Shown one piece after another: positions 1-64,000 of a stretch of DNA of 64,000 nucleotides. Numbering within the stretch: position 1 is the first letter of the stretch; every line of letters starts with the position of its first letter. Origin of the DNA: Pelosinus fermentans JBW45 (GTDB lineage Bacteria; Bacillota; Negativicutes; DSM-13327); contig NZ_CP010978.1 in NCBI RefSeq assembly GCF_000271665.2, forward strand, positions 94,501 through 158,500, given 5' to 3'. Position numbers and translations under genes: made by a program. The notes under the pieces were generated by a model. It ran no database searches and was not told the origin of the DNA. It saw only the letters and a list, made by a program, of their open reading frames with translations.

Positions 1-3000
1 GGCAGGGAGCCGATGGCTATGTGCCAGGAGAAGGTGTAGGGACAGTATTATTAAAGCCGCTGTTGCAAGCGATTGCTGAAGGGGATCATATATATGGCAT
101 CATCAAAGCAACTGCAATCAATCATGGCGGTAAAACCAATGGGTCTACAGTACCTAACCCCAATGCTCAGGCCAGTGTGATTGGACAAGCAATAAAGGAA
201 GCTGGGATAGATCCAAGGGCGGTCAGCTATATGGAAGCCCATGGAACTGGTACTTCTTTAGGTGATCCGATTGAAATCACGGGTTTAAGTAAGACCTTTC
301 AGCAATATACAAAGGACAAACAATTCTGTGCGATTGGTTCTGCCAAGTCGAATATTGGGCATTGTGAGAGTGCGGCAGGCATTGCAGGGGTGACGAAAGT
401 ATTACTGCAGCTTAAATATGGACAATTAGCGCCTTCCCTACATTCCGAGACACTAAATCCTAACATTGATTTTAGCAATACTCCCTTTGTTGTTCAGCAA
501 GAATTGGCGGAATGGAAACGGCAGATAGTTACTATTGATGGAGAAACAAAGGAATATCCACGGATTGCGGGTATTTCCTCATTTGGTGCGGGAGGATCCA
601 ACGCCCATGTTGTTATTGAAGAATATATTCCCAGCAATCAGGAGAGACCTCCGATAATCATTACCAGGAAAAATCCGGCAATTATGGTCTTGTCGGCAAA
701 AAATGAAGAACAGCTTAAGGAGCAGGTACAGCGATTATTAGAAGTGATTGAAAAGCAGCAATTCTCAGATGAGAGTTTGATTGATATGGCTTACACCCTC
801 CAGGTAGGTCGGGAAGATATGGAAGAACGTTTGGCTATGATTGTGGGTTCTATTAAAGAATTTGGTGAAAAACTGAAAAGCTTTGCGGCAGGGCAGGATG
901 ACATCGAGGACTTGTATCGCGGGCAGGTTAAGCGCAATAAAGAAACCTTGGCTGTATTTACGGCAGATGAGGATTTGCAAAAGGCACTGGAGGCTTGGAT
1001 AAGTAAAGGGAAATATGGAAAACTTTTGGATTTTTGGGTCAAAGGTATGATTGTTGACTGGAACAAACTTTATGGTGATAGCAAACCTCATCGTATCAGT
1101 CTTCCCACGTATCCCTTTGCCAAGGAACGTTATTGGGTGCCTGCGATGGAAACAAGAATAGACGATACTATAACAAGCAAAGACAATATTCATCCATTAC
1201 TGCATAAGAATACTTCAGATATTTTTGGGCTGAAATTTAGTTCAACTTTTACTGGGCAAGAGTTCTTCCTAGCAGATCATGTTGTGAAGGGGCAGCGAGT
1301 ATTACCTGGAGTGGCCTATTTAGAAATGGCTAGGACAGCAGTGGAGCAGGCAACAGGAGTTTTGACGGAAGATAAACTTGGAATTCGGCTGGAAAATGTG
1401 GCTTGGGTTCGACCCATTGCCGCTAAAGAGGAGTCGGTGCGGGTACATATTGGCCTTTATCCTGATGATAACGGCGAGATTGCCTATGAAATCTATAGTG
1501 GGATCAGCGCAGCTGATGCAGAACCCATAATACATAGCCAAGGCAGTGCAGTACTGAGGCCAGTTAGTGAAGTGCCAGCCTTGGATCTCAAGGCATTACA
1601 GGCTGAGTGCAGCCAAAGTATTCTTACAGGAAGTCAATGTTATGAGGCTTTGAAGACATTGGGGCTTGAGTATGGTTCTGGACATCGGGGAATTGATAAG
1701 GTCTATGTGAGTCCAGAGCAAGTACTGGCAAAGCTTCATTTGCCATCTGCTGTTATCGCTACACAAAAACATTTTGTTCTGCATCCCAGCTTGATGGATG
1801 CCGCGTTGCAGGCGTCGATAGGTTTCATGATGGCGTCGGGAGATATGGGCAGTAGAGCTTCTCTCAAGTCGATGGTACCTTTTGCACTCAAGGAAATTGA
1901 AATTATTGGTAATTGCACTTCCGATATGTGGGCGTTACTGCGCTACAGTGCTGGCAGCAAAGCGGGAGACAAGGTGCAGAAGTTTGATGTTGATATATGT
2001 GATGAGCAGGGGAACGTTTGTGTACAAATGAAGGAATTTTCATCGCGTGTACTGGAAAGTGCAGCAGATTCAGTAGTGCCTTCAGCAAAGTTTAGAGGTT
2101 TGATGCTCCAGCCTCATTGGAAAGAACAATCTACTAATCCAGAAGCCGTGGCTAATGCTAACGCTCAGCATGTAGTGATGTTATGTGAATTATCCGGAGC
2201 TTATTGCGAAAGTATTGAAACCAATATGAGCGGAGTGCGTTGTCTTAGCTTGCAATCTGACCAGGAAAGCGTTGAGGAGCGATTCCAAACTTATGCCATT
2301 CAAGTCTTTGAAGAAATCCAAAATATCCTTACATATACGCATAAGGGTGCGGTGCTCATTCAAATTGTCGTTCCCAATCAAGGGGAAGGGCAACTTTTCA
2401 CTGGACTTTCCGGATTATTGAAAACTGCTCAATTAGAGAATCCTAAAATCATTGGGCAGATGATTGAAATAGAAGCAGAGGGACTTTTAAAAGAAGAAAT
2501 AATAGAAATACTGGAAAAGAACAGCCAAAGTTTTGTCGATAAGCATGTTCGATATCAAGGCGGAAAACGATGGGTTAATAGCTGGAAGGAAGTTGTAGTT
2601 TCCGAGGAAGAAGTAGGCATACCCTGGAAAGATAATGGTATCTATTTAATTACTGGCGGGGCTGGCGGTTTGGGACTCATATTTGCTAAAGAGATTGCAC
2701 AAAAAGTCAAGGAGCCGATTCTGATTCTCACTGGACGGTCTTCGTTAGATGAAGGTAAGCAGGCGAAAATAAAGGAAATGGAATCTTTAGGTGCCTTAAT
2801 TGAATATAAAAAAGTTGATGTAACCGATAAGCAGGCGGTAATGGCTTTAATCCAGAGTATCCGTGATAAATTTGGGAATCTTCATGGTATTATCCATAGT
2901 GCAGGAGTAATTCGGGACAACTTAATCCTCAAAAAAACCGAGAAAGAGATGGAAGAAGTACTGACTCCTAAAGTGGCCGGATTGGTGAATTTGGATCAGG

Positions 3001-3371
3001 CAAGTAAGGAGATGAGTCTTGATTTCTTCATTCTCTTTTCCTCAATTGCAGGAAGCGTAGGTAATGTAGGCCAAGCTGACTACGCCACTGGCAACGCTTT
3101 TATGGATGCCTATGCGAGGTATCGTAATGTCATGGTTATGTCCGAGGAGCGATATGGGAAAACACTATCGATTAATTGGCCGCTGTGGAAAGATGGGGGA
3201 ATGCATGTTGACAAAGCAACCGAAAAGATTTTGCAAAGCATGGGGATGATTGCCATGCAGACGTCAACAGGAATTCAGGTATTGTATCAAAGTTTAGTAT
3301 GCGGAAATGATCAGGTAATGGTAGCAGAAGGAGACGTCAAACGACTGAGAAATCTGATGGAGTTAGAATGA
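1..3371 (+). CDS. Trans-AT polyketide synthase, KS(partial)-DH-KR, 5' end outside window
   Basis: The reading frame is open from the first bases, so the protein starts upstream; the GTG at 21 is only an internal Val codon. Visible in order are the C-terminal half of a ketosynthase (EAHGTGT and NIGHCESAAG with both catalytic His), a linker ending LPTYPFAKERYW, a dehydratase with the HxxxGxxxxP motif (His codon at 1278) and its catalytic Asp (codon at 1797), and a ketoreductase with the GGAGGLG nucleotide-binding loop and catalytic Tyr (codon at 3081). The KR has an Asp in the loop after HSAG, as in B-type KRs. There is no AT and no ACP: the protein ends just after the KR. The missing ACP opens the next protein, so this module is split. 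Nucleotide similarity to the following module is very high. Confidence 0.93.
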   Translation, partial: QGADGYVPGEGVGTVLLKPLLQAIAEGDHIYGIIKATAINHGGKTNGSTVPNPNAQASVIGQAIKEAGIDPRAVSYMEAHGTGTSLGDPIEITGLSKTFQQYTKDKQFCAIGSAKSNIGHCESAAGIAGVTKVLLQLKYGQLAPSLHSETLNPNIDFSNTPFVVQQELAEWKRQIVTIDGETKEYPRIAGISSFGAGGSNAHVVIEEYIPSNQERPPIIITRKNPAIMVLSAKNEEQLKEQVQRLLEVIEKQQFSDESLIDMAYTLQVGREDMEERLAMIVGSIKEFGEKLKSFAAGQDDIEDLYRGQVKRNKETLAVFTADEDLQKALEAWISKGKYGKLLDFWVKGMIVDWNKLYGDSKPHRISLPTYPFAKERYWVPAMETRIDDTITSKDNIHPLLHKNTSDIFGLKFSSTFTGQEFFLADHVVKGQRVLPGVAYLEMARTAVEQATGVLTEDKLGIRLENVAWVRPIAAKEESVRVHIGLYPDDNGEIAYEIYSGISAADAEPIIHSQGSAVLRPVSEVPALDLKALQAECSQSILTGSQCYEALKTLGLEYGSGHRGIDKVYVSPEQVLAKLHLPSAVIATQKHFVLHPSLMDAALQASIGFMMASGDMGSRASLKSMVPFALKEIEIIGNCTSDMWALLRYSAGSKAGDKVQKFDVDICDEQGNVCVQMKEFSSRVLESAADSVVPSAKFRGLMLQPHWKEQSTNPEAVANANAQHVVMLCELSGAYCESIETNMSGVRCLSLQSDQESVEERFQTYAIQVFEEIQNILTYTHKGAVLIQIVVPNQGEGQLFTGLSGLLKTAQLENPKIIGQMIEIEAEGLLKEEIIEILEKNSQSFVDKHVRYQGGKRWVNSWKEVVVSEEEVGIPWKDNGIYLITGGAGGLGLIFAKEIAQKVKEPILILTGRSSLDEGKQAKIKEMESLGALIEYKKVDVTDKQAVMALIQSIRDKFGNLHGIIHSAGVIRDNLILKKTEKEMEEVLTPKVAGLVNLDQASKEMSLDFFILFSSIAGSVGNVGQADYATGNAFMDAYARYRNVMVMSEERYGKTLSINWPLWKDGGMHVDKATEKILQSMGMIAMQTSTGIQVLYQSLVCGNDQVMVAEGDVKRLRNLMELE

Positions 3372-3475
3372 TTTGATTATGGAATTTATCAAATCATTCT
3401 TAAAAGAATATCGGATAGTAAACCATTGAAAGAGCAATTCAAAATTTAATCTAGAATGGGGAGAGGGGAATGATA

Positions 3476-6400
3476 ATGGCTAATCAAGCAGTGACGGCAA
3501 TTGCTCAAGAGATGCTCCATGAAAAAGCAATCACTTATTTCAAAAAGCTACTTTCTTCCGTTATTAAACTACCAGCGAATCGAATCGAAGTAGATGCGCC
3601 AATGGAGAAATATGGAATTGATTCGATCATGATCATGCAAATGACCAATCAATTAGAAACAATATTTGGTTCTTTGCCAAAAACCTTATTTTTTGAATAC
3701 CAAAATATTCAAGAGATTACTGGATATTTTCTTGAATCTTATCGCGACCAACTGATAGAACTATTGGGAGTTGAGGAGAAAGCAACAGAAACCACTGAGA
3801 AATATGAGTATGCTATAACAGAAGTAGAGCCTGCAAAGTCAAGTGTAAGCAGCCGTAGACGTTCATTTTTTGCATCGCAGCGCATGAAAGCTCCGCAAGA
3901 AAAAAGTGAACAAGACTCAGATATAGCCATCATAGGTGTTTCAGGACGCTATCCTCAAGCCAAGAATATTCAAGAGTTTTGGGAGAATCTACGGGCTGGT
4001 AAGGATTGCATCACTGAGATTCCTCAAGATCGCTGGGATCATAGCCTGTATTTTGATGAAGATAAGGATAAGCCAGGAAAGACCTATAGTAAATGGGGGG
4101 GATTCCTCGACGGTGTTGATAAATTTGATCCCCTTTTCTTTAATATTTCACCACGTGAAGCAGAGTTTATAGATCCCCAGGAGCGGTTGTTTCTGGAATG
4201 TGCCTATGAAACATTAGAGGACGCTGGATATACACGGGAAACGATTGGTACGCATCAGGGGTTTGGCTTAGAGGGTAATGTAGGAGTTTTTGTAGGAGTT
4301 ATGTATGATGAGTACCAACTTTACGGCGCCCAGGAACAAATTCAGGGTAGACCAATAGCTCTTGCTGGAAATTCAGCATCAATAGCCAACCGTGTATCTT
4401 ATTTTTGTAATTTCCATGGACCGAGTATGACTGTAAATACAATGTGTTCTTCTTCGCTGATCGCAATTCATTTGGCCTGTCAGAGCTTACAACGAGGCGA
4501 ATGTGAGTTTGCAATGGCAGGTGGTGTTAATCTCTCAATCCATCCCAACAAATATTTAGCACTCGGACAAGGCAAGTTTGTATCCAGTAAAGGGCGTTGT
4601 GAAAGCTTTGGGCAGGGAGGCGACGGCTATGTACCAGGAGAGGGTGTAGGGGCGATACTCTTAAAACCGCTGTCGAAAGCGATTGATGACGGAGATCATA
4701 TATATGGCGTTATTAAAGGAACCGCAATCAATCATGGAGGGAAAACCAATGGGTATACAGTACCCAACCCCAATGCGCAAGCCAGTGTTATTGGAAGAGC
4801 TTTTAAGAAAGCAGGGATCAATCCAAGGACAATCAGTTATATTGAAGCCCACGGCACTGGGACTTCCTTAGGTGACCCAATAGAAACTGCGGGCTTGACT
4901 AAAACCTTTCAGGAATATACAAAAGACAAGCAGTTTTGTGCGATTGGTTCAGCTAAATCTAATATTGGACATTGTGAAAGCGCATCAGGTATTGCGGGGG
5001 TAACAAAAGTATTACTGCAGCTTAAATATCGTCAATTGGTGCCATCACTGCATTCTGAGATGCTAAACCCCAACATTGATTTTGGCAGGACGCCTTTTGT
5101 TGTTCAGCAGGAACTTACGGAATGGAACCGACCGGTGATTGAAATCGATGGAGAAATTCGAGAATATCCAAGGCGTGCTGGTATTTCATCTTTTGGTGCA
5201 GGAGGATCAAATGCACATGTATTTATTGAAGAATACATTGCTAAGGATCAACCGCTTTCTACAATGATTACTGCGAGGAATCCGGCAATTATTGCATTAT
5301 CCGCCAAAAATAAAAAGGGACTTAAAGAGCAGGCACAGCAATTGTTGGCTGTGATTGGTGAACAACAATTTTCAGATAAAAACTTGGCCGATATGGCCTA
5401 TACTCTTCAAGTAGGCCGGGAAGCTATGGAAGAACGTCTGGCGGTGATTGTGGGCTCTGTTAAAGAACTTGAGGACAAATTACAAGGTTTTGTGGAAGGT
5501 CAAGATGATATTGACGATCTGTATCGGGGGCAGGTCAAGCGTGATGCCGAGAACATGTCTGTTTTTACAGCGGACGAAGATATGAAAAAAACGATGGAAG
5601 CTTGGATGATCAAAGGGAAATATGCAAAAATTGCGGAGATTTGGGTCAAGGGTTTAATTATTGACTGGAATAAACTCTATGGCAATAGTAAGCCTTCCCG
5701 CATTAGCCTGCCCACTTATCCCTTTGCCAAAGAACGCTATTGGGTGCCTGAGAGCAATACAATACCCAATAATAAAATAACGAGTTCATCTAATGTAGCC
5801 TTACTTCATCCGCTATTGCACCAAAATACCTCCGACCTCTCTGAGCAGCGGTTCAGTTCGATTTTTACTGGTCAGGAGTTTTTCTTGGCAGATGATGTTG
5901 TGAAGGGACAGCGGGTGTTATCTGGAGCAATCTTTTTAGAAATGGCTAGGGCGGCAGTGGAGCAGGGTGCAGGAGTTTTGGCAGAAGATTTAATTGAAAT
6001 ACGGCTAAAAAATGTAGTTTTAGGGTGCCCCGTTGCCGTTGGACATCAGCCGGCACAGATACACATCGGACTCTACCCAGAGGAAAATGGTGAGATTGCC
6101 TATGAAATCTATAGCGAGTCAGAAGATACCGATGCAGAACCTATTGTACATAGTCAGGGGATTGCTGTACTAAGTTCGCTTGAAAAAGTTTCAACTATGG
6201 ATATCAAAGCATTACAGGCTGAGTGCAGCCAAAACACTCTTACGTCCTCCAGTCAAAACTATGAAACATTTAGGACAGCGGAGATTGAGAAGGTGTATAT
6301 AGGCTCAGATCAAGTGTTGGTGAAGCTGTACTTAGCATCACCTGTCGTCGCTGATCAAAATCAATTTGTCCTGCATCCCAATGTAATGAATGTGGTATTG

Positions 6401-9400
6401 CAAAATTTGGTTAGTTTCATGCCAGGTACCGATGATTTCAAACCAGTGCTTCCCATAGCCCTGCAAGAACTTGAAATCATTGAGAATTGCGCTTTTGCCA
6501 TGTGGGCTCTGATTCGCTGTAGTGAAGGTATGGCAGTGGGAGATAAGGAGCGGAAGTTTGATATTGACTTGTGTGACGAGCAAGGAAATATTTGTGTACG
6601 GATGAAGGGACTACGAACGCAAGGAATTGAAAACGTTGTTCAAGAATTGTTGCCAAGCCCACCAAGTATGGCAGTTCCAAATACACAAGAAGCTTTTGAG
6701 ATGATGAGCTTTGAAGAGATTTGGCAAGAGCAGGCCTTACTAACTACTACTCCAACTAAAATAAAAACCTTGGTTTGTTTTATTTCAAAACCGGAAAATC
6801 AGCAGACAATTATGGAAGAAATCGAAAATCTGGATCAAGAAACAAAGGTTATCTATATCTCACAAGGTACAGCTTTCGAAAAACAATCCCAACAAAATTA
6901 TAGTGTTGCCCGCACAGATCTAAGTACTTATAAAGAGGCTTTCGACAATATTCGAGAAGATTATAGTGAAGTGGATGCCATGTTATATCTATGGCCGATT
7001 GAAGATTCAAGCTGTATCCAAGATTACTCCAGTCTTGTCTATATTCTGCAGGCGATAGCGGGATCAAAGCTAAACACTAAGCGTTTGTTATTAGCGGGAC
7101 AATTTGCAAATAGGTTAGAACGTTGTTACCTGGAATCCTGGATAGGCTTTGAGATTTCCTTGGAATTTGTTCTGCCGAATATGCAAGTGGCAGCAGTATA
7201 TAAGGAGGCTTATCCAGAGAACAAGGAACGGGCAATAAGAGATTGGTTGAATACAATCTGGACAGAATTACAGGCTGACAAAATTCAAAGTGTTTTGTAT
7301 CAAGGGGGGAAACGGTCTGTACACAGAAGCCAGGCAACTGCAATGCAAGCGAATAGCAGTCTATTGAGAGCTGGCGGGACCTACCTCATTGTTGGAGGCT
7401 GCGGTGAAATAGGGTTCTTATTTGCTAAGTATTTTGCCCAAAAACATCCTGTGAATCTGATTCTAACTGGTCGATCTCCCAAAAATGAGGATAAGCAAGC
7501 AAAGATAAAGATATTGGAAGACTTAGGCAGTCAGATCATGTACATAGAGGCTGATGTTTGTGATGCAAGTGGTATGAAAGAAGGCTTGAGCCGGGCCAAA
7601 GAACGATTTGGGAAAATTCATGGAGTCATTCATGCAGCCAGGATTGAAAGTAAACAAAGCATTTTTGAAAAAGATATCCAAGGTTTTCAACAGGTGATTG
7701 CGCCTAAAATTACGGGGACCCTTGTGCTTGATGAAGTACTTGCAGCAGAGGAACTTGATTTCATCTGCTATTTTTCCTCATCTTCAGCAATTCTAGGAGA
7801 TTTTGGCTCCTGCGACTATGCTATTGGCAATCGCTTTCAAATGGCCTATGCTCATTACCGGAAGGAAGAGCAGCGTCATGGTAAGACCGTTGTCATTAAT
7901 TGGCCGCTATGGAAGGATTTCGGTATGGATGCCGATGAGAATGAGCACATCAAGATGTACCTGAAAACCAGCGGACAACGTTTTTTGGAAGCTGAAGAAG
8001 GTGTTGCCATATTTGAGCACATATTGGCTCAACACCAAACCCAACATTTAGTTGTAGTTGGACAACGCAGCCGTGTGCACCGTTTTTTGGGACTAGCTCA
8101 AAATCAATCTGCTTCATCGCCACAAGCTTTGACAAGTCCTGCAGTCAAAGGAAGACGGGCAGAAATGATAGGCTTGGATGCGGAACAATGCTTAGAGTGG
8201 GATTTGAAAGAGTATGTCAGTAAATTGCTTAAAATTTCCCGGGATAAGTTAGATAGAGAGATAAATTTGGTGGATTTCGGATTTGATTCCGTTGGTTTAT
8301 CTCAATTTGCAAAATTATTAACCAGCCATTATGGAATTGAAATTTCACCTGCAATATTTTTTGGATATTTTACAATTGAGAAATTAATTCAATATTTTAT
8401 CACCGAACATCAAGAGTTAATCCAGAACTATTATGAAGAAGATACTATACAGCAATCGATCTCACAAAAAGTTGAGACTATAGCCGTAAAGCCTAAGCAA
8501 CATAGAAATAAAAAATCAAGATTTAATAGGAACAGTGCATCTCCAAGTGGTTTGGAACCAATTGCGATTATTGGAATGAGTGGACGGTTTCCTGATGCTC
8601 GGAATATAGATGAGATGTGGAAGATTATTCTCGAAGGGCAGGATGTAGTAAAAGAAAATTCTGAAGACAAATTTTGGGGTATGGGCTTCGGGTCAAACAA
8701 ATGGAAATGTGGCTGGATTCCAGGTGTTAAGGAATTCGATCCCCTGTTTTTTGGAATTCCCCCTCGGGAAGCAGAAATGATGGATCCAAGGCAACGTCTA
8801 TTGCTGCAGGAGTCGTGGAGAGCTTTGGAAGACGCTGGATATGGTAAAGAGCGGATTAAAAACAGCACAATTGGGATGTTTGTAGGAGTTGAAGATGGAG
8901 ATTACCATATGCTTAGCAATGAAAAGGGAAGCGTTACGTCCAATCACAATGGAGTATTAGCGGCTCGATTAGCATATTTTCTAAATCTTGATGGGCCTAA
9001 TATGGCAATTAATACAGCCTGCTCTTCTGGTTTAGTTGCAGCTCATCAGGCATACCAAAGCCTACGCAACCAAGAGTGTGATACTGCAATTGCCGCTGGT
9101 ATAAATTTGCTGCTTACTCCAGGGGTCCTTACTGCCATGAGTCAAGCTGGAATGCTATCAGAGGACGGTAAATGCTATGCCTTTGATAAAAGAGCGAATG
9201 GAATGGTTCCAGGAGAAGCAATTGCTGTGGTTGTACTCAAGAGATTATCAAAAGCGCAGGCTGACGGGGATCCGATTTATGCAGTGATCAAAGGAAGCGG
9301 CATTAATTATGATGGAAAGACGAATGGGATCACTGTGCCAAGCGGGGTTTCACAAAGCAAATTATTAAAATCAGTCTACGATCGAAACAAGGTGAACCCG

Positions 9401-12400
9401 GAAGAAATTGAATACATAGTTACTCATGGAACGGGGACCAAATTAGGTGATCCGATAGAGATTAACGCATTATATGATGTATTTAAAGGCTATACAAAGA
9501 AACAGAGCTATTGCGCGTTAACCTCTGTAAAGACAAATTTTGGACATACGATGGCAGCATCTGGACTAGTTAGTTTAATCAGTATGGTACAGGCTTTGCG
9601 ATATGAAACAATTCCGGCAAGTCTGCATTGTGAGCAAGAAAATGATTATATTAATTGGCAGGAAAGTCCTTTTTATGTTAATAAAACAAATAAAATTTGG
9701 TCTAAGGATAATGGTAAACAGCGAAGCGGCTCGATCAGCGCGTTTGGGTTGAGTGGAACGAACGTCCATATGATCGTACAAAGCTATTCTGAGGCAGAAA
9801 ACACAGCCAGCTTGGAACAAATGCCATACTACCTGCTTGCATTTTCAGCAAAGACGAAGGAAGCGTTGCAGGAAAAGATTCAAGATATGATTGATGTACT
9901 ACAAAAGAAAGATGCGCAAGAGGCAAGTTTAGCTGAGCTTAGTTACACCTTGCTGCAAGGGCGGCAACATTTCAACCATCGTTGTGTGGTTGTAGTCCAG
10001 GGGCGTGAAGACGCCATATATGCACTGCAGCAAGTAAATGGTAAAGAACGACTGCCAAACTTGTTTCACGGAAAGGTTTCTCGGGAATTTACAAGACAAA
10101 AGGCGATAGAGCAGTATGCTCAAGAGTTGCTGGAAAACAGTCGATCCTTTCGAGAGAACAAGAGAAAGTACCAAGAAACTCTGTATGCGTTGGCAGAGTT
10201 TTATTGTCAAGGCTATGAAATTAATGGGGACATGTTCTATGGGGATAGAAAACCACGCCGTATTAGCTTGCCAACGTATCCCTTTGCTAGGACGCATTAT
10301 TGGGTGCCTGAAATCGATACAAAGCATGCAGATCATATAACAAGTCAATCGGTTGCTGAATTTATTCCTTCTCAAAATACAGAAAAAGTAATTCTTGAAA
10401 AAGGATGGCAGGAAAAAGCAATCCATCTAAAGGCTGAGATACAAACTGGAATAGTTGTTGTTTTAGGAACGGTTAACACGATGAAAATTGCCTCTGCACT
10501 CTTTGCAGATACGGAAGACATTCAAGTGATACAAGTGATACAAGTGATTCACGGTTCCAATCCTATATTGGAAGGAATATCGACAGATTTTTATTCTATT
10601 TCAGCAGGTGAATCTCTTTATCAACAAATGAAAGACAAACAAGGTGAGCAAAAATTAATTGGTGTTATTGATATTACAGCCTATGATGAAATGTATGAAC
10701 AGTCAGCAGCTGTAGAATCTGGGAAAATAACATTTTTGCAAAGATTGATTGCGCAAGACAGAAGTCAAGGTTATAAACTGTTACAAGTCACGCATCAATT
10801 ACATTCTTTCCAATTGGCAGAAACAAAAATGCAAGGTGCTCGTTTAGCAGGCTTGTACCGGATGTTAGGTTCCGAATATAAGCAAATTCAAAGTATGACC
10901 ATGGATAGCGATTATTTAATTCACAAGTATCAGCAGCTAGCACAGCAAATTGAAACTGAGTTCTGGAATATAGGTGACGAAAATCTTTCCGAGTGTTGTT
11001 ATCGAAAAGGCAAAAGAAATGAACCTCAGTTGACGATTTCTCAATCGAATGACGACATACAAGAGAAACTTCCTATTTCGAAAAAATATGAGCAACAGGA
11101 TGTTGTTTTAATTACCGGCGGAACGCGTGGAATTGGCGCGGTAATTGCAAAACATGTTGTTTCACAAGGGGTTAAAAACCTTGTAATTATGGGAAGAGAA
11201 GAATTGCCCAAGCCGAACGAATGGAATCAGTATCTGAAAAACAAAGAAAAACCGGAGGTTGAAGAAAAACTAAGGCGTATGCAATCCTTTATTGATCAGG
11301 GAGTAAAGGTTAATTACTTTAATACATCTTTAACAGATCAAGATGGGATCAATAATATGGTACATAAAGTCAATCAAGATTTAGGCCCTATTACGGGTGT
11401 TTTTCACTGCGCAGGAGTCATAAATAAAAATCCTGCATTCATCAAAAAATCAATAGCAGACATGGAAGCGGTTTGTGAGCCAAAAATGAAAGGGCTAGTG
11501 ACCTTACATAAAGCTCTTGAAAATGAACCATTAGCTTTTTTCATATTGTTCTCATCAATCTCAAGTGTTGTACCAACATTATCTGCGGGTGCAAGTGATT
11601 ATGCCATGGCGAATAATTACATGGATTATTATGCCCAGTATCAAATTGGGCAAGGAAAGTCTTATTTTAAATCCATTCAATGGCCGGCGTGGGGTGAAAC
11701 GGGTATGACTAAGGGCGGGCTGCGTACACCTGCTTATATGAAGACAGGTCTTGTATCTATTACAACGGCGGATGGATTAACATTTTTGGATATTATAGAA
11801 TCTACGTCTCAAATTGTTAACTTACCTTGTGTGGTAGTTCCAGGTGAATTCATGCACAATCAGTTGCTAAAACCAACTATCACAGTAGAGAAAAAAGAAG
11901 CTGGCTTACCGTCACGAAGAACATCAACGTTGAAGCAAAAGACGGAAAATACGCAGGGTGTTCAAGCAAATTTACGGGCATCTATTCTTAAGTGGCTGCA
12001 GAAAATTTTTATGGATGAATTTAAATTTTCAATGGATCAATTACATGAAGACATCCCCTTTGATGAATATGGTGTTGATTCAATGATGTTAGCCGAATTG
12101 GCACAAAAGATGCAAATGAGTATAAGTGAACCCCTTAATCCGTCATTACTCTTGGAAAACAGTACTTTGGCTTTACTGACAGATTATTTTATGGATAATC
12201 ATTTTGAAGATTTACAAGAACAGTTTGGAAGCGAGACAAGCAATACAATACACGTTTCTTCAAAAGAAAATAGTATTTCTATGAAAGCAGAACCTTTACA
12301 AATAATAAGTATAGAATCAAAGGATGACAACAGGAACGTTTCTGATAATCAATCAACAATTACTAATGAAACACTAAGTTTAAAGGAAGACATTGCGGTA

Positions 12401-13786
12401 GTAGGTATCGCTTGTCGATTTCCAGGGGCATCTACCAAAGAGGCTTATTGGGAGTTACTAAATAAAGGATTATCTGCGATCGAACCTGTGCCGAAAAAAC
12501 GATGGAGCCCTAAAGATGAACGCATGGACTATGGTGGATGGATTGATGATATAGACTTGTTTGATCCAAAATTTTTCAATATAAAGGAGCTTGATGCAGC
12601 CATTATGGATCCGCAAGCGCGCATCCTTTTAGAAGAAAGTTTACAAGCAATTTATGATGCAGGCTATGAACATAAACAGTTATCAGGAGAAAAGATAGGG
12701 GTCTATATCGGTGGACGTTCCCATGCTAATACGAATGTGAATGCCGTCTTACAAGCGCCTAATCCTATTTTGGGAATTGGTCAAAATTATATGGCAACAA
12801 ACATTTCAAGATTTTTCAATTTTAAAGGACCAAGTTTAGTAGTCGATACAGCTTGTTCATCAGGAATAACCAGTTTGTTATTTGCGGCTGATTCCCTAAG
12901 AGAAAAAAGAATTAACATGGCTTTGGTTGGGGCGGTAAACCTACTATTGAATTCTTCTGTTCATGACATGTTTGCTGCTCGAAATATTCTAAGTAAAGAT
13001 GGGGAATTTCATATCTTTGATAAACGGTCCAGGGGAGAAGTATTAGGGGAAGGAGCCGGCGTTGTTATGCTAAAACGGCTCAGTGATGCGATTAAAGATG
13101 GAAATCATATTTATGGTGTCATCAAAGCTGTTTCAGTGAATAATGATGGGCGAACGCTTGGGCCTGGATCACCTAATATCAATGCGCAAAAGGAAGTCAT
13201 GCGGGAAGCGTTAGTATTAAGCGGAAAACAGCCTGACGATATCGGATATATTGAAGCCAATGGAGGCGGAACAGCTGTGGTTGATTCTGTTGAAATCAAA
13301 GCATTGTCTGAGGTCTATTGCCTTGATAACCAAGAGCTGGCAGCATGTGCTATAGGATCAATCAAGCCCAATGTTGGACATCTATTGTTTGCGTCAGGAA
13401 TGGCTGGATTTATCCGCTGTGTGTTAAGTGTGTACCACAAACAAATTCCTCCTTTCTTATCTGCAACAGAACCATTTCCACACTATAATTTTAATAAATC
13501 ACGGGTACAGTTTAATCGACAAACGATACAATGGGATGTTGCGGAAGGTAAAAAAAGAGTTGCGGCGCAAAATTCGATGCCAGATGGCGGAACAAACTGT
13601 CATGTGGTTATAGAGGAATTTGTGCCGGAAAATATGTCTTATCATCCCATATATCGCCCTAAAATAGCGCCAACAATGATAAAAAAAGCGTTAAGCAGTG
13701 TTGAGAAAAACTTAACAGAGCAAAAACAACAAGAACCAAAGATCGTCAGAAATAAATGGGGCGAATATAGCGTGTCTGGGAAATAA
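3476..13786 (+). CDS. Trans-AT polyketide synthase, ACP-KS-DH*-KR-ACP-KS-KR-ACP-KS0
   Basis: Giant multidomain PKS of about 3,436 residues without AT domains. Domains, numbered from an ATG two codons upstream at 3470: ACP (Ser52), KS (Cys326, His461), a dehydratase-like fold about 780-1050, KR about 1300-1500 (Tyr1450), ACP (Ser1607), KS (Cys1851, His1986), KR (Tyr2711), ACP (Ser2871) and a C-terminal KS (Cys3129). The DH is degenerate: Asp809 replaces the catalytic His, Ser818 the motif Pro and Asn974 the catalytic Asp, so it should not dehydrate. The last KS has EANGGGT instead of EAHGTGT (Asn3264), the signature of a non-elongating KS0. The ATG at 3476 is preferred because the GAGAGGGG ribosome site lies only one base from the ATG at 3470. 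The ACP at the N-terminus completes the upstream module and the KS0 at the C-terminus starts a module finished on the next protein. Confidence 0.93.
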   Translation: MANQAVTAIAQEMLHEKAITYFKKLLSSVIKLPANRIEVDAPMEKYGIDSIMIMQMTNQLETIFGSLPKTLFFEYQNIQEITGYFLESYRDQLIELLGVEEKATETTEKYEYAITEVEPAKSSVSSRRRSFFASQRMKAPQEKSEQDSDIAIIGVSGRYPQAKNIQEFWENLRAGKDCITEIPQDRWDHSLYFDEDKDKPGKTYSKWGGFLDGVDKFDPLFFNISPREAEFIDPQERLFLECAYETLEDAGYTRETIGTHQGFGLEGNVGVFVGVMYDEYQLYGAQEQIQGRPIALAGNSASIANRVSYFCNFHGPSMTVNTMCSSSLIAIHLACQSLQRGECEFAMAGGVNLSIHPNKYLALGQGKFVSSKGRCESFGQGGDGYVPGEGVGAILLKPLSKAIDDGDHIYGVIKGTAINHGGKTNGYTVPNPNAQASVIGRAFKKAGINPRTISYIEAHGTGTSLGDPIETAGLTKTFQEYTKDKQFCAIGSAKSNIGHCESASGIAGVTKVLLQLKYRQLVPSLHSEMLNPNIDFGRTPFVVQQELTEWNRPVIEIDGEIREYPRRAGISSFGAGGSNAHVFIEEYIAKDQPLSTMITARNPAIIALSAKNKKGLKEQAQQLLAVIGEQQFSDKNLADMAYTLQVGREAMEERLAVIVGSVKELEDKLQGFVEGQDDIDDLYRGQVKRDAENMSVFTADEDMKKTMEAWMIKGKYAKIAEIWVKGLIIDWNKLYGNSKPSRISLPTYPFAKERYWVPESNTIPNNKITSSSNVALLHPLLHQNTSDLSEQRFSSIFTGQEFFLADDVVKGQRVLSGAIFLEMARAAVEQGAGVLAEDLIEIRLKNVVLGCPVAVGHQPAQIHIGLYPEENGEIAYEIYSESEDTDAEPIVHSQGIAVLSSLEKVSTMDIKALQAECSQNTLTSSSQNYETFRTAEIEKVYIGSDQVLVKLYLASPVVADQNQFVLHPNVMNVVLQNLVSFMPGTDDFKPVLPIALQELEIIENCAFAMWALIRCSEGMAVGDKERKFDIDLCDEQGNICVRMKGLRTQGIENVVQELLPSPPSMAVPNTQEAFEMMSFEEIWQEQALLTTTPTKIKTLVCFISKPENQQTIMEEIENLDQETKVIYISQGTAFEKQSQQNYSVARTDLSTYKEAFDNIREDYSEVDAMLYLWPIEDSSCIQDYSSLVYILQAIAGSKLNTKRLLLAGQFANRLERCYLESWIGFEISLEFVLPNMQVAAVYKEAYPENKERAIRDWLNTIWTELQADKIQSVLYQGGKRSVHRSQATAMQANSSLLRAGGTYLIVGGCGEIGFLFAKYFAQKHPVNLILTGRSPKNEDKQAKIKILEDLGSQIMYIEADVCDASGMKEGLSRAKERFGKIHGVIHAARIESKQSIFEKDIQGFQQVIAPKITGTLVLDEVLAAEELDFICYFSSSSAILGDFGSCDYAIGNRFQMAYAHYRKEEQRHGKTVVINWPLWKDFGMDADENEHIKMYLKTSGQRFLEAEEGVAIFEHILAQHQTQHLVVVGQRSRVHRFLGLAQNQSASSPQALTSPAVKGRRAEMIGLDAEQCLEWDLKEYVSKLLKISRDKLDREINLVDFGFDSVGLSQFAKLLTSHYGIEISPAIFFGYFTIEKLIQYFITEHQELIQNYYEEDTIQQSISQKVETIAVKPKQHRNKKSRFNRNSASPSGLEPIAIIGMSGRFPDARNIDEMWKIILEGQDVVKENSEDKFWGMGFGSNKWKCGWIPGVKEFDPLFFGIPPREAEMMDPRQRLLLQESWRALEDAGYGKERIKNSTIGMFVGVEDGDYHMLSNEKGSVTSNHNGVLAARLAYFLNLDGPNMAINTACSSGLVAAHQAYQSLRNQECDTAIAAGINLLLTPGVLTAMSQAGMLSEDGKCYAFDKRANGMVPGEAIAVVVLKRLSKAQADGDPIYAVIKGSGINYDGKTNGITVPSGVSQSKLLKSVYDRNKVNPEEIEYIVTHGTGTKLGDPIEINALYDVFKGYTKKQSYCALTSVKTNFGHTMAASGLVSLISMVQALRYETIPASLHCEQENDYINWQESPFYVNKTNKIWSKDNGKQRSGSISAFGLSGTNVHMIVQSYSEAENTASLEQMPYYLLAFSAKTKEALQEKIQDMIDVLQKKDAQEASLAELSYTLLQGRQHFNHRCVVVVQGREDAIYALQQVNGKERLPNLFHGKVSREFTRQKAIEQYAQELLENSRSFRENKRKYQETLYALAEFYCQGYEINGDMFYGDRKPRRISLPTYPFARTHYWVPEIDTKHADHITSQSVAEFIPSQNTEKVILEKGWQEKAIHLKAEIQTGIVVVLGTVNTMKIASALFADTEDIQVIQVIQVIHGSNPILEGISTDFYSISAGESLYQQMKDKQGEQKLIGVIDITAYDEMYEQSAAVESGKITFLQRLIAQDRSQGYKLLQVTHQLHSFQLAETKMQGARLAGLYRMLGSEYKQIQSMTMDSDYLIHKYQQLAQQIETEFWNIGDENLSECCYRKGKRNEPQLTISQSNDDIQEKLPISKKYEQQDVVLITGGTRGIGAVIAKHVVSQGVKNLVIMGREELPKPNEWNQYLKNKEKPEVEEKLRRMQSFIDQGVKVNYFNTSLTDQDGINNMVHKVNQDLGPITGVFHCAGVINKNPAFIKKSIADMEAVCEPKMKGLVTLHKALENEPLAFFILFSSISSVVPTLSAGASDYAMANNYMDYYAQYQIGQGKSYFKSIQWPAWGETGMTKGGLRTPAYMKTGLVSITTADGLTFLDIIESTSQIVNLPCVVVPGEFMHNQLLKPTITVEKKEAGLPSRRTSTLKQKTENTQGVQANLRASILKWLQKIFMDEFKFSMDQLHEDIPFDEYGVDSMMLAELAQKMQMSISEPLNPSLLLENSTLALLTDYFMDNHFEDLQEQFGSETSNTIHVSSKENSISMKAEPLQIISIESKDDNRNVSDNQSTITNETLSLKEDIAVVGIACRFPGASTKEAYWELLNKGLSAIEPVPKKRWSPKDERMDYGGWIDDIDLFDPKFFNIKELDAAIMDPQARILLEESLQAIYDAGYEHKQLSGEKIGVYIGGRSHANTNVNAVLQAPNPILGIGQNYMATNISRFFNFKGPSLVVDTACSSGITSLLFAADSLREKRINMALVGAVNLLLNSSVHDMFAARNILSKDGEFHIFDKRSRGEVLGEGAGVVMLKRLSDAIKDGNHIYGVIKAVSVNNDGRTLGPGSPNINAQKEVMREALVLSGKQPDDIGYIEANGGGTAVVDSVEIKALSEVYCLDNQELAACAIGSIKPNVGHLLFASGMAGFIRCVLSVYHKQIPPFLSATEPFPHYNFNKSRVQFNRQTIQWDVAEGKKRVAAQNSMPDGGTNCHVVIEEFVPENMSYHPIYRPKIAPTMIKKALSSVEKNLTEQKQQEPKIVRNKWGEYSVSGK

Positions 13787-13800
13787 AGGAGGAAAAGCAA

Positions 13801-16800
13801 ATGGATAAGCAATTTAACACGATTATGGATTGTAATAACCAAATTATAAAAAACCATTTGGTCTATGGAGAATTTCTGCTGCCGGGGCTTGCTTATATTG
13901 ATATACTATTTCAAATCGCTCAATCGAACGGATTTGATGTGCATAAAACTGTCTTAAAGAATATTTCTATTTTCAATCCTTTAGTTGTTAGAGAAGATCT
14001 AAGTATTGATCTTACTATTTCATTCAAGGAACATAATGGCTATTGTAAAATTCTTGTTGAGGGAATTGGAAAAGGGATAAATGGGGAAATCGTTCAGGCA
14101 CATAAAAAATATATGAGTGCAGAATTACATCCTAATGATGGAGTGTCCTTTGATCAAACGATTGACATTGAAGATATCAAAAGAAGGGCCGCACATATCG
14201 TTAATATTGAAGAGGCATATACTCAGGCGCGAAAAAATGGCTTAGTTCACCAAGATATTATTAAAGCAAATGGCAATGCTTATCTTACGGATGAAGGTGG
14301 ATTATTCAATCTTGCTGTACCGACAAATTATATTGAGGATGCAAAAGACTATATTTTTCATCCCACCTTACTTGATAGTAGTACTATGGTTGCAACTATG
14401 GTACTCAAAAGCCTGCTATCTGGGAAAAGTGATCAACATGTTGAAATCCTTTATATTCCGATCTTTTATGAAGCTTTTTTTGCTGCTGAATTACTACAAG
14501 CACAATGTTATGTCAGAGTTCTGGCATCCAGTGTAAGCGTTATCAAAGATATTGTCTATTTAGATATTGAGTTTTTTGATGAAAAAGGTAAACAAATAGG
14601 CATTCTAAAACGTTTGACGCTTAAACAAATTCGGTCTAAAGATACTCTGATTTCTCCTCAAGCAACGGTATCGAATATGCCAAAGCATGATGTACCATCA
14701 GTATCTGTGACACCATCGCTTAATGATCAAACGATATCAAATGAGACATTAAAGACAATATTAACTAATATTTTTGGGAAATATTTAAAAATGAAGCCAC
14801 ACCAAATTAATCTTCAACTTGGATTCTTTGAACTTGGTTTAGAATCGGCAGAACTATTAGAGGTGATAACAGAACTTGAAACCATTTTGGATAAAACGTT
14901 AAATCCAACTTTATTATTTGAGTGCAATAATATTGAGGAATTGATCACTTATTTCGAACAAGAAGAGTTCGATCAAGCAAATACAAATAAAAGTATGACT
15001 GACACGTTTATTGGGAGCAAAAAGGTTGTATCAGAGTCTAATCAGGAGTCTCTGAATAAATGCCAAGAAACGGACATCGCCATTATTGCTCTTGAAGGGC
15101 GATATCCAGAAGCGAGAAACATCCAGGAATTTTGGGGAAATTTGCAAGATGGTAAGGATTGTATTGTTGAAATCCCCAAAGAACGCTGGGATTATAGTTT
15201 GTATTTTGATGAAGATAGGAACAAGCTTGGGAAAACCTGCAGTAAGTGGGGCGGATTTATAGATGATGTGGATAAATTTGATCCACTTTTTTTTAATGTT
15301 GTCCCCAAATATGCAGGAATCATGGATCCTCAGGAACGTTTATTTTTAGAATGCGCTTGGAACTTATTTGAAAGTATTGGCTATACAAAAGAAACTTTGC
15401 AGCGACTGTATCAAGGCAGAGTTGGGGTGTATGTTGGAGCAATGTATATGCAGCATCACTTTTTTGATGCAGACGTTGCCACAGAATCTGCACTTACGAT
15501 CTCTTCTTATGGCTCTATAGCAAATCGTGTTTCTTACTATTTTAATTTACAAGGTCCGAGTGTAGCTGTTGATACTATGTGTTCGTCTTCTGCTACAGCA
15601 ATTCATATGGCTTGTGAAAGTATCATAAGAGGAGAATGTCAGGCTGCAATTGCTGGAGGGGTAAATGTTTCCATTCATCCCAAAAAATATGTGGGATTAA
15701 GCCAAGTTCAATTGCTGGGAAGTCATCTTAATTGCAGAAGTTTTGGTGATGGGGACGGATATATACCTGGCGAAGGTGTTGGTGCAGTATTATTAAAACC
15801 GCTCTCTAAAGCAATTCAAGATAAGGATTCCATTATAGCTGTAATTAAATCAACAATAACCAATCATGGAGGTCGCGGTAATGCGTATGCTGTTCCCAAT
15901 GGAAATGCGCAAGCCCGATTAATCGAAGACAATTTTAAAAAATCAGGTATTGATCCTCGGACCATTAGTTATGTCGAAGCAGCTGCAAATGGATCAGCTT
16001 TAGGCGATCCTATTGAGTTTAATGCATTGACGAGAGTATTTAAAAAGTATACTTCTGATCAGCAGTTTTGTGCAATTGGGTCTGTGAAATCCAATATTGG
16101 TCACGTCGAAGCTGCTTCAGGAATAGCTCAATTGACCAAAGTAATTCTACAATTGCAACATCGTCAATTAGTTCCATCAATTAAGGCAGATCCTCTTAAC
16201 CCCAATATAAACTTTAACAACACCCCATTTTATCTGCAGCGAGAACTTCAGGAATGGAAAAGACCTATACTGATGATTAATGGTGAGGAATGTGAATTTC
16301 CACGGCGTGCAACAACATGTGCATTTGGGGCGGGAGGGTCTAATGCTCATCTTATTATAGAGGAGTACATTCCAAACCAGGAAGAACCGGTTGATGATCG
16401 CTTTATAGAAACGCCTCAGATTATGATCTTTTCAGCGAAAAATCAGGAGAGATTATTGGCAGTTGCTGAACAAATGCTTATATGTTTTGAACGACAAAAA
16501 GAATTGAATTTAGCAGATGTAGCGTATACGCTTCAAGTTGGCCGTGAAGCGATGGACTCTCGTTTAGCAATCGTTGTGAGTAACCAAGAAGAGCTGGTAA
16601 ACGTTCTGAAGGAGTTTCTAAAATCGGCTAAAGAAAATAAAGAGATAGATGATTTCATTCCCCTTTTCACATGGGATTTGGGAGAAGCTGATTCGCCAAT
16701 TAGAAGCTTTCTTTCAGGAGGCTTGGGGGAATCTGTAGTTCAAGTGCTCTTGGCGGAAAGAAATCTTGAAAAACTTGCAATTTATTGGACCCAAGGCGGA

Positions 16801-17385
16801 AATATACCATGGGAAGTACTCTATAATGGACAAACAGTTCGAAAGATTTATTTGCCCAACTATCCTTTTGCTAGAGAGCGTTATTGGATTTTAACAAGTG
16901 AAGTAACCAATCATCAGTCAACTATAACTGAATTATTTGAGGAGGAAGAATTTAAGTTTACAATCGATCCCCATAAATCAACACAGGAAAATATCCAGGA
17001 CTACAGTATGCAAATGTTAGCGAAAAAACTATGCATTGCCCAAGATCAAATTAAATTAAATAAAAATATCTATGATTATGGTATGGATTCAATTGTTATC
17101 ATGAAATTCATGCATGAATTTGAAAAACAATTTGAAATCAAGGTTACATTTAGGGATGTTGTGGAATATGAAACACTGGCTTCTTTATCGACTTATCTTG
17201 CTCAAAAAGTAGACAGCCAAAAGAATCAAAATAAACAAGCTGTGAATAGCAAGCTGGAAGAAGAGCAACAGAAAATGGGTGAAACTATTGATGAACAAGT
17301 AGTAGGGGCGCTGGAAAAACTTGTACAAGGAGAACTTCGCCTAACAGAGGTCAGGAAACTAATAGAAGGAGGGGGAAAAATATGA
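13801..17385 (+). CDS. Trans-AT polyketide synthase, DH-ACP-KS0-ACP
   Basis: Protein of 1,194 residues, 14 bases after the previous gene, with AAAGGAGG before the ATG. It opens with a dehydratase whose HxxxGxxxxP motif is intact (His19) and whose Asp192 is kept, followed by an ACP with Ser349 in the unusual setting LGLES. Next is a ketosynthase with Cys594 but AAANGS in place of the AHGTGT loop (Ala728 at the His position), so it probably only transfers the chain. A second ACP (Ser1097, GMDSI) and a charged, probably helical tail ending in GGGKI follow. The N-terminal DH belongs with the KS0 at the end of the preceding protein, giving the second half of a dehydrating bimodule. The final ACP presents the chain to the condensation domain of the next protein. 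Confidence 0.92.
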   Translation: MDKQFNTIMDCNNQIIKNHLVYGEFLLPGLAYIDILFQIAQSNGFDVHKTVLKNISIFNPLVVREDLSIDLTISFKEHNGYCKILVEGIGKGINGEIVQAHKKYMSAELHPNDGVSFDQTIDIEDIKRRAAHIVNIEEAYTQARKNGLVHQDIIKANGNAYLTDEGGLFNLAVPTNYIEDAKDYIFHPTLLDSSTMVATMVLKSLLSGKSDQHVEILYIPIFYEAFFAAELLQAQCYVRVLASSVSVIKDIVYLDIEFFDEKGKQIGILKRLTLKQIRSKDTLISPQATVSNMPKHDVPSVSVTPSLNDQTISNETLKTILTNIFGKYLKMKPHQINLQLGFFELGLESAELLEVITELETILDKTLNPTLLFECNNIEELITYFEQEEFDQANTNKSMTDTFIGSKKVVSESNQESLNKCQETDIAIIALEGRYPEARNIQEFWGNLQDGKDCIVEIPKERWDYSLYFDEDRNKLGKTCSKWGGFIDDVDKFDPLFFNVVPKYAGIMDPQERLFLECAWNLFESIGYTKETLQRLYQGRVGVYVGAMYMQHHFFDADVATESALTISSYGSIANRVSYYFNLQGPSVAVDTMCSSSATAIHMACESIIRGECQAAIAGGVNVSIHPKKYVGLSQVQLLGSHLNCRSFGDGDGYIPGEGVGAVLLKPLSKAIQDKDSIIAVIKSTITNHGGRGNAYAVPNGNAQARLIEDNFKKSGIDPRTISYVEAAANGSALGDPIEFNALTRVFKKYTSDQQFCAIGSVKSNIGHVEAASGIAQLTKVILQLQHRQLVPSIKADPLNPNINFNNTPFYLQRELQEWKRPILMINGEECEFPRRATTCAFGAGGSNAHLIIEEYIPNQEEPVDDRFIETPQIMIFSAKNQERLLAVAEQMLICFERQKELNLADVAYTLQVGREAMDSRLAIVVSNQEELVNVLKEFLKSAKENKEIDDFIPLFTWDLGEADSPIRSFLSGGLGESVVQVLLAERNLEKLAIYWTQGGNIPWEVLYNGQTVRKIYLPNYPFARERYWILTSEVTNHQSTITELFEEEEFKFTIDPHKSTQENIQDYSMQMLAKKLCIAQDQIKLNKNIYDYGMDSIVIMKFMHEFEKQFEIKVTFRDVVEYETLASLSTYLAQKVDSQKNQNKQAVNSKLEEEQQKMGETIDEQVVGALEKLVQGELRLTEVRKLIEGGGKI

Positions 17386-20300
17386 ATGCAAAAGAGATTT
17401 TAGATGCTTATAAATCTGGGGAATTATCAATGGCTGATTTGCGGGAAAAATTAATGGCTCTTGAAAAACAGTCTGTCAAAGGTACTCTTTCCGAAGGACA
17501 GAAAGGTCTATGGATGTTACAAAAAACATCACCAGATATGAGTGCTTATAATATTCCTCTATGCTTTCGTATTCGCCAAAAGCTAAATATAGAGCTGTTT
17601 AAAAAAGCCTGTGTTTTTGTTATGAGACAGTACCCAATTTTAACAAGTGTCATTCAGGAAGAGAACGGCGTACCCTATCAGATTCTTCAACCTTCACAAT
17701 CTCTATTTTTTCAACAAGAAGACTTAGTAATGTCCGAATGGGATGAAATTCAAAATTATTTAAGAAAAAAAGCACAAGAGCCCATTTCATTAGAACAGGG
17801 ACCTTTGATGCGAGTTCATGTTTTATCATGTTCGGAACAAGACCACATTATATTGATTAACATTCATCATATCATCTTTGATGGAAGCTCCATTATGCTT
17901 TTTCTGACAACACTGTTGGAGGCGTATCAACAATCTATGAAGGGCCAGCCTCTGGTGCCAAATCCTGCGTCAACGACTTACAATGATTTTGTAGAGTGGG
18001 AACAGAAACTGTTAACAGGCAAAGCGGGAGAGGAACATCAAGCTTACTGGAAAAATCAATTATCAGGCATTCTTCCTATTCTTGAACTTCCCACAGATTA
18101 TCCGCGGTTGCCTAACCACAGCTTCAAGGGAAAAACACACACTAGATACATTACAGCTGAACTAGGTAAAAAAATAAAGGCATATGCAAAAGCACAACAT
18201 GTTAATCCGTCTATCATCTTTTTAGGAATTTTCAAAGCATTTTTGTATCAATATACAGGGCAGGTAGACATTATTGTAGGAATGCCGACAATCGGACGTC
18301 CACAGGAATGTTTTTACTCACTCATCGGATATTTTATTAATATGATTCCACTGCGAAGTCAAGTAAGCGGTACTCAGTCCTTCTCGAATTTTATCCGAGA
18401 ATTGCAGTTAGCCATGGCTGATGCACTAGATCATGCTGAATATCCTTTTCCTGCATTGGTTAGAGAATTAAGCTTACCTCGTACACTAATGAACTCACCT
18501 GTATTTCAAGTTGTTTTTGCTTATCAAAATTTTCTTCAAGCAACAGGTTTGAAACAATTCCAGGACAAGCAGCAAGATACACTTTCTATTGAATATATAG
18601 AAGATATTCATCAGGAAGGTGAGTACGAGTTTCAATTAGAGGTTTTCGAGAAAGAAGATGGATTTATGCTCCATATGAAATATAATCCTGATTTATTCGA
18701 TTCCTCAACTATTTCGCAAATGATGAATCAGTATATAAATTTGGCAGGGGAAGTTGTTAGCGATCCAGCCTTAACCTTGGGAGAGTTAGCAGAAAAGGCA
18801 ATTTATTCCGAGGAGAATCAGAGACTAATAGAAAAGTATAACAGCACTGAGGAAGCAATTTTGCCAACGACTCTGCACCAGTTGTTTATCGAGCAGGTTA
18901 ACCGTACGCCTGATAAGATAGCCATCATGTTAGAGGAGAAAAGTATTACTTATCGGGATCTACATGAAAAGTCCAATCAAGTTGCTGGTTATTTACAAAA
19001 GCAAGGCATAACTAAAAATGAATTTGTAGGGGTTATGGTGCCTCGCTGTATAGAAACTATTATAAATATTTTAGGTATACTGAAGGCGGGAGCGGCTTAT
19101 GTCCCTATCGAGCCTGAATATCCACAAGAACGTCAGCAATATATTTTGGAAAATAGCAACTGTAAAATAGTACTAAACTCCAATGATTATGGAGAGAAAA
19201 ATATTGCTGAATATCCTAAAGAATTACCAGAAGTCAATAGTTGCATAGAGGATATAGCCTATGTAATTTACACATCAGGAAGTACTGGCAGACCAAAGGG
19301 AGTTGTAATTACTCATAAGGCAGTAACCAATACGATCATAGATATAAACCAAAAGTTTAATATAAATGAAAATGATAAAATAATTGGTTTGTCTTCAGTA
19401 TGTTTTGATTTATCCGTATATGACATATTTGGGGCATTCAGTACAGGAGCTCTTTTGCTATTGGTGCCTGACCAAAAAGATATCAAAAACATTGTGAAAG
19501 TCATCGAAACACAGAATATTACAGTATGGAATTCAGTTCCGGCAATTATGAATTTGCTGGTAGAAAACCTGCCTATTGATTTTATGAATACCAGTTTAAG
19601 ATTTGTTTTGCTAAGCGGTGACTGGATACCTCTCAAATTGCCTGTCAAAATCAAAAATCACTTTGTAAATGCGGCAGTAGTTAGTGCAGGAGGAGCAACA
19701 GAAGCATCAATATGGTCAATTTATTATCCTATTACGGATATTAAAGAACATTGGAAGAGTATACCTTATGGCAAACCACTAGCAAACCAAAAATTCTATG
19801 TATTAAATCGAGAACAGCGCCAATGTTTAATTGGTGTACCAGGGGAGCTATATATTGGGGGCATTGGCGTTGCAGAAGGATATTTAAATGATGAAGAAAA
19901 AACAAGAAATTCATTTTTCAACCATCCCCAATTGGGCTACTTATACAGGACAGGCGATTATGGGGTCATGCATAAAGAAGGGCATATAGAATTCTTAGGA
20001 AGGAAAGATCAACAAGTAAAGATAAGGGGTTATAGAATCGAACTGGGTGAAATAGAAAATCAACTGCTAGAACATAAAGCTGTAAAGAATGCCATCGTAG
20101 TTGATTTCACAGATGTAAGTAAGAATAAATATTTATGTGCTTATATAGTATCGGAACAGGAATTGGCATTATCGGAGTTGCGCGAGCATTTAACAAAGAC
20201 ATTGCCAGATTACATGATACCTGCGTATTTCGTCCAGGTGGAGAAAATACCATTGACACCAAATGGAAAAATAGATAGACGGACATTACCGCAGCCTGAA

Positions 20301-21308
20301 AATATGAATGTGGGAACGGCATATGTGGCGCCAAGGAATGAAGCTGAAAAGAAAATGACGCAAATCTGGCAAGACGTCTTAGGTATAGAAAGAGTGGGGA
20401 TTGAAGATAACTACCTGGATTTGGGCGGTTATTCTATAAATGCCATAACTCTTGCGTTCAGGATAAATGAGGAATTTGGGATAGAAGTATCTTATGATCA
20501 AGTTTTTAAGGCAGCTAATTTAAAAGAGTTTGTAAGAAATGTCATTAAACCAGTTGAATCCACTGAAACAGTAGTCAACTATATCAAATTTAATGAAAAC
20601 AGCATTCAACGCAACATATTCTGTATTCCATCATTGGTTCCAACTGGTATGGTATATAGACATTTAGCAAACCAGTTAGAGGATTATTCTTTCTATTGTT
20701 TTGACCTTATAGAAAGCGGCAACCGGTGCAAAGGATACGCAGATATAATAACCAGTATACAACCGCAAGGACCGTATACATTAGCTGGTTATTCTATAGG
20801 CGGTTTTTTAACATTTGAGGTTGCAAAAGAGTTAGAGCGACAAGGGCATGAAGTATTAGGAATTATTATGATAGATTCCAGTTATCTGCTAGAGCCGCTG
20901 AATGCTCAAGAACATAAAAGATTAATAGCAGAAGCAAAGGAAGTGTTGGATAACCATATTAGTAACTTTATGGATTTTACCAATATTGCTTTACAAGAAA
21001 AAGAAAAGATGAAAGAATCTCTCCTAAAAAAAGCTATAAATTATTTAGAGTATTATTATGGTGCAATTAATAATGAAACAGTTACTTTTGATATATGTCT
21101 CATAAATCCTGATATTGATGCTTATGCAGATTTTTCAGAAGAATTCTCAAGGAAATTTTCACAGGAATGGAATAAAAAAACTACAGGGAGATTTGTACAA
21201 TATGAAGGTGCCGGGCCCCATCTTTCTATGTTAGAACCTAGCTGTATTGAAAAGAATGCAAAAGTATTTAGACAAATACTAGACTTACTGCATAAGAAAA
21301 ATATATGA
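17382..21308 (+). CDS. Non-ribosomal peptide synthetase, C-A(Cys)-PCP-TE, terminal module
   Basis: Protein of 1,308 residues whose ATG overlaps the previous stop (ATGA), so the two are translationally coupled. A short N-terminal helical segment may dock to the PKS tail. The condensation domain has HHIIFDG (His162, His163, Asp167), a normal C rather than a cyclisation domain. The adenylation domain has the YTSGSTGRPKG loop and Lys963; the residues lining its pocket read D676 L677 Y680 N717 L743 S745 A769 I777 W778, one change from a known cysteine code (DLYNLSLIW). A PCP (Ser1018, LGGYS) and a type I thioesterase follow (GYSIGG with Ser1138, Asp1165, His1280). It should add cysteine and release the chain by hydrolysis or cyclisation. 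Cysteine specificity is inferred from a manual alignment to GrsA. Confidence 0.93.
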   Translation: MNAKEILDAYKSGELSMADLREKLMALEKQSVKGTLSEGQKGLWMLQKTSPDMSAYNIPLCFRIRQKLNIELFKKACVFVMRQYPILTSVIQEENGVPYQILQPSQSLFFQQEDLVMSEWDEIQNYLRKKAQEPISLEQGPLMRVHVLSCSEQDHIILINIHHIIFDGSSIMLFLTTLLEAYQQSMKGQPLVPNPASTTYNDFVEWEQKLLTGKAGEEHQAYWKNQLSGILPILELPTDYPRLPNHSFKGKTHTRYITAELGKKIKAYAKAQHVNPSIIFLGIFKAFLYQYTGQVDIIVGMPTIGRPQECFYSLIGYFINMIPLRSQVSGTQSFSNFIRELQLAMADALDHAEYPFPALVRELSLPRTLMNSPVFQVVFAYQNFLQATGLKQFQDKQQDTLSIEYIEDIHQEGEYEFQLEVFEKEDGFMLHMKYNPDLFDSSTISQMMNQYINLAGEVVSDPALTLGELAEKAIYSEENQRLIEKYNSTEEAILPTTLHQLFIEQVNRTPDKIAIMLEEKSITYRDLHEKSNQVAGYLQKQGITKNEFVGVMVPRCIETIINILGILKAGAAYVPIEPEYPQERQQYILENSNCKIVLNSNDYGEKNIAEYPKELPEVNSCIEDIAYVIYTSGSTGRPKGVVITHKAVTNTIIDINQKFNINENDKIIGLSSVCFDLSVYDIFGAFSTGALLLLVPDQKDIKNIVKVIETQNITVWNSVPAIMNLLVENLPIDFMNTSLRFVLLSGDWIPLKLPVKIKNHFVNAAVVSAGGATEASIWSIYYPITDIKEHWKSIPYGKPLANQKFYVLNREQRQCLIGVPGELYIGGIGVAEGYLNDEEKTRNSFFNHPQLGYLYRTGDYGVMHKEGHIEFLGRKDQQVKIRGYRIELGEIENQLLEHKAVKNAIVVDFTDVSKNKYLCAYIVSEQELALSELREHLTKTLPDYMIPAYFVQVEKIPLTPNGKIDRRTLPQPENMNVGTAYVAPRNEAEKKMTQIWQDVLGIERVGIEDNYLDLGGYSINAITLAFRINEEFGIEVSYDQVFKAANLKEFVRNVIKPVESTETVVNYIKFNENSIQRNIFCIPSLVPTGMVYRHLANQLEDYSFYCFDLIESGNRCKGYADIITSIQPQGPYTLAGYSIGGFLTFEVAKELERQGHEVLGIIMIDSSYLLEPLNAQEHKRLIAEAKEVLDNHISNFMDFTNIALQEKEKMKESLLKKAINYLEYYYGAINNETVTFDICLINPDIDAYADFSEEFSRKFSQEWNKKTTGRFVQYEGAGPHLSMLEPSCIEKNAKVFRQILDLLHKKNI

Positions 21309-21377
21309 AAAAAATAACAGCCTCCGTGTTTAACTATTCATGTGATAGCTTAGTTACGTAATAAAGGAGAAGTGAAA

Positions 21378-22046
21378 ATGTTTACGCGGATAAGAAAAGA
21401 TATTGACGGTATATTCCAACGTGATCCCGCAGCTAAAAATGTGCTGGAGGTCGTATTGTGTTATCCTGGACTGCACGCTGTTTGGCTACATAGAATAGCA
21501 CATGCTCTCTATACACGCGGATGGGTTATCTTGCCAAGACTTATATCGAATTTTACTCGCTTTATGACTGGGATAGAAATTCATCCAGGTGCTAAAATTG
21601 GTGAAGGGTTGTTTATTGATCATGGTACTGGAGTGGTTATTGGTGAAACAGCTGAAATTGGGGATAATGTAACCATTTACCAAGGGGTTACTTTAGGGGG
21701 AACTGGCAAGGAGAAAGGGAAACGCCATCCAACAGTTGGTGATAATGTTGTAATCGCAACAGGTGCTAAAGTCCTGGGGTCATTTAAAATAGGCTATAAT
21801 GCAAAAATTGGTGCTGGGTCAGTAGTCTTAAAGGATGTTCCTCCGAATTCTACTGTTGTTGGTATTCCTGGGCAGGTAGTGAGTAAGCAGACAAAAAAGG
21901 TTAATTCTATTTCTCAAGGTGTAAATTTAGATCATAATAATTTACCTGATCCAGTAAAAGAGACTTTATTAGGTATGCAAAGCAATATTGTGATGCTGGA
22001 AAGACGCATAGCCGAACTAGAGGAGGCAGCGAATATGGGAGCGTAG
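21378..22046 (+). CDS. cysE: Serine O-acetyltransferase
   Basis: Makes O-acetylserine from serine and acetyl-CoA, the first step of cysteine synthesis. The 222-residue protein has the short Gram-positive form: an N-terminal helical part ([33 protein letters not shown]) and a left-handed beta-helix of hexapeptide repeats with [19 protein letters not shown] and [12 protein letters not shown]. The ATG at 21378 is preferred over a GTG at 21372, because AAGGAG at 21364-21369 lies 8 bases before it and only 2 before the GTG. It follows the cysteine-activating NRPS by 69 bases in the same direction, so a role in feeding the pathway with cysteine is likely. It could instead be the general cellular enzyme. 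Confidence 0.92.
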
Positions 22047-22143
22047 TCAAGTAAGCGGCTTATATAAGTATCATTCAAATTTAAAAGCCCCTCTGTTTAA
22101 GCTTCTGGCAGACTAGCCAATAAATGAATCTATTGCAGATGTA

Positions 22144-22818
22144 TTAATGAAAATCTAATAAATTGTTTTGATTTTTACGCATTCGAAAAGAGATAAAATG
22201 CTCTAACTTATCAATGTGGAAATAAATATTTTCCTTGAGGAGGTGGCTTAAAGAATGTCCTGGTGTCTTTCCAAAAGAATGGCCAGGATAAATAGATATA
22301 TCGGGTGGAACAGTATTTTTAATCATTTGAATACTAGAATACATTTCTTCTGGATTGCCACCAGCCGTATTACAAGATCCACAACCCTCAGTGAATATTG
22401 TATCTCCGGTAAATAAGCTGTCTGATAAAAGAAAGCATGTACTTCCAGCAGTATGACCAGGGGTTAATAGACATTTTATATCTGTATTACCAAGTTTAAG
22501 AGAGTCACCATTTTCGATGGGAGTTAGGTTACGACATGTAAATTTATAATAATCTATTTCTTTTGCTGACATTACTACTTGAGAATCGTATTTTTCCAGT
22601 AAAGGTTTGACAAGATTAACATGGTCGAAATGGGAATGGGTTAACAAAATCGTAACTAAGTTGGCATTTATTTTTTTGAGAAGTTTTTCAATTGTTGTCA
22701 ATTCCCAGGCTGGATCAATAATAGCTGTGAAATTGGTTGTTGTGTCAATAATAATATAACAGTAATTCTTAAAGAACATTGATTTAAGATAAAGTTGATA
22801 TACTTGAAAACTATTCAT
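22144..22818 (-). CDS. PksB/BaeB-type metallo-beta-lactamase-fold hydrolase
   Basis: A 224-residue glyoxalase II-like zinc hydrolase with THSHFDH, PGHTAGS, GDTIF and YPGHSFG metal-binding motifs. Its length and the GCGSCN segment resemble the PksB/BaeB hydrolases of trans-AT PKS clusters, which are thought to cleave stalled acyl groups from carrier proteins. It is transcribed against the biosynthetic genes and divergently from the trans enoyl reductase, with AGGAGA before the ATG. The assignment to the PksB group rests on size, motif and location, not on a search; a generic hydrolase is the alternative. Confidence 0.85.
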   Translation of the reverse strand: MNSFQVYQLYLKSMFFKNYCYIIIDTTTNFTAIIDPAWELTTIEKLLKKINANLVTILLTHSHFDHVNLVKPLLEKYDSQVVMSAKEIDYYKFTCRNLTPIENGDSLKLGNTDIKCLLTPGHTAGSTCFLLSDSLFTGDTIFTEGCGSCNTAGGNPEEMYSSIQMIKNTVPPDISIYPGHSFGKTPGHSLSHLLKENIYFHIDKLEHFISFRMRKNQNNLLDFH

Positions 22819-22872
22819 TGTCTTCTCCTAAAATAGTAATATCCAAATCATGTAAATAAAATAATTATATCA

Positions 22873-22917
22873 AATTTCAGGTAGTATATCAATATTTGGT
22901 ATGCTACCTAAAATTTA
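22873..22917. promoter_or_regulatory. Imperfect inverted repeat between divergent genes, candidate operator
   Basis: GGTAGTATATC (22880-22890) and GGTATGCTACC (22898-22908) pair at 9 of 11 positions around a 7-base centre, and AAATTT flanks both sides. It lies in the 126-base gap between the divergent hydrolase and enoyl reductase genes. No regulator gene is visible in the cluster part of the window, so the binding protein is unknown. Confidence 0.4.
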
Positions 22918-22944
22918 GAAAAATTTTAAAAGGGGGTAGTAAAA

Positions 22945-24414
22945 ATGAGTATACCTATTATGGAAGTTGAAAAAAAGGACAGCTTGGTGTCTGACGAAGA
23001 GGAAAAAGCAAGCGGTAATGTAAATTATGGTAATATTTCTCCTGCATCGTTAGGAAGTGTTCAGTTTAAAAAAGATTATAATCTGAAATATGCATATGTA
23101 GCCGGTGGCATGTATCGAGGAGTTGCGGGGAAAGAGATGGTAGTAAAAATAGGGAAAGAGGGGATGATAGGTTTTTTGGGCACCGGTGGTATGGAATTAT
23201 CACAAATTGGAGCTGCAATTCAGTATATCCAAAAAGAATTGTCCCTAGGACAACCCTACGGTTTGAATTTATTACATAAACCAAGCGATCTCGCTATGGA
23301 AGAAAAAACGGTTGATCTATTTTTATCATATGGCGTAAAAAATATAGAAGCAGCTGCTTTTTTAAGTATTACGCCAGCTTTAGTAAAATACCGCGTTCAA
23401 GGATTAACACGAGATCAATCAGGAAGAATCATCACAGTGAATAAGATTATCGCTAAGGTATCACGTCCAGAGGTAGCGCAAGCGTTTTTAAGTCCAGCGT
23501 CAGAAAAGATTCTTAGTAAATTAATGGATGAAAATAAGATCACACCAGAAGAAGCAGGTTTAGCAAAAGAAATTCCCATGGCGGATGATATTTGTGTCGA
23601 GGCGGACTCTGGCGGTCATACAGACAGTGGAGTGTCCTTTGTTTTAATGCCGGCAATGATAAAATTACGGAATGAAATGATGGAAAAGTATCAATATCAT
23701 AAGCAAGTTCGTGTTGGCGCCGCCGGCGGAATTGGAACTCCTGAGGCAGCCGCCGCAGCGTTTATGTTGGGGGCTGACTTTATCCTTACTGGTTCAATTA
23801 ACCAGTGTACTGTGGAGGCGGTTACTAGTGACACAGTAAAAGACTTGTTACAGCAGATCAATATTCAGGATACCGAATATGCACCAGCAGGAGATATGTT
23901 TGAATTAGGCGCTAAAGTTCAAGTGCTGAAAAAGGGAGTATTTTTTCCGTCCCGAGCCAACAAATTGTATGATTTATACCGCCATCATAATTCCTTACAT
24001 GAAATTGATGAAAAGACTCGGTTGCAGATTCAAGAAAAATATTTTAAACGAAGTTTTGAAGAAGTCTATAATGATGTCAAGTCTTTTTATCCAGCTTCGG
24101 AAATCGAAAAAGCAGAATGCAATCCGAAACATAAAATGGCTTTGATTTTTAAATGGTATTTTGGCTATAGTAGTCGTCTAGCGTTGAGCGGTAGCGAGGA
24201 ATCTAGAGTTGATTATCAAGTTCATTGTGGTCCGGCATTAGGAGCCTTTAATCAATGGGTTAAAGGTACTGATTTAGAAAATTGGAGAAATCGGCATGTT
24301 GATAAAATAGCCACGAAATTACTAATTGAAACAGCACAGCTATTAAACCAACGTTATAGCACCTTTCATAATTATAGTCTCTCAGAGTTTAAATCTACAG
24401 ATAATAAATCATAG
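22945..24414 (+). CDS. PfaD-family trans-acting enoyl reductase
   Basis: A 489-residue flavin-dependent reductase of the 2-nitropropane dioxygenase/PfaD type, which reduces enoyl groups on ACPs in trans. Seen are [16 protein letters not shown] near the N-terminus, an IEAAAFL segment, [11 protein letters not shown] and the phosphate-binding [15 protein letters not shown] with [13 protein letters not shown]. The ATG follows AAAGGGGG by 9 bases. None of the PKS modules in the window has an ER domain, so any saturated positions in the product would depend on this enzyme. It is the first gene of a rightward group containing the acyltransferase and phosphopantetheinyl transferase. Confidence 0.92.
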
Positions 24415-24509
24415 TAGAATGCTCTACAGATGTAAGGTGCTGAGTAATTATATCGCCTTGCTTTATCAGGAGTAATAATACTGAGAGGTATTTATTATTG
24501 GAGGACATA

Positions 24510-25763
24510 ATGGAAAAAACAGAAATAGCAGAGCCACTCGAGGTTATTGCTAAGAAACGCTACTATTATATTGATTGGTTGCGTATCATTGGGAGCATTA
24601 ATGTTTTTCTATATCATCTTTTAAGGATTTTTGATGTCTATCCTTATACTTTAAAAAATAAAGAGACTTGTGCCTCCGTTGGCATTGTTGCTTTTCTTCT
24701 GCACATTTGGAATATCCCCCTTGTTTTCTTCCTTGCGGGTGCCACCTGTAAATTTTCTTTGCTGAAACGAACAAAGCTGCAGTATGTTACAGAACGATTT
24801 AAGCGTCTATTTATTCCTTTTATGGTCGGTGCTTTGGTATTGGTACCATTGCAACGCTATGTTGAATATCTTAATCAAGGGAAATTTATAGGTACATTAT
24901 CGGAATTTATCCCATGGTACTTCGCTCAACAGTATCTCTTTACTAAGTATACTTTTGATCCGTTTTGGCTCCTCCCTATAGGGGAGCATCTTTGGTTTTT
25001 GGCGGCATTGTTTATTCTTTCATCTGTTGGTATACCAGTATTCACTTACTTAAGCAAAGAAACAGGTAAAAAGTTAATTGAGCAGCTGGCATGCGTAGTA
25101 GAGAAACCAGGCGGCATCTTCATTTTTGGTATCGCCCTAGCAGTTATTCGCATTATGTTACAACCCATATATCCTGCGTACTCATCCTGGTGTGATTTTA
25201 CATTTTGGTCTTTGATAATGATTTACGGATATATTATGGTATCCGATCATCGCTTTGCGCAAAGTGCCAACCGTAATAAGTATTTGTCTTTACTCATTGC
25301 TATTGTCAGTATAACTATCCTATTAATCTGCCTTGCCCTTGGAGATTTCATGCATTGGATTCTATATCCGGATTACTCGGCAGGAGCCATATTGTATCAT
25401 ACACTAGGTGGGATCATTACGTGGTCTATGCTAGTATTTTTCTTAGGGATGGGAACAGAGTATTTGGATAAAGGACACAAACTTTTACCTATGCTAAGTG
25501 AAGCAGTAATGCCCTTTTATGTGCTGAATTTTAATATTATGATGCTGATTGGATATTATGTAGTAGAGTGGGAACTACCACTAACTGTTAAGATTCTGCT
25601 GATTATTTTATTTACTCTATCAATCGTGTATAGCTTATCTTATCTGATTATGAGTGGACTACCTTGGTTACGGCCAATTTTTGGTATGAGATCCATTAAG
25701 AAGAAAGCTTATGGCGGGAATTATAATAAAGTGAGAAGCAAAGCAATCAATGATTGCAGATAA
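24510..25763 (+). CDS. Membrane acyltransferase, acyltransferase-3 family
   Basis: A 417-residue integral membrane protein opening with the family signature RYYYIDWLRIIGSINVFLYHL, in which His is the presumed catalytic residue, and with about ten hydrophobic segments. Such enzymes acylate sugars, lipids or secondary metabolites, using cytoplasmic acyl donors. The ATG at 24510 sits 5 bases after GGAGG (24500-24504); an in-frame TTG at 24498 overlaps that site and is unlikely. Its place between the enoyl reductase and the phosphopantetheinyl transferase suggests tailoring of the polyketide, but the substrate cannot be read from the sequence. Confidence 0.85.
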   Translation: MEKTEIAEPLEVIAKKRYYYIDWLRIIGSINVFLYHLLRIFDVYPYTLKNKETCASVGIVAFLLHIWNIPLVFFLAGATCKFSLLKRTKLQYVTERFKRLFIPFMVGALVLVPLQRYVEYLNQGKFIGTLSEFIPWYFAQQYLFTKYTFDPFWLLPIGEHLWFLAALFILSSVGIPVFTYLSKETGKKLIEQLACVVEKPGGIFIFGIALAVIRIMLQPIYPAYSSWCDFTFWSLIMIYGYIMVSDHRFAQSANRNKYLSLLIAIVSITILLICLALGDFMHWILYPDYSAGAILYHTLGGIITWSMLVFFLGMGTEYLDKGHKLLPMLSEAVMPFYVLNFNIMMLIGYYVVEWELPLTVKILLIILFTLSIVYSLSYLIMSGLPWLRPIFGMRSIKKKAYGGNYNKVRSKAINDCR

Positions 25764-25901
25764 CAAATATCATTTATATAATGTAATCAGAAGTAACAGT
25801 TATATTGTTGACCTGCAGGAATGGGATATAAGGTTACGTTCCATTTCAATATTTAACATATTAGATAGTTCATGCGTAAAAGAGATTAGAGGGGAAACAT
25901 T

Positions 25902-26668
25902 TTGAGAGTATTTACTATTTCCGATATTCATGTTGATTTTGCAGAGAATTTATATTGGTTAAATAATTTATCCTGCAATGATTACCTAAATGATATCCTT
26001 ATCTTAGCTGGTGATATAACGGATACATTACCATTATTCGAGAAAACTTTAAGGAAATTACGAAAACGATTTTCTGAAGTTCTCTTTATCCCTGGCAATC
26101 AGATTTATGGGTGCGAAGTAGTAATATTAAAAATTCACTGGAAAAATTGCAATTAATTCAAACCATTGCTGCTGATTGCGGTATTCGAATGGAACCACTT
26201 CATCCTTCTTATTGCGTATCAATCATTCCTTTATTCGGCTGGTATGATTATTCATTTGGATACCCTTCCCGTAAACTATTAGCAAGTTGGATTGATTACA
26301 CGGCATGTAAATGGCCTGAGAATTATGATGAAAAAAGTATTACTCAACACTTTATCTCTATGAATGAACCTTTTGTGAATAAGAGTAATACAAACCGATT
26401 TATCATTTCTTTTTCACATTTTCTACCACGGATTGATGTAATGCCGATTTATATCCCACCTGATAAAAGATTTTTATATCCGGTATTGGGGACAACATTA
26501 CTTGAAAGTCAAATTTGCAAATTGGGTTCGGATATTCATATCTACGGACATAGTCATGTCAATAATCAAGTGATGATAGATAACACTTTATATATCAACA
26601 ATGCTTTTGGATATCCTTATGAAACCCGAATTACAAGCAAAAAATTGAAATGTATTTTTGAAATGTAA
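25902..26668 (+). pseudogene. Calcineurin-like metallophosphoesterase, broken by a one-base frameshift
   Basis: Two adjacent frames together encode one phosphoesterase of about 255 residues. The first (25902-26101) has the metal motifs SDIHVD and LAGDITD and reaches FIPGN. The second, one base back, resumes with LWVRSSNIKNSLEKL and continues to YGHSHVNNQ and the end. At 26098-26108 the bases read AATCAGATTTATGG; one extra base after CA would restore the family motif GNHDLW. So a single deletion at about 26101 destroys a metal-ligand motif. A TTG start follows AGAGGGG. It may be a true pseudogene or a sequencing error. The substrate is unknown. Confidence 0.8.
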
Positions 26669-26689
26669 TTTAGTGGAGGTAATGAAAAT

Positions 26690-27436
26690 TTGAAGATGCA
26701 AAACCGGAGTGTTTATATCGATGCGTTGGAGGCTATTAGATCGGAGGATATATTTAAAATAACGTTATGTTGCTGTTTTTTTTCTTGTAAAGAAGATTAT
26801 GAAGAGATAATTCAGCATTTACATCCTCAAGAACGAGATTATTACGATACATTAGCTTTTGAAAAGCGAATCAGAAGTTATCTTTTGGGACGTTTAGTTG
26901 CTAAACAAGCAATAGCTGCTTTAACCGGTGAGAAAATATTAACCCATATTAACATTCAATATGGTATCTTTAAGCAACCGATCGTAGTGTCCGATAAGCA
27001 AAATATTCAGGTTAGTATTACGCATTGTGATGATTTTGGAGCAGCGATTGCTTTTCCAGAAGCTCATCCCATGGGGATTGACATTGAAAAGATTAATCCC
27101 CGTATAGCTGATGTTTTAAAAAGGCAAATAACGGAGGCCGAAGAAGAACGAATTCATTCGTCGGTACTTTCTTATGAGTTAGGACTTACTCTTCTATGGA
27201 CGGCGAAGGAAGCTTTATCCAAGGTTCTTAAAACAGGTTTAATGACTCCATTTGAAGTTTTTGAGATTTCAAAAATAGAACCCCATGATAATTATATAAT
27301 GTGTTATTATAAAAATTTTGCTCAATATAGAGTTATTTCTTTTACGATTGCTAATTATATGTGTTCAATTGCTCATCCTTTAAAAAGCGAATTATCTTTT
27401 GATATACAGTGTCTAAAAGAAAAATTTGGAGTGTAA
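26690..27436 (+). CDS. Sfp-type 4'-phosphopantetheinyl transferase
   Basis: Activates carrier proteins by moving phosphopantetheine from CoA to their serine. The 248-residue protein has the expected Sfp length and motifs: GIDIEKI (magnesium binding) at about residue 128 and LLWTAKEALSKVLKTGL at about 170. The best-placed start is a TTG at 26690, 10 bases after GGAGG; an ATG at 26696 is possible. It closes the cluster and is the obvious activator of the six carrier domains seen in the window. A strong terminator follows. Confidence 0.92.
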   Translation: MKMQNRSVYIDALEAIRSEDIFKITLCCCFFSCKEDYEEIIQHLHPQERDYYDTLAFEKRIRSYLLGRLVAKQAIAALTGEKILTHINIQYGIFKQPIVVSDKQNIQVSITHCDDFGAAIAFPEAHPMGIDIEKINPRIADVLKRQITEAEEERIHSSVLSYELGLTLLWTAKEALSKVLKTGLMTPFEVFEISKIEPHDNYIMCYYKNFAQYRVISFTIANYMCSIAHPLKSELSFDIQCLKEKFGV

Positions 27437-27476
27437 TTTATTTTGTGTAAATAGAAAATTCCTTATAGCAAAAAAT

Positions 27477-27533
27477 AAAATGGCACACAAAATTTTGAGG
27501 AAACTTTTCCTCTATTTTTGTGTGCCATTTTTC
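27477..27533. terminator. Bidirectional rho-independent terminator
   Basis: The arms TGGCACACAAAAT and ATTTTTGTGTGCCA form a long stem with an inner GAGGAAA/TTTCCTC pairing, with A-rich and T-rich flanks on either side. It separates the convergent phosphopantetheinyl transferase gene and the sigma-54 activator gene, and marks the right end of the biosynthetic cluster. Confidence 0.9.
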
Positions 27534-27630
27534 TTACAGATGGTATGGCCTGCAATCTTAAAAAGAAAATAGCTTGGTTTTTGTAAGGGGCAATTGATCG
27601 TTTTTCAAGGCTTCTGCGATAGTAACTCAC

Positions 27631-29205
27631 TCACAGGGAATCCGCTCTACTAGGAATATTGTATTTTCTCATTCGATTTAATACTCCAGTATGGGATAAA
27701 CCAAGTATTTTACCGACTTGACGGGAGGTTCCATACTTATTAATGGTTTCGTGAAGAATACAGCATTCCATCTCTTCTAAGACTTCTTTTAATTTGCGGG
27801 TGTTACTAGCTGGTGTGGCAACAGTGGAGGTCGTGGGAGTAGTATGATCCAGGATAATGTCATCCTGGGTGATTTCTCCATGAGAAGCAAAACTAACGGC
27901 ACGTTCCATTACATTTTCTAATTCCCGGACATTTCCCAACCAGTCGTGCTGCAGCAGTTTGTCCATGGCAGGCTTCAAGATATGCTTAATATGTTTTTTC
28001 AAACGATGATTTTTCTTAAATAAGAGGCTTTCGATGAGTAGGGGTAAGTCTTCTTTACGCTCACGCAGAGGAGGAATGAAGATTGGAATCACATTTAAAC
28101 GATAATATAAGTCCTCACGGAACTGATTTTTCCGAAGCATCTCTTCTAAATTACTATGGGTTGCTGTAATAATTCGGACATCGACATCGATTTCCCGATT
28201 GCCGCCGACGCGTCTGATTTTCCCCTCCTGCAGCACTCGTAATAATTTTGCCTGTAGACTAAAGGAAAGCTCACCGATTTCATCTAAAAAGATTGTTCCG
28301 CCATTGGCATATTCAAAAAGTCCACTTTTGCCATATTTCTGTCCTCCTGTAAAAGCACCTTCTTCATAGCCAAATAACTCACTTTCCAGAAGAGCATCTG
28401 GCAAAGCTGCACAATTCACAGGTGCAAAAACTTTTTCCTGCCTTGGACTTGCCATATGTATGGATCTTGCAAAAAGTTCCTTGCCAGTACCGCTTTCTCC
28501 GCGAATGAGCACGGTAGAATCATTTTGCGCAACTAATTTTGCCATATTTATGGTATGTTCCATAACTTTGCTAACATGTAGAATTTCCTCAAAACTATTA
28601 ATCTCAGGTTTGGTTACTGAATATACTAATTCCTCCACGTCTTTCATGGCTTTTAATACTGCGACAGCTCCGATAACGATACCGTTGGCATCCTTTATTG
28701 GACGTCCGCTTGTAAGATAATGATTCTTACCTTTCACCGTAGTAACTATGATTTCGCGATTATTATAAGGCAGTCCATTATGCAGTATTTCTAATAATGG
28801 TACTTTGGAGATAAAAACATCTTTAATATTAGATCCAATGATTTTTCCACTTTTGCAGCTCATCATTTTTTCAGCAGCGGCATTAAAATGGGTTATGATT
28901 TCCTGTTGGTTAATAGCTAAAATCCCATCACCAATCGTGTCCATTACTGTCTTTAATTCTTGTTCCCGTTCCTGATGAGGCATGCGAGATATCCGATTCA
29001 CATTGCCGATCTGCGGGATCTCACCCAATTGGGTATTGAGGAGTACTTCCTCGTAAGGGGACAAGGATTCAATTTCTAAATACATGATATCGGGTAAGAC
29101 TTCCATAGAAAGAATATTGATATTTTGCTCTGCGAGTACACGAGAAATATCAAGAACAAGTCCTACCCGATCCTGATTGCAGATTTTTAAACAGAGATTG
29201 GCCAT
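27631..29205 (-). CDS. Sigma-54-dependent activator with ACT and PAS domains
   Basis: A 524-residue enhancer-binding protein. It has an N-terminal ACT-like domain (residues 1-80, KICNQDRVGLVLDISRVLAE), a PAS domain (about 90-190), an AAA+ sigma-54 interaction domain with Walker A GESGTGKE, GAFTGG (a variant of GAFTGA) and Walker B GGTIFLDEIGE, and a C-terminal Fis-type helix-turn-helix (ASRQVGKILGLSHTGVL-like). The architecture resembles TyrR-like regulators that sense amino acids through ACT. The ATG at 29205 is chosen because AAGGAG lies 10 bases before it; an in-frame GTG at 29214 has only a one-base spacer. It is divergent from alanine dehydrogenase, which has a sigma-54 promoter, so that gene is the likely target. 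Confidence 0.93.
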   Translation of the reverse strand: MANLCLKICNQDRVGLVLDISRVLAEQNINILSMEVLPDIMYLEIESLSPYEEVLLNTQLGEIPQIGNVNRISRMPHQEREQELKTVMDTIGDGILAINQQEIITHFNAAAEKMMSCKSGKIIGSNIKDVFISKVPLLEILHNGLPYNNREIIVTTVKGKNHYLTSGRPIKDANGIVIGAVAVLKAMKDVEELVYSVTKPEINSFEEILHVSKVMEHTINMAKLVAQNDSTVLIRGESGTGKELFARSIHMASPRQEKVFAPVNCAALPDALLESELFGYEEGAFTGGQKYGKSGLFEYANGGTIFLDEIGELSFSLQAKLLRVLQEGKIRRVGGNREIDVDVRIITATHSNLEEMLRKNQFREDLYYRLNVIPIFIPPLRERKEDLPLLIESLLFKKNHRLKKHIKHILKPAMDKLLQHDWLGNVRELENVMERAVSFASHGEITQDDIILDHTTPTTSTVATPASNTRKLKEVLEEMECCILHETINKYGTSRQVGKILGLSHTGVLNRMRKYNIPSRADSL

Positions 29206-29423
29206 CTCCTTCACTCTCCTTATAAGAAAATCTCTTCCTCTTGTTAATAATATGAAAGATGAAGCTATATTATTAACAGGCTAGGTCCAATGCTATATTT
29301 TTTAGCTCTCTCAATAAGGACAAACTTTTTTCTAAAAATAGTATAACATTGGAAATCTCCAGAATAAAGAAATTTTTTGAATTAAATGTCAATTTAAGAA
29401 CGAGCTTGTCAGGATCACCCCCT

Positions 29424-29467
29424 AGGTGGTACAAAAATGTTCCATGCGGAACATTTTTGTACCACCT
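29424..29467. promoter_or_regulatory. 20-bp perfect inverted repeat, candidate activator binding site
   Basis: AGGTGGTACAAAAATGTTCC (29424-29443) and its exact complement (29448-29467) flank the four-base centre ATGC. The centre lies about 80 bp upstream of the -24 box of ald, the usual distance for an enhancer site of a sigma-54 activator. It could also act as a hairpin terminator, but the T-run after it is short. The core TGTTCC-ATGC-GGAACA may be the actual recognition unit. Confidence 0.6.
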
Positions 29468-29525
29468 TTTGGAACGAAAATATTACAGAATATATAGAAA
29501 AGTTAGTAAAATCTGAATTATCAGC

Positions 29526-29542
29526 TTGGCATGTTTGTTGCA
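29526..29542 (+). promoter_or_regulatory. Sigma-54 promoter of alanine dehydrogenase
   Basis: TTGGCATG-TTTG-TTGCA matches the -24/-12 consensus (TGGCAYG-N4-TTGCA), with GG and GC exactly 10 bases apart. The start codon of ald lies 63 bases beyond the -12 box. The adjacent gene encodes a sigma-54 activator and a palindrome lies upstream. Confidence 0.88.
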
Positions 29543-29604
29543 TTACTAATTAGCAAGTACTCATGATAAGTACTTGCTAAATTATTAGATGGAGGTTTTT
29601 TATA

Positions 29605-30726
29605 ATGATTATTGGTGTAGCAAAAGAGATTAAAAACAATGAAGCTCGTGTAGGCTTGACGCCAGCAGGTACTGAAGCTCTGTGTAAGGCTGGTCACGCC
29701 GTCATGATTGAAAAAGGCGCAGGCATTGGTTGTGGCTTCTCAGATGAAAGTTATCAAAAAACCGGCGGAGTTATTATTACTGACAGGAAAACCTTATTTG
29801 ATAAAGCAGAAATGATTATTAAAGTAAAAGAGCCAATCGAATCAGAGTATGAACTTTTCCATGAAGGGCAAATTCTCTTTACATATCTGCACTTAGCACC
29901 AGAGCCTAAATTAGCTCATGCTTTATTAGAAAAGAAAGTAATTGGTATTGCCTATGAAACCATTATAGGGCGTAACAATACATTGCCATTATTATCACCA
30001 ATGAGTGAAGTCGCAGGTCGAATGTCAATACAAATCGGTGCCCAATTTTTAGAAAAACCTTGGGGTGGTAAAGGAATTCTCTTAGGGGGCGTGCCAGGAG
30101 TTGAATCCGCGCAAGTCGTTATTATCGGCGGCGGTAATGTTGGCACGAATGCAGCTAAAATGGCTTTAGGTATGGGGGCACGGGTTGCCATTCTTGATAA
30201 ATCAACCGATCGCCTGGCTTACTTGGATGATATTTTTGGCGGAAGAGTTACAACTGTCATGTCCAATAGCTACAATATTGCCCGATGGGTCAAGAAAGCT
30301 GACCTTTTAGTAGGAGCCGTGTTGATTCCAGGTGCGAGGGCTCCTAAATTAGTAAGTGAACAAATGGTTAAAACGATGGAAGAAGGATCGGTTATTGTGG
30401 ATGTTGCCATTGACCAGGGCGGTTCTATTGCTACCATTGATCACGCTACCACTCACAGTGATCCTACTTATACCAAACATGGTGTGGTGCATTATTCCGT
30501 AGCGAATATGCCAGGAGCAGTATCTCGTACGTCCACATTGGCATTGACAAATGCTACATTGGACTATGCACTGCAGATTGCAAATAAAGGTTGGAAACAA
30601 GCTGTAATTGATAATGAAGGGCTGGCTAAAGGCGTTAACGTATTGAACGGCAACGTGACCTACAAAGCAGTAGCAGATGCTTTGAAATTACCTTATGTAG
30701 CTTTAGAAGAGTTGATTCGTAAATAA
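29605..30726 (+). CDS. ald: Alanine dehydrogenase
   Basis: NAD-dependent interconversion of L-alanine with pyruvate and ammonia. The 373-residue length is normal for the family. Seen are the N-terminal GVAKEIKNNEARVGLTPAG, the substrate Lys in IKVKEP, the catalytic His in YLHLAPEP and the Rossmann motif GGGNVGTNAAKMALGMGA with an Asp (AILD) for NAD. GGAGG lies 9 bases before the ATG. A sigma-54 promoter and palindrome upstream, with the divergent ACT-domain activator, suggest induction by an amino acid. Confidence 0.96.
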   Translation: MIIGVAKEIKNNEARVGLTPAGTEALCKAGHAVMIEKGAGIGCGFSDESYQKTGGVIITDRKTLFDKAEMIIKVKEPIESEYELFHEGQILFTYLHLAPEPKLAHALLEKKVIGIAYETIIGRNNTLPLLSPMSEVAGRMSIQIGAQFLEKPWGGKGILLGGVPGVESAQVVIIGGGNVGTNAAKMALGMGARVAILDKSTDRLAYLDDIFGGRVTTVMSNSYNIARWVKKADLLVGAVLIPGARAPKLVSEQMVKTMEEGSVIVDVAIDQGGSIATIDHATTHSDPTYTKHGVVHYSVANMPGAVSRTSTLALTNATLDYALQIANKGWKQAVIDNEGLAKGVNVLNGNVTYKAVADALKLPYVALEELIRK

Positions 30727-30848
30727 TAAATAATCATCATTGTCATGAAGATACAAGTTGAGAACAGCTATTTTAAAAAACAAAATGAATTTATAAGCAG
30801 ATAAAAAAAGAATGCTTTTTCGGGTAAATCATCTAAGCACTGGTAATA

Positions 30849-30884
30849 GGACCATAAATACTAGGATTCATTTATGGTCCTTTT
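30849..30884 (+). terminator. Rho-independent terminator after ald
   Basis: GGACCATAAAT and ATTTATGGTCC form an 11-bp perfect stem with a 10-base loop, followed by TTTT. It lies in the 255-base gap between ald and the permease gene, which are therefore probably separate transcripts. Confidence 0.85.
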
Positions 30885-30981
30885 CCTGGTTTTCTTCCAT
30901 ATTGTAACAGTACGATTATGTAGTTTAACTTATATATAAAGCATTTAAAATATGAGAATATTCGCGCAAGGAGGTATTTCT

Positions 30982-33096
30982 ATGGGTCAGTTAAGCAATC
31001 ATAATTCACCTGAAAAAGAACTGCGAGCCGATCTTGGGCTGATCTCAGCATTGTCCTTGGTAGTCGGTATGGTCTTGGGTGCTGGTGCGTTCATGAAACC
31101 ACCAGCTGTATTGGCAGCGGCAGGAGATTTTAATTTGGCATTAGCTGCCTGGGCTATCGGTGGTCTTTTCTCGATTAGTGGTGGTTTGACACTCTGTGAA
31201 TTGGGTGTTATGTTTCCTCGTACAGGCGGTATTTTTGTCTATCTGGAAGAAATATATGGTCCTAAAGTGGCCTTCTTATACGGTTGGATGATTAGTGTGA
31301 TTTTTGGACCGGCTTTGGTTGGAGCACTTACTGGATATTTTAGTTCTGTATTCTGCTTATTATTTAATATTCCGGATTCATATAATGGCGTTGTCGGCGC
31401 GGGAGCTTTAGGCTTTATTGCCTTTGTGAACTCCATAGGTGTAAAAGAAGCTGGATATCTGCAGACTGTAGCAACCTTCTGTAAACTGATTCCAATTATT
31501 TTATTAGCCGTATTCGGCATATTAAAGGGGAATGGGCAGGTAGCTATATTTGGTGCCAGCGGTGGGGGCATAGCGACCGCAGCTCCCTTTTCTGTTGCAA
31601 TTCTTGCAACTTTATTCGCCTATGACGGCTGGGCTCAAGTTGCGTCTGTAGCTGGTGAAATCAAGAATCCCAGTAAGGTATTGCCGAAGGCGATTATTGG
31701 TGGAATATCATTTCTGATTATCGTATATATCAGTATTAATATTGCCATGTTTAATATTTTTCCTGTAAGTGAAATGGTTGCCCTTGGTCATGATGCATCT
31801 TCCATTGCGGCACAAAGGATGTTCGGTCTGATGGGGGGCAATTTGATTGCAGTGGGTATCATGATTTCGATCCTGGGTGGTCTTAATGGATATATTATGA
31901 CCTTGTCCCGCACGATTTATATTATGGGTAAAAGAGGGCAGATTTTCGGCGCTTCTATTTTAAGTAAGATTGATAATGACAGTAATTCACCAGTCAATGC
32001 GATACTGATGCTGGTTACAAGTTCTTATATCTATTGTCGCCTGCTAGATGCTGACAAGCTTTCCGATATTGCGATGTTCTCCGTTTGGCTGTTTTATTTA
32101 CTGGCGTTTATTGGTGTTATCATTGCCCGGAAGACCCATGCAGATATACCACGATCCTATAAGGTGCTTTGCTATCCAGTTGTACCCCTAATTGCAATTG
32201 GTGGTGCCATATATGTTATTTATGGTATGTTGAGTTATCAATTTCTCAACGGTATCATCTCCATTGGCCTTACACTGGCTGGATTACCCTTATATTATTA
32301 TTTAAACAGGAGTGAAAAGAAAGTAAACCTGTTTTCGAGATTAAAAACAAAATATGTAGTGGGTATAGGCGCTTTGCTTGTCATTGGATTGCTGACGCTA
32401 TTTGTGCAGGTAATTGATAATCGGGAAGAAATTACTGTAGGTATTGTACCTCAATTCGCGCCCTTTGCTTATGAAGATCAAAACGGTAAGCTTACGGGAT
32501 TTGATATAGAACTCATTAATATCATAGCAGAAAAGGCCGATTTAAAAGTCAATTATCGAATGGTTTCGTTAGAATATATTTTTGAGGCGGTAAGTCATGA
32601 ATATGCTGACATTGCGATATGCTCTTTATCTGTGACACCAGAAAGGCAAAAGAGTGTCAATTTTACGAAACCCTATATTGAAAAAGGCGGCTTAGCCCTA
32701 TTGGCTAGACAAGGGGCGTCGATTCAAGATGTGAAAGACTTGACCGGTAAGGTCGCAGGTGTGCCGCAAGGATCGACTAGTGAAGCATTCATCCGCAATA
32801 ACAGTAACGCAAGAATACAGGTTTTTCAATCCAATTTGGATATGATCCAAGCCTTTAATCAAGGATGGATTGATGTGATCGCCTTTGATAAGTTAACATT
32901 AGAGTATTTCATATCACAAAAAATGATTGCTCATCCGGTGGAGCTGCAAGTGATCCATCAAGAAGACTATGCGATTGCCTTTTCCAACAAGAATAAGGCG
33001 ATCGGTGAAAGGATTAACAAGATCATATCAGACATGAGGAAAAACGGTGAATTGGAAGCATTGTATCAGAAGTGGTTTAATAATGTGAGTATATAA
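30982..33096 (+). CDS. APC-family amino acid permease fused to a solute-binding protein domain
   Basis: A 704-residue fusion. Residues about 1-440 form an amino acid-polyamine-organocation permease with about 12 membrane spans and the typical start VVGMVLGAGAFMKPP. One more span (about 450-475) leads to a C-terminal type 3 periplasmic binding domain (about 480-704) with ITVGIVPQFAPFAYED, LTGFDIELI, DIAICSLSVTPERQKSVNFTKPY and GVPQGSTSEAFI. The binding domain should lie outside the cell beside the channel. Such domains normally serve ABC transporters, so joining one to a secondary transporter is unusual. The ATG at 30982 follows AAGGAGG by 7 bases; an upstream in-frame ATG at 30952 has no such site. 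It lies after ald, so uptake of alanine or another amino acid is plausible. Confidence 0.9.
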   Translation: MGQLSNHNSPEKELRADLGLISALSLVVGMVLGAGAFMKPPAVLAAAGDFNLALAAWAIGGLFSISGGLTLCELGVMFPRTGGIFVYLEEIYGPKVAFLYGWMISVIFGPALVGALTGYFSSVFCLLFNIPDSYNGVVGAGALGFIAFVNSIGVKEAGYLQTVATFCKLIPIILLAVFGILKGNGQVAIFGASGGGIATAAPFSVAILATLFAYDGWAQVASVAGEIKNPSKVLPKAIIGGISFLIIVYISINIAMFNIFPVSEMVALGHDASSIAAQRMFGLMGGNLIAVGIMISILGGLNGYIMTLSRTIYIMGKRGQIFGASILSKIDNDSNSPVNAILMLVTSSYIYCRLLDADKLSDIAMFSVWLFYLLAFIGVIIARKTHADIPRSYKVLCYPVVPLIAIGGAIYVIYGMLSYQFLNGIISIGLTLAGLPLYYYLNRSEKKVNLFSRLKTKYVVGIGALLVIGLLTLFVQVIDNREEITVGIVPQFAPFAYEDQNGKLTGFDIELINIIAEKADLKVNYRMVSLEYIFEAVSHEYADIAICSLSVTPERQKSVNFTKPYIEKGGLALLARQGASIQDVKDLTGKVAGVPQGSTSEAFIRNNSNARIQVFQSNLDMIQAFNQGWIDVIAFDKLTLEYFISQKMIAHPVELQVIHQEDYAIAFSNKNKAIGERINKIISDMRKNGELEALYQKWFNNVSI

Positions 33097-33152
33097 TGGA
33101 ATTAAGAGATGGTGTATGCTTGCTTATAAAATATGAACGAGGTGATATGATA

Positions 33153-33395
33153 ATGATGTCTACAACGATTTATGAACAATTAAAATGTGTAGCCGAAAAG
33201 CTTAAATCTGTAAAGGTGAGTGATATTAATAACGTTGAAGATGCATTTAAGGATCTGTTATATTGTGAGACGAACACAATGAAGCTTTATGATGAAATAA
33301 AAGGTGAAATCTTACGGGTTCATAGTGAAGAGGTGACGGATGAAGAGTTTAGACAAAAGATGAACCTAGCAGTTAAAAAAATCATCGGCAATTAA
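33153..33395 (+). CDS. Small protein of unknown function
   Basis: About 80 residues, acidic and mainly helical by composition, without a signal peptide, membrane span or motif that I recognise. Two adjacent ATG codons (33153, 33156) follow GAGGTG at a good distance; ATGs at 33096 and 33147 are less well placed. It follows the permease fusion gene by 56 bases and probably shares its transcript, ending at a strong terminator. A role linked to the transporter is only inferred from position. Confidence 0.65.
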   Translation: MMSTTIYEQLKCVAEKLKSVKVSDINNVEDAFKDLLYCETNTMKLYDEIKGEILRVHSEEVTDEEFRQKMNLAVKKIIGN

Positions 33396-33481
33396 TCAGT
33401 ATGTTTCCCTCGTATTTGAACGAATGCTATGCCTTTCGGTATTCGGATATTTTTAATGGTATGTGTCCCGCAGGCCTTTAA

Positions 33482-33527
33482 AGCGGCATCTCCCTTGTAA
33501 AAAAAACAAGGGAGATGCTGCTTTTTT
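33482..33527 (+). terminator. Rho-independent terminator between convergent genes
   Basis: AGCGGCATCTCCCTTGT and ACAAGGGAGATGCTGCT pair over 17 positions with one G-T, around a seven-A loop, followed by a run of T. It ends the permease operon, just before the end of the oppositely oriented LysR gene. Confidence 0.92.
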
Positions 33528-33532
33528 AATAC

Positions 33533-34426
33533 TTAGGCCAATTTCTGTATACTTTTCTTGGCTAAAGCAATGAATGTGTGCACAAGTGGAGAGGTTTCAT
33601 CATTTCGCCATGCTAAAGCTGTTTTAAGAGTTGACACTGAATTCTTTAATTGGCGATAAGTAATACCCCTTACCCGGAGATTTTGGATTGAATCGGGCAC
33701 TAGCGCAACTCCCATTCCGGCAGCAACAAGTGATATGGATGTATGTAGTTCATGCACCTCCTGCGTAATATTGGGGCTAAAACCAGCATTGTGACAAATA
33801 TTTATTATAGTATCGTAGTAAATTTGTCCCGAGTTTCTTGGAATCATTATGAATAACTCTTTTGAAAACTCTTGTACCTCAATTGGACCTGATTTTGAGG
33901 CTAAGGGATGGTTTCTGGGCATGGCAATAATGAATGGTTCCTGGTGAATAACCTCAAAATTTAATTGAGAGTTTTTGATAGGGGCACAGAGTATGCCAAT
34001 ATTAATTTCTCCGTTCAGTAATGATTGAATTTGATCTGTAGTGCTCAATTGAAGTACCGAAATGTCAACGGATGGAAATTTACTTCGATAAGGTTGTAAT
34101 AGCTTTGGCAGAATATCATAGGTAGCTGTTCCAGTAAATCCCACTATAATATTACCAATCTCTCCTTTCTGTGCCCTTAGTGCAGAATCACATGTTTTAT
34201 CGAGGTCAATAAGGATTTTATATACATTCTTGAGAAAGTTCTTTCCGGCAGCTGTTAGTTCAACTTGACGTTTAGTTCGCTGAAATAACTGGACGCCTAA
34301 TTCGCTTTCTAATTGGCGAATTTGTTGACTAAGGGGGGGCTGTGCCATGTTTAAACGCTCAGCGGCCCGGGTAAAATGTAATTCTTCTGCAACAGCTACA
34401 AAATATCTTAAGTGGCGCAACTCCAT
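33533..34426 (-). CDS. LysR-family transcriptional regulator
   Basis: A 297-residue regulator with the N-terminal winged helix-turn-helix MELRHLRYFVAVAEELHFTR and AERLNMAQPPLSQQIRQLE, then a LysR effector-binding domain. It resembles the BenM/CatM-like subgroup by its start. AGGAGACC precedes the ATG. It is divergent from the GNAT-like gene with 132 bases between the start codons, the usual arrangement for a regulator and its target. The GNAT gene, and perhaps the adc operon beyond, are candidate targets. The effector is unknown. Confidence 0.93.
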   Translation of the reverse strand: MELRHLRYFVAVAEELHFTRAAERLNMAQPPLSQQIRQLESELGVQLFQRTKRQVELTAAGKNFLKNVYKILIDLDKTCDSALRAQKGEIGNIIVGFTGTATYDILPKLLQPYRSKFPSVDISVLQLSTTDQIQSLLNGEINIGILCAPIKNSQLNFEVIHQEPFIIAMPRNHPLASKSGPIEVQEFSKELFIMIPRNSGQIYYDTIINICHNAGFSPNITQEVHELHTSISLVAAGMGVALVPDSIQNLRVRGITYRQLKNSVSTLKTALAWRNDETSPLVHTFIALAKKSIQKLA

Positions 34427-34558
34427 AGAAGGTCTCCTTGTTTTATATTAATAAAGTATAAGTCTATTATAGATTAAGTATTGGACGCAGTTTGTCAGTT
34501 TTTGTATACTACTTCCATGAATACAAAAAAATACCATATTGAAATGGAGGAACCATTT

Positions 34559-35692
34559 ATGTGTGAAGTATCTAATGAGATCATTTCCGTCAAAGGGAAA
34601 GATATACCGATATTATTAGCAAAAAAAGACGGCGATCACGTTGAGATTAGATATATGAAACTCTGTGAGGCCGTTGATGTAGTGCGTCTTATATATCAAT
34701 GTTATGGATATACATATTTTTATGAGAATTTTTATTACCCTGAGCATATCGCTGAATACAACAAGCGGGGTGTAATGAAATCATTAGTGGCCGTAAATAA
34801 GAACGGTGAAATAATTGGTCATATGACTTTATTCAGAAATGAAATCATTGGTAATGTTGCACGAACTGGTACTAAAGAAGAATGTAAACTTGGTGAACCA
34901 TCAATGGTAATGGTAAGACCTGACTATAGAAATATGAATATATTTAGCAGAATGATGAATCGGGTAATGAAAGAGGATCTTTCGTACACGAAAAATCTTT
35001 CTGGTTTATTTTCTCCACCAATTTCTGAGCATATATATTCACAATTAGCAATGTATAAATGTGGTTTTAAAGATTGTGGATGCTTACTAGGAAATTACCC
35101 TCCAGCGGAAATAAAAGATATATCAAATAGACAATCGCAAAGGATAAGCTTAGTTTTAACGTACTATTCATTGCAGAATCGAAAAGATAAGATTATTTAT
35201 CCTCCGAGTCAGCATAGAAAAATGATTTTAGATATTTATGGAAATCTAGGTGCGGTTCCGAATTGGGAAGAACCACAGTGCCATTACGATGATCACAGTT
35301 ATAAAGAAACTTCTTTGATAAAAGCGAAAATTGTTCCAAAACTTAATAACGCAAGTATAAAAGTAAGCAGATATGGTGCTGATATTGTGGAATGTGTGAA
35401 AAAAAAGATGAAGGAAATGCTGGCAAAGAACACGGAAGCCATACTTCTCTATTTAAGTCTAAATGATCCATTAACATATAAATTTGCTGAACAGTTTGAA
35501 CAAATGGGATTTTTCTTCGCGGGTGTTTTGCCAGCTATGTCTATTGGCGATGCTTTAATTTTACAATATCTTAATGCAAGTAATTTTGATTATAACAAGG
35601 TTCAAATCGTTTCTAAAAATGCGAAAGAAATATTGGACTATGTTAGAAAATGTGAACTTAAAGCAAGACATATGATTAGGTTAGTTGGTTAG
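34559..35692 (+). CDS. GNAT-like acyltransferase, function unknown
   Basis: A 377-residue soluble protein. The middle part (KSLVAVNKNGEIIGHMTLFR, then EPSMVMVRPDYRNMNIFSRMM) matches the beta-strand and acetyl-CoA-binding helix of GNAT folds, with RNMNIF in place of the usual R/Q-x-x-G-x-G/A loop. The C-terminal half may be a second, degenerate GNAT fold (AILLYLSLNDPLTYKFAEQFEQMGF). The ATG at 34559 sits 8 bases after GGAGG; the frame is open further upstream, but no ribosome site supports an earlier start. It is divergent from the LysR gene. The substrate is not known. Confidence 0.75.
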   Translation: MCEVSNEIISVKGKDIPILLAKKDGDHVEIRYMKLCEAVDVVRLIYQCYGYTYFYENFYYPEHIAEYNKRGVMKSLVAVNKNGEIIGHMTLFRNEIIGNVARTGTKEECKLGEPSMVMVRPDYRNMNIFSRMMNRVMKEDLSYTKNLSGLFSPPISEHIYSQLAMYKCGFKDCGCLLGNYPPAEIKDISNRQSQRISLVLTYYSLQNRKDKIIYPPSQHRKMILDIYGNLGAVPNWEEPQCHYDDHSYKETSLIKAKIVPKLNNASIKVSRYGADIVECVKKKMKEMLAKNTEAILLYLSLNDPLTYKFAEQFEQMGFFFAGVLPAMSIGDALILQYLNASNFDYNKVQIVSKNAKEILDYVRKCELKARHMIRLVG

Positions 35693-35786
35693 TTTAATCT
35701 GTTACGCAAGCCTATGATGCAAACAGGTATGGAAAATGGCTTGTGAATAAAAAATAGAGAAATTAACTAGACATTATACTAAGGAG

Positions 35787-35930
35787 GTGATTTTTTTAAA
35801 AGTTTATGAAGCACCAATTAATTAAACTGTAAATCTTTCTATTGGTAATGATCTAATTGTGAACATGGGATTGTCAGCCGTAGGGAGAGTAAAGTTTAAA
35901 AAATGTCAGTACAAAGAAAGGATGGTTTAC
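35787..35930 (+). pseudogene. Candidate decayed small peptide gene before adc
   Basis: A near-perfect ribosome site, AAGGAGGTGA (35781-35790), is followed by a frame reading KVYEAPIN, a TAA (35823-35825), then TVNLSIGNDLIVNMGLSAVG. The pattern Lys-x-Tyr-Glu-x-Pro with a later acidic stretch recalls short peptides of Clostridia-like bacteria, including some RiPP-type precursors. No usable start codon stands at the right distance: TTA occurs where TTG would fit. One changed base (AAA to TAA) would explain the stop. The frame then runs on into adc. This is inference from a short sequence. Confidence 0.35.
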
Positions 35931-36674
35931 ATGTTAAAAAGTGAGGTTCTTAAATGCTTTACAACGCCGCTGACGGGTCCAGCTTTCCCCAAAACTACTT
36001 ATAGGTTTAACAATCGGGAGTATCTTAATATCGTTTATCGCACCGATTTAACAGCTCTGCGCCGGGTGGTTCCAGAACCATTAGAAATTATAGACCCACT
36101 AGTACGATTTGAAATGATGCGTATGCCAGATGTGACTGGTTTGGGATCTTACACTGAAAGCGGCCAGGTTATACCAGTGCGGTTTAATGGAGAAGAAGGC
36201 GACTATTTGCATGCTATGTATTTGGATAATCTTCCCGCCATTGCATTTGGGAGAGAAGTGAGTGCTTTTCCCAAATTATTAGCAACACCCAAATTATATG
36301 TGGATAATGATACGTTAGTGGGCACTCTGGATTATGGTTCACTACGCGTAGCCACTGCAACAATGGGATATAAACATTTTCCAATTGATCAAACAGAGGC
36401 CTTCGCGGAAATTGGCAGACCTACATTTATGATAAAAATAATGCGGGGGTACACTGGTGAACCAAAAGTCTGCGAGCTTGTCCGCACACAGACTACGGAT
36501 ATCACTATACATGGTGCATGGAAAGGTCCTGCACGACTACAGTTATTTGCCCATGCCCTTGCGCCATTGGCAGACTTGCCAGTGTTAGAGGTTGTTGGTG
36601 CATCTCATATTCTGACAGATTTAACATTAGCACCTGTAAAAATGGTCTATGACTACTTGGCAGAAAAAAAATAG
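35931..36674 (+). CDS. adc: Acetoacetate decarboxylase
   Basis: Decarboxylates acetoacetate to acetone and CO2 through a Schiff base on lysine. The 247-residue protein is close to the clostridial enzyme in length and carries the active-site region GREVSAFPKLL, with the Schiff-base Lys kept but Leu where the clostridial enzyme has a second Lys. Conserved segments are RFEMMRMPDVTGLGSYTE, GTLDYGSLRVATATMGYKH and FMIKIMRGYTGEP. The ATG at 35931 follows AAAGGATG by 7 bases. It heads adc-atoD-atoA-thl, an acetone-forming or acetoacetate-using set. Confidence 0.94.
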   Translation: MLKSEVLKCFTTPLTGPAFPKTTYRFNNREYLNIVYRTDLTALRRVVPEPLEIIDPLVRFEMMRMPDVTGLGSYTESGQVIPVRFNGEEGDYLHAMYLDNLPAIAFGREVSAFPKLLATPKLYVDNDTLVGTLDYGSLRVATATMGYKHFPIDQTEAFAEIGRPTFMIKIMRGYTGEPKVCELVRTQTTDITIHGAWKGPARLQLFAHALAPLADLPVLEVVGASHILTDLTLAPVKMVYDYLAEKK

Positions 36675-36775
36675 AAATTTTGAGACGTAACAATAAGAGG
36701 GGGCTTTGTCGGTTTTATTTGGTACCAATAATGCCAAATGAATCCTTATGAATCTCCCAATCAAGGAGGCTAGGT

Positions 36776-37435
36776 ATGAAAAATAAACAATTAAATATTC
36801 AACAAGCAAGCGAGTACTTTAAAGACGGCATGACAGTAATGGTTGGAGGTTTTCTAGCGGTTGGCACACCTGAAAGGCTGGTTCATGCCATTGTTGACAG
36901 AGGGGTTAAGGATATTACCTTAATTACAAATGACACTGCTGTACCGGATAAAGGGGTGGGACAACTCATTGTCAATCGGCAGGTGAAAAAAGTTGTTGCT
37001 TCTCATATTGGCACCAATCCTGAAACAGGTAAGCAAATGATTGCCAAGGAATTGGAGGTGGAACTTGTACCACAAGGAACACTGGCAGAAAGAATTCGCT
37101 GCGGAGGATCAGGATTAGGTGGTGTGCTTACTCTCACTGGTGTAGGTACTATTGTGGAAGAAAATAAACGGAAAATTAGTGTTGATGGTAAGATATATCT
37201 TTTGGAGAAACCACTACACGCTGATGTAGCTTTAATAAAAGCAAGGAAAGCAGATACAGCGGGGAATTTAATTTACGATAAAGCAGCACGTAATTTCAAT
37301 CCTATAATGGCGATGGCTGCAGATGTTGTAATTGTTGAGGTGGATGAACTGGTTGAAGTTGGTGAAATTGTGCCTGATGAAGTTATGACTGCTGGTGTGT
37401 TAGTAGATAAGATTTTTTGTGTGGAGGGTTGCTAA
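36776..37435 (+). CDS. atoD: Acetate/acetoacetyl-CoA transferase, alpha subunit
   Basis: Subunit A of a 3-oxoacid CoA-transferase, moving CoA between acetoacetate and a short fatty acid. The 219-residue protein has the family pattern [36 protein letters not shown] and the Gly-rich [25 protein letters not shown] precedes the ATG. Its partner subunit starts two bases after its stop, so the two are made together. Butyrate or acetate specificity cannot be decided here. Confidence 0.94.
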
Positions 37436-37437
37436 AT

Positions 37438-38091
37438 ATGAAAGCAAAAGAGATGATTGCAAGACGCGCAGCTGTGGAACTAAAAGATGGTGATGTTGTT
37501 AATCTGGGAATTGGTCTTCCGACCTTGGTGGCAAATTATCTGCCTAAAGGTATAGATGTAATGCTAGAATCAGAGAATGGCTTTATCGGTTTGGGATCTG
37601 TCGGAGAAAGCACGGATTCCAATCTTGTAAATGCTGGTGGTCAGCTGTGTGGTATTATTCCTGGTGGGGCTATGTTTGACAGTGCAATGTCGTTCTCCCT
37701 TATTCGCGGCGGACATGTAGATGTTACTGTGCTTGGCGGTTTGCAGACAGACCAGAAAGGCAATCTGGCCAATTGGATGGTTCCGGGGAAAATGGTACCT
37801 GGCATGGGGGGAGCCATGGATTTAGTGATAGGTGCAAAGAAGGTTATTGTTGCAATGGAACATTGTGCCAAAGATGGTTCTGCAAAAATTTTGAAGATCT
37901 GCAATTTGCCGCTCACCGGAAAAGGTGTAGTTGATTTAATTGTTACCGAACTCGGTGTATTCCGTGTGACCGAAAAAGGTCTTTTATTGACGGAGATTGC
38001 CCCTGGCGTTACCGTTGAAACAGTGAAAGGTAAAACAGAAGCTGATTTAATTATTAGTAACAATTTAATATCCATGAAAAATGTCTCATAA
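37438..38091 (+). CDS. atoA: Acetate/acetoacetyl-CoA transferase, beta subunit
   Basis: Subunit B, which carries the catalytic Glu of the CoA-transferase in SENGFIGLG. The 217-residue protein also shows [40 protein letters not shown] and [18 protein letters not shown], all typical. The ATG at 37438 follows GGAGGG and lies two bases after the alpha-subunit stop; an in-frame ATG inside the alpha gene at 37417 lacks support. Confidence 0.94.
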
Positions 38092-38104
38092 AACTAAGTA
38101 TAAG

Positions 38105-38153
38105 AATGATCCTCTTTTGATTCCAACCCAATAGAGGGGGTCATTGTTATTCT
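38105..38153 (+). terminator. Probable terminator after atoA
   Basis: AATGATCCTCT and AGAGGGGGTCATT pair with a small bulge, followed by a T-rich stretch. It lies in the 148-base gap before thl, so thl may have its own promoter or be expressed by partial read-through. Confidence 0.55.
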
Positions 38154-38239
38154 TATGGAAAAATACTTGATTCATAAAATATTAGAAGATTGAAAGTGAA
38201 AATATTAACACAAGCATATAACATATGGAGGTAATTACA

Positions 38240-39421
38240 ATGCGAGAAGTAGTTATTGCAAGTGCAGTACGTACTGCAATTGGTAGTTTTAACGGTGTGC
38301 TGGCGCCTTTTTCTGCTAGTGAATTGGGAGCAGCAGTAATAAAAGAAGCTGTATCCCGTGCCGGCATAAAACCAGAAAATATTGAAGAAGTAATCTTCGG
38401 AAATTCAGTGCAGGCCGGTCAAGGACCAAATCCGGCTCGTCAGTCAGCCATCAAGGCAGGCTTACCAGTAGAAGTAACGTCTTTTACTGTTAACAAATTG
38501 TGTGGTTCAGGTCTGAAATGTGTTAATCTTGCAGCGCAGGCAATTATGACTGGAGATGCTGATATTATTGTTGCAGGCGGTATGGAAAGTATGACGAATG
38601 CACCTTATCTTCTGGAAAACAGGTCTAGGTGGGGTTATCGTATGGGGCATGGTCAAGTTCTTGATAGTCTGCTACAGGATGCTTTGTTGTGTGCATTTAA
38701 TAACTATCATATGGGCGTAACTGCTGAAAATGTTGCTGAGAGATATGGAATTACTCGTGAAGAACAAGATCAGATGGCTGTTGAATCACAGAAAAAAGCT
38801 GCTGCAGCAATTAAAAGTGGTGCTTTCAAAAAAGAACTTTTGCCGCTTGTTATAAAAACTAAAAAAGGTGAAGTAATTGTTGATACTGATGAATTTCCTC
38901 GTGCAGAAACTACCATAGAAGGATTAGCCAAGCTAAAGCCTGCATTCAAGAAAGACGGGACTGTTACTGCTGGTAACGCTTCAGGAGTTAATGATGGTGC
39001 TGCAGCTTTAGTAATGATGTCAGCCGAAAAAGCCAAAGAACTTGGCATTAAACCAATGGCTCGTATTCGTTCTTATGCTTCTGGAGGGGTTGATCCAAGT
39101 GTTATGGGCTTGGGACCTATATCTGCTACTCGTAAGGCATTGACTAAAGCTGGTCTTAGTATCAATGATATGGATTTAATTGAAGCTAATGAAGCATTTG
39201 CTGCACAGTTTCTGGCAGTCGGTAAGGAACTTGGGTTTGCCAAGGAAAAAGTAAATATCCATGGGGGGGCAGTTGCTCTTGGACATCCGTTAGGCGCTAG
39301 CGGTGCACGTATTCTGGTAACACTGCTGCACGCCATGGAGAAAAGAAATGCTAAGCTTGGTCTGGCTACTTTGTGTATAGGTGGCGGTCAAGGTGTAGCA
39401 ACTATTGTTGAAAGAATGTAA
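38240..39421 (+). CDS. thlA: Acetyl-CoA acetyltransferase (thiolase)
   Basis: Condenses two acetyl-CoA to acetoacetyl-CoA, or the reverse. The 393-residue protein has all three thiolase signatures: the nucleophile Cys in [31 protein letters not shown] with the catalytic His, and the second Cys in LCIGGGQG. The ATG at 38240 follows GGAGG by 7 bases. Together with adc and atoDA it gives a complete acetyl-CoA to acetone route. Confidence 0.95.
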
Positions 39422-39502
39422 GCTTTAAATATAAAAGTGTTGTGGACAAAAAATGTAAATATATAGTAGAATAAAGCATAACAACTGACTAGTAAGTTTG
39501 CT

Positions 39503-39541
39503 AGAGGCTGTATTCCATAATTTCGGAACACAGCCTCTTTA
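39503..39541 (+). terminator. Rho-independent terminator after thl
   Basis: AGAGGCTGTATTCC and GGAACACAGCCTCT form a 14-bp stem with one mismatch and an 8-base loop, followed by TTT and an AT-rich tail. It closes the acetoacetate operon. Confidence 0.85.
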
Positions 39542-39631
39542 TATACGTTAATGTAGGATGAACATGGTTTAAGGAACTATTAATGCGAAATTTAAACTAC
39601 CGACATCTGATATAATAAAGGAGAGAGTTAT

Positions 39632-40063
39632 TTGGAGGATACAATTTTAATACGAGAAATGAGTATTGAGGATTACGAACAAGTAGTAAGGCTTTGGTCA
39701 AGCATTGAAGGTATAGGATTAAGTGATGCAGATACTCAAGGAAATATAAGTAAGTTTTTAAAACGAAATGATGGTTTGAGTTTTGTCGCTGAAGACGACG
39801 GGCAACAGATTGTCGGTGCCATATTATGTGGACATGATGGGAGAAGAGGATATCTTCATCACTTAGCTGTGATCCCTATTTGCAGGAAGAAAGGAATTGC
39901 AAGCAGATTAGTCAAAAATTGCTTTGCAAAGCTTAAAGAAGAAGGGATAAGTAAATGTCATTTATTTGTGTTTTCGAATAACCAGCAAGGTATGAATTTC
40001 TGGAAGCATATCAAATTTCATAAAAGGAAGGATTTAAATATTTTTTCAAAGGTCATTGAATAA
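39632..40063 (+). CDS. GNAT-family N-acetyltransferase
   Basis: A single-domain, 143-residue acetyltransferase: IREMSIEDYEQVVRLW at the N-terminus, GAILCGHDGRRGYLHHLAV on the central strands and the acetyl-CoA loop CRKKGIASRLVKNC. The start is a TTG, 6 bases after AAGGAGAGA. The order of motifs resembles the YpeA subgroup. Nothing nearby points to the substrate. Confidence 0.88.
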   Translation: MEDTILIREMSIEDYEQVVRLWSSIEGIGLSDADTQGNISKFLKRNDGLSFVAEDDGQQIVGAILCGHDGRRGYLHHLAVIPICRKKGIASRLVKNCFAKLKEEGISKCHLFVFSNNQQGMNFWKHIKFHKRKDLNIFSKVIE

Positions 40064-40192
40064 TTTATGTTATTTTGGAAAAATGAGCACAAAAAATAGA
40101 TACTTATGATGAACATAGAAGACTACAGCAACATAAAAGTAAAGTTACAAGCCTAAGAGAACAACAAATATATAATAAAGGAGTGTTTCCAT

Positions 40193-40819
40193 GTGGAAAT
40201 AAGCAATATATATTTATTTATTTCTATATCGTTTATTCTACTGATATCACCCGGGCCAAATACGATATATGTTGTTACCAAGGGAATGACCGAGGGACGT
40301 AAAGCAGCATTTAAGGCAGTATTAGGGGCATCAGCGGGAGATATGGTTCAAGTATTGGCAGCTTCTTTAGGCTTAGCAGTACTGTTACAGGTGTCATCGT
40401 TGGCGTTTTTCATCGTAAAAATGCTTGGTGCTAGCTATTTATTCTACGTCGGAATACGATGCTTCTTGAATAAGCAGCAGTTGTTCATAAAGTCTTCGGA
40501 GAAGGAAACGAAGAGTAAAGACCTATTTTTTACTGGCTTCTTCACTTCTGCGCTAAATCCAAAGACTACGCTGTTTTTTATGAGCTTTTTGCCTCAATTT
40601 ATTAGTATCCAAAGTGCTTATGCCCAACAACAAATGCTTTTGCTTGGTGCAATGTTTGTTATTATGGGCTTTTTTGTAATGATCGCCTATGCAGTAGTAG
40701 CCGAGAAACTACGTTGCTGGATCTCAAAAAATGAAAGAATACAGGTCTATTTAAATTGGATAACAGGGATAATCTTTATCGGCTTTGGATTGCGGGTGGC
40801 TTTTTCGGAACGGAGATAG
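40193..40819 (+). CDS. LysE/RhtB-family exporter
   Basis: A 208-residue membrane protein with about six spans and the family signature SPGPNTIYVVTKGMTEGRKAAFKA-like segment near the N-terminus, plus FFTSALNPKTTLFFMSFLPQF. Members export amino acids such as homoserine, threonine or lysine. The start is a GTG after AAAGGAG; an ATG two bases earlier runs at once into a stop. It is followed by a phosphatase gene in the same direction. Confidence 0.92.
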   Translation: MEISNIYLFISISFILLISPGPNTIYVVTKGMTEGRKAAFKAVLGASAGDMVQVLAASLGLAVLLQVSSLAFFIVKMLGASYLFYVGIRCFLNKQQLFIKSSEKETKSKDLFFTGFFTSALNPKTTLFFMSFLPQFISIQSAYAQQQMLLLGAMFVIMGFFVMIAYAVVAEKLRCWISKNERIQVYLNWITGIIFIGFGLRVAFSERR

Positions 40820-40852
40820 CATAACTAAATGATGAAGTTAGGATGAAAAAGT

Positions 40853-41386
40853 ATGAGAATTGGCTTAGTAAGACATTTTGAAGTAAATTGTTTGCATAAA
40901 TATTTATTATCTAGTGATGAATTTGAAAAATGGGTAAAAGAATATGATTGTTCGCCAATTAGAGTAGTAGATACAGTAGTGGACACGTATAAGTGGGAGA
41001 AATGTTATTGCAGTGATTTGCCGCGAGCAATTGATACAGCTAAGTATATTTACAAAGGAAATATACTTAAATCTTCATTAATTCGCGAAGTACCTATAAT
41101 GCCGGTTTTTAATTCTAAAATAAAACTACCTCATGTATTTTGGTTAATTGCAGGAAGAATAGCATGGTTCTTATCACATCGGTCTCAGACAGAGTTAATC
41201 GAGCAGACTAAAGATAAGGTAGAACAGTTTGTTTCCGAAATTATTGCAGAAGCTGAGGCAAGCGTACTTGTAGTAACACATGGATTTTTAATGATACAGC
41301 TTCAAAAGGAGTTAAAGAATAAAGGCTTTTTGGGTGATCATTTCAGAAATGCAGAATGCGGAAAAATATATCTATTTGAAAACTAA
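40853..41386 (+). CDS. Histidine phosphatase family protein
   Basis: A 177-residue phosphoglycerate mutase-like phosphatase. The phospho-accepting His lies in LVRHFEV at the N-terminus, the partner motif is CSDLPRAIDTAKYI, and the second catalytic His is in VVTHGFLM. The substrate is not evident. It follows the exporter by 33 bases and is probably co-transcribed. Confidence 0.85.
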   Translation: MRIGLVRHFEVNCLHKYLLSSDEFEKWVKEYDCSPIRVVDTVVDTYKWEKCYCSDLPRAIDTAKYIYKGNILKSSLIREVPIMPVFNSKIKLPHVFWLIAGRIAWFLSHRSQTELIEQTKDKVEQFVSEIIAEAEASVLVVTHGFLMIQLQKELKNKGFLGDHFRNAECGKIYLFEN

Positions 41387-41680
41387 GAGATAGCATAATA
41401 AGAAAGAAGTTTTATAAAGAGCTTTGTGCTACTAAGAAAAGTAGGGGGAGAGTTCAATCTTTGGAGTGGGACCTCAGCATTTCAGAAAAAAACCACTTCT
41501 TTTTAAAGTTGAGAATAGGACGTCAAATAGTATATAAATCACTTGATTCTATAGATTAAACCAGTATAAATAGGTTATAATTATTCTATGCATCTATAGT
41601 ATAAAGAAGGAAAATCAAAAAAATCTGGAAATTAGGAAATAAGACTAAAGATCTAGAATGATAAAGGTATGGAGAATTAT
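41387..41680. other. Intergenic stretch before the sucrose repressor gene
   Basis: AT-rich and without a convincing coding frame. It contains CTATAGAT (41549-41556) and, 40 bases on, ATCTATAG, which could pair or serve as a binding site. No clear terminator for the preceding gene was seen. Confidence 0.4.
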
Positions 41681-42667
41681 ATGAAACAAACGATATCTGA
41701 TATAGCAAAACTGGCAGGAGTTTCGAAAAGTACGGTTTCCAGACATTTAAATGGTGGTTATGTTAGTGTTGAAGCAAAAGATAGAATAGAGCAAATAATC
41801 AAGGAAACTGGATATGAGCCTAATACCTTTGCCCAGAATTTAAAATTAAAAACATCAAATTTTATTGGTGTTATCATCCCTAGGTTGGATTCTTATGCCA
41901 CTGCTAGAACTCTTATTGGAATTGATGAGAAATTAAAACAAAATAATTATCAAATGGTAATAGCAAATACCAGTCAAAATAAAGATAGAGAAGTAGAAAG
42001 TCTATATAGTTTTGCGAATCAGAAGGTGGCTGGTATTATTCTTTTAGCCACAGAGATAACAGAAAAACATCAAATTGCTATTGATAATATAAAAATACCA
42101 ATTATCATAATGGGACAGGAACATTGCAAATATAATTGTATAGTATACGATGATTTTAATGCTGCCTATGAATTGGCTCAATATGTAATTGATATGGGGC
42201 ATAAAAAAATTGCTTATTTGGGAGTACCGGAATATGATGTATCTGTAGGAGTGAAGAGAAAGGCTGGCTTTAAGAAAGCGGTAAATGAAGGAAGAAACAT
42301 GGATATTTCTTATCATGTTACCAGCTTTGCCATCGAGGATGCCGTAAATATGTCCAATAGTATAATTAAAGACGAAAAGCCTTCTCTTATATTTTGTGCG
42401 ACAGATAATATTGCACTAGGTACAATAGGTAGCATCTATTCTAATCATTTACAGGTTCCAGCAGATATTTCAGTTGTTGGTTTTGGCGGATACAAAGTAT
42501 CTGAAGTCATATACCCAGGATTGACAACGGTCAGATTTGACTATAACAATACAGGAACGATTGCTGGCGAAAATATAATAAAGCTTATTAAAGGGGAAAT
42601 TATAAATAAGTTAATAATTTGTAATTATCAAATTATTAAGAAAAAAAGCGTTGACAAATTGGAATAG
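41681..42667 (+). CDS. scrR: LacI-family repressor of the sucrose operon
   Basis: A 328-residue regulator with the N-terminal LacI helix-turn-helix and hinge (TISDIAKLAGVSKSTVSRHL) and a sugar-binding domain (FIGVIIPRLDSYATARTL to ISVVGFGGYKVSEV). The ATG at 41681 lies 6 bases after GGAG; an ATG four codons earlier at 41669 is also possible. The promoter and operators for the downstream sucrose genes overlap and follow its 3' end. The sucrose-repressor role is inferred from the adjacent EIIBC and hydrolase genes. Confidence 0.88.
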   Translation: MKQTISDIAKLAGVSKSTVSRHLNGGYVSVEAKDRIEQIIKETGYEPNTFAQNLKLKTSNFIGVIIPRLDSYATARTLIGIDEKLKQNNYQMVIANTSQNKDREVESLYSFANQKVAGIILLATEITEKHQIAIDNIKIPIIIMGQEHCKYNCIVYDDFNAAYELAQYVIDMGHKKIAYLGVPEYDVSVGVKRKAGFKKAVNEGRNMDISYHVTSFAIEDAVNMSNSIIKDEKPSLIFCATDNIALGTIGSIYSNHLQVPADISVVGFGGYKVSEVIYPGLTTVRFDYNNTGTIAGENIIKLIKGEIINKLIICNYQIIKKKSVDKLE

Positions 42668-42680
42668 AGTTAATTATAAT
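42651..42680 (+). promoter_or_regulatory. Strong sigma-A-type promoter of the sucrose genes
   Basis: TTGACA (42651-42656) and TATAAT (42675-42680) are both perfect matches, 18 bases apart. The -35 box lies inside the end of the repressor gene. The first operator begins 8 bases after the -10 box, at the expected transcription start. Confidence 0.88.
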
Positions 42681-42686
42681 AAAAAT

Positions 42687-42700
42687 GTGGAACCGTTCCC
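42687..42700. promoter_or_regulatory. Operator 1 for LacI-type repressor
   Basis: GGAAC-C-GTTCC, a 5-1-5 inverted repeat, covers the expected transcription start. Its half-site GGAA/TTCC and spacing fit LacI-family operators. Confidence 0.7.
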
Positions 42701-42750
42701 TTATGTGCAACGATAAGTTGTAGGGAATTATTATTTTTTTTATACCATAT

Positions 42751-42762
42751 GGAATCGATCCC
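42751..42762. promoter_or_regulatory. Operator 2 for LacI-type repressor
   Basis: GGAATCGATCCC is an imperfect palindrome centred on CG (10 of 12 positions symmetric), 27 bases before the EIIBC start codon. It shares its half-site with operator 1, so a repressor could bind both. Confidence 0.65.
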
Positions 42763-42788
42763 ACAAACGATTAGGGGAGGCTGAAGAG

Positions 42789-44210
42789 ATGGATTATGCA
42801 AAGATAGCGCAAGAGGTTGTGGAAGCAGTTGGCGGAAAAGAAAATATTGTCGCTGCGGCACATTGTGCAACTCGTTTACGCCTTGTCCTAAAAGATGAAG
42901 GTAACGTCAACCAGGGGAAACTAGACAATATGGATGCCGTAAAAGGAACATTTTCAACTGGTGGACAATACCAAGTTATTTTAGGACCGGGAATTGTAAA
43001 TCAAGTTTACAAGGCGTTTACCGCTATTACTGGAATAATGGAAATGTCGACGAAAGATGTAAAAGATGCAGGGGCGAAAAATTTGAATCTTTTTCAACAA
43101 TTTGTAAAAATGTTATCGGATATTTTTGTGCCTATTATTCCAGCTATTGTTGCAGGTGGCTTATTAATGGGACTCAATAACATTTTTACTGCCCCTAGCT
43201 TAGTCATTGCGGGTAAGTCATTGGTTGAAGCATATCCTCAAGCCAAGGATTTAGCTGCTATGATAAATACTTTTGCAAACGCTGCGTTTGTGTTCTTGCC
43301 AATACTAATTGGATTCTCAGCTGCCAAGCGTTTTGGTGGAAATCCATTTTTGGGAGCAACGTTGGGAATGATAATGGTTCATCCCGATTTGCTAAATGGA
43401 TGGAATTATGGTAGTTCTTTAGCAAAAGGTGAAATTCCCGCATGGAACATTTTGGGATTTTCAATTGAAAAGGTAGGTTATCAGGGAACAGTGCTACCTG
43501 TTTTGGCTGCATCTTTCATATTGGCTAAAATCGAACAATCTCTACGAAAAATAATGCCGTCTGCATTAGATAACTTGTTAACTCCTTTATTAACAGTTTT
43601 TATTACAGGAATACTGACGTTTACAGTAGTTGGTCCTATAACACGTTCGGTAGGAAATTTATTAACAGAGGTTCTTGTTTGGTTGTATACTACTGGTGGA
43701 TTTATTGGTGGTGGGATCTTTGGGTTGCTTTATGCACCTATCGTCATTACAGGTATGCATCATAGTTTTATTGCAGTAGAGACTCAACTTTTAGCAAACA
43801 TTACGAAAACAGGTGGAACTTTTATTTTTCCGATTGCTGCCATGTCAAATGTAGCACAAGGAGCAGCGACATTGGCGGTCTTTTTTGTTACTCAAAATTC
43901 GAAAATGAAGAGTATTGCTTCTGCGGCTGGTATCTCTGCTGTGCTGGGGATTACGGAGCCTGCTATGTTCGGTGTTAATTTGAAATTGAAATATCCTTTT
44001 ATTGCTGCTATTACGGGATCCGCGATAGCTTCAGCATATATTACTTTCTATAAAACCTTAGCCGTTGCCCTTGGAACAGCAGGGGTGCCAGGCATTATTT
44101 CGATTCGACCGGACAGTGTCTTGCACTATATGATTGGTATGGCAATTTCTTTTATAGTGGCATTTGGATTGACGATAGTCCTTTCTAAAAAATATGAAAA
44201 TGTGAAATAA
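42789..44210 (+). CDS. scrA: Sucrose-type PTS enzyme IIBC
   Basis: Takes up and phosphorylates sucrose at the membrane. The 473-residue protein starts with an EIIB domain carrying the phospho-Cys in AAAHCATRLRLVLKD, then about ten membrane spans of EIIC (PIIPAIVAGGLLMGLNNIF, GITEPAMFGVNLK). No IIA domain is present, so a IIA protein from elsewhere must donate the phosphate. AGGGGAGG lies 8 bases before the ATG. Trehalose is the closest alternative substrate; the GH32 hydrolase next door favours sucrose. Confidence 0.92.
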   Translation: MDYAKIAQEVVEAVGGKENIVAAAHCATRLRLVLKDEGNVNQGKLDNMDAVKGTFSTGGQYQVILGPGIVNQVYKAFTAITGIMEMSTKDVKDAGAKNLNLFQQFVKMLSDIFVPIIPAIVAGGLLMGLNNIFTAPSLVIAGKSLVEAYPQAKDLAAMINTFANAAFVFLPILIGFSAAKRFGGNPFLGATLGMIMVHPDLLNGWNYGSSLAKGEIPAWNILGFSIEKVGYQGTVLPVLAASFILAKIEQSLRKIMPSALDNLLTPLLTVFITGILTFTVVGPITRSVGNLLTEVLVWLYTTGGFIGGGIFGLLYAPIVITGMHHSFIAVETQLLANITKTGGTFIFPIAAMSNVAQGAATLAVFFVTQNSKMKSIASAAGISAVLGITEPAMFGVNLKLKYPFIAAITGSAIASAYITFYKTLAVALGTAGVPGIISIRPDSVLHYMIGMAISFIVAFGLTIVLSKKYENVK

Positions 44211-44267
44211 AGGAAGATGAAGATTATAAAAATAATATTGAGCGCTCTTAGTCTAGGGGGTATGTAA

Positions 44268-45746
44268 TTGAAACAGTTTAAATTTAATAAATATACTACG
44301 ATATTAGAAGTACAAAAAGAACAATTAGAGGAATTAATACGGTTTTCAAAAAATGATCCTTGGAAGCCTATTTTCCATATACATCCGGAATGTGGACTCT
44401 TAAATGATCCTAACGGACTTTCGTATTTTAATAAGGAATATCATGTATTTTATCAATGGTTTCCATTTGGGGCTATACACGGAATAAAACATTGGGCACA
44501 TGTTAAATCAAAAGATTTAGTTCATTGGGAGAGAATGCCTGTTGCCATCATTCCTACAGAAGAATATGAAGCACATGGTGCCTATTCAGGTAGTGCGATT
44601 GTAAAAAATGATGAATTACTTCTTTTTTATACTGGCAACATTAAATATTCTGAGGAAACGAGAACGGCGAATCAATGCTTAGCCATAATGAATAAGAAGT
44701 ATAAAACTTCAAAATCATTTGTTAATCCTGTCATAACAGGAATACCGGAAGGTTATACCGGACATGTTAGAGATCCTAAGGTTTGGGAAGATTCAGGAAA
44801 ATACTACATGATGTTGGGGGCACAAAGGAAAAATCTAACTGGGACATTAATTATTTATGAATCTAATAATGCCATTGATTGGAATTTCAAAGGGGAATTA
44901 AAAACTTCATTGGTGAATTTTGGATATATGTGGGAATGTCCTGATTTCTTTAAGTTACAGGGTAAAGATATTTTAGTTTTTTCTCCTCAAGGAATGGAGA
45001 AAAATGGGCATGATTATCAAAATCTTTATAATGTTATCTATGCTGTTGGAACATTAGATATAAATGAACTAATCTTTGATATTGAATATACTCGCGAGTT
45101 AGATAAAGGATTCGATTTCTATGCACCACAAACTTTCCAGGATGCTTTCGGTAGAAGGATCATGTTTGGATGGGCGGGAATGGCAGAAATCCAATATCCA
45201 TCGGATATAAACCAATGGGCCCATTGTTTAACGGTGCCAAGAGAATTAATTTTAGAAGACAACGTGCTTAAGCAAAAACCTGTTAGAGAGCTAGAGACGT
45301 TAAGAGAGGATCATAATAATATACAGGGAACTTTAGATGGTAATCTGGTAGAGATGGAAAACAATAGTAATAGTTATGAGTTAAACCTAGAATTTACTGC
45401 AATTCAGAGTTCTGAGATTCAATTAACGTTATTTAAATCAGAGGGAGAAGCCTTTATTATATGTTTTGATCTTAAAAAAAATATAGTTTCTATTGATAGA
45501 CAAAACTTTGTGAATAGTGTAGGCAAGGAATATGGATATGTAAGGACTGGAGAACTAAAGATAGGTGAGAGAATTACCGCTCGAATTTTTGTTGATAAGA
45601 GCATAGTAGAGATTTTTCTCAATAATGGTGACTTAGTATTTACAGCAAGGATATTCCCTAAGGAAACAATAACAAGAATCGAAATGTCTGCCACTGGGAC
45701 CCTTACGTATCATGTTGATAGGTATAATTTGACAAGAGGGATATAG
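44268..45746 (+). CDS. scrB: Sucrose-6-phosphate hydrolase (GH32)
   Basis: Splits sucrose-6-phosphate into glucose-6-phosphate and fructose. The 492-residue protein has the GH32 catalytic motifs in order: LLNDPNG with the nucleophile Asp, YSGSAI, RDPKVW with the transition-state Asp, and WECPDFF with the acid/base Glu; a C-terminal beta-sandwich follows. The start is a TTG, 7 bases after AGGGGG. No fructokinase gene follows in the operon. Confidence 0.93.
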   Translation: MKQFKFNKYTTILEVQKEQLEELIRFSKNDPWKPIFHIHPECGLLNDPNGLSYFNKEYHVFYQWFPFGAIHGIKHWAHVKSKDLVHWERMPVAIIPTEEYEAHGAYSGSAIVKNDELLLFYTGNIKYSEETRTANQCLAIMNKKYKTSKSFVNPVITGIPEGYTGHVRDPKVWEDSGKYYMMLGAQRKNLTGTLIIYESNNAIDWNFKGELKTSLVNFGYMWECPDFFKLQGKDILVFSPQGMEKNGHDYQNLYNVIYAVGTLDINELIFDIEYTRELDKGFDFYAPQTFQDAFGRRIMFGWAGMAEIQYPSDINQWAHCLTVPRELILEDNVLKQKPVRELETLREDHNNIQGTLDGNLVEMENNSNSYELNLEFTAIQSSEIQLTLFKSEGEAFIICFDLKKNIVSIDRQNFVNSVGKEYGYVRTGELKIGERITARIFVDKSIVEIFLNNGDLVFTARIFPKETITRIEMSATGTLTYHVDRYNLTRGI

Positions 45747-46083
45747 GCTTAGCAGCAATTTTTAAAAATAAACAGGAGGACGCATTTCATTGGTTATGTT
45801 TTCTATTACACCAGAGGAATTGCTATTAAAAAAGAGGCAAATTTGAATAAGCAATAAGTGCCAGATTATTTTAAATTAAAAAAAACTGCATATCGGCAAA
45901 AAAAACTCCTGTTCGGGTTCTTATAGAACTTGACAGGAGTTTGATACTTTTATGGTAATTTGATCATTTATAGTATGTAAAATAAAACTTTTATTATATA
46001 AAAATATTGGAGTTAGCTGATATGAGAAAATTTTCTACATCCTCTAGAAAATAAAAACAGTTAAGAGTTTAATCTAAACTGTT
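45747..46083. other. Intergenic stretch with terminator and a tiny open frame
   Basis: A perfect AGGAGG (45774-45779) precedes a TTG-initiated frame of 18 codons (45790-45846, reading MVMFSITPEELLLKKRQI). It may be the remnant of a further sucrose-operon gene or a leader peptide; I cannot tell. The rest, apart from the terminator at 45903, is AT-rich and featureless. Confidence 0.4.
45903..45946 (+). terminator. Hairpin terminator after the sucrose operon
   Basis: AAACTCCTGT and ACAGGAGTTT pair over 10 bp with an inner GTTC/GAAC stem. The T-tail is interrupted (TTGATACTTTT), so strength is uncertain. Confidence 0.65.
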
Positions 46084-46350
46084 CTATTTATCCGTTCTAT
46101 ACTTTTCAAAATCCTCTTCGTTGATCGGCAAAAGAAAAATTGCCGGATCAAGTTCTAATCCTGCAGCTATTGCAAACAAAACATCCAACGAATAAGGAAC
46201 CTCTGATTTAGGAGCTTCAATTTTACTTATGTAACTTTTGCTATAATTAATCTTTTCCCCAAGAGATTCTTGGGAAATCCCTCTTTTATTGCGGTAAAAG
46301 GCTATTCTTCTGCCAATCTCCCGATACTTATCTAAAAAGTTATCCTGCAC
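46084..46350 (-). CDS. XRE-family helix-turn-helix regulator
   Basis: An 88-residue Cro/CI-type DNA-binding protein: REIGRRIAFYRNKRGISQES, LGEKINYSKSYISKIEAP and an acidic C-terminal tail. The GTG at 46350 is preferred, 8 bases after GGAGAGG; an upstream ATG frame overlaps the ribosome site. A 17-bp palindrome lies about 70 bp upstream, so it may control itself and the divergent gene. Confidence 0.88.
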   Translation of the reverse strand: MQDNFLDKYREIGRRIAFYRNKRGISQESLGEKINYSKSYISKIEAPKSEVPYSLDVLFAIAAGLELDPAIFLLPINEEDFEKYRTDK

Positions 46351-46418
46351 GCAATTCACCTCTCCTTTCATTATAGTTGCGGCAGGAGTCATTTATATTG
46401 CAGTTATAATGATTAAAG

Positions 46419-46435
46419 TTGCAATAATATTGCAA
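46419..46435. promoter_or_regulatory. Perfect 8-1-8 palindrome, candidate operator of the XRE regulator
   Basis: TTGCAATA-A-TATTGCAA lies between the divergent XRE and repeat-protein genes. A related half-site, ATATTGCAG, occurs just to the left (46395-46403). On the minus strand TATAAT (46370-46375) could be the -10 box of the regulator gene. Confidence 0.6.
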
Positions 46436-46640
46436 TATAGATATAATGAAAGGGTGAATTATAAATTTGTCTGGTTAATGAGAGAAAAAAAATTAATAAT
46501 GGAGATGCTGATATAACAGCTAATGGCTTTGGATTAGTGTTGTTTATAAATTCTAATAAGAATTATTTCTAAGGTTTGTTTAATCTTTGTCTATTTATCG
46601 AGCCAAATATTTTACAGTAAAGCAAAAACGAGGTGTTAAC

Positions 46641-46985
46641 ATGGAAGTATATATTCGTGAACCATCTACAGGGAGAATATTGGCTTACTGGGACGGTAAG
46701 TATGTTCGTAAACCATATAGTGGTGAGGTGGTTGTATCAATTGATGGGCACTATATTCGTAGGGGTGCTAGTGGTGGTATAGTACTCGCTAACCTTGATG
46801 GAACTTTTATCAGGGAAGGTGCTTCAGGAGGGCGAATACTGGCAAACATAGACAAAGACTATATCTGCCCGGGAGTACATGGCGGCAATGTACTTTATTT
46901 GATTGATAGTGGTGTATCAAATATCGAGAAATGTGCGTTGGCAGTGGCGGTTTTAATGGACATAGATAAAATCGCTCATAGTTAA
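46641..46985 (+). CDS. Small repeat protein, probable four-fold beta-flower fold
   Basis: A 114-residue protein built of four imperfect repeats of about 19 residues, each with an Asp-x-x-Tyr/Phe-Ile/Val-Arg core and a Gly-Gly or Ser-Gly turn (DGKYVRKPYSG, DGHYIRRGASGG, DGTFIREGASGG, DKDYICPGVHGG). This pattern fits the family called four-fold beta flower proteins, whose function is unknown to me. The ATG at 46641 follows GAGGTG by 5 bases; the frame extends upstream without a better site. Confidence 0.75.
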   Translation: MEVYIREPSTGRILAYWDGKYVRKPYSGEVVVSIDGHYIRRGASGGIVLANLDGTFIREGASGGRILANIDKDYICPGVHGGNVLYLIDSGVSNIEKCALAVAVLMDIDKIAHS

Positions 46986-47107
46986 CGTTACAGAAATTCT
47001 GTGATGGTAAAGATAATGGGCGTAATCTGATATATTATATGTACTTTACTGTTTTATGATTTTGGTATACATTTATTGGTAAAGAGAATTGAAAGGGGAT
47101 TAGTGTT

Positions 47108-47608
47108 ATGATTGTTACTAGTACTGGTATTGTCAATGGCATTATCGATAAGAAATATGGAAAGTATGGAGAACAATTTTTTAAGGGGATGCCAACGTAT
47201 TCCTTACCCTTAGAAATCAAAAAGTATCCTCAAAACACGAGAACTTTTGCGATTCTTATGGAAGATAAAGATGCAATACCTCCTACCGGATTTTCCTGGA
47301 TACATTGGTCTGCTGCAAATATAACAAGTGATTCATTAGGGGAGAATGCGAGTGTGAATACCAAAAAATTTGTTCAAGGTACGAATAGCTGGTCTAGCGC
47401 TTTACTTGCAGAGCCGCTAGGAAAATATGAGGCGGCAAAATATGGCGGACCAATGCCTCCTGATAAGCCTCATACTTATGAAATACATGTTTTTGCATTA
47501 GATCGTTCGCTGGATTTACAAGATGGTTTTTATGTGAACGAACTCTATAAGGTGATGGAAGGACATGTTTTGGCTCACTATACGTTGAAAGGCATCTACT
47601 ATAATTAA
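47108..47608 (+). CDS. PEBP-family protein (YbhB/YbcL type)
   Basis: A 166-residue phosphatidylethanolamine-binding-protein relative of the bacterial Raf-kinase-inhibitor-like group. Seen are ILMEDKDAIPPTGFSWIHW with the ligand-site Asp and His, YGGPMPPDKPHTYEIHVFALD and a C-terminal YTLKGIYY. No signal peptide, so cytoplasmic. AAAGGGG precedes the ATG. The cellular role of this group is poorly known. Confidence 0.9.
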   Translation: MIVTSTGIVNGIIDKKYGKYGEQFFKGMPTYSLPLEIKKYPQNTRTFAILMEDKDAIPPTGFSWIHWSAANITSDSLGENASVNTKKFVQGTNSWSSALLAEPLGKYEAAKYGGPMPPDKPHTYEIHVFALDRSLDLQDGFYVNELYKVMEGHVLAHYTLKGIYYN

Positions 47609-47621
47609 GAAGGCATTAAAA

Positions 47622-47650
47622 AGCACGACTCACCGAGTCGTGCTCTTTTT
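47622..47650 (+). terminator. Rho-independent terminator
   Basis: AGCACGACTC and GAGTCGTGCT form a perfect 10-bp stem with an ACC loop, followed by CTTTTT. It ends the PEBP gene. The flanking A-run on the left would let it work in the other direction too. Confidence 0.92.
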
Positions 47651-47658
47651 AAGCATAG

Positions 47659-47836
47659 AAAGTAAAAGTTTTTAGGTGCGGAAAAGATGAGATTTTATGA
47701 ACCACAAAGGCACAATGCCGCTAACGCGGCACGCAAAGGAGTGCACAAAAAATAAATAAAAACCCTTTGTGTCCTTTGCGTCTTTGTGATTCCATTCGTT
47801 TTATCGGTTTTTTAAAGGACGCGTAGCGTTTTTTTA
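47659..47836. repeat. Dispersed palindromic repeat, copy 1
   Basis: About 178 bases beginning AAAGTAAAAGTTTTTAG. It contains GAACCACAAAGGC on the left and CTTTGCGTCTTTGTGATTC on the right, which nearly pair, an inner GCCGC/GCGGC hairpin and the end TTTAAAGGACGCGTAGCGT. Copies 2 (52593) and 3 (54771) share these blocks. It sits just past the 3' end of a leftward gene, like the other copies. Confidence 0.8.
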
Positions 47837-47863
47837 AGCCGTTCTAAAAAGATTAAAAGTAGT

Positions 47864-48763
47864 CTATAGCAGATTTGTACCAAGGATACCTGCAATGATC
47901 ATAATGGCTCCAATAATATGATAATATTCCAATTGCTCTTGTAGAAAAATTACCCCTGCAATCATAGAAATCAGGGTAGCTAAATTGCCGAATACACTCA
48001 TTTTTGATGCTTCAATCTTAGATAAAACATAATTGGATAGCCAGGAAGTTCCTAGAGAGGACAGTACGCCTAAGTACAAAATGGAGATGAGAAAGATGGG
48101 GTCTGACAAGGGTTGAAAGTATTCATTAATCGTACCATTCATGCCATGGCGTATAAGAGCTAATAGATTGAAGGTAAAAAAAGCAATGGTAAGCATGATG
48201 AAAGTTAATTCCAGTGGTTTAAACTTTTTGGTTAATGGTCGGGCTAATACACTGTAGCCTGCAAAGGAGAGGGAAGATAGGAAGAGTAGTGACGTTCCTA
48301 GAATTTGCTCGGTTTCAAAAGAAGCACCTTTCATGGCAAGAATGTAGATAACCCCTGCCACCGATAAGCCGAGGGAAAGATTTTGCAAATAATTATTTTT
48401 TTCTTTCAAGAAATAAGAGGCTAGAAACATAGTGAGAACTGGTGTAGATGCCAGAATAATTCCGGCCTCAGAAGAGGTCGTGTACACCAGTCCTGAGATT
48501 TGAAAGCCGAAGAAGAGTGCTGGATATAAAAGTGCCAAGGGTAGAATTTGAATCATATCTTTTCTCGTAAAGCTTAAATGGATTTTGCCAAGAAGGACGG
48601 GAACCAAAATTGCCAGAAAAGATGCAGTAAAGCGATGAGCGAGAGTATCGATGGGATCGGATACTGTTAAAGCTAATTTTACAAAGAGAAAAGAGAAACC
48701 TATAATAAAGGCATATAACACAGCTGCCCCATAAGCGATGTTCTTATGTTTCTTATCATCCAT
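47864..48763 (-). CDS. EamA/DMT-family transporter
   Basis: A 299-residue membrane protein with ten spans in two EamA repeats (about residues 10-140 and 155-295). Family features are LAHRFTASFLAILVP, YTTSSEAGIILASTPVLTMFLA and SWLSNYVLSKIEASKMSVFGNLATLISMIAGVIFL. Members move metabolites or amino acids across the membrane, here of unknown kind. GGAGG lies 9 bases before the ATG. Confidence 0.92.
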   Translation of the reverse strand: MDDKKHKNIAYGAAVLYAFIIGFSFLFVKLALTVSDPIDTLAHRFTASFLAILVPVLLGKIHLSFTRKDMIQILPLALLYPALFFGFQISGLVYTTSSEAGIILASTPVLTMFLASYFLKEKNNYLQNLSLGLSVAGVIYILAMKGASFETEQILGTSLLFLSSLSFAGYSVLARPLTKKFKPLELTFIMLTIAFFTFNLLALIRHGMNGTINEYFQPLSDPIFLISILYLGVLSSLGTSWLSNYVLSKIEASKMSVFGNLATLISMIAGVIFLQEQLEYYHIIGAIMIIAGILGTNLL

Positions 48764-48879
48764 TGACGAAACCTCCGATTCTACTTGCTAATTCTACTAT
48801 ACTGGATAGTAGATCCGCTTACAATATAAATACAAATTTTCAATAAATTAGAGATCTCAATAGAGAATAAATTTATTAT

Positions 48880-48908
48880 TTGACAATAATTATTATTATC
48901 GATATAAT
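48880..48908 (+). promoter_or_regulatory. Promoter with overlapping Fur-like box
   Basis: TTGACA (48880-48885) and TATAAT (48903-48908) are perfect and 17 bases apart. TGACAATAATTATTA (48881-48895), across the -35 box and spacer, matches the 7-1-7 Fur core TGATAAT-N-ATTATCA at 12 of 14 arm positions. PerR or Zur boxes look similar, so the metal sensor cannot be named. Confidence 0.65.
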
Positions 48909-48950
48909 GTGGATATAAGAAGTCTCTCTTAAATCATAAATACAAGTACT

Positions 48951-49019
48951 AACCTCCGCGAGAAATGGGAAGCTGATCTGTTGTGTACAGATACATCCTG
49001 TACACTCAGGGGGTTTTTT
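48951..49019 (+). promoter_or_regulatory. Structured leader ending in a terminator-like hairpin
   Basis: AACCTCC (48951-48957) can pair fully with GGGGGTT (49009-49015), enclosing GTGTACAG/CTGTACAC (48983-48990 and 48998-49005), and is followed by a run of T. This lies between the promoter and the start codon at 49070, so it may act as an attenuator or riboswitch-type element. I could not match it to a known class. Confidence 0.45.
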
Positions 49020-49069
49020 GTCATATAAAAATAGACAATGAATATACAGAAAAGAAAGGAGAATATAAG

Positions 49070-49984
49070 ATGAAACGATTAAATTTGAAAAATATCTTAT
49101 TGTTTAGTTTAATATTAGTATTTGGAGTAGGAGGGTCTGCATGGGCAGCGGTTTCCAGCGGAACAACTCCAGTTAATCTGACTATAGAACAATGGAGAGG
49201 AAACAGTTTTACCTTCCTTGCTTTGCCAGCGGATAAGCAGGCCGCAGGATATGAAATTTTTCCAGTTGATCAGGCAGACAAAGGATTTGAAGGTGATCGT
49301 TCCGTTCGCAGTTCCTATACCGGACATGTTGGCAAAGAAGTTATCGCTACAGAAATTGTACCCTTTCCAGCTGGTTACAACCAGCATGAATATCTGGTTT
49401 ATCTAACGGTAAAGGATACGGGAGAAAAATTGGTGGGACGCACGATGCGTGGTCAATTAGACAACTTGGTGTTAACAGCCGATCTGGTGAATGCCAAAGA
49501 ACAATTCTTGGGAAAAGTTGTTTACCCTAAGTTTAGAGAGCTGTTAGGTGTAAATGTACCCGGTATAAATTCAGTGCCAGCGACGGTAGCAGCCTCAATT
49601 GGCAGTCCAGCTACAGTGGTTGATGTGTATACGGGGAATCAATCTCAAGAACCCATCTGGTTGATTATTTCTATTAATGGAGAAAAGGCGATTTTACCTA
49701 TTGCCTACAGTTGGACCAATATGCCAGTAAATTCTTGGACCCAGACTCCTCCTTGGCAAGATGCTTTATTTACGGAGGACCCAAGAGTAACCTCTGGCTG
49801 GTCTCTGGATGCGTGGAACAAGATTGAAAGCGGTATTGTAGAGGAAGGTATGACCAAAGGACAAATTCGTCTAAGCTGGGGTAAACCTGTTAGTACGGAA
49901 GAGGATGATACGGTTTGGATATATGGTACCAAAAAACTTGGTTTTACTGGAGATGTATTGCATTCTATTGAAACGGTAGAATAG
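49070..49984 (+). CDS. Exported protein with C-terminal BamE/SmpA-like segment
   Basis: A 304-residue protein with a clear signal peptide (KRLNLKNILLFSLILVFGVG-type core, cleavage probably after SAWA). The middle is not recognised. The end (GIVEEGMTKGQIRLSWGKPV, then DTVWIYG) has the short fold seen in BamE/SmpA lipoproteins, though there is no lipobox Cys. The ATG at 49070 follows AAAGGAGAA; a GTG-initiated frame from 48983 would cross the leader hairpin. It should act outside the cytoplasmic membrane. The upstream box suggests metal-responsive control. Confidence 0.8.
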   Translation: MKRLNLKNILLFSLILVFGVGGSAWAAVSSGTTPVNLTIEQWRGNSFTFLALPADKQAAGYEIFPVDQADKGFEGDRSVRSSYTGHVGKEVIATEIVPFPAGYNQHEYLVYLTVKDTGEKLVGRTMRGQLDNLVLTADLVNAKEQFLGKVVYPKFRELLGVNVPGINSVPATVAASIGSPATVVDVYTGNQSQEPIWLIISINGEKAILPIAYSWTNMPVNSWTQTPPWQDALFTEDPRVTSGWSLDAWNKIESGIVEEGMTKGQIRLSWGKPVSTEEDDTVWIYGTKKLGFTGDVLHSIETVE

Positions 49985-50037
49985 GTCTTTCTAATTGACA
50001 ATGGGAAGAGGTAATGAAGAAATAGGGGGAGTGCAGG

Positions 50038-50325
50038 ATGGAAAAACGTAATATATATTTGGAAAAGATTGAGGTCAGTATAGCACAATATAATGCTAAA
50101 TTAGCTGATCTGAAAACCAAAGTTGCCGAGGTTCAGTCAGATTTGAAATCTGAATATCTGTCTCAAGTGGATAATCTTGAAAAGAAGAGAGACGAGTTCG
50201 TAGTAAAATACGGACAGCTTAAAGATACTAGCGGGCATGCATGGGAAGATGTAAAAGAAGGTACTGAAAAAGCATGGGCAGAGCTGGAGGATTCAATTGA
50301 GAAGGCGGTTTCTCGATTTAAATAA
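50038..50325 (+). CDS. Small coiled-coil stress-type protein
   Basis: A 95-residue, highly charged, all-helical protein with heptad-like spacing (EKIEVSIAQYNAKLADLKTK, EYLSQVDNLEKKRDEF). Its end (AWEDVKEGTEKAWAELEDSI) resembles the small coiled-coil proteins annotated as Sll1863-type stress response proteins. No signal peptide. GGGGAG and AGG precede the ATG. The function is not established. Confidence 0.75.
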   Translation: MEKRNIYLEKIEVSIAQYNAKLADLKTKVAEVQSDLKSEYLSQVDNLEKKRDEFVVKYGQLKDTSGHAWEDVKEGTEKAWAELEDSIEKAVSRFK

Positions 50326-50356
50326 TCCAGATAAAATAGAAACTTTCCAGTAGAAA

Positions 50357-50398
50357 TTCATTAACGAAAGAGGTAAGCTTGCCTCTTTCGTTAATGAA
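50357..50398. repeat. Perfect 17-bp inverted repeat
   Basis: TTCATTAACGAAAGAGG and its exact complement, 8 bases apart, lie between the coiled-coil gene and the GlsB-type gene. Downstream is A-rich, not T-rich, so it would be a terminator only in part. It may be a processing site or operator. Confidence 0.7.
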
Positions 50399-50415
50399 AA
50401 AAGGAGGGGGCAAGT

Positions 50416-50646
50416 ATGCTTTGGTTTTTAATCATTGGAATTATAGCAGGATGGCTAGCCGGTAATATTACAAAAGGCAGAGGATTTGGTCTGGTTGGTG
50501 ATTTGGTTATAGGGGTCGTAGGATCTTTCATCGGCGGCTTCTTGTTTAGCCTCTTGGGTCTAAGTGCTTATGGAACAATCGGTGAAATCATTACAGCAAC
50601 AATCGGGGCGATTGTATTATTGTGGATTATGAGACTGGTTGGGTAA
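50416..50646 (+). CDS. GlsB/YeaQ/YmgE-family small membrane protein
   Basis: A 76-residue protein of the family once called transglycosylase-associated, with three membrane spans and Gly-rich turns (IAGWLAGNITKGRGFGLVGD, GVVGSFIGGFLF). Members are often induced by stress. AAGGAGGGGG precedes the ATG by 5 bases. Confidence 0.92.
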   Translation: MLWFLIIGIIAGWLAGNITKGRGFGLVGDLVIGVVGSFIGGFLFSLLGLSAYGTIGEIITATIGAIVLLWIMRLVG

Positions 50647-50753
50647 TGACTATTTAAATAAGAGAAAATCTACTTTTTGCAACCTTTACGTAAACGGAGG
50701 CAGCGTATCTGTGTGGGGCTTCCAGAATTGGATATCGAATAAATTAAAAAGAA

Positions 50754-50779
50754 AAGACTTGGCGGCTAAGCCAAGTCTT
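50754..50779 (-). terminator. Rho-independent terminator of the hsp20 gene
   Basis: AAGACTTGGC and GCCAAGTCTT form a 10-bp stem. On the minus strand it is followed by TTTTCTTTTTAATTT, a good T-tail. Confidence 0.82.
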
Positions 50780-50814
50780 AAGAGCGTATTATTTACTTAG
50801 GAGATAATATAGAA

Positions 50815-51258
50815 TTAACGAATGGGAATGGTATTGACATTCTTAACAGCTTTATCTTTCTTAGGTAATGTAATGATCAGAACACCGTCCTTAAATTCAG
50901 CATCGATTTGGTCTTCCTGGACATTGCCGATGTAGAATGAACGCTGAAATTCACCATAGCGGCGTTCTCTGCGCAGATAATTGTCTTGTTTGTTTTCCTC
51001 ATTGTAATGACGTTTGGCAATGATAGTGAGATAGTTATTTGCGTATTGTAATGCAATATCTTCTTTTTTGATACCCGGTAGATCAGCTTCAATTAAATAA
51101 GAATCTTCTACTTCTTTGAGATCGACACGGAAGTCATTGCCGATTTTAGTTAGAGGAGCAAAAAAATCCTCTCTGAAGAAGTTATCAAATACTTGATTAA
51201 AGAAGTCCTCCCTTTTTTCTAATGGATGATTTTTACCAAAAGGAACTAGATTGAACAT
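50815..51258 (-). CDS. Hsp20-family small heat-shock protein
   Basis: A 147-residue chaperone that holds unfolded proteins. The alpha-crystallin domain covers about residues 40-135 (FRVDLKEVEDSYLIEADLPG, GEFQRSFYIG, FKDGVLIITLPKK) and the C-terminal I-x-I anchor is present in NTIPIR. AAGGAGG lies 8 bases before the ATG at 51258; the frame stays open for another 50 codons upstream but that part overlaps the promoter. Confidence 0.93.
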   Translation of the reverse strand: MFNLVPFGKNHPLEKREDFFNQVFDNFFREDFFAPLTKIGNDFRVDLKEVEDSYLIEADLPGIKKEDIALQYANNYLTIIAKRHYNEENKQDNYLRRERRYGEFQRSFYIGNVQEDQIDAEFKDGVLIITLPKKDKAVKNVNTIPIR

Positions 51259-51334
51259 ACTTTTTTCCTCCTTACAAAGATGTAATTTTTTTATTAACCA
51301 CCAGTGAAAGCAGTTGGTTCTTGCCTTTGATTCT

Positions 51335-51363
51335 ATTATAGTCAAAAGGTCAAACTTTTTCAA
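51335..51363 (-). promoter_or_regulatory. Promoter of hsp20 with CtsR-like heptamers
   Basis: On the minus strand TTGAAA (51358-51363) and TATAAT (51335-51340) are 17 bases apart. The plus strand between them reads AGTCAAA-A-GGTCAAA, two heptamers like the CtsR half-site, but one base apart rather than the usual three. The promoter is convincing; the regulator is a guess. Confidence 0.6.
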
Positions 51364-51503
51364 CACAAGGAAGAATATGTAATCATGTAAAAATAAAAGA
51401 AAAAACAATTAAAGAAATGATAACTTCATATTGTAAAAACTTTTAAGGATATTTTCTTGTTTTTGACCTATCTTAAGCATTTTAATATAAAAAATATTGA
51501 AAT

Positions 51504-51543
51504 AAAAAGCTGATCCCGATATCGACATCGGGATCAGCTTTTT
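51504..51543 (-). terminator. Rho-independent terminator of the dehydrogenase gene
   Basis: AAAAAGCTGATCCCGAT and ATCGGGATCAGCTTTTT form a perfect 17-bp stem with a 6-base loop, ending in T-runs in both directions. It follows the leftward dehydrogenase gene. Confidence 0.93.
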
Positions 51544-51552
51544 AATGGTTAT

Positions 51553-52515
51553 TTACTTTAGCAGTCCTACCGACTTCATGACATTTGAGATACTTTGGGC
51601 ACTATGCTGGAGTTTTTTAATTTCTTCATCGGATAGGGTAACCTCAATGCGTCTTTCGATGCCTTCTTCTGTTATGATGCAGGGAAGACTCAAGGCAACA
51701 TGATGTAAGCCATATTCTCCTTGCAGAGTGGTAGAGACGGGGAATATGCTGCGTTCATTAAATAGAACCGCTCTGGCAAGATGACAAGCAGCCATTGCGA
51801 TGCCAGAATTGGTGCAGCCTTTAAGGTTAAGGACATCATAGGCGACAGAAATAACACTAGCAGCTGTCGTTTCTGTGTCTAGAGGCTCATTTGGCTGAAA
51901 ATAGCTGTCTAACTGATTGTAGGGAACTCCAGCGATATTGACAAGGCTCCAAGCTGGGAATGCGGAATTACCATGTTCGCCAAGCATATAGCCATGAACA
52001 TTTTTAGGATCTACCTTATACTTGTTTGCCATAATACTTCTAAAGCGCGCCGTCTCAAGGGTTGTTCCAGTACCGAAGATCTTATTCTTGGGGTAACCGA
52101 AGAAGTTTTCTGCATAATAGACCATGATATCCAAAGGATTTGTGATCATGATGATGACAGCATCTTTGGTGTATTGGGTGATGGAGGTCATTACATCCTT
52201 CATCACTTCTACATTTCTACTGGCAAGAGTTAAGCGATCAGGGATTTCACCTGGCATGATACTAGGGCCGGCGGCGATGATAATCACACGTGCATCTTTG
52301 CATTCTTCAAAAGTCCCGGCATGAATGTTTACGTTTGTGCCAGTGGAAAACGGTATCGCATGAGTGGAATCCAAGGCTTCGCCTTGGGCTTTTTTGTTAA
52401 TAATATCAATAACGGCAATCTCGGATACAAAATTAAAGGATAAAGCACAATTTAGTACTGCCGAACCTACATGACCTGTACCAACGATGACAAGCTTGTT
52501 TTTTGTTGCATTCAT
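51553..52515 (-). CDS. L-lactate dehydrogenase-like L-2-hydroxyacid dehydrogenase
   Basis: A 320-residue NAD-dependent dehydrogenase of the lactate/malate family: VIVGTGHVGSAVLNCALSF, ITNPLDIMVYYAENF, GTGTTLETARFR and the catalytic His in LGEHGNSAFP. The substrate loop reads AAGPSIMPGEIPDR: Ile stands where lactate dehydrogenases have Gln and two residues are inserted before the Arg, more like L-2-hydroxyisocaproate dehydrogenases. So the physiological 2-oxoacid may be larger than pyruvate. The ATG at 52515 follows GGAGGG; the frame is open 20 codons further up without a ribosome site. Confidence 0.9.
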   Translation of the reverse strand: MNATKNKLVIVGTGHVGSAVLNCALSFNFVSEIAVIDIINKKAQGEALDSTHAIPFSTGTNVNIHAGTFEECKDARVIIIAAGPSIMPGEIPDRLTLASRNVEVMKDVMTSITQYTKDAVIIMITNPLDIMVYYAENFFGYPKNKIFGTGTTLETARFRSIMANKYKVDPKNVHGYMLGEHGNSAFPAWSLVNIAGVPYNQLDSYFQPNEPLDTETTAASVISVAYDVLNLKGCTNSGIAMAACHLARAVLFNERSIFPVSTTLQGEYGLHHVALSLPCIITEEGIERRIEVTLSDEEIKKLQHSAQSISNVMKSVGLLK

Positions 52516-52592
52516 AGATAATTTCCCTCCAGTTTTAAGTGATTCATTATAATATATAAAGACATGCGATCCCAACTTTTCTTATAGACCTA

Positions 52593-52722
52593 AAAGTATA
52601 AGTTTTTAGTCATAAAAGAAATTATGAACCACAAAGGCGCAATGCCGCTGTGCGGCACACAAAGGAGAACACAAAAAATATAAAGAAGGGGCTTATTTCT
52701 TAAAAGGGAGTGAAGCGTTTTT
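52593..52722. repeat. Dispersed palindromic repeat, copy 2
   Basis: Begins AAAGTATAAGTTTTTAG and includes GAACCACAAAGGCGCAATGC, the inner GCCGC/GCGGC hairpin, ACACAAAGGAGAACACAAAAA and the end AAAGGGAGTGAAGCGTTTTT. It lacks the right-hand CTTTGCGTCTTTGTG block seen in copies 1 and 3. It abuts the stop codon of the leftward NRDE gene. Confidence 0.75.
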
Positions 52723-52723
52723 C

Positions 52724-53500
52724 TTATAGCAGATGTCCCTTGAGTTGGAATTCATGTGAGGACTCTTGCCACGAACTTTGAGAGGAATGATATTTTCGTT
52801 CAACAAACGTAACCCATCCATCCTGCCTGATAAGTAATATTGTAGAAGAGCGTGTTCCATACTCTGGACTTTCAATGAAGATCGAGGAGAGAGTACGCTC
52901 TAACTCCAAACCAACGCCTGTGTTTGGCAGCAGATCATCAGCGGCTTGTTCTCCATTGGTCAGGATCTGCCATAACTCATCTTCGAAAACATCCTCTTGA
53001 GTAAGGCATTGGGCTAACTGCTGGCGTCCTTTTTCAAGCTTAGGCCAGGGAGAGTTTAATAGATGATTGCAAAGCCCGTGGACTCCAGGTACGACGGGCT
53101 GCACTTGTCCTTGTTTGTTCCCATAATACCACAGGGATTGCAGATCGCCAACAAGGAGGTTAAAACCATTATACTGATCAGCTTGTTTGGCAATCTTTCC
53201 TAAGTACTCTTGGGGCGATTGCTGATTGCTAAGATAGTTGGCAACTAAATGTCCTCTAGATAGTGCATCTGTTGTATGCTGGCGAGGATCCCGATAGTTG
53301 GTTAGAGCTGCAAAGCGTCCATGGACAGTAATTCCCATCCAAGTGCCAAGTTCTTTCAAATCTCTTCCAGCTAAAATATGAGGATAGTCTGGCCAATATT
53401 GAGCTGGGGCAGTAGGGCGGGAATAAAACTCATCTCGGTTTGCAGCAACAATCAAAGGGTATTTGGGATGATGTTTGTAAGCAAATAAAATTAAGCACAT
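52724..53500 (-). CDS. NRDE/TANGO2-family protein
   Basis: A 258-residue protein starting with MCLILFAYKHHP and carrying the name-giving NRDE in VAANRDEFYSRP, then GGRDL-like AGRDLKELGTWMGIT and FAALTNYRDP. The N-terminal Cys after Met suggests an Ntn-hydrolase-like nucleophile. The bacterial function is uncertain; animal TANGO2 is linked to secretion and heme or lipid handling. GGGAGG precedes the ATG. Confidence 0.92.
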   Translation of the reverse strand: MCLILFAYKHHPKYPLIVAANRDEFYSRPTAPAQYWPDYPHILAGRDLKELGTWMGITVHGRFAALTNYRDPRQHTTDALSRGHLVANYLSNQQSPQEYLGKIAKQADQYNGFNLLVGDLQSLWYYGNKQGQVQPVVPGVHGLCNHLLNSPWPKLEKGRQQLAQCLTQEDVFEDELWQILTNGEQAADDLLPNTGVGLELERTLSSIFIESPEYGTRSSTILLIRQDGWVTFVERKYHSSQSSWQESSHEFQLKGHLL

Positions 53501-53631
53501 CGTAGCAATAACCTCCCTTTATTTTATGGTTCTCCAAGAAAATACCTGTCACCTTCAAAAAAGAGTAAAAAAGCTATTTTTAGAAGATGGAATTCTTAAT
53601 GAGAAAAAAGCTCAAGAAAATATTGTATTTT

Positions 53632-53645
53632 TTCCCAAGTGGGAA
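53632..53645. promoter_or_regulatory. Inverted repeat upstream of rubrerythrin, candidate operator
   Basis: TTCCCA-AG-TGGGAA is a 6-2-6 inverted repeat about 87 bases before the reverse rubrerythrin start codon, in the 231-base gap between divergent genes. No matching regulator is known to me. Confidence 0.35.
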
Positions 53646-53731
53646 TGCAAGCTGGTATTGTATGGGGAAATATAACGAATACTATCCATAAAAGATGAAA
53701 TATCTTTTTAAATAAGCTGGGAGGAAAAGGA

Positions 53732-54274
53732 ATGAAAAAATTTATTTGTACAATTTGCGGATATGTTCATGAAGGTGAAGAAGCACCTGACAAATGTCCC
53801 ATCTGCAAAGCTGGCAAGGATCAGTTTAAAGAAATGACTGGAAAATTAGCTTGGGCAGATGAACATCGAATTGGCATTGTTAAGGATGTTCCCGGAGAGA
53901 TTGTGGAAGGGTTACGTGCTAATTTTATGGGAGAATGTACAGAGGTTGGGATGTATTTGGCTATGTCCCGCCAGGCAGATCGGCAAGGTTATCCGGAAGT
54001 GGCAGAGGCTTATAGGCGCATTGCTTATGAAGAAGCGGATCATGCTGCTAAATTTGCCGAGATCTTAGGTGAGGTAGTTGTGGCAGATACGAAAGCTAAC
54101 TTAACAGCAAGAGTGGAAGCGGAGTATGGCGCATGTGATGGGAAGAAGAAGCTTGCGACGTTGGCAAAACAACATAATTTAGATGCGATTCATGATACCG
54201 TACATGAGATGTGCAAGGATGAAGCTAGGCATGGGTGTGCTTTTGCGGGCTTACTCGATCGATATTTTAAGTGA
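53732..54274 (+). CDS. Reverse rubrerythrin
   Basis: A 180-residue peroxide-reducing iron protein. An N-terminal rubredoxin domain with [10 protein letters not shown] and CPICKAG comes before the di-iron four-helix domain, whose ligands lie in [19 protein letters not shown]-x6-Y and CKDEARHG. This order, with rubredoxin first, defines reverse rubrerythrins, used by anaerobes against peroxide and oxygen. GGGAGG precedes the ATG. The DUF1540 gene follows 12 bases later. Confidence 0.94.
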
Positions 54275-54286
54275 GGAGGAATCAAC

Positions 54287-54607
54287 ATGGCAAAAATCAA
54301 CTGTAAAGTTACGAACTGTTCCCATAATCAATCTGGTGAATGTTATGCAAACTGTATTGATATTGTTGGCAGCTCTGCTAAAAAAGAATGTGACACCTGC
54401 TGTGGCTCTTTTTTAGACAACCGTCATTACTCTGAACTGACAAACAATACGTTAAGCATGGGTTCCTGTGATTGTTTAAAATGTACCGTTGAGACTTGTA
54501 CATATAATGACAATCGACTCTGTTCGTTAGACCAGATTCAGGTCAGTGGACAAAGAGTAGAATTCTATACGCAAACGGAGTGTTCCAGCTTCCAGCAAAG
54601 AAGCTAA
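54287..54607 (+). CDS. Two-domain DUF1540 protein
   Basis: A 106-residue Cys-rich protein with two similar halves: CKVTNCSHNQSGECYA with a later CDTCCGSF, and CTVETCTYNDNRLCSLDQI with ECSSF. Each half has the four-Cys DUF1540 pattern, probably binding a metal. GAGGAGG lies before the ATG. The function is not known. Position after rubrerythrin suggests a place in the oxidative stress response. Confidence 0.9.
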   Translation: MAKINCKVTNCSHNQSGECYANCIDIVGSSAKKECDTCCGSFLDNRHYSELTNNTLSMGSCDCLKCTVETCTYNDNRLCSLDQIQVSGQRVEFYTQTECSSFQQRS

Positions 54608-54666
54608 TGTGTAATTTTGAGATGATAGAATCAAAGCCTGTCATTTAGAGGTTTCCCCAAATAAGT

Positions 54667-54700
54667 GAAGCTCACTCTTACGCTGGTAAGAATGAGCTTC
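54667..54700 (+). repeat. Hairpin after the DUF1540 gene
   Basis: GAAGCTCACTCTTAC and GTAAGAATGAGCTTC pair with one mismatch around GCTG. There is no T-run, so termination is doubtful. Confidence 0.5.
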
Positions 54701-54704
54701 ATCT

Positions 54705-54770
54705 GTCATTGCGAGCATAGCGAAGCAATCCCCTGCTGTTAAGAGATTGCTTAACTCTGTTCGCAATGAC
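54705..54770. repeat. GTCATTGCGAGC palindromic interspersed repeat
   Basis: GTCATTGCGAGC and GTTCGCAATGAC are 12-base ends pairing at 11 positions, with an inner AGCAATC/GATTGCT stem. Elements with this end sequence occur in many bacterial genomes. Here it stands exactly where copy 3 of the other repeat lacks its left half. Confidence 0.75.
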
Positions 54771-54852
54771 AAAAATATAAATAAAACCCTTTGTGTACTT
54801 TGCGTCTTTGTGGTTCAATTCGTTTGTATGTTTTAAAGGATGCGCAGTGTTA
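54771..54852. repeat. Dispersed palindromic repeat, copy 3 (right half)
   Basis: AAATATAAATAAAACCCTTT, then TTTGCGTCTTTGTGGTTC and TTTTAAAGGATGCGCAGTGT match the right half of copy 1 closely. The left half is absent, replaced by the GTCATTGCGAGC element. It runs into the stop codon of the leftward metal ATPase gene. Confidence 0.78.
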
Positions 54853-57420
54853 ATTTATTTTTCGCATCAATCGCATTCCATTTAATGTTACAAGGATTGA
54901 TGAACCTGTATCAGCGAAGACGGCAAGCCATAAATTCGCCATGCCGGTGAATGTTAAAATAACAAAAATGATTTTAATTATGATTGAAAAACTGATATTT
55001 TGCTTAATGATGGACAGTGTCTTATTGCTGAGTTTGATTACATAGGCCAATTTTCCCAGATCATCGGACATCAGCGCGATATCGGCTGTTTCCAGGGCCG
55101 TATCCGAGCCAGCGACCCCCATGGCAACACCAATTGTGGAGGCGGCCATGGCAGGAGCATCATTGACTCCATCGCCGACCATCGCTACATTGTTATATTT
55201 ATTCAGGAGTTCATTTATGGTTGCTACTTTATCTTGGGGTAGGAGTTCACTATAAAGGGTATCAATGTTCAATTCTTTTGCGATAGAGCCAGCTACTTGT
55301 CGATTGTCACCTGTTAGCATTGCAATGTGCTTTATCCCTGCTTCCCGGAGTTTCATAAGGGCATCTTTACTATTTTCCCGTAAGGTATCAGCTACCGCAA
55401 TCATGCCGTATAGAGTGTTTTGCGTTCCGACTAGCATAAGAGTTTTGCCTTGTTGCTGTAGATCTGTAATTTGTTCTTCGTATTGAGATAGGTTCAATCC
55501 CAATTCTTCAAACAAGCGTGGATTTCCGATGAATACAGTTTGGTTATCGATATCTGCTTGTGCCCCACGTCCCACCAGGGCTTTAAAATTGATTATTGGC
55601 TTTAAGGCTAACCCTGAAGATTTTTCGACGATTGCAGTAGCCAATGGATGTTCAGACCATTTTTCGATGGAGGCTGCGGTGGTTAAAACATCTTGTTCAT
55701 TGCTGTTCACAGCTATAATATCTGTAACTCTGGGATGACCATGAGTTAAGGTACCAGTTTTATCAAAGGCAATGGCCTGTATGGAACCCATTTGCTCTAG
55801 GTAAGCACCACCTTTAATAAGAACACCATTCCTAGAGGAGTTACCAATGGCTGAAACGATGGAAACAGGTGTGGAAATAACCAAAGCGCAAGGGCAAGAT
55901 ATGACAAGAAGGACTAAGCCTTTGTAGAACCATGGAGCGAATGGCTGACTAAAGAGCAGCCAAGGTACAACCATGATCCCTGCAGCAATTACTAACACTG
56001 CTGGTGTATAGTATTTCGCGAACTGATCAACAAACTGTTGGGAGGGAGCCTTCTGTGACTGTGCTTCTTCAACTAAGTGCATAATTTTGGCAAGAGTAGA
56101 GTCGGCAGCAATTTTAGTAACTTCAATTTCTAAAGCACCATGCTCATTGACGGTACCTGCATATACCCCATCGCCAATTGTTTTTTCTACCGGTAATGAT
56201 TCTCCTGTAATTGTCGCCTGGTTCACGGCAGATGCCCCGTTCTTAACAATGCCATCCATAGCAATGCGTTCACCAGGCTTTACGATAATGATATCACCGA
56301 TCACGATTTCTTCTACAGGAAGCTTTTGCTCCAGACCGTTACGCAAAACTAAAGCTTCCGCTGGTGCTAATTCCATCAGTGCCCTTATTGATTGTCTTGT
56401 TTTATCCATCGTATAGGTTTGCAATGTGTTACCAAAGGAGAATAGAAAAGCAACCGTTGCTCCTTCGCCCCACTCTCCGATGGCGAATGCTCCGATGACA
56501 GCTACTGTCATTAGAAAATTCATATCAAAAGTAAGGGACCGCAGGCTGTAAAAACCGCTTTTTGCGGTATTGTATCCGCCCACAATGGCAGCTAGAACAT
56601 ATAAAGGAACAATGATTGTATCACCAATACCCAGCCAATCAAGTATCATGCTGACTGCTAGGATGATTCCGGAAAATATTGTGGACTGGGTTTTGGGGTT
56701 GGTCCACCACTCTGCCTGTATTTTGGTATGTTGTATCGATTGGGTATTAATTTCTGCCTTGTAACCTACTTGTGCGACCGCCTGCATAATAGCAGAGTCG
56801 GTAGTTGTATGTTCTACCGTTAATTTTGCAGCAGCAAAGTTTACATTCGCTGTGTGCACTCCTGACAGGGTGGAGAGATGTTTTTCCAGCTTATTGGCGC
56901 AATCGCCACAATCAAGTCCAGAGACGGTAAATACTGACTTATGAAATTGGGACTGTTTATTTATATCGTTTATTAGACTGGCTTTATATCCAAAACTGCT
57001 AACGGCTTTTGCAATTTCTGCAGTTTGAATCATAGTATGATTATACGTTACTTTCATCTTTGCAGTGGCAAAGTTGACCTTTACGTCTATAATGCCTTTT
57101 TGCTTCCCGAGACCTTTTTCCAATTTAATAGCGCAATCTCCGCAGTCGAGGCCGGCAATGGTAAAGCTATTTACGATACTATCACTTTGGGCAATGGCTG
57201 GAGCAGCTGTGTGTGCGCAATCGCAATGATCTTCAACAGCTGCTGCTTCTTCATCGATGTGTCCCTCATGATTCATATCAGCATCAGTAGGAGAACCTTC
57301 TGGTGAGCAACAACTGCAGGATGGTATTGTCTCCGGCTTTGTCAATACTGCACCGGATTCAGAGCAGCTATCGTCACAGGAATGTTTTGTTTCTTCAATG
57401 AATTGAGTTTTATTCGCCAT
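54850..57420 (-). CDS. cadA: Cadmium/zinc/lead-exporting P-type ATPase
   Basis: An 856-residue P1B-type ATPase pumping divalent soft metals out of the cell. The N-terminus has Cys/His-rich clusters (CDDSCSES, CSCC, DHCDCAH), then two heavy-metal-associated domains, each with GLDCGDCA. The membrane part has the CPC ion motif (SCPCALV), followed by the phosphorylation motif DKTGT, the HP motif in WSEHPLA and GDGVND. The ATG at 57420 follows AGGAG by 7 bases; an upstream in-frame start would overlap the repressor gene. It lies 10 bases after the ArsR-type gene, so the two form an operon. Confidence 0.95.
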   Translation of the reverse strand: MANKTQFIEETKHSCDDSCSESGAVLTKPETIPSCSCCSPEGSPTDADMNHEGHIDEEAAAVEDHCDCAHTAAPAIAQSDSIVNSFTIAGLDCGDCAIKLEKGLGKQKGIIDVKVNFATAKMKVTYNHTMIQTAEIAKAVSSFGYKASLINDINKQSQFHKSVFTVSGLDCGDCANKLEKHLSTLSGVHTANVNFAAAKLTVEHTTTDSAIMQAVAQVGYKAEINTQSIQHTKIQAEWWTNPKTQSTIFSGIILAVSMILDWLGIGDTIIVPLYVLAAIVGGYNTAKSGFYSLRSLTFDMNFLMTVAVIGAFAIGEWGEGATVAFLFSFGNTLQTYTMDKTRQSIRALMELAPAEALVLRNGLEQKLPVEEIVIGDIIIVKPGERIAMDGIVKNGASAVNQATITGESLPVEKTIGDGVYAGTVNEHGALEIEVTKIAADSTLAKIMHLVEEAQSQKAPSQQFVDQFAKYYTPAVLVIAAGIMVVPWLLFSQPFAPWFYKGLVLLVISCPCALVISTPVSIVSAIGNSSRNGVLIKGGAYLEQMGSIQAIAFDKTGTLTHGHPRVTDIIAVNSNEQDVLTTAASIEKWSEHPLATAIVEKSSGLALKPIINFKALVGRGAQADIDNQTVFIGNPRLFEELGLNLSQYEEQITDLQQQGKTLMLVGTQNTLYGMIAVADTLRENSKDALMKLREAGIKHIAMLTGDNRQVAGSIAKELNIDTLYSELLPQDKVATINELLNKYNNVAMVGDGVNDAPAMAASTIGVAMGVAGSDTALETADIALMSDDLGKLAYVIKLSNKTLSIIKQNISFSIIIKIIFVILTFTGMANLWLAVFADTGSSILVTLNGMRLMRKIN

Positions 57421-57430
57421 GATCTCACTC

Positions 57431-57799
57431 CTATCGGTGTTTAATATGGTCGATACCTTGAGAGAGTAATGAACGGACGTGTTCGTCATCTAAGGAATAC
57501 CAAGCCATTTTTCCCTCTCGGCGGTATCGGACAAGTCGAGCATTGCGTAGAAGCCGCAGCTGATGAGAAACGGCAGACTGGCCCATTTCGATCACCGCTG
57601 CAATATCACATACACACAACTCCCGTTTGGTTAACACTTGTAATATTTTCACTCTTGTCGGATCACCAAGTAATTTAAAGATTTCAGCGACTTGCTGTGC
57701 CTCACTATCAGAAATAGATTCTTTTTTGGCGATACAGATAATTTGCGGATGCTCACAGAGCTGCTCACAAATATCTTCGGTACATTCTTTCGTTTGCAA
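57431..57799 (-). CDS. cadC: ArsR/SmtB-family metal-sensing repressor
   Basis: A 122-residue metal-responsive repressor. A winged helix with IFKLLGDPTRVKILQVL, ELCVCDIAAVIEMGQSAVSHQL and REGKMAWYSLDDEHV is present, with the CVC motif in the recognition area and an Asp/His-rich last helix that can bind metal. The TTG at 57799 is favoured: AGGGAGTGAG precedes it, and an in-frame ATG at 57817 lies inside the operator. It is first in the operon with the metal ATPase. Confidence 0.9.
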   Translation of the reverse strand: MQTKECTEDICEQLCEHPQIICIAKKESISDSEAQQVAEIFKLLGDPTRVKILQVLTKRELCVCDIAAVIEMGQSAVSHQLRLLRNARLVRYRREGKMAWYSLDDEHVRSLLSQGIDHIKHR

Positions 57800-57812
57800 G
57801 TTCTCACTCCCT

Positions 57813-57838
57813 AACATATGAACATGTATTCATATGTT
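57813..57838. promoter_or_regulatory. ArsR/SmtB-type operator
   Basis: AACATATGAA-CATGTA-TTCATATGTT is a perfect 10-6-10 inverted repeat, with the TATGAA-N6-TTCATA core typical of metal sensors such as CzrA and CadC. It lies directly after the -10 box of the repressor gene, fitting autorepression. Confidence 0.85.
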
Positions 57839-57840
57839 GT

Positions 57841-57868
57841 ATTATAAATGATTTATATGAGAAGTCAA
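57841..57868 (-). promoter_or_regulatory. Promoter of the cadC-cadA operon
   Basis: On the minus strand TTGACT (57863-57868) and TATAAT (57841-57846) are 16 bases apart, just upstream of the operator. Confidence 0.78.
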
Positions 57869-57905
57869 GGCCAAAATGCAGCGATTTGATAAAAATATGA
57901 TTAGG

Positions 57906-57941
57906 AAACTAACCCCATAGAAAATCATGGGGTTAGTTTTA
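57906..57941 (-). terminator. Rho-independent terminator after the GNAT gene
   Basis: AAACTAACCCCAT and ATGGGGTTAGTTT form a 13-bp perfect stem with an 8-base loop. T-runs flank it weakly on the minus strand and better on the plus strand. It separates the GNAT gene from the cadC promoter. Confidence 0.75.
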
Positions 57942-57959
57942 AATCGTTGCTATAGTATA

Positions 57960-58664
57960 TCACTGTCTAATTGGAATGTGAGGTAATGGAAAATACATAG
58001 GGATGCAACATTTGTGGACTGAAATGTAAAGCACGTTCATTCCATTTTCTAACTTGCGAAAACCGAATTTTTGATAGAAGGCTGCAGCCTCTGGTAAGGC
58101 AAATAGTGTAATCAATTGTACTCCTACCATCGTTTGAATCTTATATATTTGCTGGATCGTGTGATTAAAGATTGCTTGCCCGATGCCCAAATATCGATAG
58201 TGATCGTCAATGCATAATGCTGCTACTTCCACAGAAGGGCAAAGGCTTATTATTTTTCGCCCCTTAACTTTTAATGATGAACATTTTGTCGAACAAAATC
58301 CAACTAGTTCGTTAGCATTGCTTTCAAAGAATAAGGTAGTGCATGTGTTGCCTATTTCTTCATAAAGAAATGCATCTGTCTGTAAGAATTGTAATAGTGG
58401 GGTATGCGCAGAATGAAAACTCATGATTTGCTGTTGGTATTCATAAGATAAGGGCTTATAGGTTAACGTAAGATTTAGCGTATCGATTTTAATGGGATCA
58501 GTTAGAGAAAGATCTCGAAGAGACTTCGGACTAACGCTGCTTACGATTGGAAGACCCTCCAATATAGAAGTAGCTGCTTGACTATCAACCCACTCGATGA
58601 TTCCTCCAGGGATGGCTGTCATTTCCCAAGTATTGCGATTACCGACGATATCGTCACTGATCAT
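57960..58664 (-). CDS. GNAT-family acetyltransferase
   Basis: A 234-residue protein. The C-terminal half is a GNAT fold (VEVAALCIDDHYRYLGIGQA with the acetyl-CoA loop, and ALPEAAAFYQKFGFRKLE). The N-terminal part (residues 1-80) is not recognised. A weak GGCGGTGA ribosome site precedes the ATG. The substrate is unknown. Confidence 0.8.
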   Translation of the reverse strand: MISDDIVGNRNTWEMTAIPGGIIEWVDSQAATSILEGLPIVSSVSPKSLRDLSLTDPIKIDTLNLTLTYKPLSYEYQQQIMSFHSAHTPLLQFLQTDAFLYEEIGNTCTTLFFESNANELVGFCSTKCSSLKVKGRKIISLCPSVEVAALCIDDHYRYLGIGQAIFNHTIQQIYKIQTMVGVQLITLFALPEAAAFYQKFGFRKLENGMNVLYISVHKCCIPMYFPLPHIPIRQ

Positions 58665-58741
58665 GCAATCACCGCCAATTGAACTTACGGAATCTGATAT
58701 ATTATATGCTACATAAAGAATATACGTAACACAGCTGCAAC

Positions 58742-58935
58742 CTTTTTGGGCAAATGTTCAAAGAGGAAATAGCCTCCATTTCCCTATGTGGATTATGTGA
58801 TCACAACACAAGAACTGATCCATCTTATTAAAGAAGCGAACCTTATTTTTTCTGAAACCAGAAGCTGTAGATATGCTTTTTGGAACTACCAGCGGTTCTG
58901 GGGTCATTTTTGGTTCATTTACTACTGTTTATAGC
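58742..58935 (+). pseudogene. Remnant of an [FeFe]-hydrogenase gene
   Basis: Fragments in different frames match the catalytic H-cluster domain: PYVDYVITTQELIHLIKEA (from 58782) fits the family pattern VDYVLTTRELARMIKEAG, and one base out of frame LKPEAVDMLFGTTSGSGVIF (58852-58911) fits the region leading into STGAGVIFGATGG. An earlier LFGQMFK (58742-58762) may be from the region upstream. The cysteine motifs are missing and the fragment ends at the next gene. It is clearly non-functional. The identification is from memory of the family pattern. Confidence 0.65.
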
Positions 58936-59419
58936 AATATTGATTGATAATATCTTGTGAAATGATTAAGTGGATTCCAGGGGCCCAAGTGGGGAGTAAG
59001 AGCGAGGGGGCGTCAATCCCCATGATCTGTCCCAGGGTATTAAAGACAGAGTTGCAGTTTTTTTTGTGAAAATGCTCCCATAAATTAGGGTAACACAGCT
59101 GTAATGCATTAATGGCAGGAATTGCATTGACTGCTGCTTGCCATCGTTCTTTTACCTGGGCTTCATCACCTGTAATACAGGATCTCGTTGGTTGATTGGG
59201 CTGCAAGGACCAAGGGATTCCAGCATCACGAAACACTTGCAGGCGATCAACGGAGCTGCCGATTGCCTTGGTTGTTTTAGTTTCTATATGAAATGCTAGG
59301 CCATGAATTTGATCTGTTACTCTATGAGTGGAATTGGTTAATACCCAGAAGTTATGGCTAAAAGGAGTATAGGGAATCTGAAAAGCACGTGCTTGGATAT
59401 CCCATTGATTACTGCTCAT
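58922..59419 (-). CDS. Unknown protein, possible permuted papain-like fold
   Basis: A 165-residue soluble protein that I do not recognise by name. It has an early His in PFSHNFWVLTN, a mid-section HGLAFHIETKT and a later Cys in KKNCNSVFNTLGQIMG, then LPTWAPGIHLI. The His-first, Asn-Cys-later order recalls circularly permuted NlpC/P60 or LRAT-like enzymes. GAAGGTGA precedes the ATG. The enzyme idea is inference from two short motifs. Confidence 0.6.
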   Translation of the reverse strand: MSSNQWDIQARAFQIPYTPFSHNFWVLTNSTHRVTDQIHGLAFHIETKTTKAIGSSVDRLQVFRDAGIPWSLQPNQPTRSCITGDEAQVKERWQAAVNAIPAINALQLCYPNLWEHFHKKNCNSVFNTLGQIMGIDAPSLLLPTWAPGIHLIISQDIINQYCYKQ

Positions 59420-59577
59420 TGCTATCGCTTCACCTTCTTTTTTTACTTTTATAGCAGTATCTAACTACATTATTTATAAAATCTCCTGATGGATCATGTA
59501 TTCTTTCGATTTTGATACCTTTAAGTTAGTATATACGTACCTTACAATATATTACTACGCTAATTTAATTTTTTTAG

Positions 59578-59606
59578 TTGACTTAGTATATGTTACATAC
59601 TATAAT
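59578..59606 (+). promoter_or_regulatory. Isolated sigma-A-type promoter
   Basis: TTGACT (59578-59583) and TATAAT (59601-59606), 17 bases apart. The spacer and -10 box contain TAGTAT/ATACTA, a possible operator. The next start codon on this strand is over 350 bases away, beyond a terminator. Confidence 0.7.
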
Positions 59607-59612
59607 TTGACA

Positions 59613-59760
59613 ATATTACAGAACTCTGCAGCAAATGATGAATAATGTAAAGATAGTATATGGTGTAAGAACGGGAAATGGATGCTTCTCCAGGCCGAAG
59701 TAATCGAGGTTATCATCATTTAAATAAAAAACTCCTACAAGAAATGTGGGAGTTTTTTGT
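59613..59760 (+). ncRNA. Candidate small RNA
   Basis: A transcript from the promoter at 59578 would run about 145 bases to the hairpin AAAAAACTCC(T)ACA / TGT(G)GGAGTTTTTT at 59726-59758. No ribosome site with a supported frame lies inside. Promoter, length and terminator fit a small regulatory RNA, but no known family is recognised. Confidence 0.45.
59726..59758 (+). terminator. Rho-independent terminator
   Basis: A-run, ACTCCTACA, AGAAA loop, TGTGGGAGT and six T. Nothing coding stands directly upstream on the plus strand; on the minus strand it also has a T-tail. Confidence 0.9.
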
Positions 59761-59920
59761 TATGAAATATTGGTTTTTTATTATTTAATAGAAATATGGA
59801 CCGTTTTTGATTAGTTTTGTATGATTTCGTGCCAATATTGTGAATAGTTATGTAATTACATTTATGTTAGAACTCGATAGTAACAGTGTTTACAAGGGGA
59901 TTATCTACTTAATTTGTAAC

Positions 59921-59937
59921 TGGCACGATAGTTGCAT
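59921..59937 (+). promoter_or_regulatory. Sigma-54 promoter of the galactitol-type PTS operon
   Basis: TGGCACG-ATAG-TTGCAT is a perfect -24/-12 match. The IIB start codon lies 40 bases on. The activator, typically LevR- or NtrC-like, is not in the window; the palindrome at 59850 is a possible upstream site. Confidence 0.92.
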
Positions 59938-59976
59938 ATATTTATAAGTGAAATAGAATCTGGAGGAGATGAGAGC

Positions 59977-60282
59977 ATGAAAGAAAAAGTGACAATCCTT
60001 TGCTGCTGCGGAGCAGGTATATGTACATCCAATTACTTAAAAGAAGAAATTGAAGATCGAATCAAACAGGAAGGTCTAAAAAATGTCAAAATAGTTTTAT
60101 GTAGAGTAAGTGATGTAGACGAAGCAATCAGCGGAGCTGACTTACTTGTTACAACTGTGGAAATGAAGGCAACATACTCCATACCAATGATAAGGGCTTT
60201 AGGGATCATGTTAGATGATAAGGCTGCCAAAAAGGCACTGGATCAAATTGTGGATGAAGTTAAAAAAATTATGCAAGAATAA
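59977..60282 (+). CDS. PTS enzyme IIB, galactitol family
   Basis: A 101-residue phosphocarrier with the active Cys in ILCCCGAGICTSNY, typical of the GatB/SgcB group; it passes phosphate from IIA to the incoming sugar. The ATG at 59977 follows GGAGGAG by 8 bases; the frame continues upstream into the promoter. It is the first gene of the operon with IIC, IIA, a dehydrogenase and an aldolase. Confidence 0.9.
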   Translation: MKEKVTILCCCGAGICTSNYLKEEIEDRIKQEGLKNVKIVLCRVSDVDEAISGADLLVTTVEMKATYSIPMIRALGIMLDDKAAKKALDQIVDEVKKIMQE

Positions 60283-60355
60283 GTGATTCTGATAGTTGTT
60301 TTAAAGATTTCAAGATATTGTGATGGTAACGAGAATATGTATGGAGGGTAAAAAA

Positions 60356-61630
60356 ATGGAATTTATAGATTCAATCACCAATGGGCTATCTGCGTTCTTT
60401 AGCTTTGATTCAACCGTCACTATACTAGGTATTATTATTGCCATTTCTTTGCTTGTGAAAGTACCAATCAAGAAAGCTATACTTGGTGCCTTGAAAGTTT
60501 CTATAGGGCTTACAGGTCTGTTCCTTGTTGTAAATTTGATACAGACCGCCATGGTAAATCCAATAAGCAATATGATCTCTCTGTATGGCATCAATAAAAG
60601 TGTAGTAGATATTGGCTGGGGTTCTGTAGGATATGCTTTTGGAAATACATATGGTTATTTTGGGGTACTCGTATTTCTAATCGTAAATGTAATATTAGTA
60701 TCTGTGCGATTTACCCAAACCATCTATGTCGATGTTTTTAATACATGGAGAGCGATGCTTTTGGCAGGAATGATCGGTGTTACTACCGGAAACTTCTGGA
60801 TTGCCACTTTTGCTGTTGTAATCTTTCTGATCATTGATGTAAAAGCCGCAGATATTGCGGCGCCATATATAGAAAGAATTAATAATTTTCCTCCGGGAGG
60901 CTCATGGCCTCATGGGACTCACTTTTCATTTCAGGCATGCATTGCCATACCAATTGAATGGGTTTTAAAAAGAATACCTGTTATTAAAGATATCAATATT
61001 AATGCTGAAACTATTGAAGAAAAATTTGGAATATTTGGAGAAACAACGGTCATGGGAGCAATACTGGGTATTATCATTGGACTATTTAGCCAAGTCGGTA
61101 TTATGCCCTCCCTATTACTTGGAGTGAAGATGGCAGCCGCATTTCTCCTTCTTCCAAGAATGGCGGCCATACTTGTGGAAGGTTGGTTTCCAGTCATTAA
61201 GGCTGCAAGACAGATACTTGTAAGTAAACTAAAAAGGGATGATGTGCGTATTGCACTTGATTGTTCAACGGTTATTGGACATGCAGCAGTTGTTCCTACA
61301 ACACTCATTATGTATCCGATAGCATTGCTGATATCGGTTATACTTCCAGGGAATCAGATGATTTCATCCGTAAGTTTAATTATCATTCTCTGGGAGAGTG
61401 CAGCGGTAAATGCGATCACAGAAGGAAACATATTTCATAATATCATAATATTATCCCTGATCGTTTGTCTCTTCTGCTGGGGAGCTACGTTCATGGCGGG
61501 TCCTATGACTCATTTGGCAGTTTCCATGGGATATGATGCTGCTAAAGGCCTAGTGTCCAATTGGGATGCGGCAGGGACTCCCGGACTGGTTTTAGTATAT
61601 GGATTGTTTTCTTGGATATTTGGTTTTTAA
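60356..61630 (+). CDS. PTS enzyme IIC, galactitol family
   Basis: A 424-residue membrane permease with about ten or more spans, of the GatC/SgcC type (NTYGYFGVLVFLIVNVILVS, GNFWIATFAVVIFLIIDVKA, WESAAVNAITEGNIFHN). It forms the sugar channel with the adjacent IIB. The ATG at 60356 follows GGAGGG by 7 bases. Galactitol itself is not proven; relatives carry various polyols and pentitols. Confidence 0.92.
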   Translation: MEFIDSITNGLSAFFSFDSTVTILGIIIAISLLVKVPIKKAILGALKVSIGLTGLFLVVNLIQTAMVNPISNMISLYGINKSVVDIGWGSVGYAFGNTYGYFGVLVFLIVNVILVSVRFTQTIYVDVFNTWRAMLLAGMIGVTTGNFWIATFAVVIFLIIDVKAADIAAPYIERINNFPPGGSWPHGTHFSFQACIAIPIEWVLKRIPVIKDININAETIEEKFGIFGETTVMGAILGIIIGLFSQVGIMPSLLLGVKMAAAFLLLPRMAAILVEGWFPVIKAARQILVSKLKRDDVRIALDCSTVIGHAAVVPTTLIMYPIALLISVILPGNQMISSVSLIIILWESAAVNAITEGNIFHNIIILSLIVCLFCWGATFMAGPMTHLAVSMGYDAAKGLVSNWDAAGTPGLVLVYGLFSWIFGF

Positions 61631-61708
61631 CGTGCACGTGTAAATGAGATTGTTATAGTAAGATTTCTTCATATTGGCAGCTATATAGCTAAGGGTATGA
61701 AAAGATAC

Positions 61709-61760
61709 GCTTACACATCCGAATCATAAGAGAAAATTCATGATAAGAGGATGTGTAAGC
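61709..61760 (+). repeat. 12-bp inverted repeat between IIC and IIA genes
   Basis: GCTTACACATCC and GGATGTGTAAGC pair perfectly, with a smaller ATCATGA-type pairing inside. No T-run follows. It lies in the 170-base gap and could be an mRNA processing or stabilising hairpin that sets the ratio of IIC to IIA. Confidence 0.6.
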
Positions 61761-61800
61761 ACATGATTAGCCAACATCAAAGACTAGGAGGAGGGGAAAT

Positions 61801-62274
61801 ATGAGCAATGAAGCAGACACTATATTTTATGACGTAGTAATGTTGAAGAACATAACATCAAAAGAAGCAGCAATACATTCTTTAACGAATCATTTGCTGG
61901 AGAAAGGGTATGTCAATGAACATTATGAACGTGCAACAATTGAAAGGGAAGATGCCTATCCTACTGGTCTTCCAACCAAACCAATTGCTATAGCAGTTCC
62001 TCATTCTAAACACGAGAATGTAATAACGCAGTCGGTTGTACTGGGAATATCAGATCATCTAATCGAGTTTTCAGAAATGGGAAATAGTGATTCTAAACTG
62101 AATGTTGGAATCATGTTTTTACTGGCACTAAAGGGTGAGAATGGTCATATTAATTACTTGAAGAATATTGTTAATTATTGCAAGGTGGAAGAAAATATTA
62201 CAAAACTCTATGGTGTAAAATCGGCAGAGGAAGCGTTAAAGATATTTGTATCTGAGATCGTAAATGCTGATTAA
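61801..62274 (+). CDS. PTS enzyme IIA, fructose/galactitol type
   Basis: A 157-residue phosphocarrier of the PTS EIIA type 2 fold. The phospho-His is in IAIAVPHSKHENV, preceded by the family segment EREDAYPTGLPT. It takes phosphate from HPr and gives it to the IIB. AGGAGGAGGGG precedes the ATG. Confidence 0.93.
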   Translation: MSNEADTIFYDVVMLKNITSKEAAIHSLTNHLLEKGYVNEHYERATIEREDAYPTGLPTKPIAIAVPHSKHENVITQSVVLGISDHLIEFSEMGNSDSKLNVGIMFLLALKGENGHINYLKNIVNYCKVEENITKLYGVKSAEEALKIFVSEIVNAD

Positions 62275-62299
62275 AACAAAATAAGAGGAGGATGTTAGT

Positions 62300-63412
62300 A
62301 TGGATAAAGGTAAGAAAATAAAAGCATTGGTCGTGGGAGACGATTGGGTAAAAACGAAAGATCTGATTGAAGCTACCAAGCGTGTATTGGAAGGTTACGA
62401 TTATGAAATTGATTCATTTGATCAAGTAATGGACAAACCGATGAGCAGAGAAAAAAAAGACGATATAGGCGATGACAGTGTTACAGAATATTGTGGGCAT
62501 CCTCAAGAACTGATCAGCAGGATTGATGGTGTGAATCTTCTTGTGGTTCATACATCTCCTGTTACAAAGCAAGTGATTGAGGCTGGTAAGGATCTTATTG
62601 CGATTGGCTGCTGCAGATCCGATGCTGTAAGTGTAAATGTAGACGCTGTTACGGATAAAGGAATTTATTTCTTTAATGCTCCAGGACGGTCCGTTGAACC
62701 AGTATCGGATCTTACTATCACTTTCGCTTTGGCACTTTGCAGAAATATAATGAGAGCTGATCGATACGTAAAAGAGGGCAAATGGGCAGGCGATCTCAAT
62801 AGAGAAGTACCAAGTTGGGAAGAGTACGAAACGTTTAGAGGACTTACCCTTAAAAATAAAAAATTTGGAGTGGTTGGCCTTGGTAAAATAGGGCGGAAAG
62901 TCGCTGAGAAGGCAGCCGGACTTGGTATGGACGTACAAGTGTATGATCCGTTTTTAGATAAAAAGATATTAGGTGAGTATGGCACGGTATGTACTCTGGA
63001 GGAACTATTTGTAAACAGCGATTTTATAACCATTCACATTCCCCCTGTTGAATCAAACAGAGGCATCATCAGCAGAGAACTCTTTAATAAGATGAAACCT
63101 TCCGCATACTTCATCAATGTTGCAAGAGGAGAAATTATTGATGAAGAAGCTCTGATTGATGTATTGCAGAAAGGAAAAATAGCGGGAGCAGCGCTGGATG
63201 TATATTATACAGAACCTCTGCCAAAGACCAGTCCTTTAGTCAAATTGGACAATGTGATACTAACCCCTCATTTAGCAGGTCAAAGAAAAGATGTTTCAGA
63301 AGGGTCAGCCTCCATATTAGAAGGAACGATGAAGCCATTCTTCCAAGAAGACAGCCTTGCTACTTGCTTTAATTCCACTGAAATCATGAAAATAAATAAG
63401 CGGCAGGCGTAA
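62300..63412 (+). CDS. D-2-hydroxyacid dehydrogenase (SerA-like)
   Basis: A 370-residue NAD-dependent dehydrogenase. The Rossmann motif is GVVGLGKIGRKVA with a following VYDPF, and the catalytic Arg, Glu and His lie in NVARGEIIDEEAL, YYTEPLP and LTPHLAGQ. Like phosphoglycerate dehydrogenase in its core, but without the ACT domain. It sits inside the PTS operon, so it probably acts on the sugar phosphate or a product of it rather than in serine synthesis. AGGAGGA precedes the ATG. Confidence 0.88.
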   Translation: MDKGKKIKALVVGDDWVKTKDLIEATKRVLEGYDYEIDSFDQVMDKPMSREKKDDIGDDSVTEYCGHPQELISRIDGVNLLVVHTSPVTKQVIEAGKDLIAIGCCRSDAVSVNVDAVTDKGIYFFNAPGRSVEPVSDLTITFALALCRNIMRADRYVKEGKWAGDLNREVPSWEEYETFRGLTLKNKKFGVVGLGKIGRKVAEKAAGLGMDVQVYDPFLDKKILGEYGTVCTLEELFVNSDFITIHIPPVESNRGIISRELFNKMKPSAYFINVARGEIIDEEALIDVLQKGKIAGAALDVYYTEPLPKTSPLVKLDNVILTPHLAGQRKDVSEGSASILEGTMKPFFQEDSLATCFNSTEIMKINKRQA

Positions 63413-63452
63413 GTGCCTTAGTATAAAATATAGAGAAAATGAAGGTGAAATT

Positions 63453-64000
63453 ATGCTTACAGATATGAAAAGCATTCTGACAGATGCCAGAAAGAAGTCT
63501 TATGGGGTGGCAGCTCCTAATGCATGGAATGAAGATAGCATAAGAGCAGCAATCGGAGCTGCCGAAAGAGAAAAAGCGCCAATCATTATTGCCCTTTATC
63601 CTGTAATGGCTGATATTTTTGAATTTGGTAAAATTGCCGTAGAAATGGCAAAGAACGCGTCAGTACCAGTTGCAGTTCATTTAGATCATGGACAAGAGTT
63701 AGAACAGGTAGTTAAGGCCATACGTGCTGGATTTACATCTGTTATGGTTGATCGTTCAACCTTGCCTTTTGACAAGAACGTAGAAGCCGTGAAAGAAATT
63801 GTTAAGTTTGCTCACGCGGTAGGAGTAACAGTAGAAGCAGAATTAGGCCATGTTGGGCAGGGGTGTGACTATAAAGAAACCAAGGATCAAGGACTTACAG
63901 ATCCAAATGAAGCAATTGAATTTGTAGAAATGACAGGTGTGGATTGTCTTGCGGTTGCTGTCGGAACTTCCCATGGTGTGTATAAAGGAAAACCAGAATT
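63453..64000 (+). CDS. Class II fructose/tagatose-bisphosphate aldolase, cut by window end
   Basis: The first 182 residues are in the window. They show the class II aldolase pattern: YGVAAPNAWNEDSIRAAIGA, the zinc motif VAVHLDHGQELE, VMVDRSTLPFDKNV, VEAELGHVGQG and AVAVGTSHGVYKGKPE. It should split a ketose bisphosphate into two trioses. AAGGTG lies 8 bases before the ATG. It follows the dehydrogenase by 40 bases in the PTS operon. Tagatose-type substrates are suggested by the galactitol-type transporter. Confidence 0.92.
   Translation, partial: MLTDMKSILTDARKKSYGVAAPNAWNEDSIRAAIGAAEREKAPIIIALYPVMADIFEFGKIAVEMAKNASVPVAVHLDHGQELEQVVKAIRAGFTSVMVDRSTLPFDKNVEAVKEIVKFAHAVGVTVEAELGHVGQGCDYKETKDQGLTDPNEAIEFVEMTGVDCLAVAVGTSHGVYKGKPE

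Follow-up and report, generated by a model that had tools for sequence, protein, structure and literature searches.

Dead dehydratase (DH) domains have been reported in several lines of trans-AT polyketide synthases (PKSs) (PMC9600693, PMC6855096), and in actinobacterial cis-AT systems an inactive DH is present in 17% of gamma-modules (PMC11228615). Among trans-AT systems, recombination usually takes place at the LPTYPFx5W site (Mabesoone et al., PMC11260071), KS domains co-evolve with the processing domains upstream of them (PMC11260071, PMC7930024), and an Asp residue marks the B-type KRs (PMC5331325). Since dead DHs are common in PKS modules, the dehydratase described here from module 9 of a trans-AT PKS of Pelosinus fermentans JBW45 (hereafter DH9) is in itself ordinary. 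The reading that we prefer, with a probability of about 75%, is that DH9 is a dead, fold-retaining DH at a natural fusion point, that the KR9 block behind it is foreign, and that the beta-hydroxyl formed by module 9 ends the polyene.

Cluster organization and the dehydratase of module 9

The window, that is, the whole stretch of 64,000 nucleotides that was analysed, corresponds to C1:94501-158500 of the 5.38 Mb single-contig genome. The PKS cluster spans C1:60898 to 115808 and comprises, in order, free-standing AT genes, eight KS-DH modules (7/8 with a KR), the ORF at window positions 3470-13786, a DH11-ACP-KS12-ACP segment and a C-A-PCP-TE module. An AT domain is absent from the PKS ORF and an AT gene lies at C1:60898-61851, which places module 9 among trans-AT PKS modules. 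A PfaD-family protein is encoded after the C-A-PCP-TE module, and this family is the usual trans enoyl reductase of trans-AT PKS clusters. The features discussed below are as follows (window positions, all on the forward strand).

1191-2042, +: DH8 of the upstream module, the intact comparator
3470-13786, +: trans-AT PKS ORF, ACP-KS9-DH9-KR9-ACP-KS10-KR10-ACP-KS11
3920-5239, +: KS9, Cys-His-His intact, of the polyene KS clade
5807-6616, +: DH9 (aa 780-1049), dehydratase of module 9, very likely inactivated
5894-5896, +: catalytic His replaced by Asp809, codon GAT
5921-5923, +: Pro of HxxxGxxxxP replaced by Ser818, codon TCT
6275-6283, +: site of an in-frame deletion of 9 aa that removed YGxxHQG
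6389-6391, +: catalytic Asp replaced by Asn974, codon AAT
6596-6647, +: switch point from polyene-type ACP-KS-DH to foreign KR-ACP-KS
7376-7927, +: KR9, Lys-Ser-Tyr-Asn kept, without the B-type Asp
8204-8422, +: module-9 ACP, sharing 73% identity with that of the second PKS block
8558-9790, +: KS10, from a KS clade whose members mostly follow KR9-type modules
13801-14619, +: DH11, His and Asp present, behind KS11, which is probably non-elongating

The replacements of His by Asp809, of the motif Pro by Ser818 and of Asp by Asn974, which an earlier reading of this DNA had put forward (the original prediction), can all be read from the codons at 5894, 5921 and 6389. A fourth lesion had been overlooked, in which nine residues are gone and the GLxYGxGHQG motif with them. 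HxxxGxxxxP, YGxxHQG and DxxxQ are all hit and therefore every active-site motif of DH9 is damaged, the Gly of HxxxGxxxxP and the Gln of DxxxQ being retained. DH9 thus falls outside the canonical active DHs, in which HxxxGxxxxP, YGxxH/F and DxxxQ are preserved, and has the character of an inactive DH (DH0), with the His of HxxxGxxxxP and the Asp of DxxxQ/H both absent. A misplaced alignment could have produced such an appearance, but DVVKGQRVLS faces HVVKGQRVLP and HPNVMNVVLQ faces HPSLMDAALQ, and because the alignment around the lesions is unambiguous, no shift can rescue the His or the Asp. In the alignment of the 23 DHs from the genomic PKS regions, DH9 alone is missing the catalytic His. 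The change of Pro to Ser is not diagnostic on its own, because DH3 of the same cluster has this Ser as well while keeping its His and Asp, and Ser-bearing DHs have been annotated as active in some cases and as inactive in others (PMC9600693). The CurK structures 5tz5 and 5tz7, in which this His or this Asp alone is mutated, were each deposited as an 'inactive mutant'. Judged by its motifs, DH9 is very likely catalytically dead.

The claim that the fold is kept agrees with an AlphaFold model, built with 40 relatives, in which DH9 forms a confident double hotdog (pLDDT 89.4; Z 34.5 to PksJ DH1), the low-confidence parts being mainly the deletion site and the C-terminus; the double hotdog is that of a DH0, and Pfam PKS_DH_N and PS-DH both score above cut-off. 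The closest solved structures, at 42-53% identity, are 5hqw, 7zmf and 5j6o of Brevibacillus brevis and PksJ DH1 (8qk4). A codon model in which a single branch was given its own dN/dS yielded an omega of 0.40 on the DH9 branch vs 0.185 elsewhere (p 0.0025) and rejected neutrality (omega below 1, p 0.001); omega was 0.17-0.26 on six other DH branches and 0.06 for KS9. DH9 is under relaxed constraint with an omega still below 1, a value that fits either a weakly constrained scaffold or a full late relaxation, because the branch includes evolution both before and after the DH was inactivated.

Retention of the fold and of constraint below neutrality, together with the alignment of the enoyl-isomerase structure 4u3v at Z 24, could be taken to mean that DH9 has acquired other chemistry, as a double-bond isomerase, a pyran synthase or another dehydratase-like enzyme. 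We consider this extremely unlikely, as DH9 is without the His yet has the Gln of DxxxQ; to our knowledge, isomerases, pyran synthases and similar DH-like domains retain the His. Published double-bond shifters are recognized by the absence of both the motif Pro and the Gln/His of DxxxQ/H (PMC9600693), and DH9, with Pro lost, Gln kept and His lost, does not belong with the enoyl isomerases.

Origin of module 9 and the probable DH/KR junction

The original prediction regarded module 9 as a recent duplicate of the whole upstream module, with very similar flanks, in which the DH had decayed in place. The upstream flank is indeed similar to module 8 (ACP ~79%, KS 84%, and 74% DNA identity over the related ACP-KS-DH), and it can be upheld that DH9 arose by duplication among the cluster's repeated KS-DH units; the downstream flank is not similar, the identity of KR9 to the KR of the upstream module being 46% and saturated. 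KS9 is 84-89% identical to KS2, 3, 4, 7 and 8 (89% for KS3 and KS4, 84% for KS8), and module 4 is nearer than module 8 (75-84% in KS). The dS values to module 4 are 0.780 for KS9-KS4 and 0.778 for DH9-DH4, and their equality indicates that KS9-DH9 was probably copied as one unit; those to module 8 are larger (KS 0.934, DH 0.973). These distances suggest that KS9-DH9 was probably copied long ago, from or with module 4.

Only ACP-KS-DH is common to module 9 and the polyene modules, and KR-ACP-KS10 is of another origin. KR9, the ACP and KS10 share 70, 73 and 74% identity with a block at C1:1.049 Mb, in a second PKS of the genome, vs about 40-46% to the polyene block, and are related to their counterparts in module 8 only at the family level. 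The change-over in similarity falls at aa 1043-1060, at the C-terminus of DH9 (permutation p 0.0005), other comparators placing the switch between aa 920 and 1073. A recent copy of the upstream module, very improbable as an explanation, was rejected on the dS of about 0.9 to module 8, the comparison of nearest modules, and the origin of KR9, ACP and KS10; neither the recency nor the whole-module extent of the proposed duplication is supported.

The position of the junction relative to DH9 has one alternative. In the DH tree, the upstream DH8 is neither supported nor excluded as the sister of DH9, and in an AU test the likelihood was equal or slightly better when DH9 was held with the other KR9-associated DHs; by thirds of the domain, polyene DHs are clearly favoured in the first third only, with 78% (DH4) vs 61% identity. 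If DH9 did group with the KR9-associated DHs, the junction would lie before the DH, at LPTYPF, and DH9 would be part of the foreign block. This arrangement is not favoured, because of the dS shared with module 4 and the 78% first-third identity to DH4, and a junction at the C-terminal end of DH9 is adopted below.

More recent events are visible elsewhere in the genome. A 3.2 kb tract running from the end of KS4/KS6 through DH and KR (C1:77501-80725 vs C1:85311-88535; L010, L011) is 95.8% identical, with DH and KR practically identical, and represents a truly recent copy or gene conversion within the cluster. The second PKS/NRPS cluster holds a 3.15 kb direct repeat of 99.8% identity (C1:1037587-1040736 and C1:1043178-1046327), a very recent duplication. 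A close orthologue of the cluster was found neither in ten genomes of the family or order, nor in 398 genomes of the phylum queried with KR9, nor in a genome-contig scan with KS9-DH9 (best match 56%), and there was no plasmid match.

Dehydratase decay and the type of the downstream KR

KR9 belongs to a KR clade of 13 members. At the region of the B-type Asp (LDD) it reads ARIESKQ, where its relatives read AGLADSQ and the polyene KRs AGVIRDN, and absence of the B-type Asp from this region is the A-type condition. The diagnostic A-type Trp is not in KR9 SSSSAILGDFGSCDY; as A-type KRs beside dead DHs are without it too (PMC11228615), its absence points to neither configuration. In a hand tally, a degenerate DH preceded the KR in 7/9 KR9-type modules with a readable DH vs 2/28 modules with an Asp-bearing KR (Fisher p 1e-4). 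The tally counts orthologues separately, uncorrected for shared ancestry, and stands for some three to four independent lineages. Three of the seven are orthologues (c2_1058339, L061 and L064) in which HxxxG is short by one residue and Asp has become Asn; L063 has His to Tyr, Pro to Ser, Tyr to Cys and Asp to Asn, L065 has lost the first motif, and the remaining two are DH9 and the distant L067. KR type is not always paired with a dead DH, since the KR9-type modules c2_1043083 (c2A) and L062 keep the DH motifs, including His and Asp. In two distant KR9-type modules, the DH is absent altogether.

The second PKS cluster contains a second probably dead DH (L014:11108-11959; C1:1061108-1061959) before a KR9-type KR, with a residue lost between the His and Gly of HxxxG, Asp changed to Asn, and orthologues in three sister genomes. 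In sister genome G003, the DH at L063:3692-4552, also before a KR9-type KR, has lesions closely parallel to those of DH9, and at about 5473-5548 of L065 a frame change (p0/p2 overlap) lies between a degenerate DH and a KR9-type KR, reflecting a frameshift or an assembly error.

The decay of DH9 appears to fit better with the type of KR behind it than with recent module duplication. A more general proposal, which we hold only tentatively and at less than even odds, is that a KR of the trans-AT clade without the B-type Asp allows its module to do without the DH, so that the DH would decay and then be lost after KR-ACP-KS joins KS-DH; the relatives show intact, degenerate and absent stages of the DH before KR9-type KRs. 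If this were true, recombination at the DH/KR boundary would constitute a repeatable natural switch from alkene to hydroxyl.

KR9 departs from all of its relatives in reading HAAR for HAAG and IVGG for ITGG, and its branch has an omega of 0.39 (p 0.025 vs background) that is not distinct from 1. KR9 may consequently be impaired, and module 9 may deliver a beta-keto product, in which case a dead or impaired KR9 would have deprived the DH of its substrate. This is an unlikely explanation, given that KR9 retains both its Gly-rich loop and the catalytic Lys, Ser, Tyr and Asn, and that the clade of KS10 is one found after reducing KR9-type modules. That clade has ten members, most of them behind KR9-type modules, as is expected if KSs co-evolve with upstream processing domains.

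Proposed product and comparison with known systems

Under the preferred reading, an ACP-KS-DH unit, an old copy within the polyene part with module 4 as its nearest relative, would have been joined at the C-terminus of the DH to a foreign KR-ACP-KS block of a type that also occurs in sister species and in the genome's second PKS. In module 9, KS9 would condense, KR9 would reduce to the beta-hydroxyl, in a configuration that may be that of an A-type KR, and the chain would pass without dehydration to KS10. With dehydration no longer of use, the DH would have decayed (His to Asp, Pro to Ser, loss of YGxxHQG, Asp to Asn), the change of KR presumably preceding this decay, and DH9 would persist as a spacer or dimer scaffold. 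Alkene to hydroxyl is accordingly the likeliest chemical result that we would assign to a dead DH9.

KS11 (12389-13624) and KS12 (in the ORF at 13801-17385) lack the first catalytic His (EANGGGT, EAANGS). The active-site His of KS11 is replaced by Asn, and both domains are probably non-elongating, with DH11 between them; in dehydrating bimodules, a DH stands behind a non-elongating KS. This layout, with His and Asp present in DH11, raises the prospect that the hydroxyl of module 9 is removed in trans, for example by DH11, leaving a dead DH9 without chemical consequence. Such removal is very unlikely, as the substrate of DH11 would be the chain made by module 10, where a KR is present without a DH, and KS10 lies outside the polyene clade. 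We therefore retain a hydroxyl at module 9. KR10 of module 10 would act without a DH, and DH11 behind KS11, which probably dehydrates the module-10 product, would introduce an alpha,beta-double bond ahead of the NRPS module. On this scheme the acyl chain is predicted to terminate in polyene-CH(OH)-CH2-CH=CH-CO, which the NRPS module would amidate. Comparison of the KS clades with solved KS structures gave matches too distant or unlabelled for a substrate to be named. Pairing of the dead DH with an oxygenase (Baeyer-Villiger or other), known from split KS-DH modules (PMC9600693), was rejected, as the scanned ORFs adjoining the cluster include none for an oxygenase; among their products are the PfaD-type protein, an acyltransferase and a serine acetyltransferase.

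For the annotation of such clusters, a KS-DH-KR string read at face value would wrongly predict a longer polyene, and the type of KR behind a DH may serve to flag dead DHs. For engineering, fusions at the DH/KR boundary may be tolerated as well as those at the LPTYPFx5W site already in use.

LasH DH1 and LasM DH2 of the lasonolide trans-AT PKS (PMC9600693) resemble DH9 in having the fold without His and Asp and an expected beta-hydroxyl; DH9 differs in that YGxxHQG is also lost and in its position at a block junction before a KR clade with recurrent DH decay. In structure, DH9 is like 5hqw, 7zmf and 5j6o of Brevibacillus brevis and bacillaene PksJ DH1 (8qk4), at Z about 34, but the three Brevibacillus structures carry the catalytic residues where aligned and DH9 does not. 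Cis-AT gamma-modules (PMC11228615) share with module 9 the KS-DH-KR-ACP order, a dead DH and a hydroxyl product, which for module 9 is predicted, whereas the gamma-module KRs beside dead DHs are mixed with others and mostly of B-type, and those described here form one clade without the B-type Asp. As in known trans-AT recombination, blocks are mixed, KR-ACP-KS move together and the KS goes with its upstream processing domains; unlike at the usual LPTYPFx5W site, the apparent switch lies at the C-terminus of the DH, about 280 aa after the LPTYPF of KS9. As far as we know, DH decay that appears to follow one KR clade is not commonplace in the literature compared.
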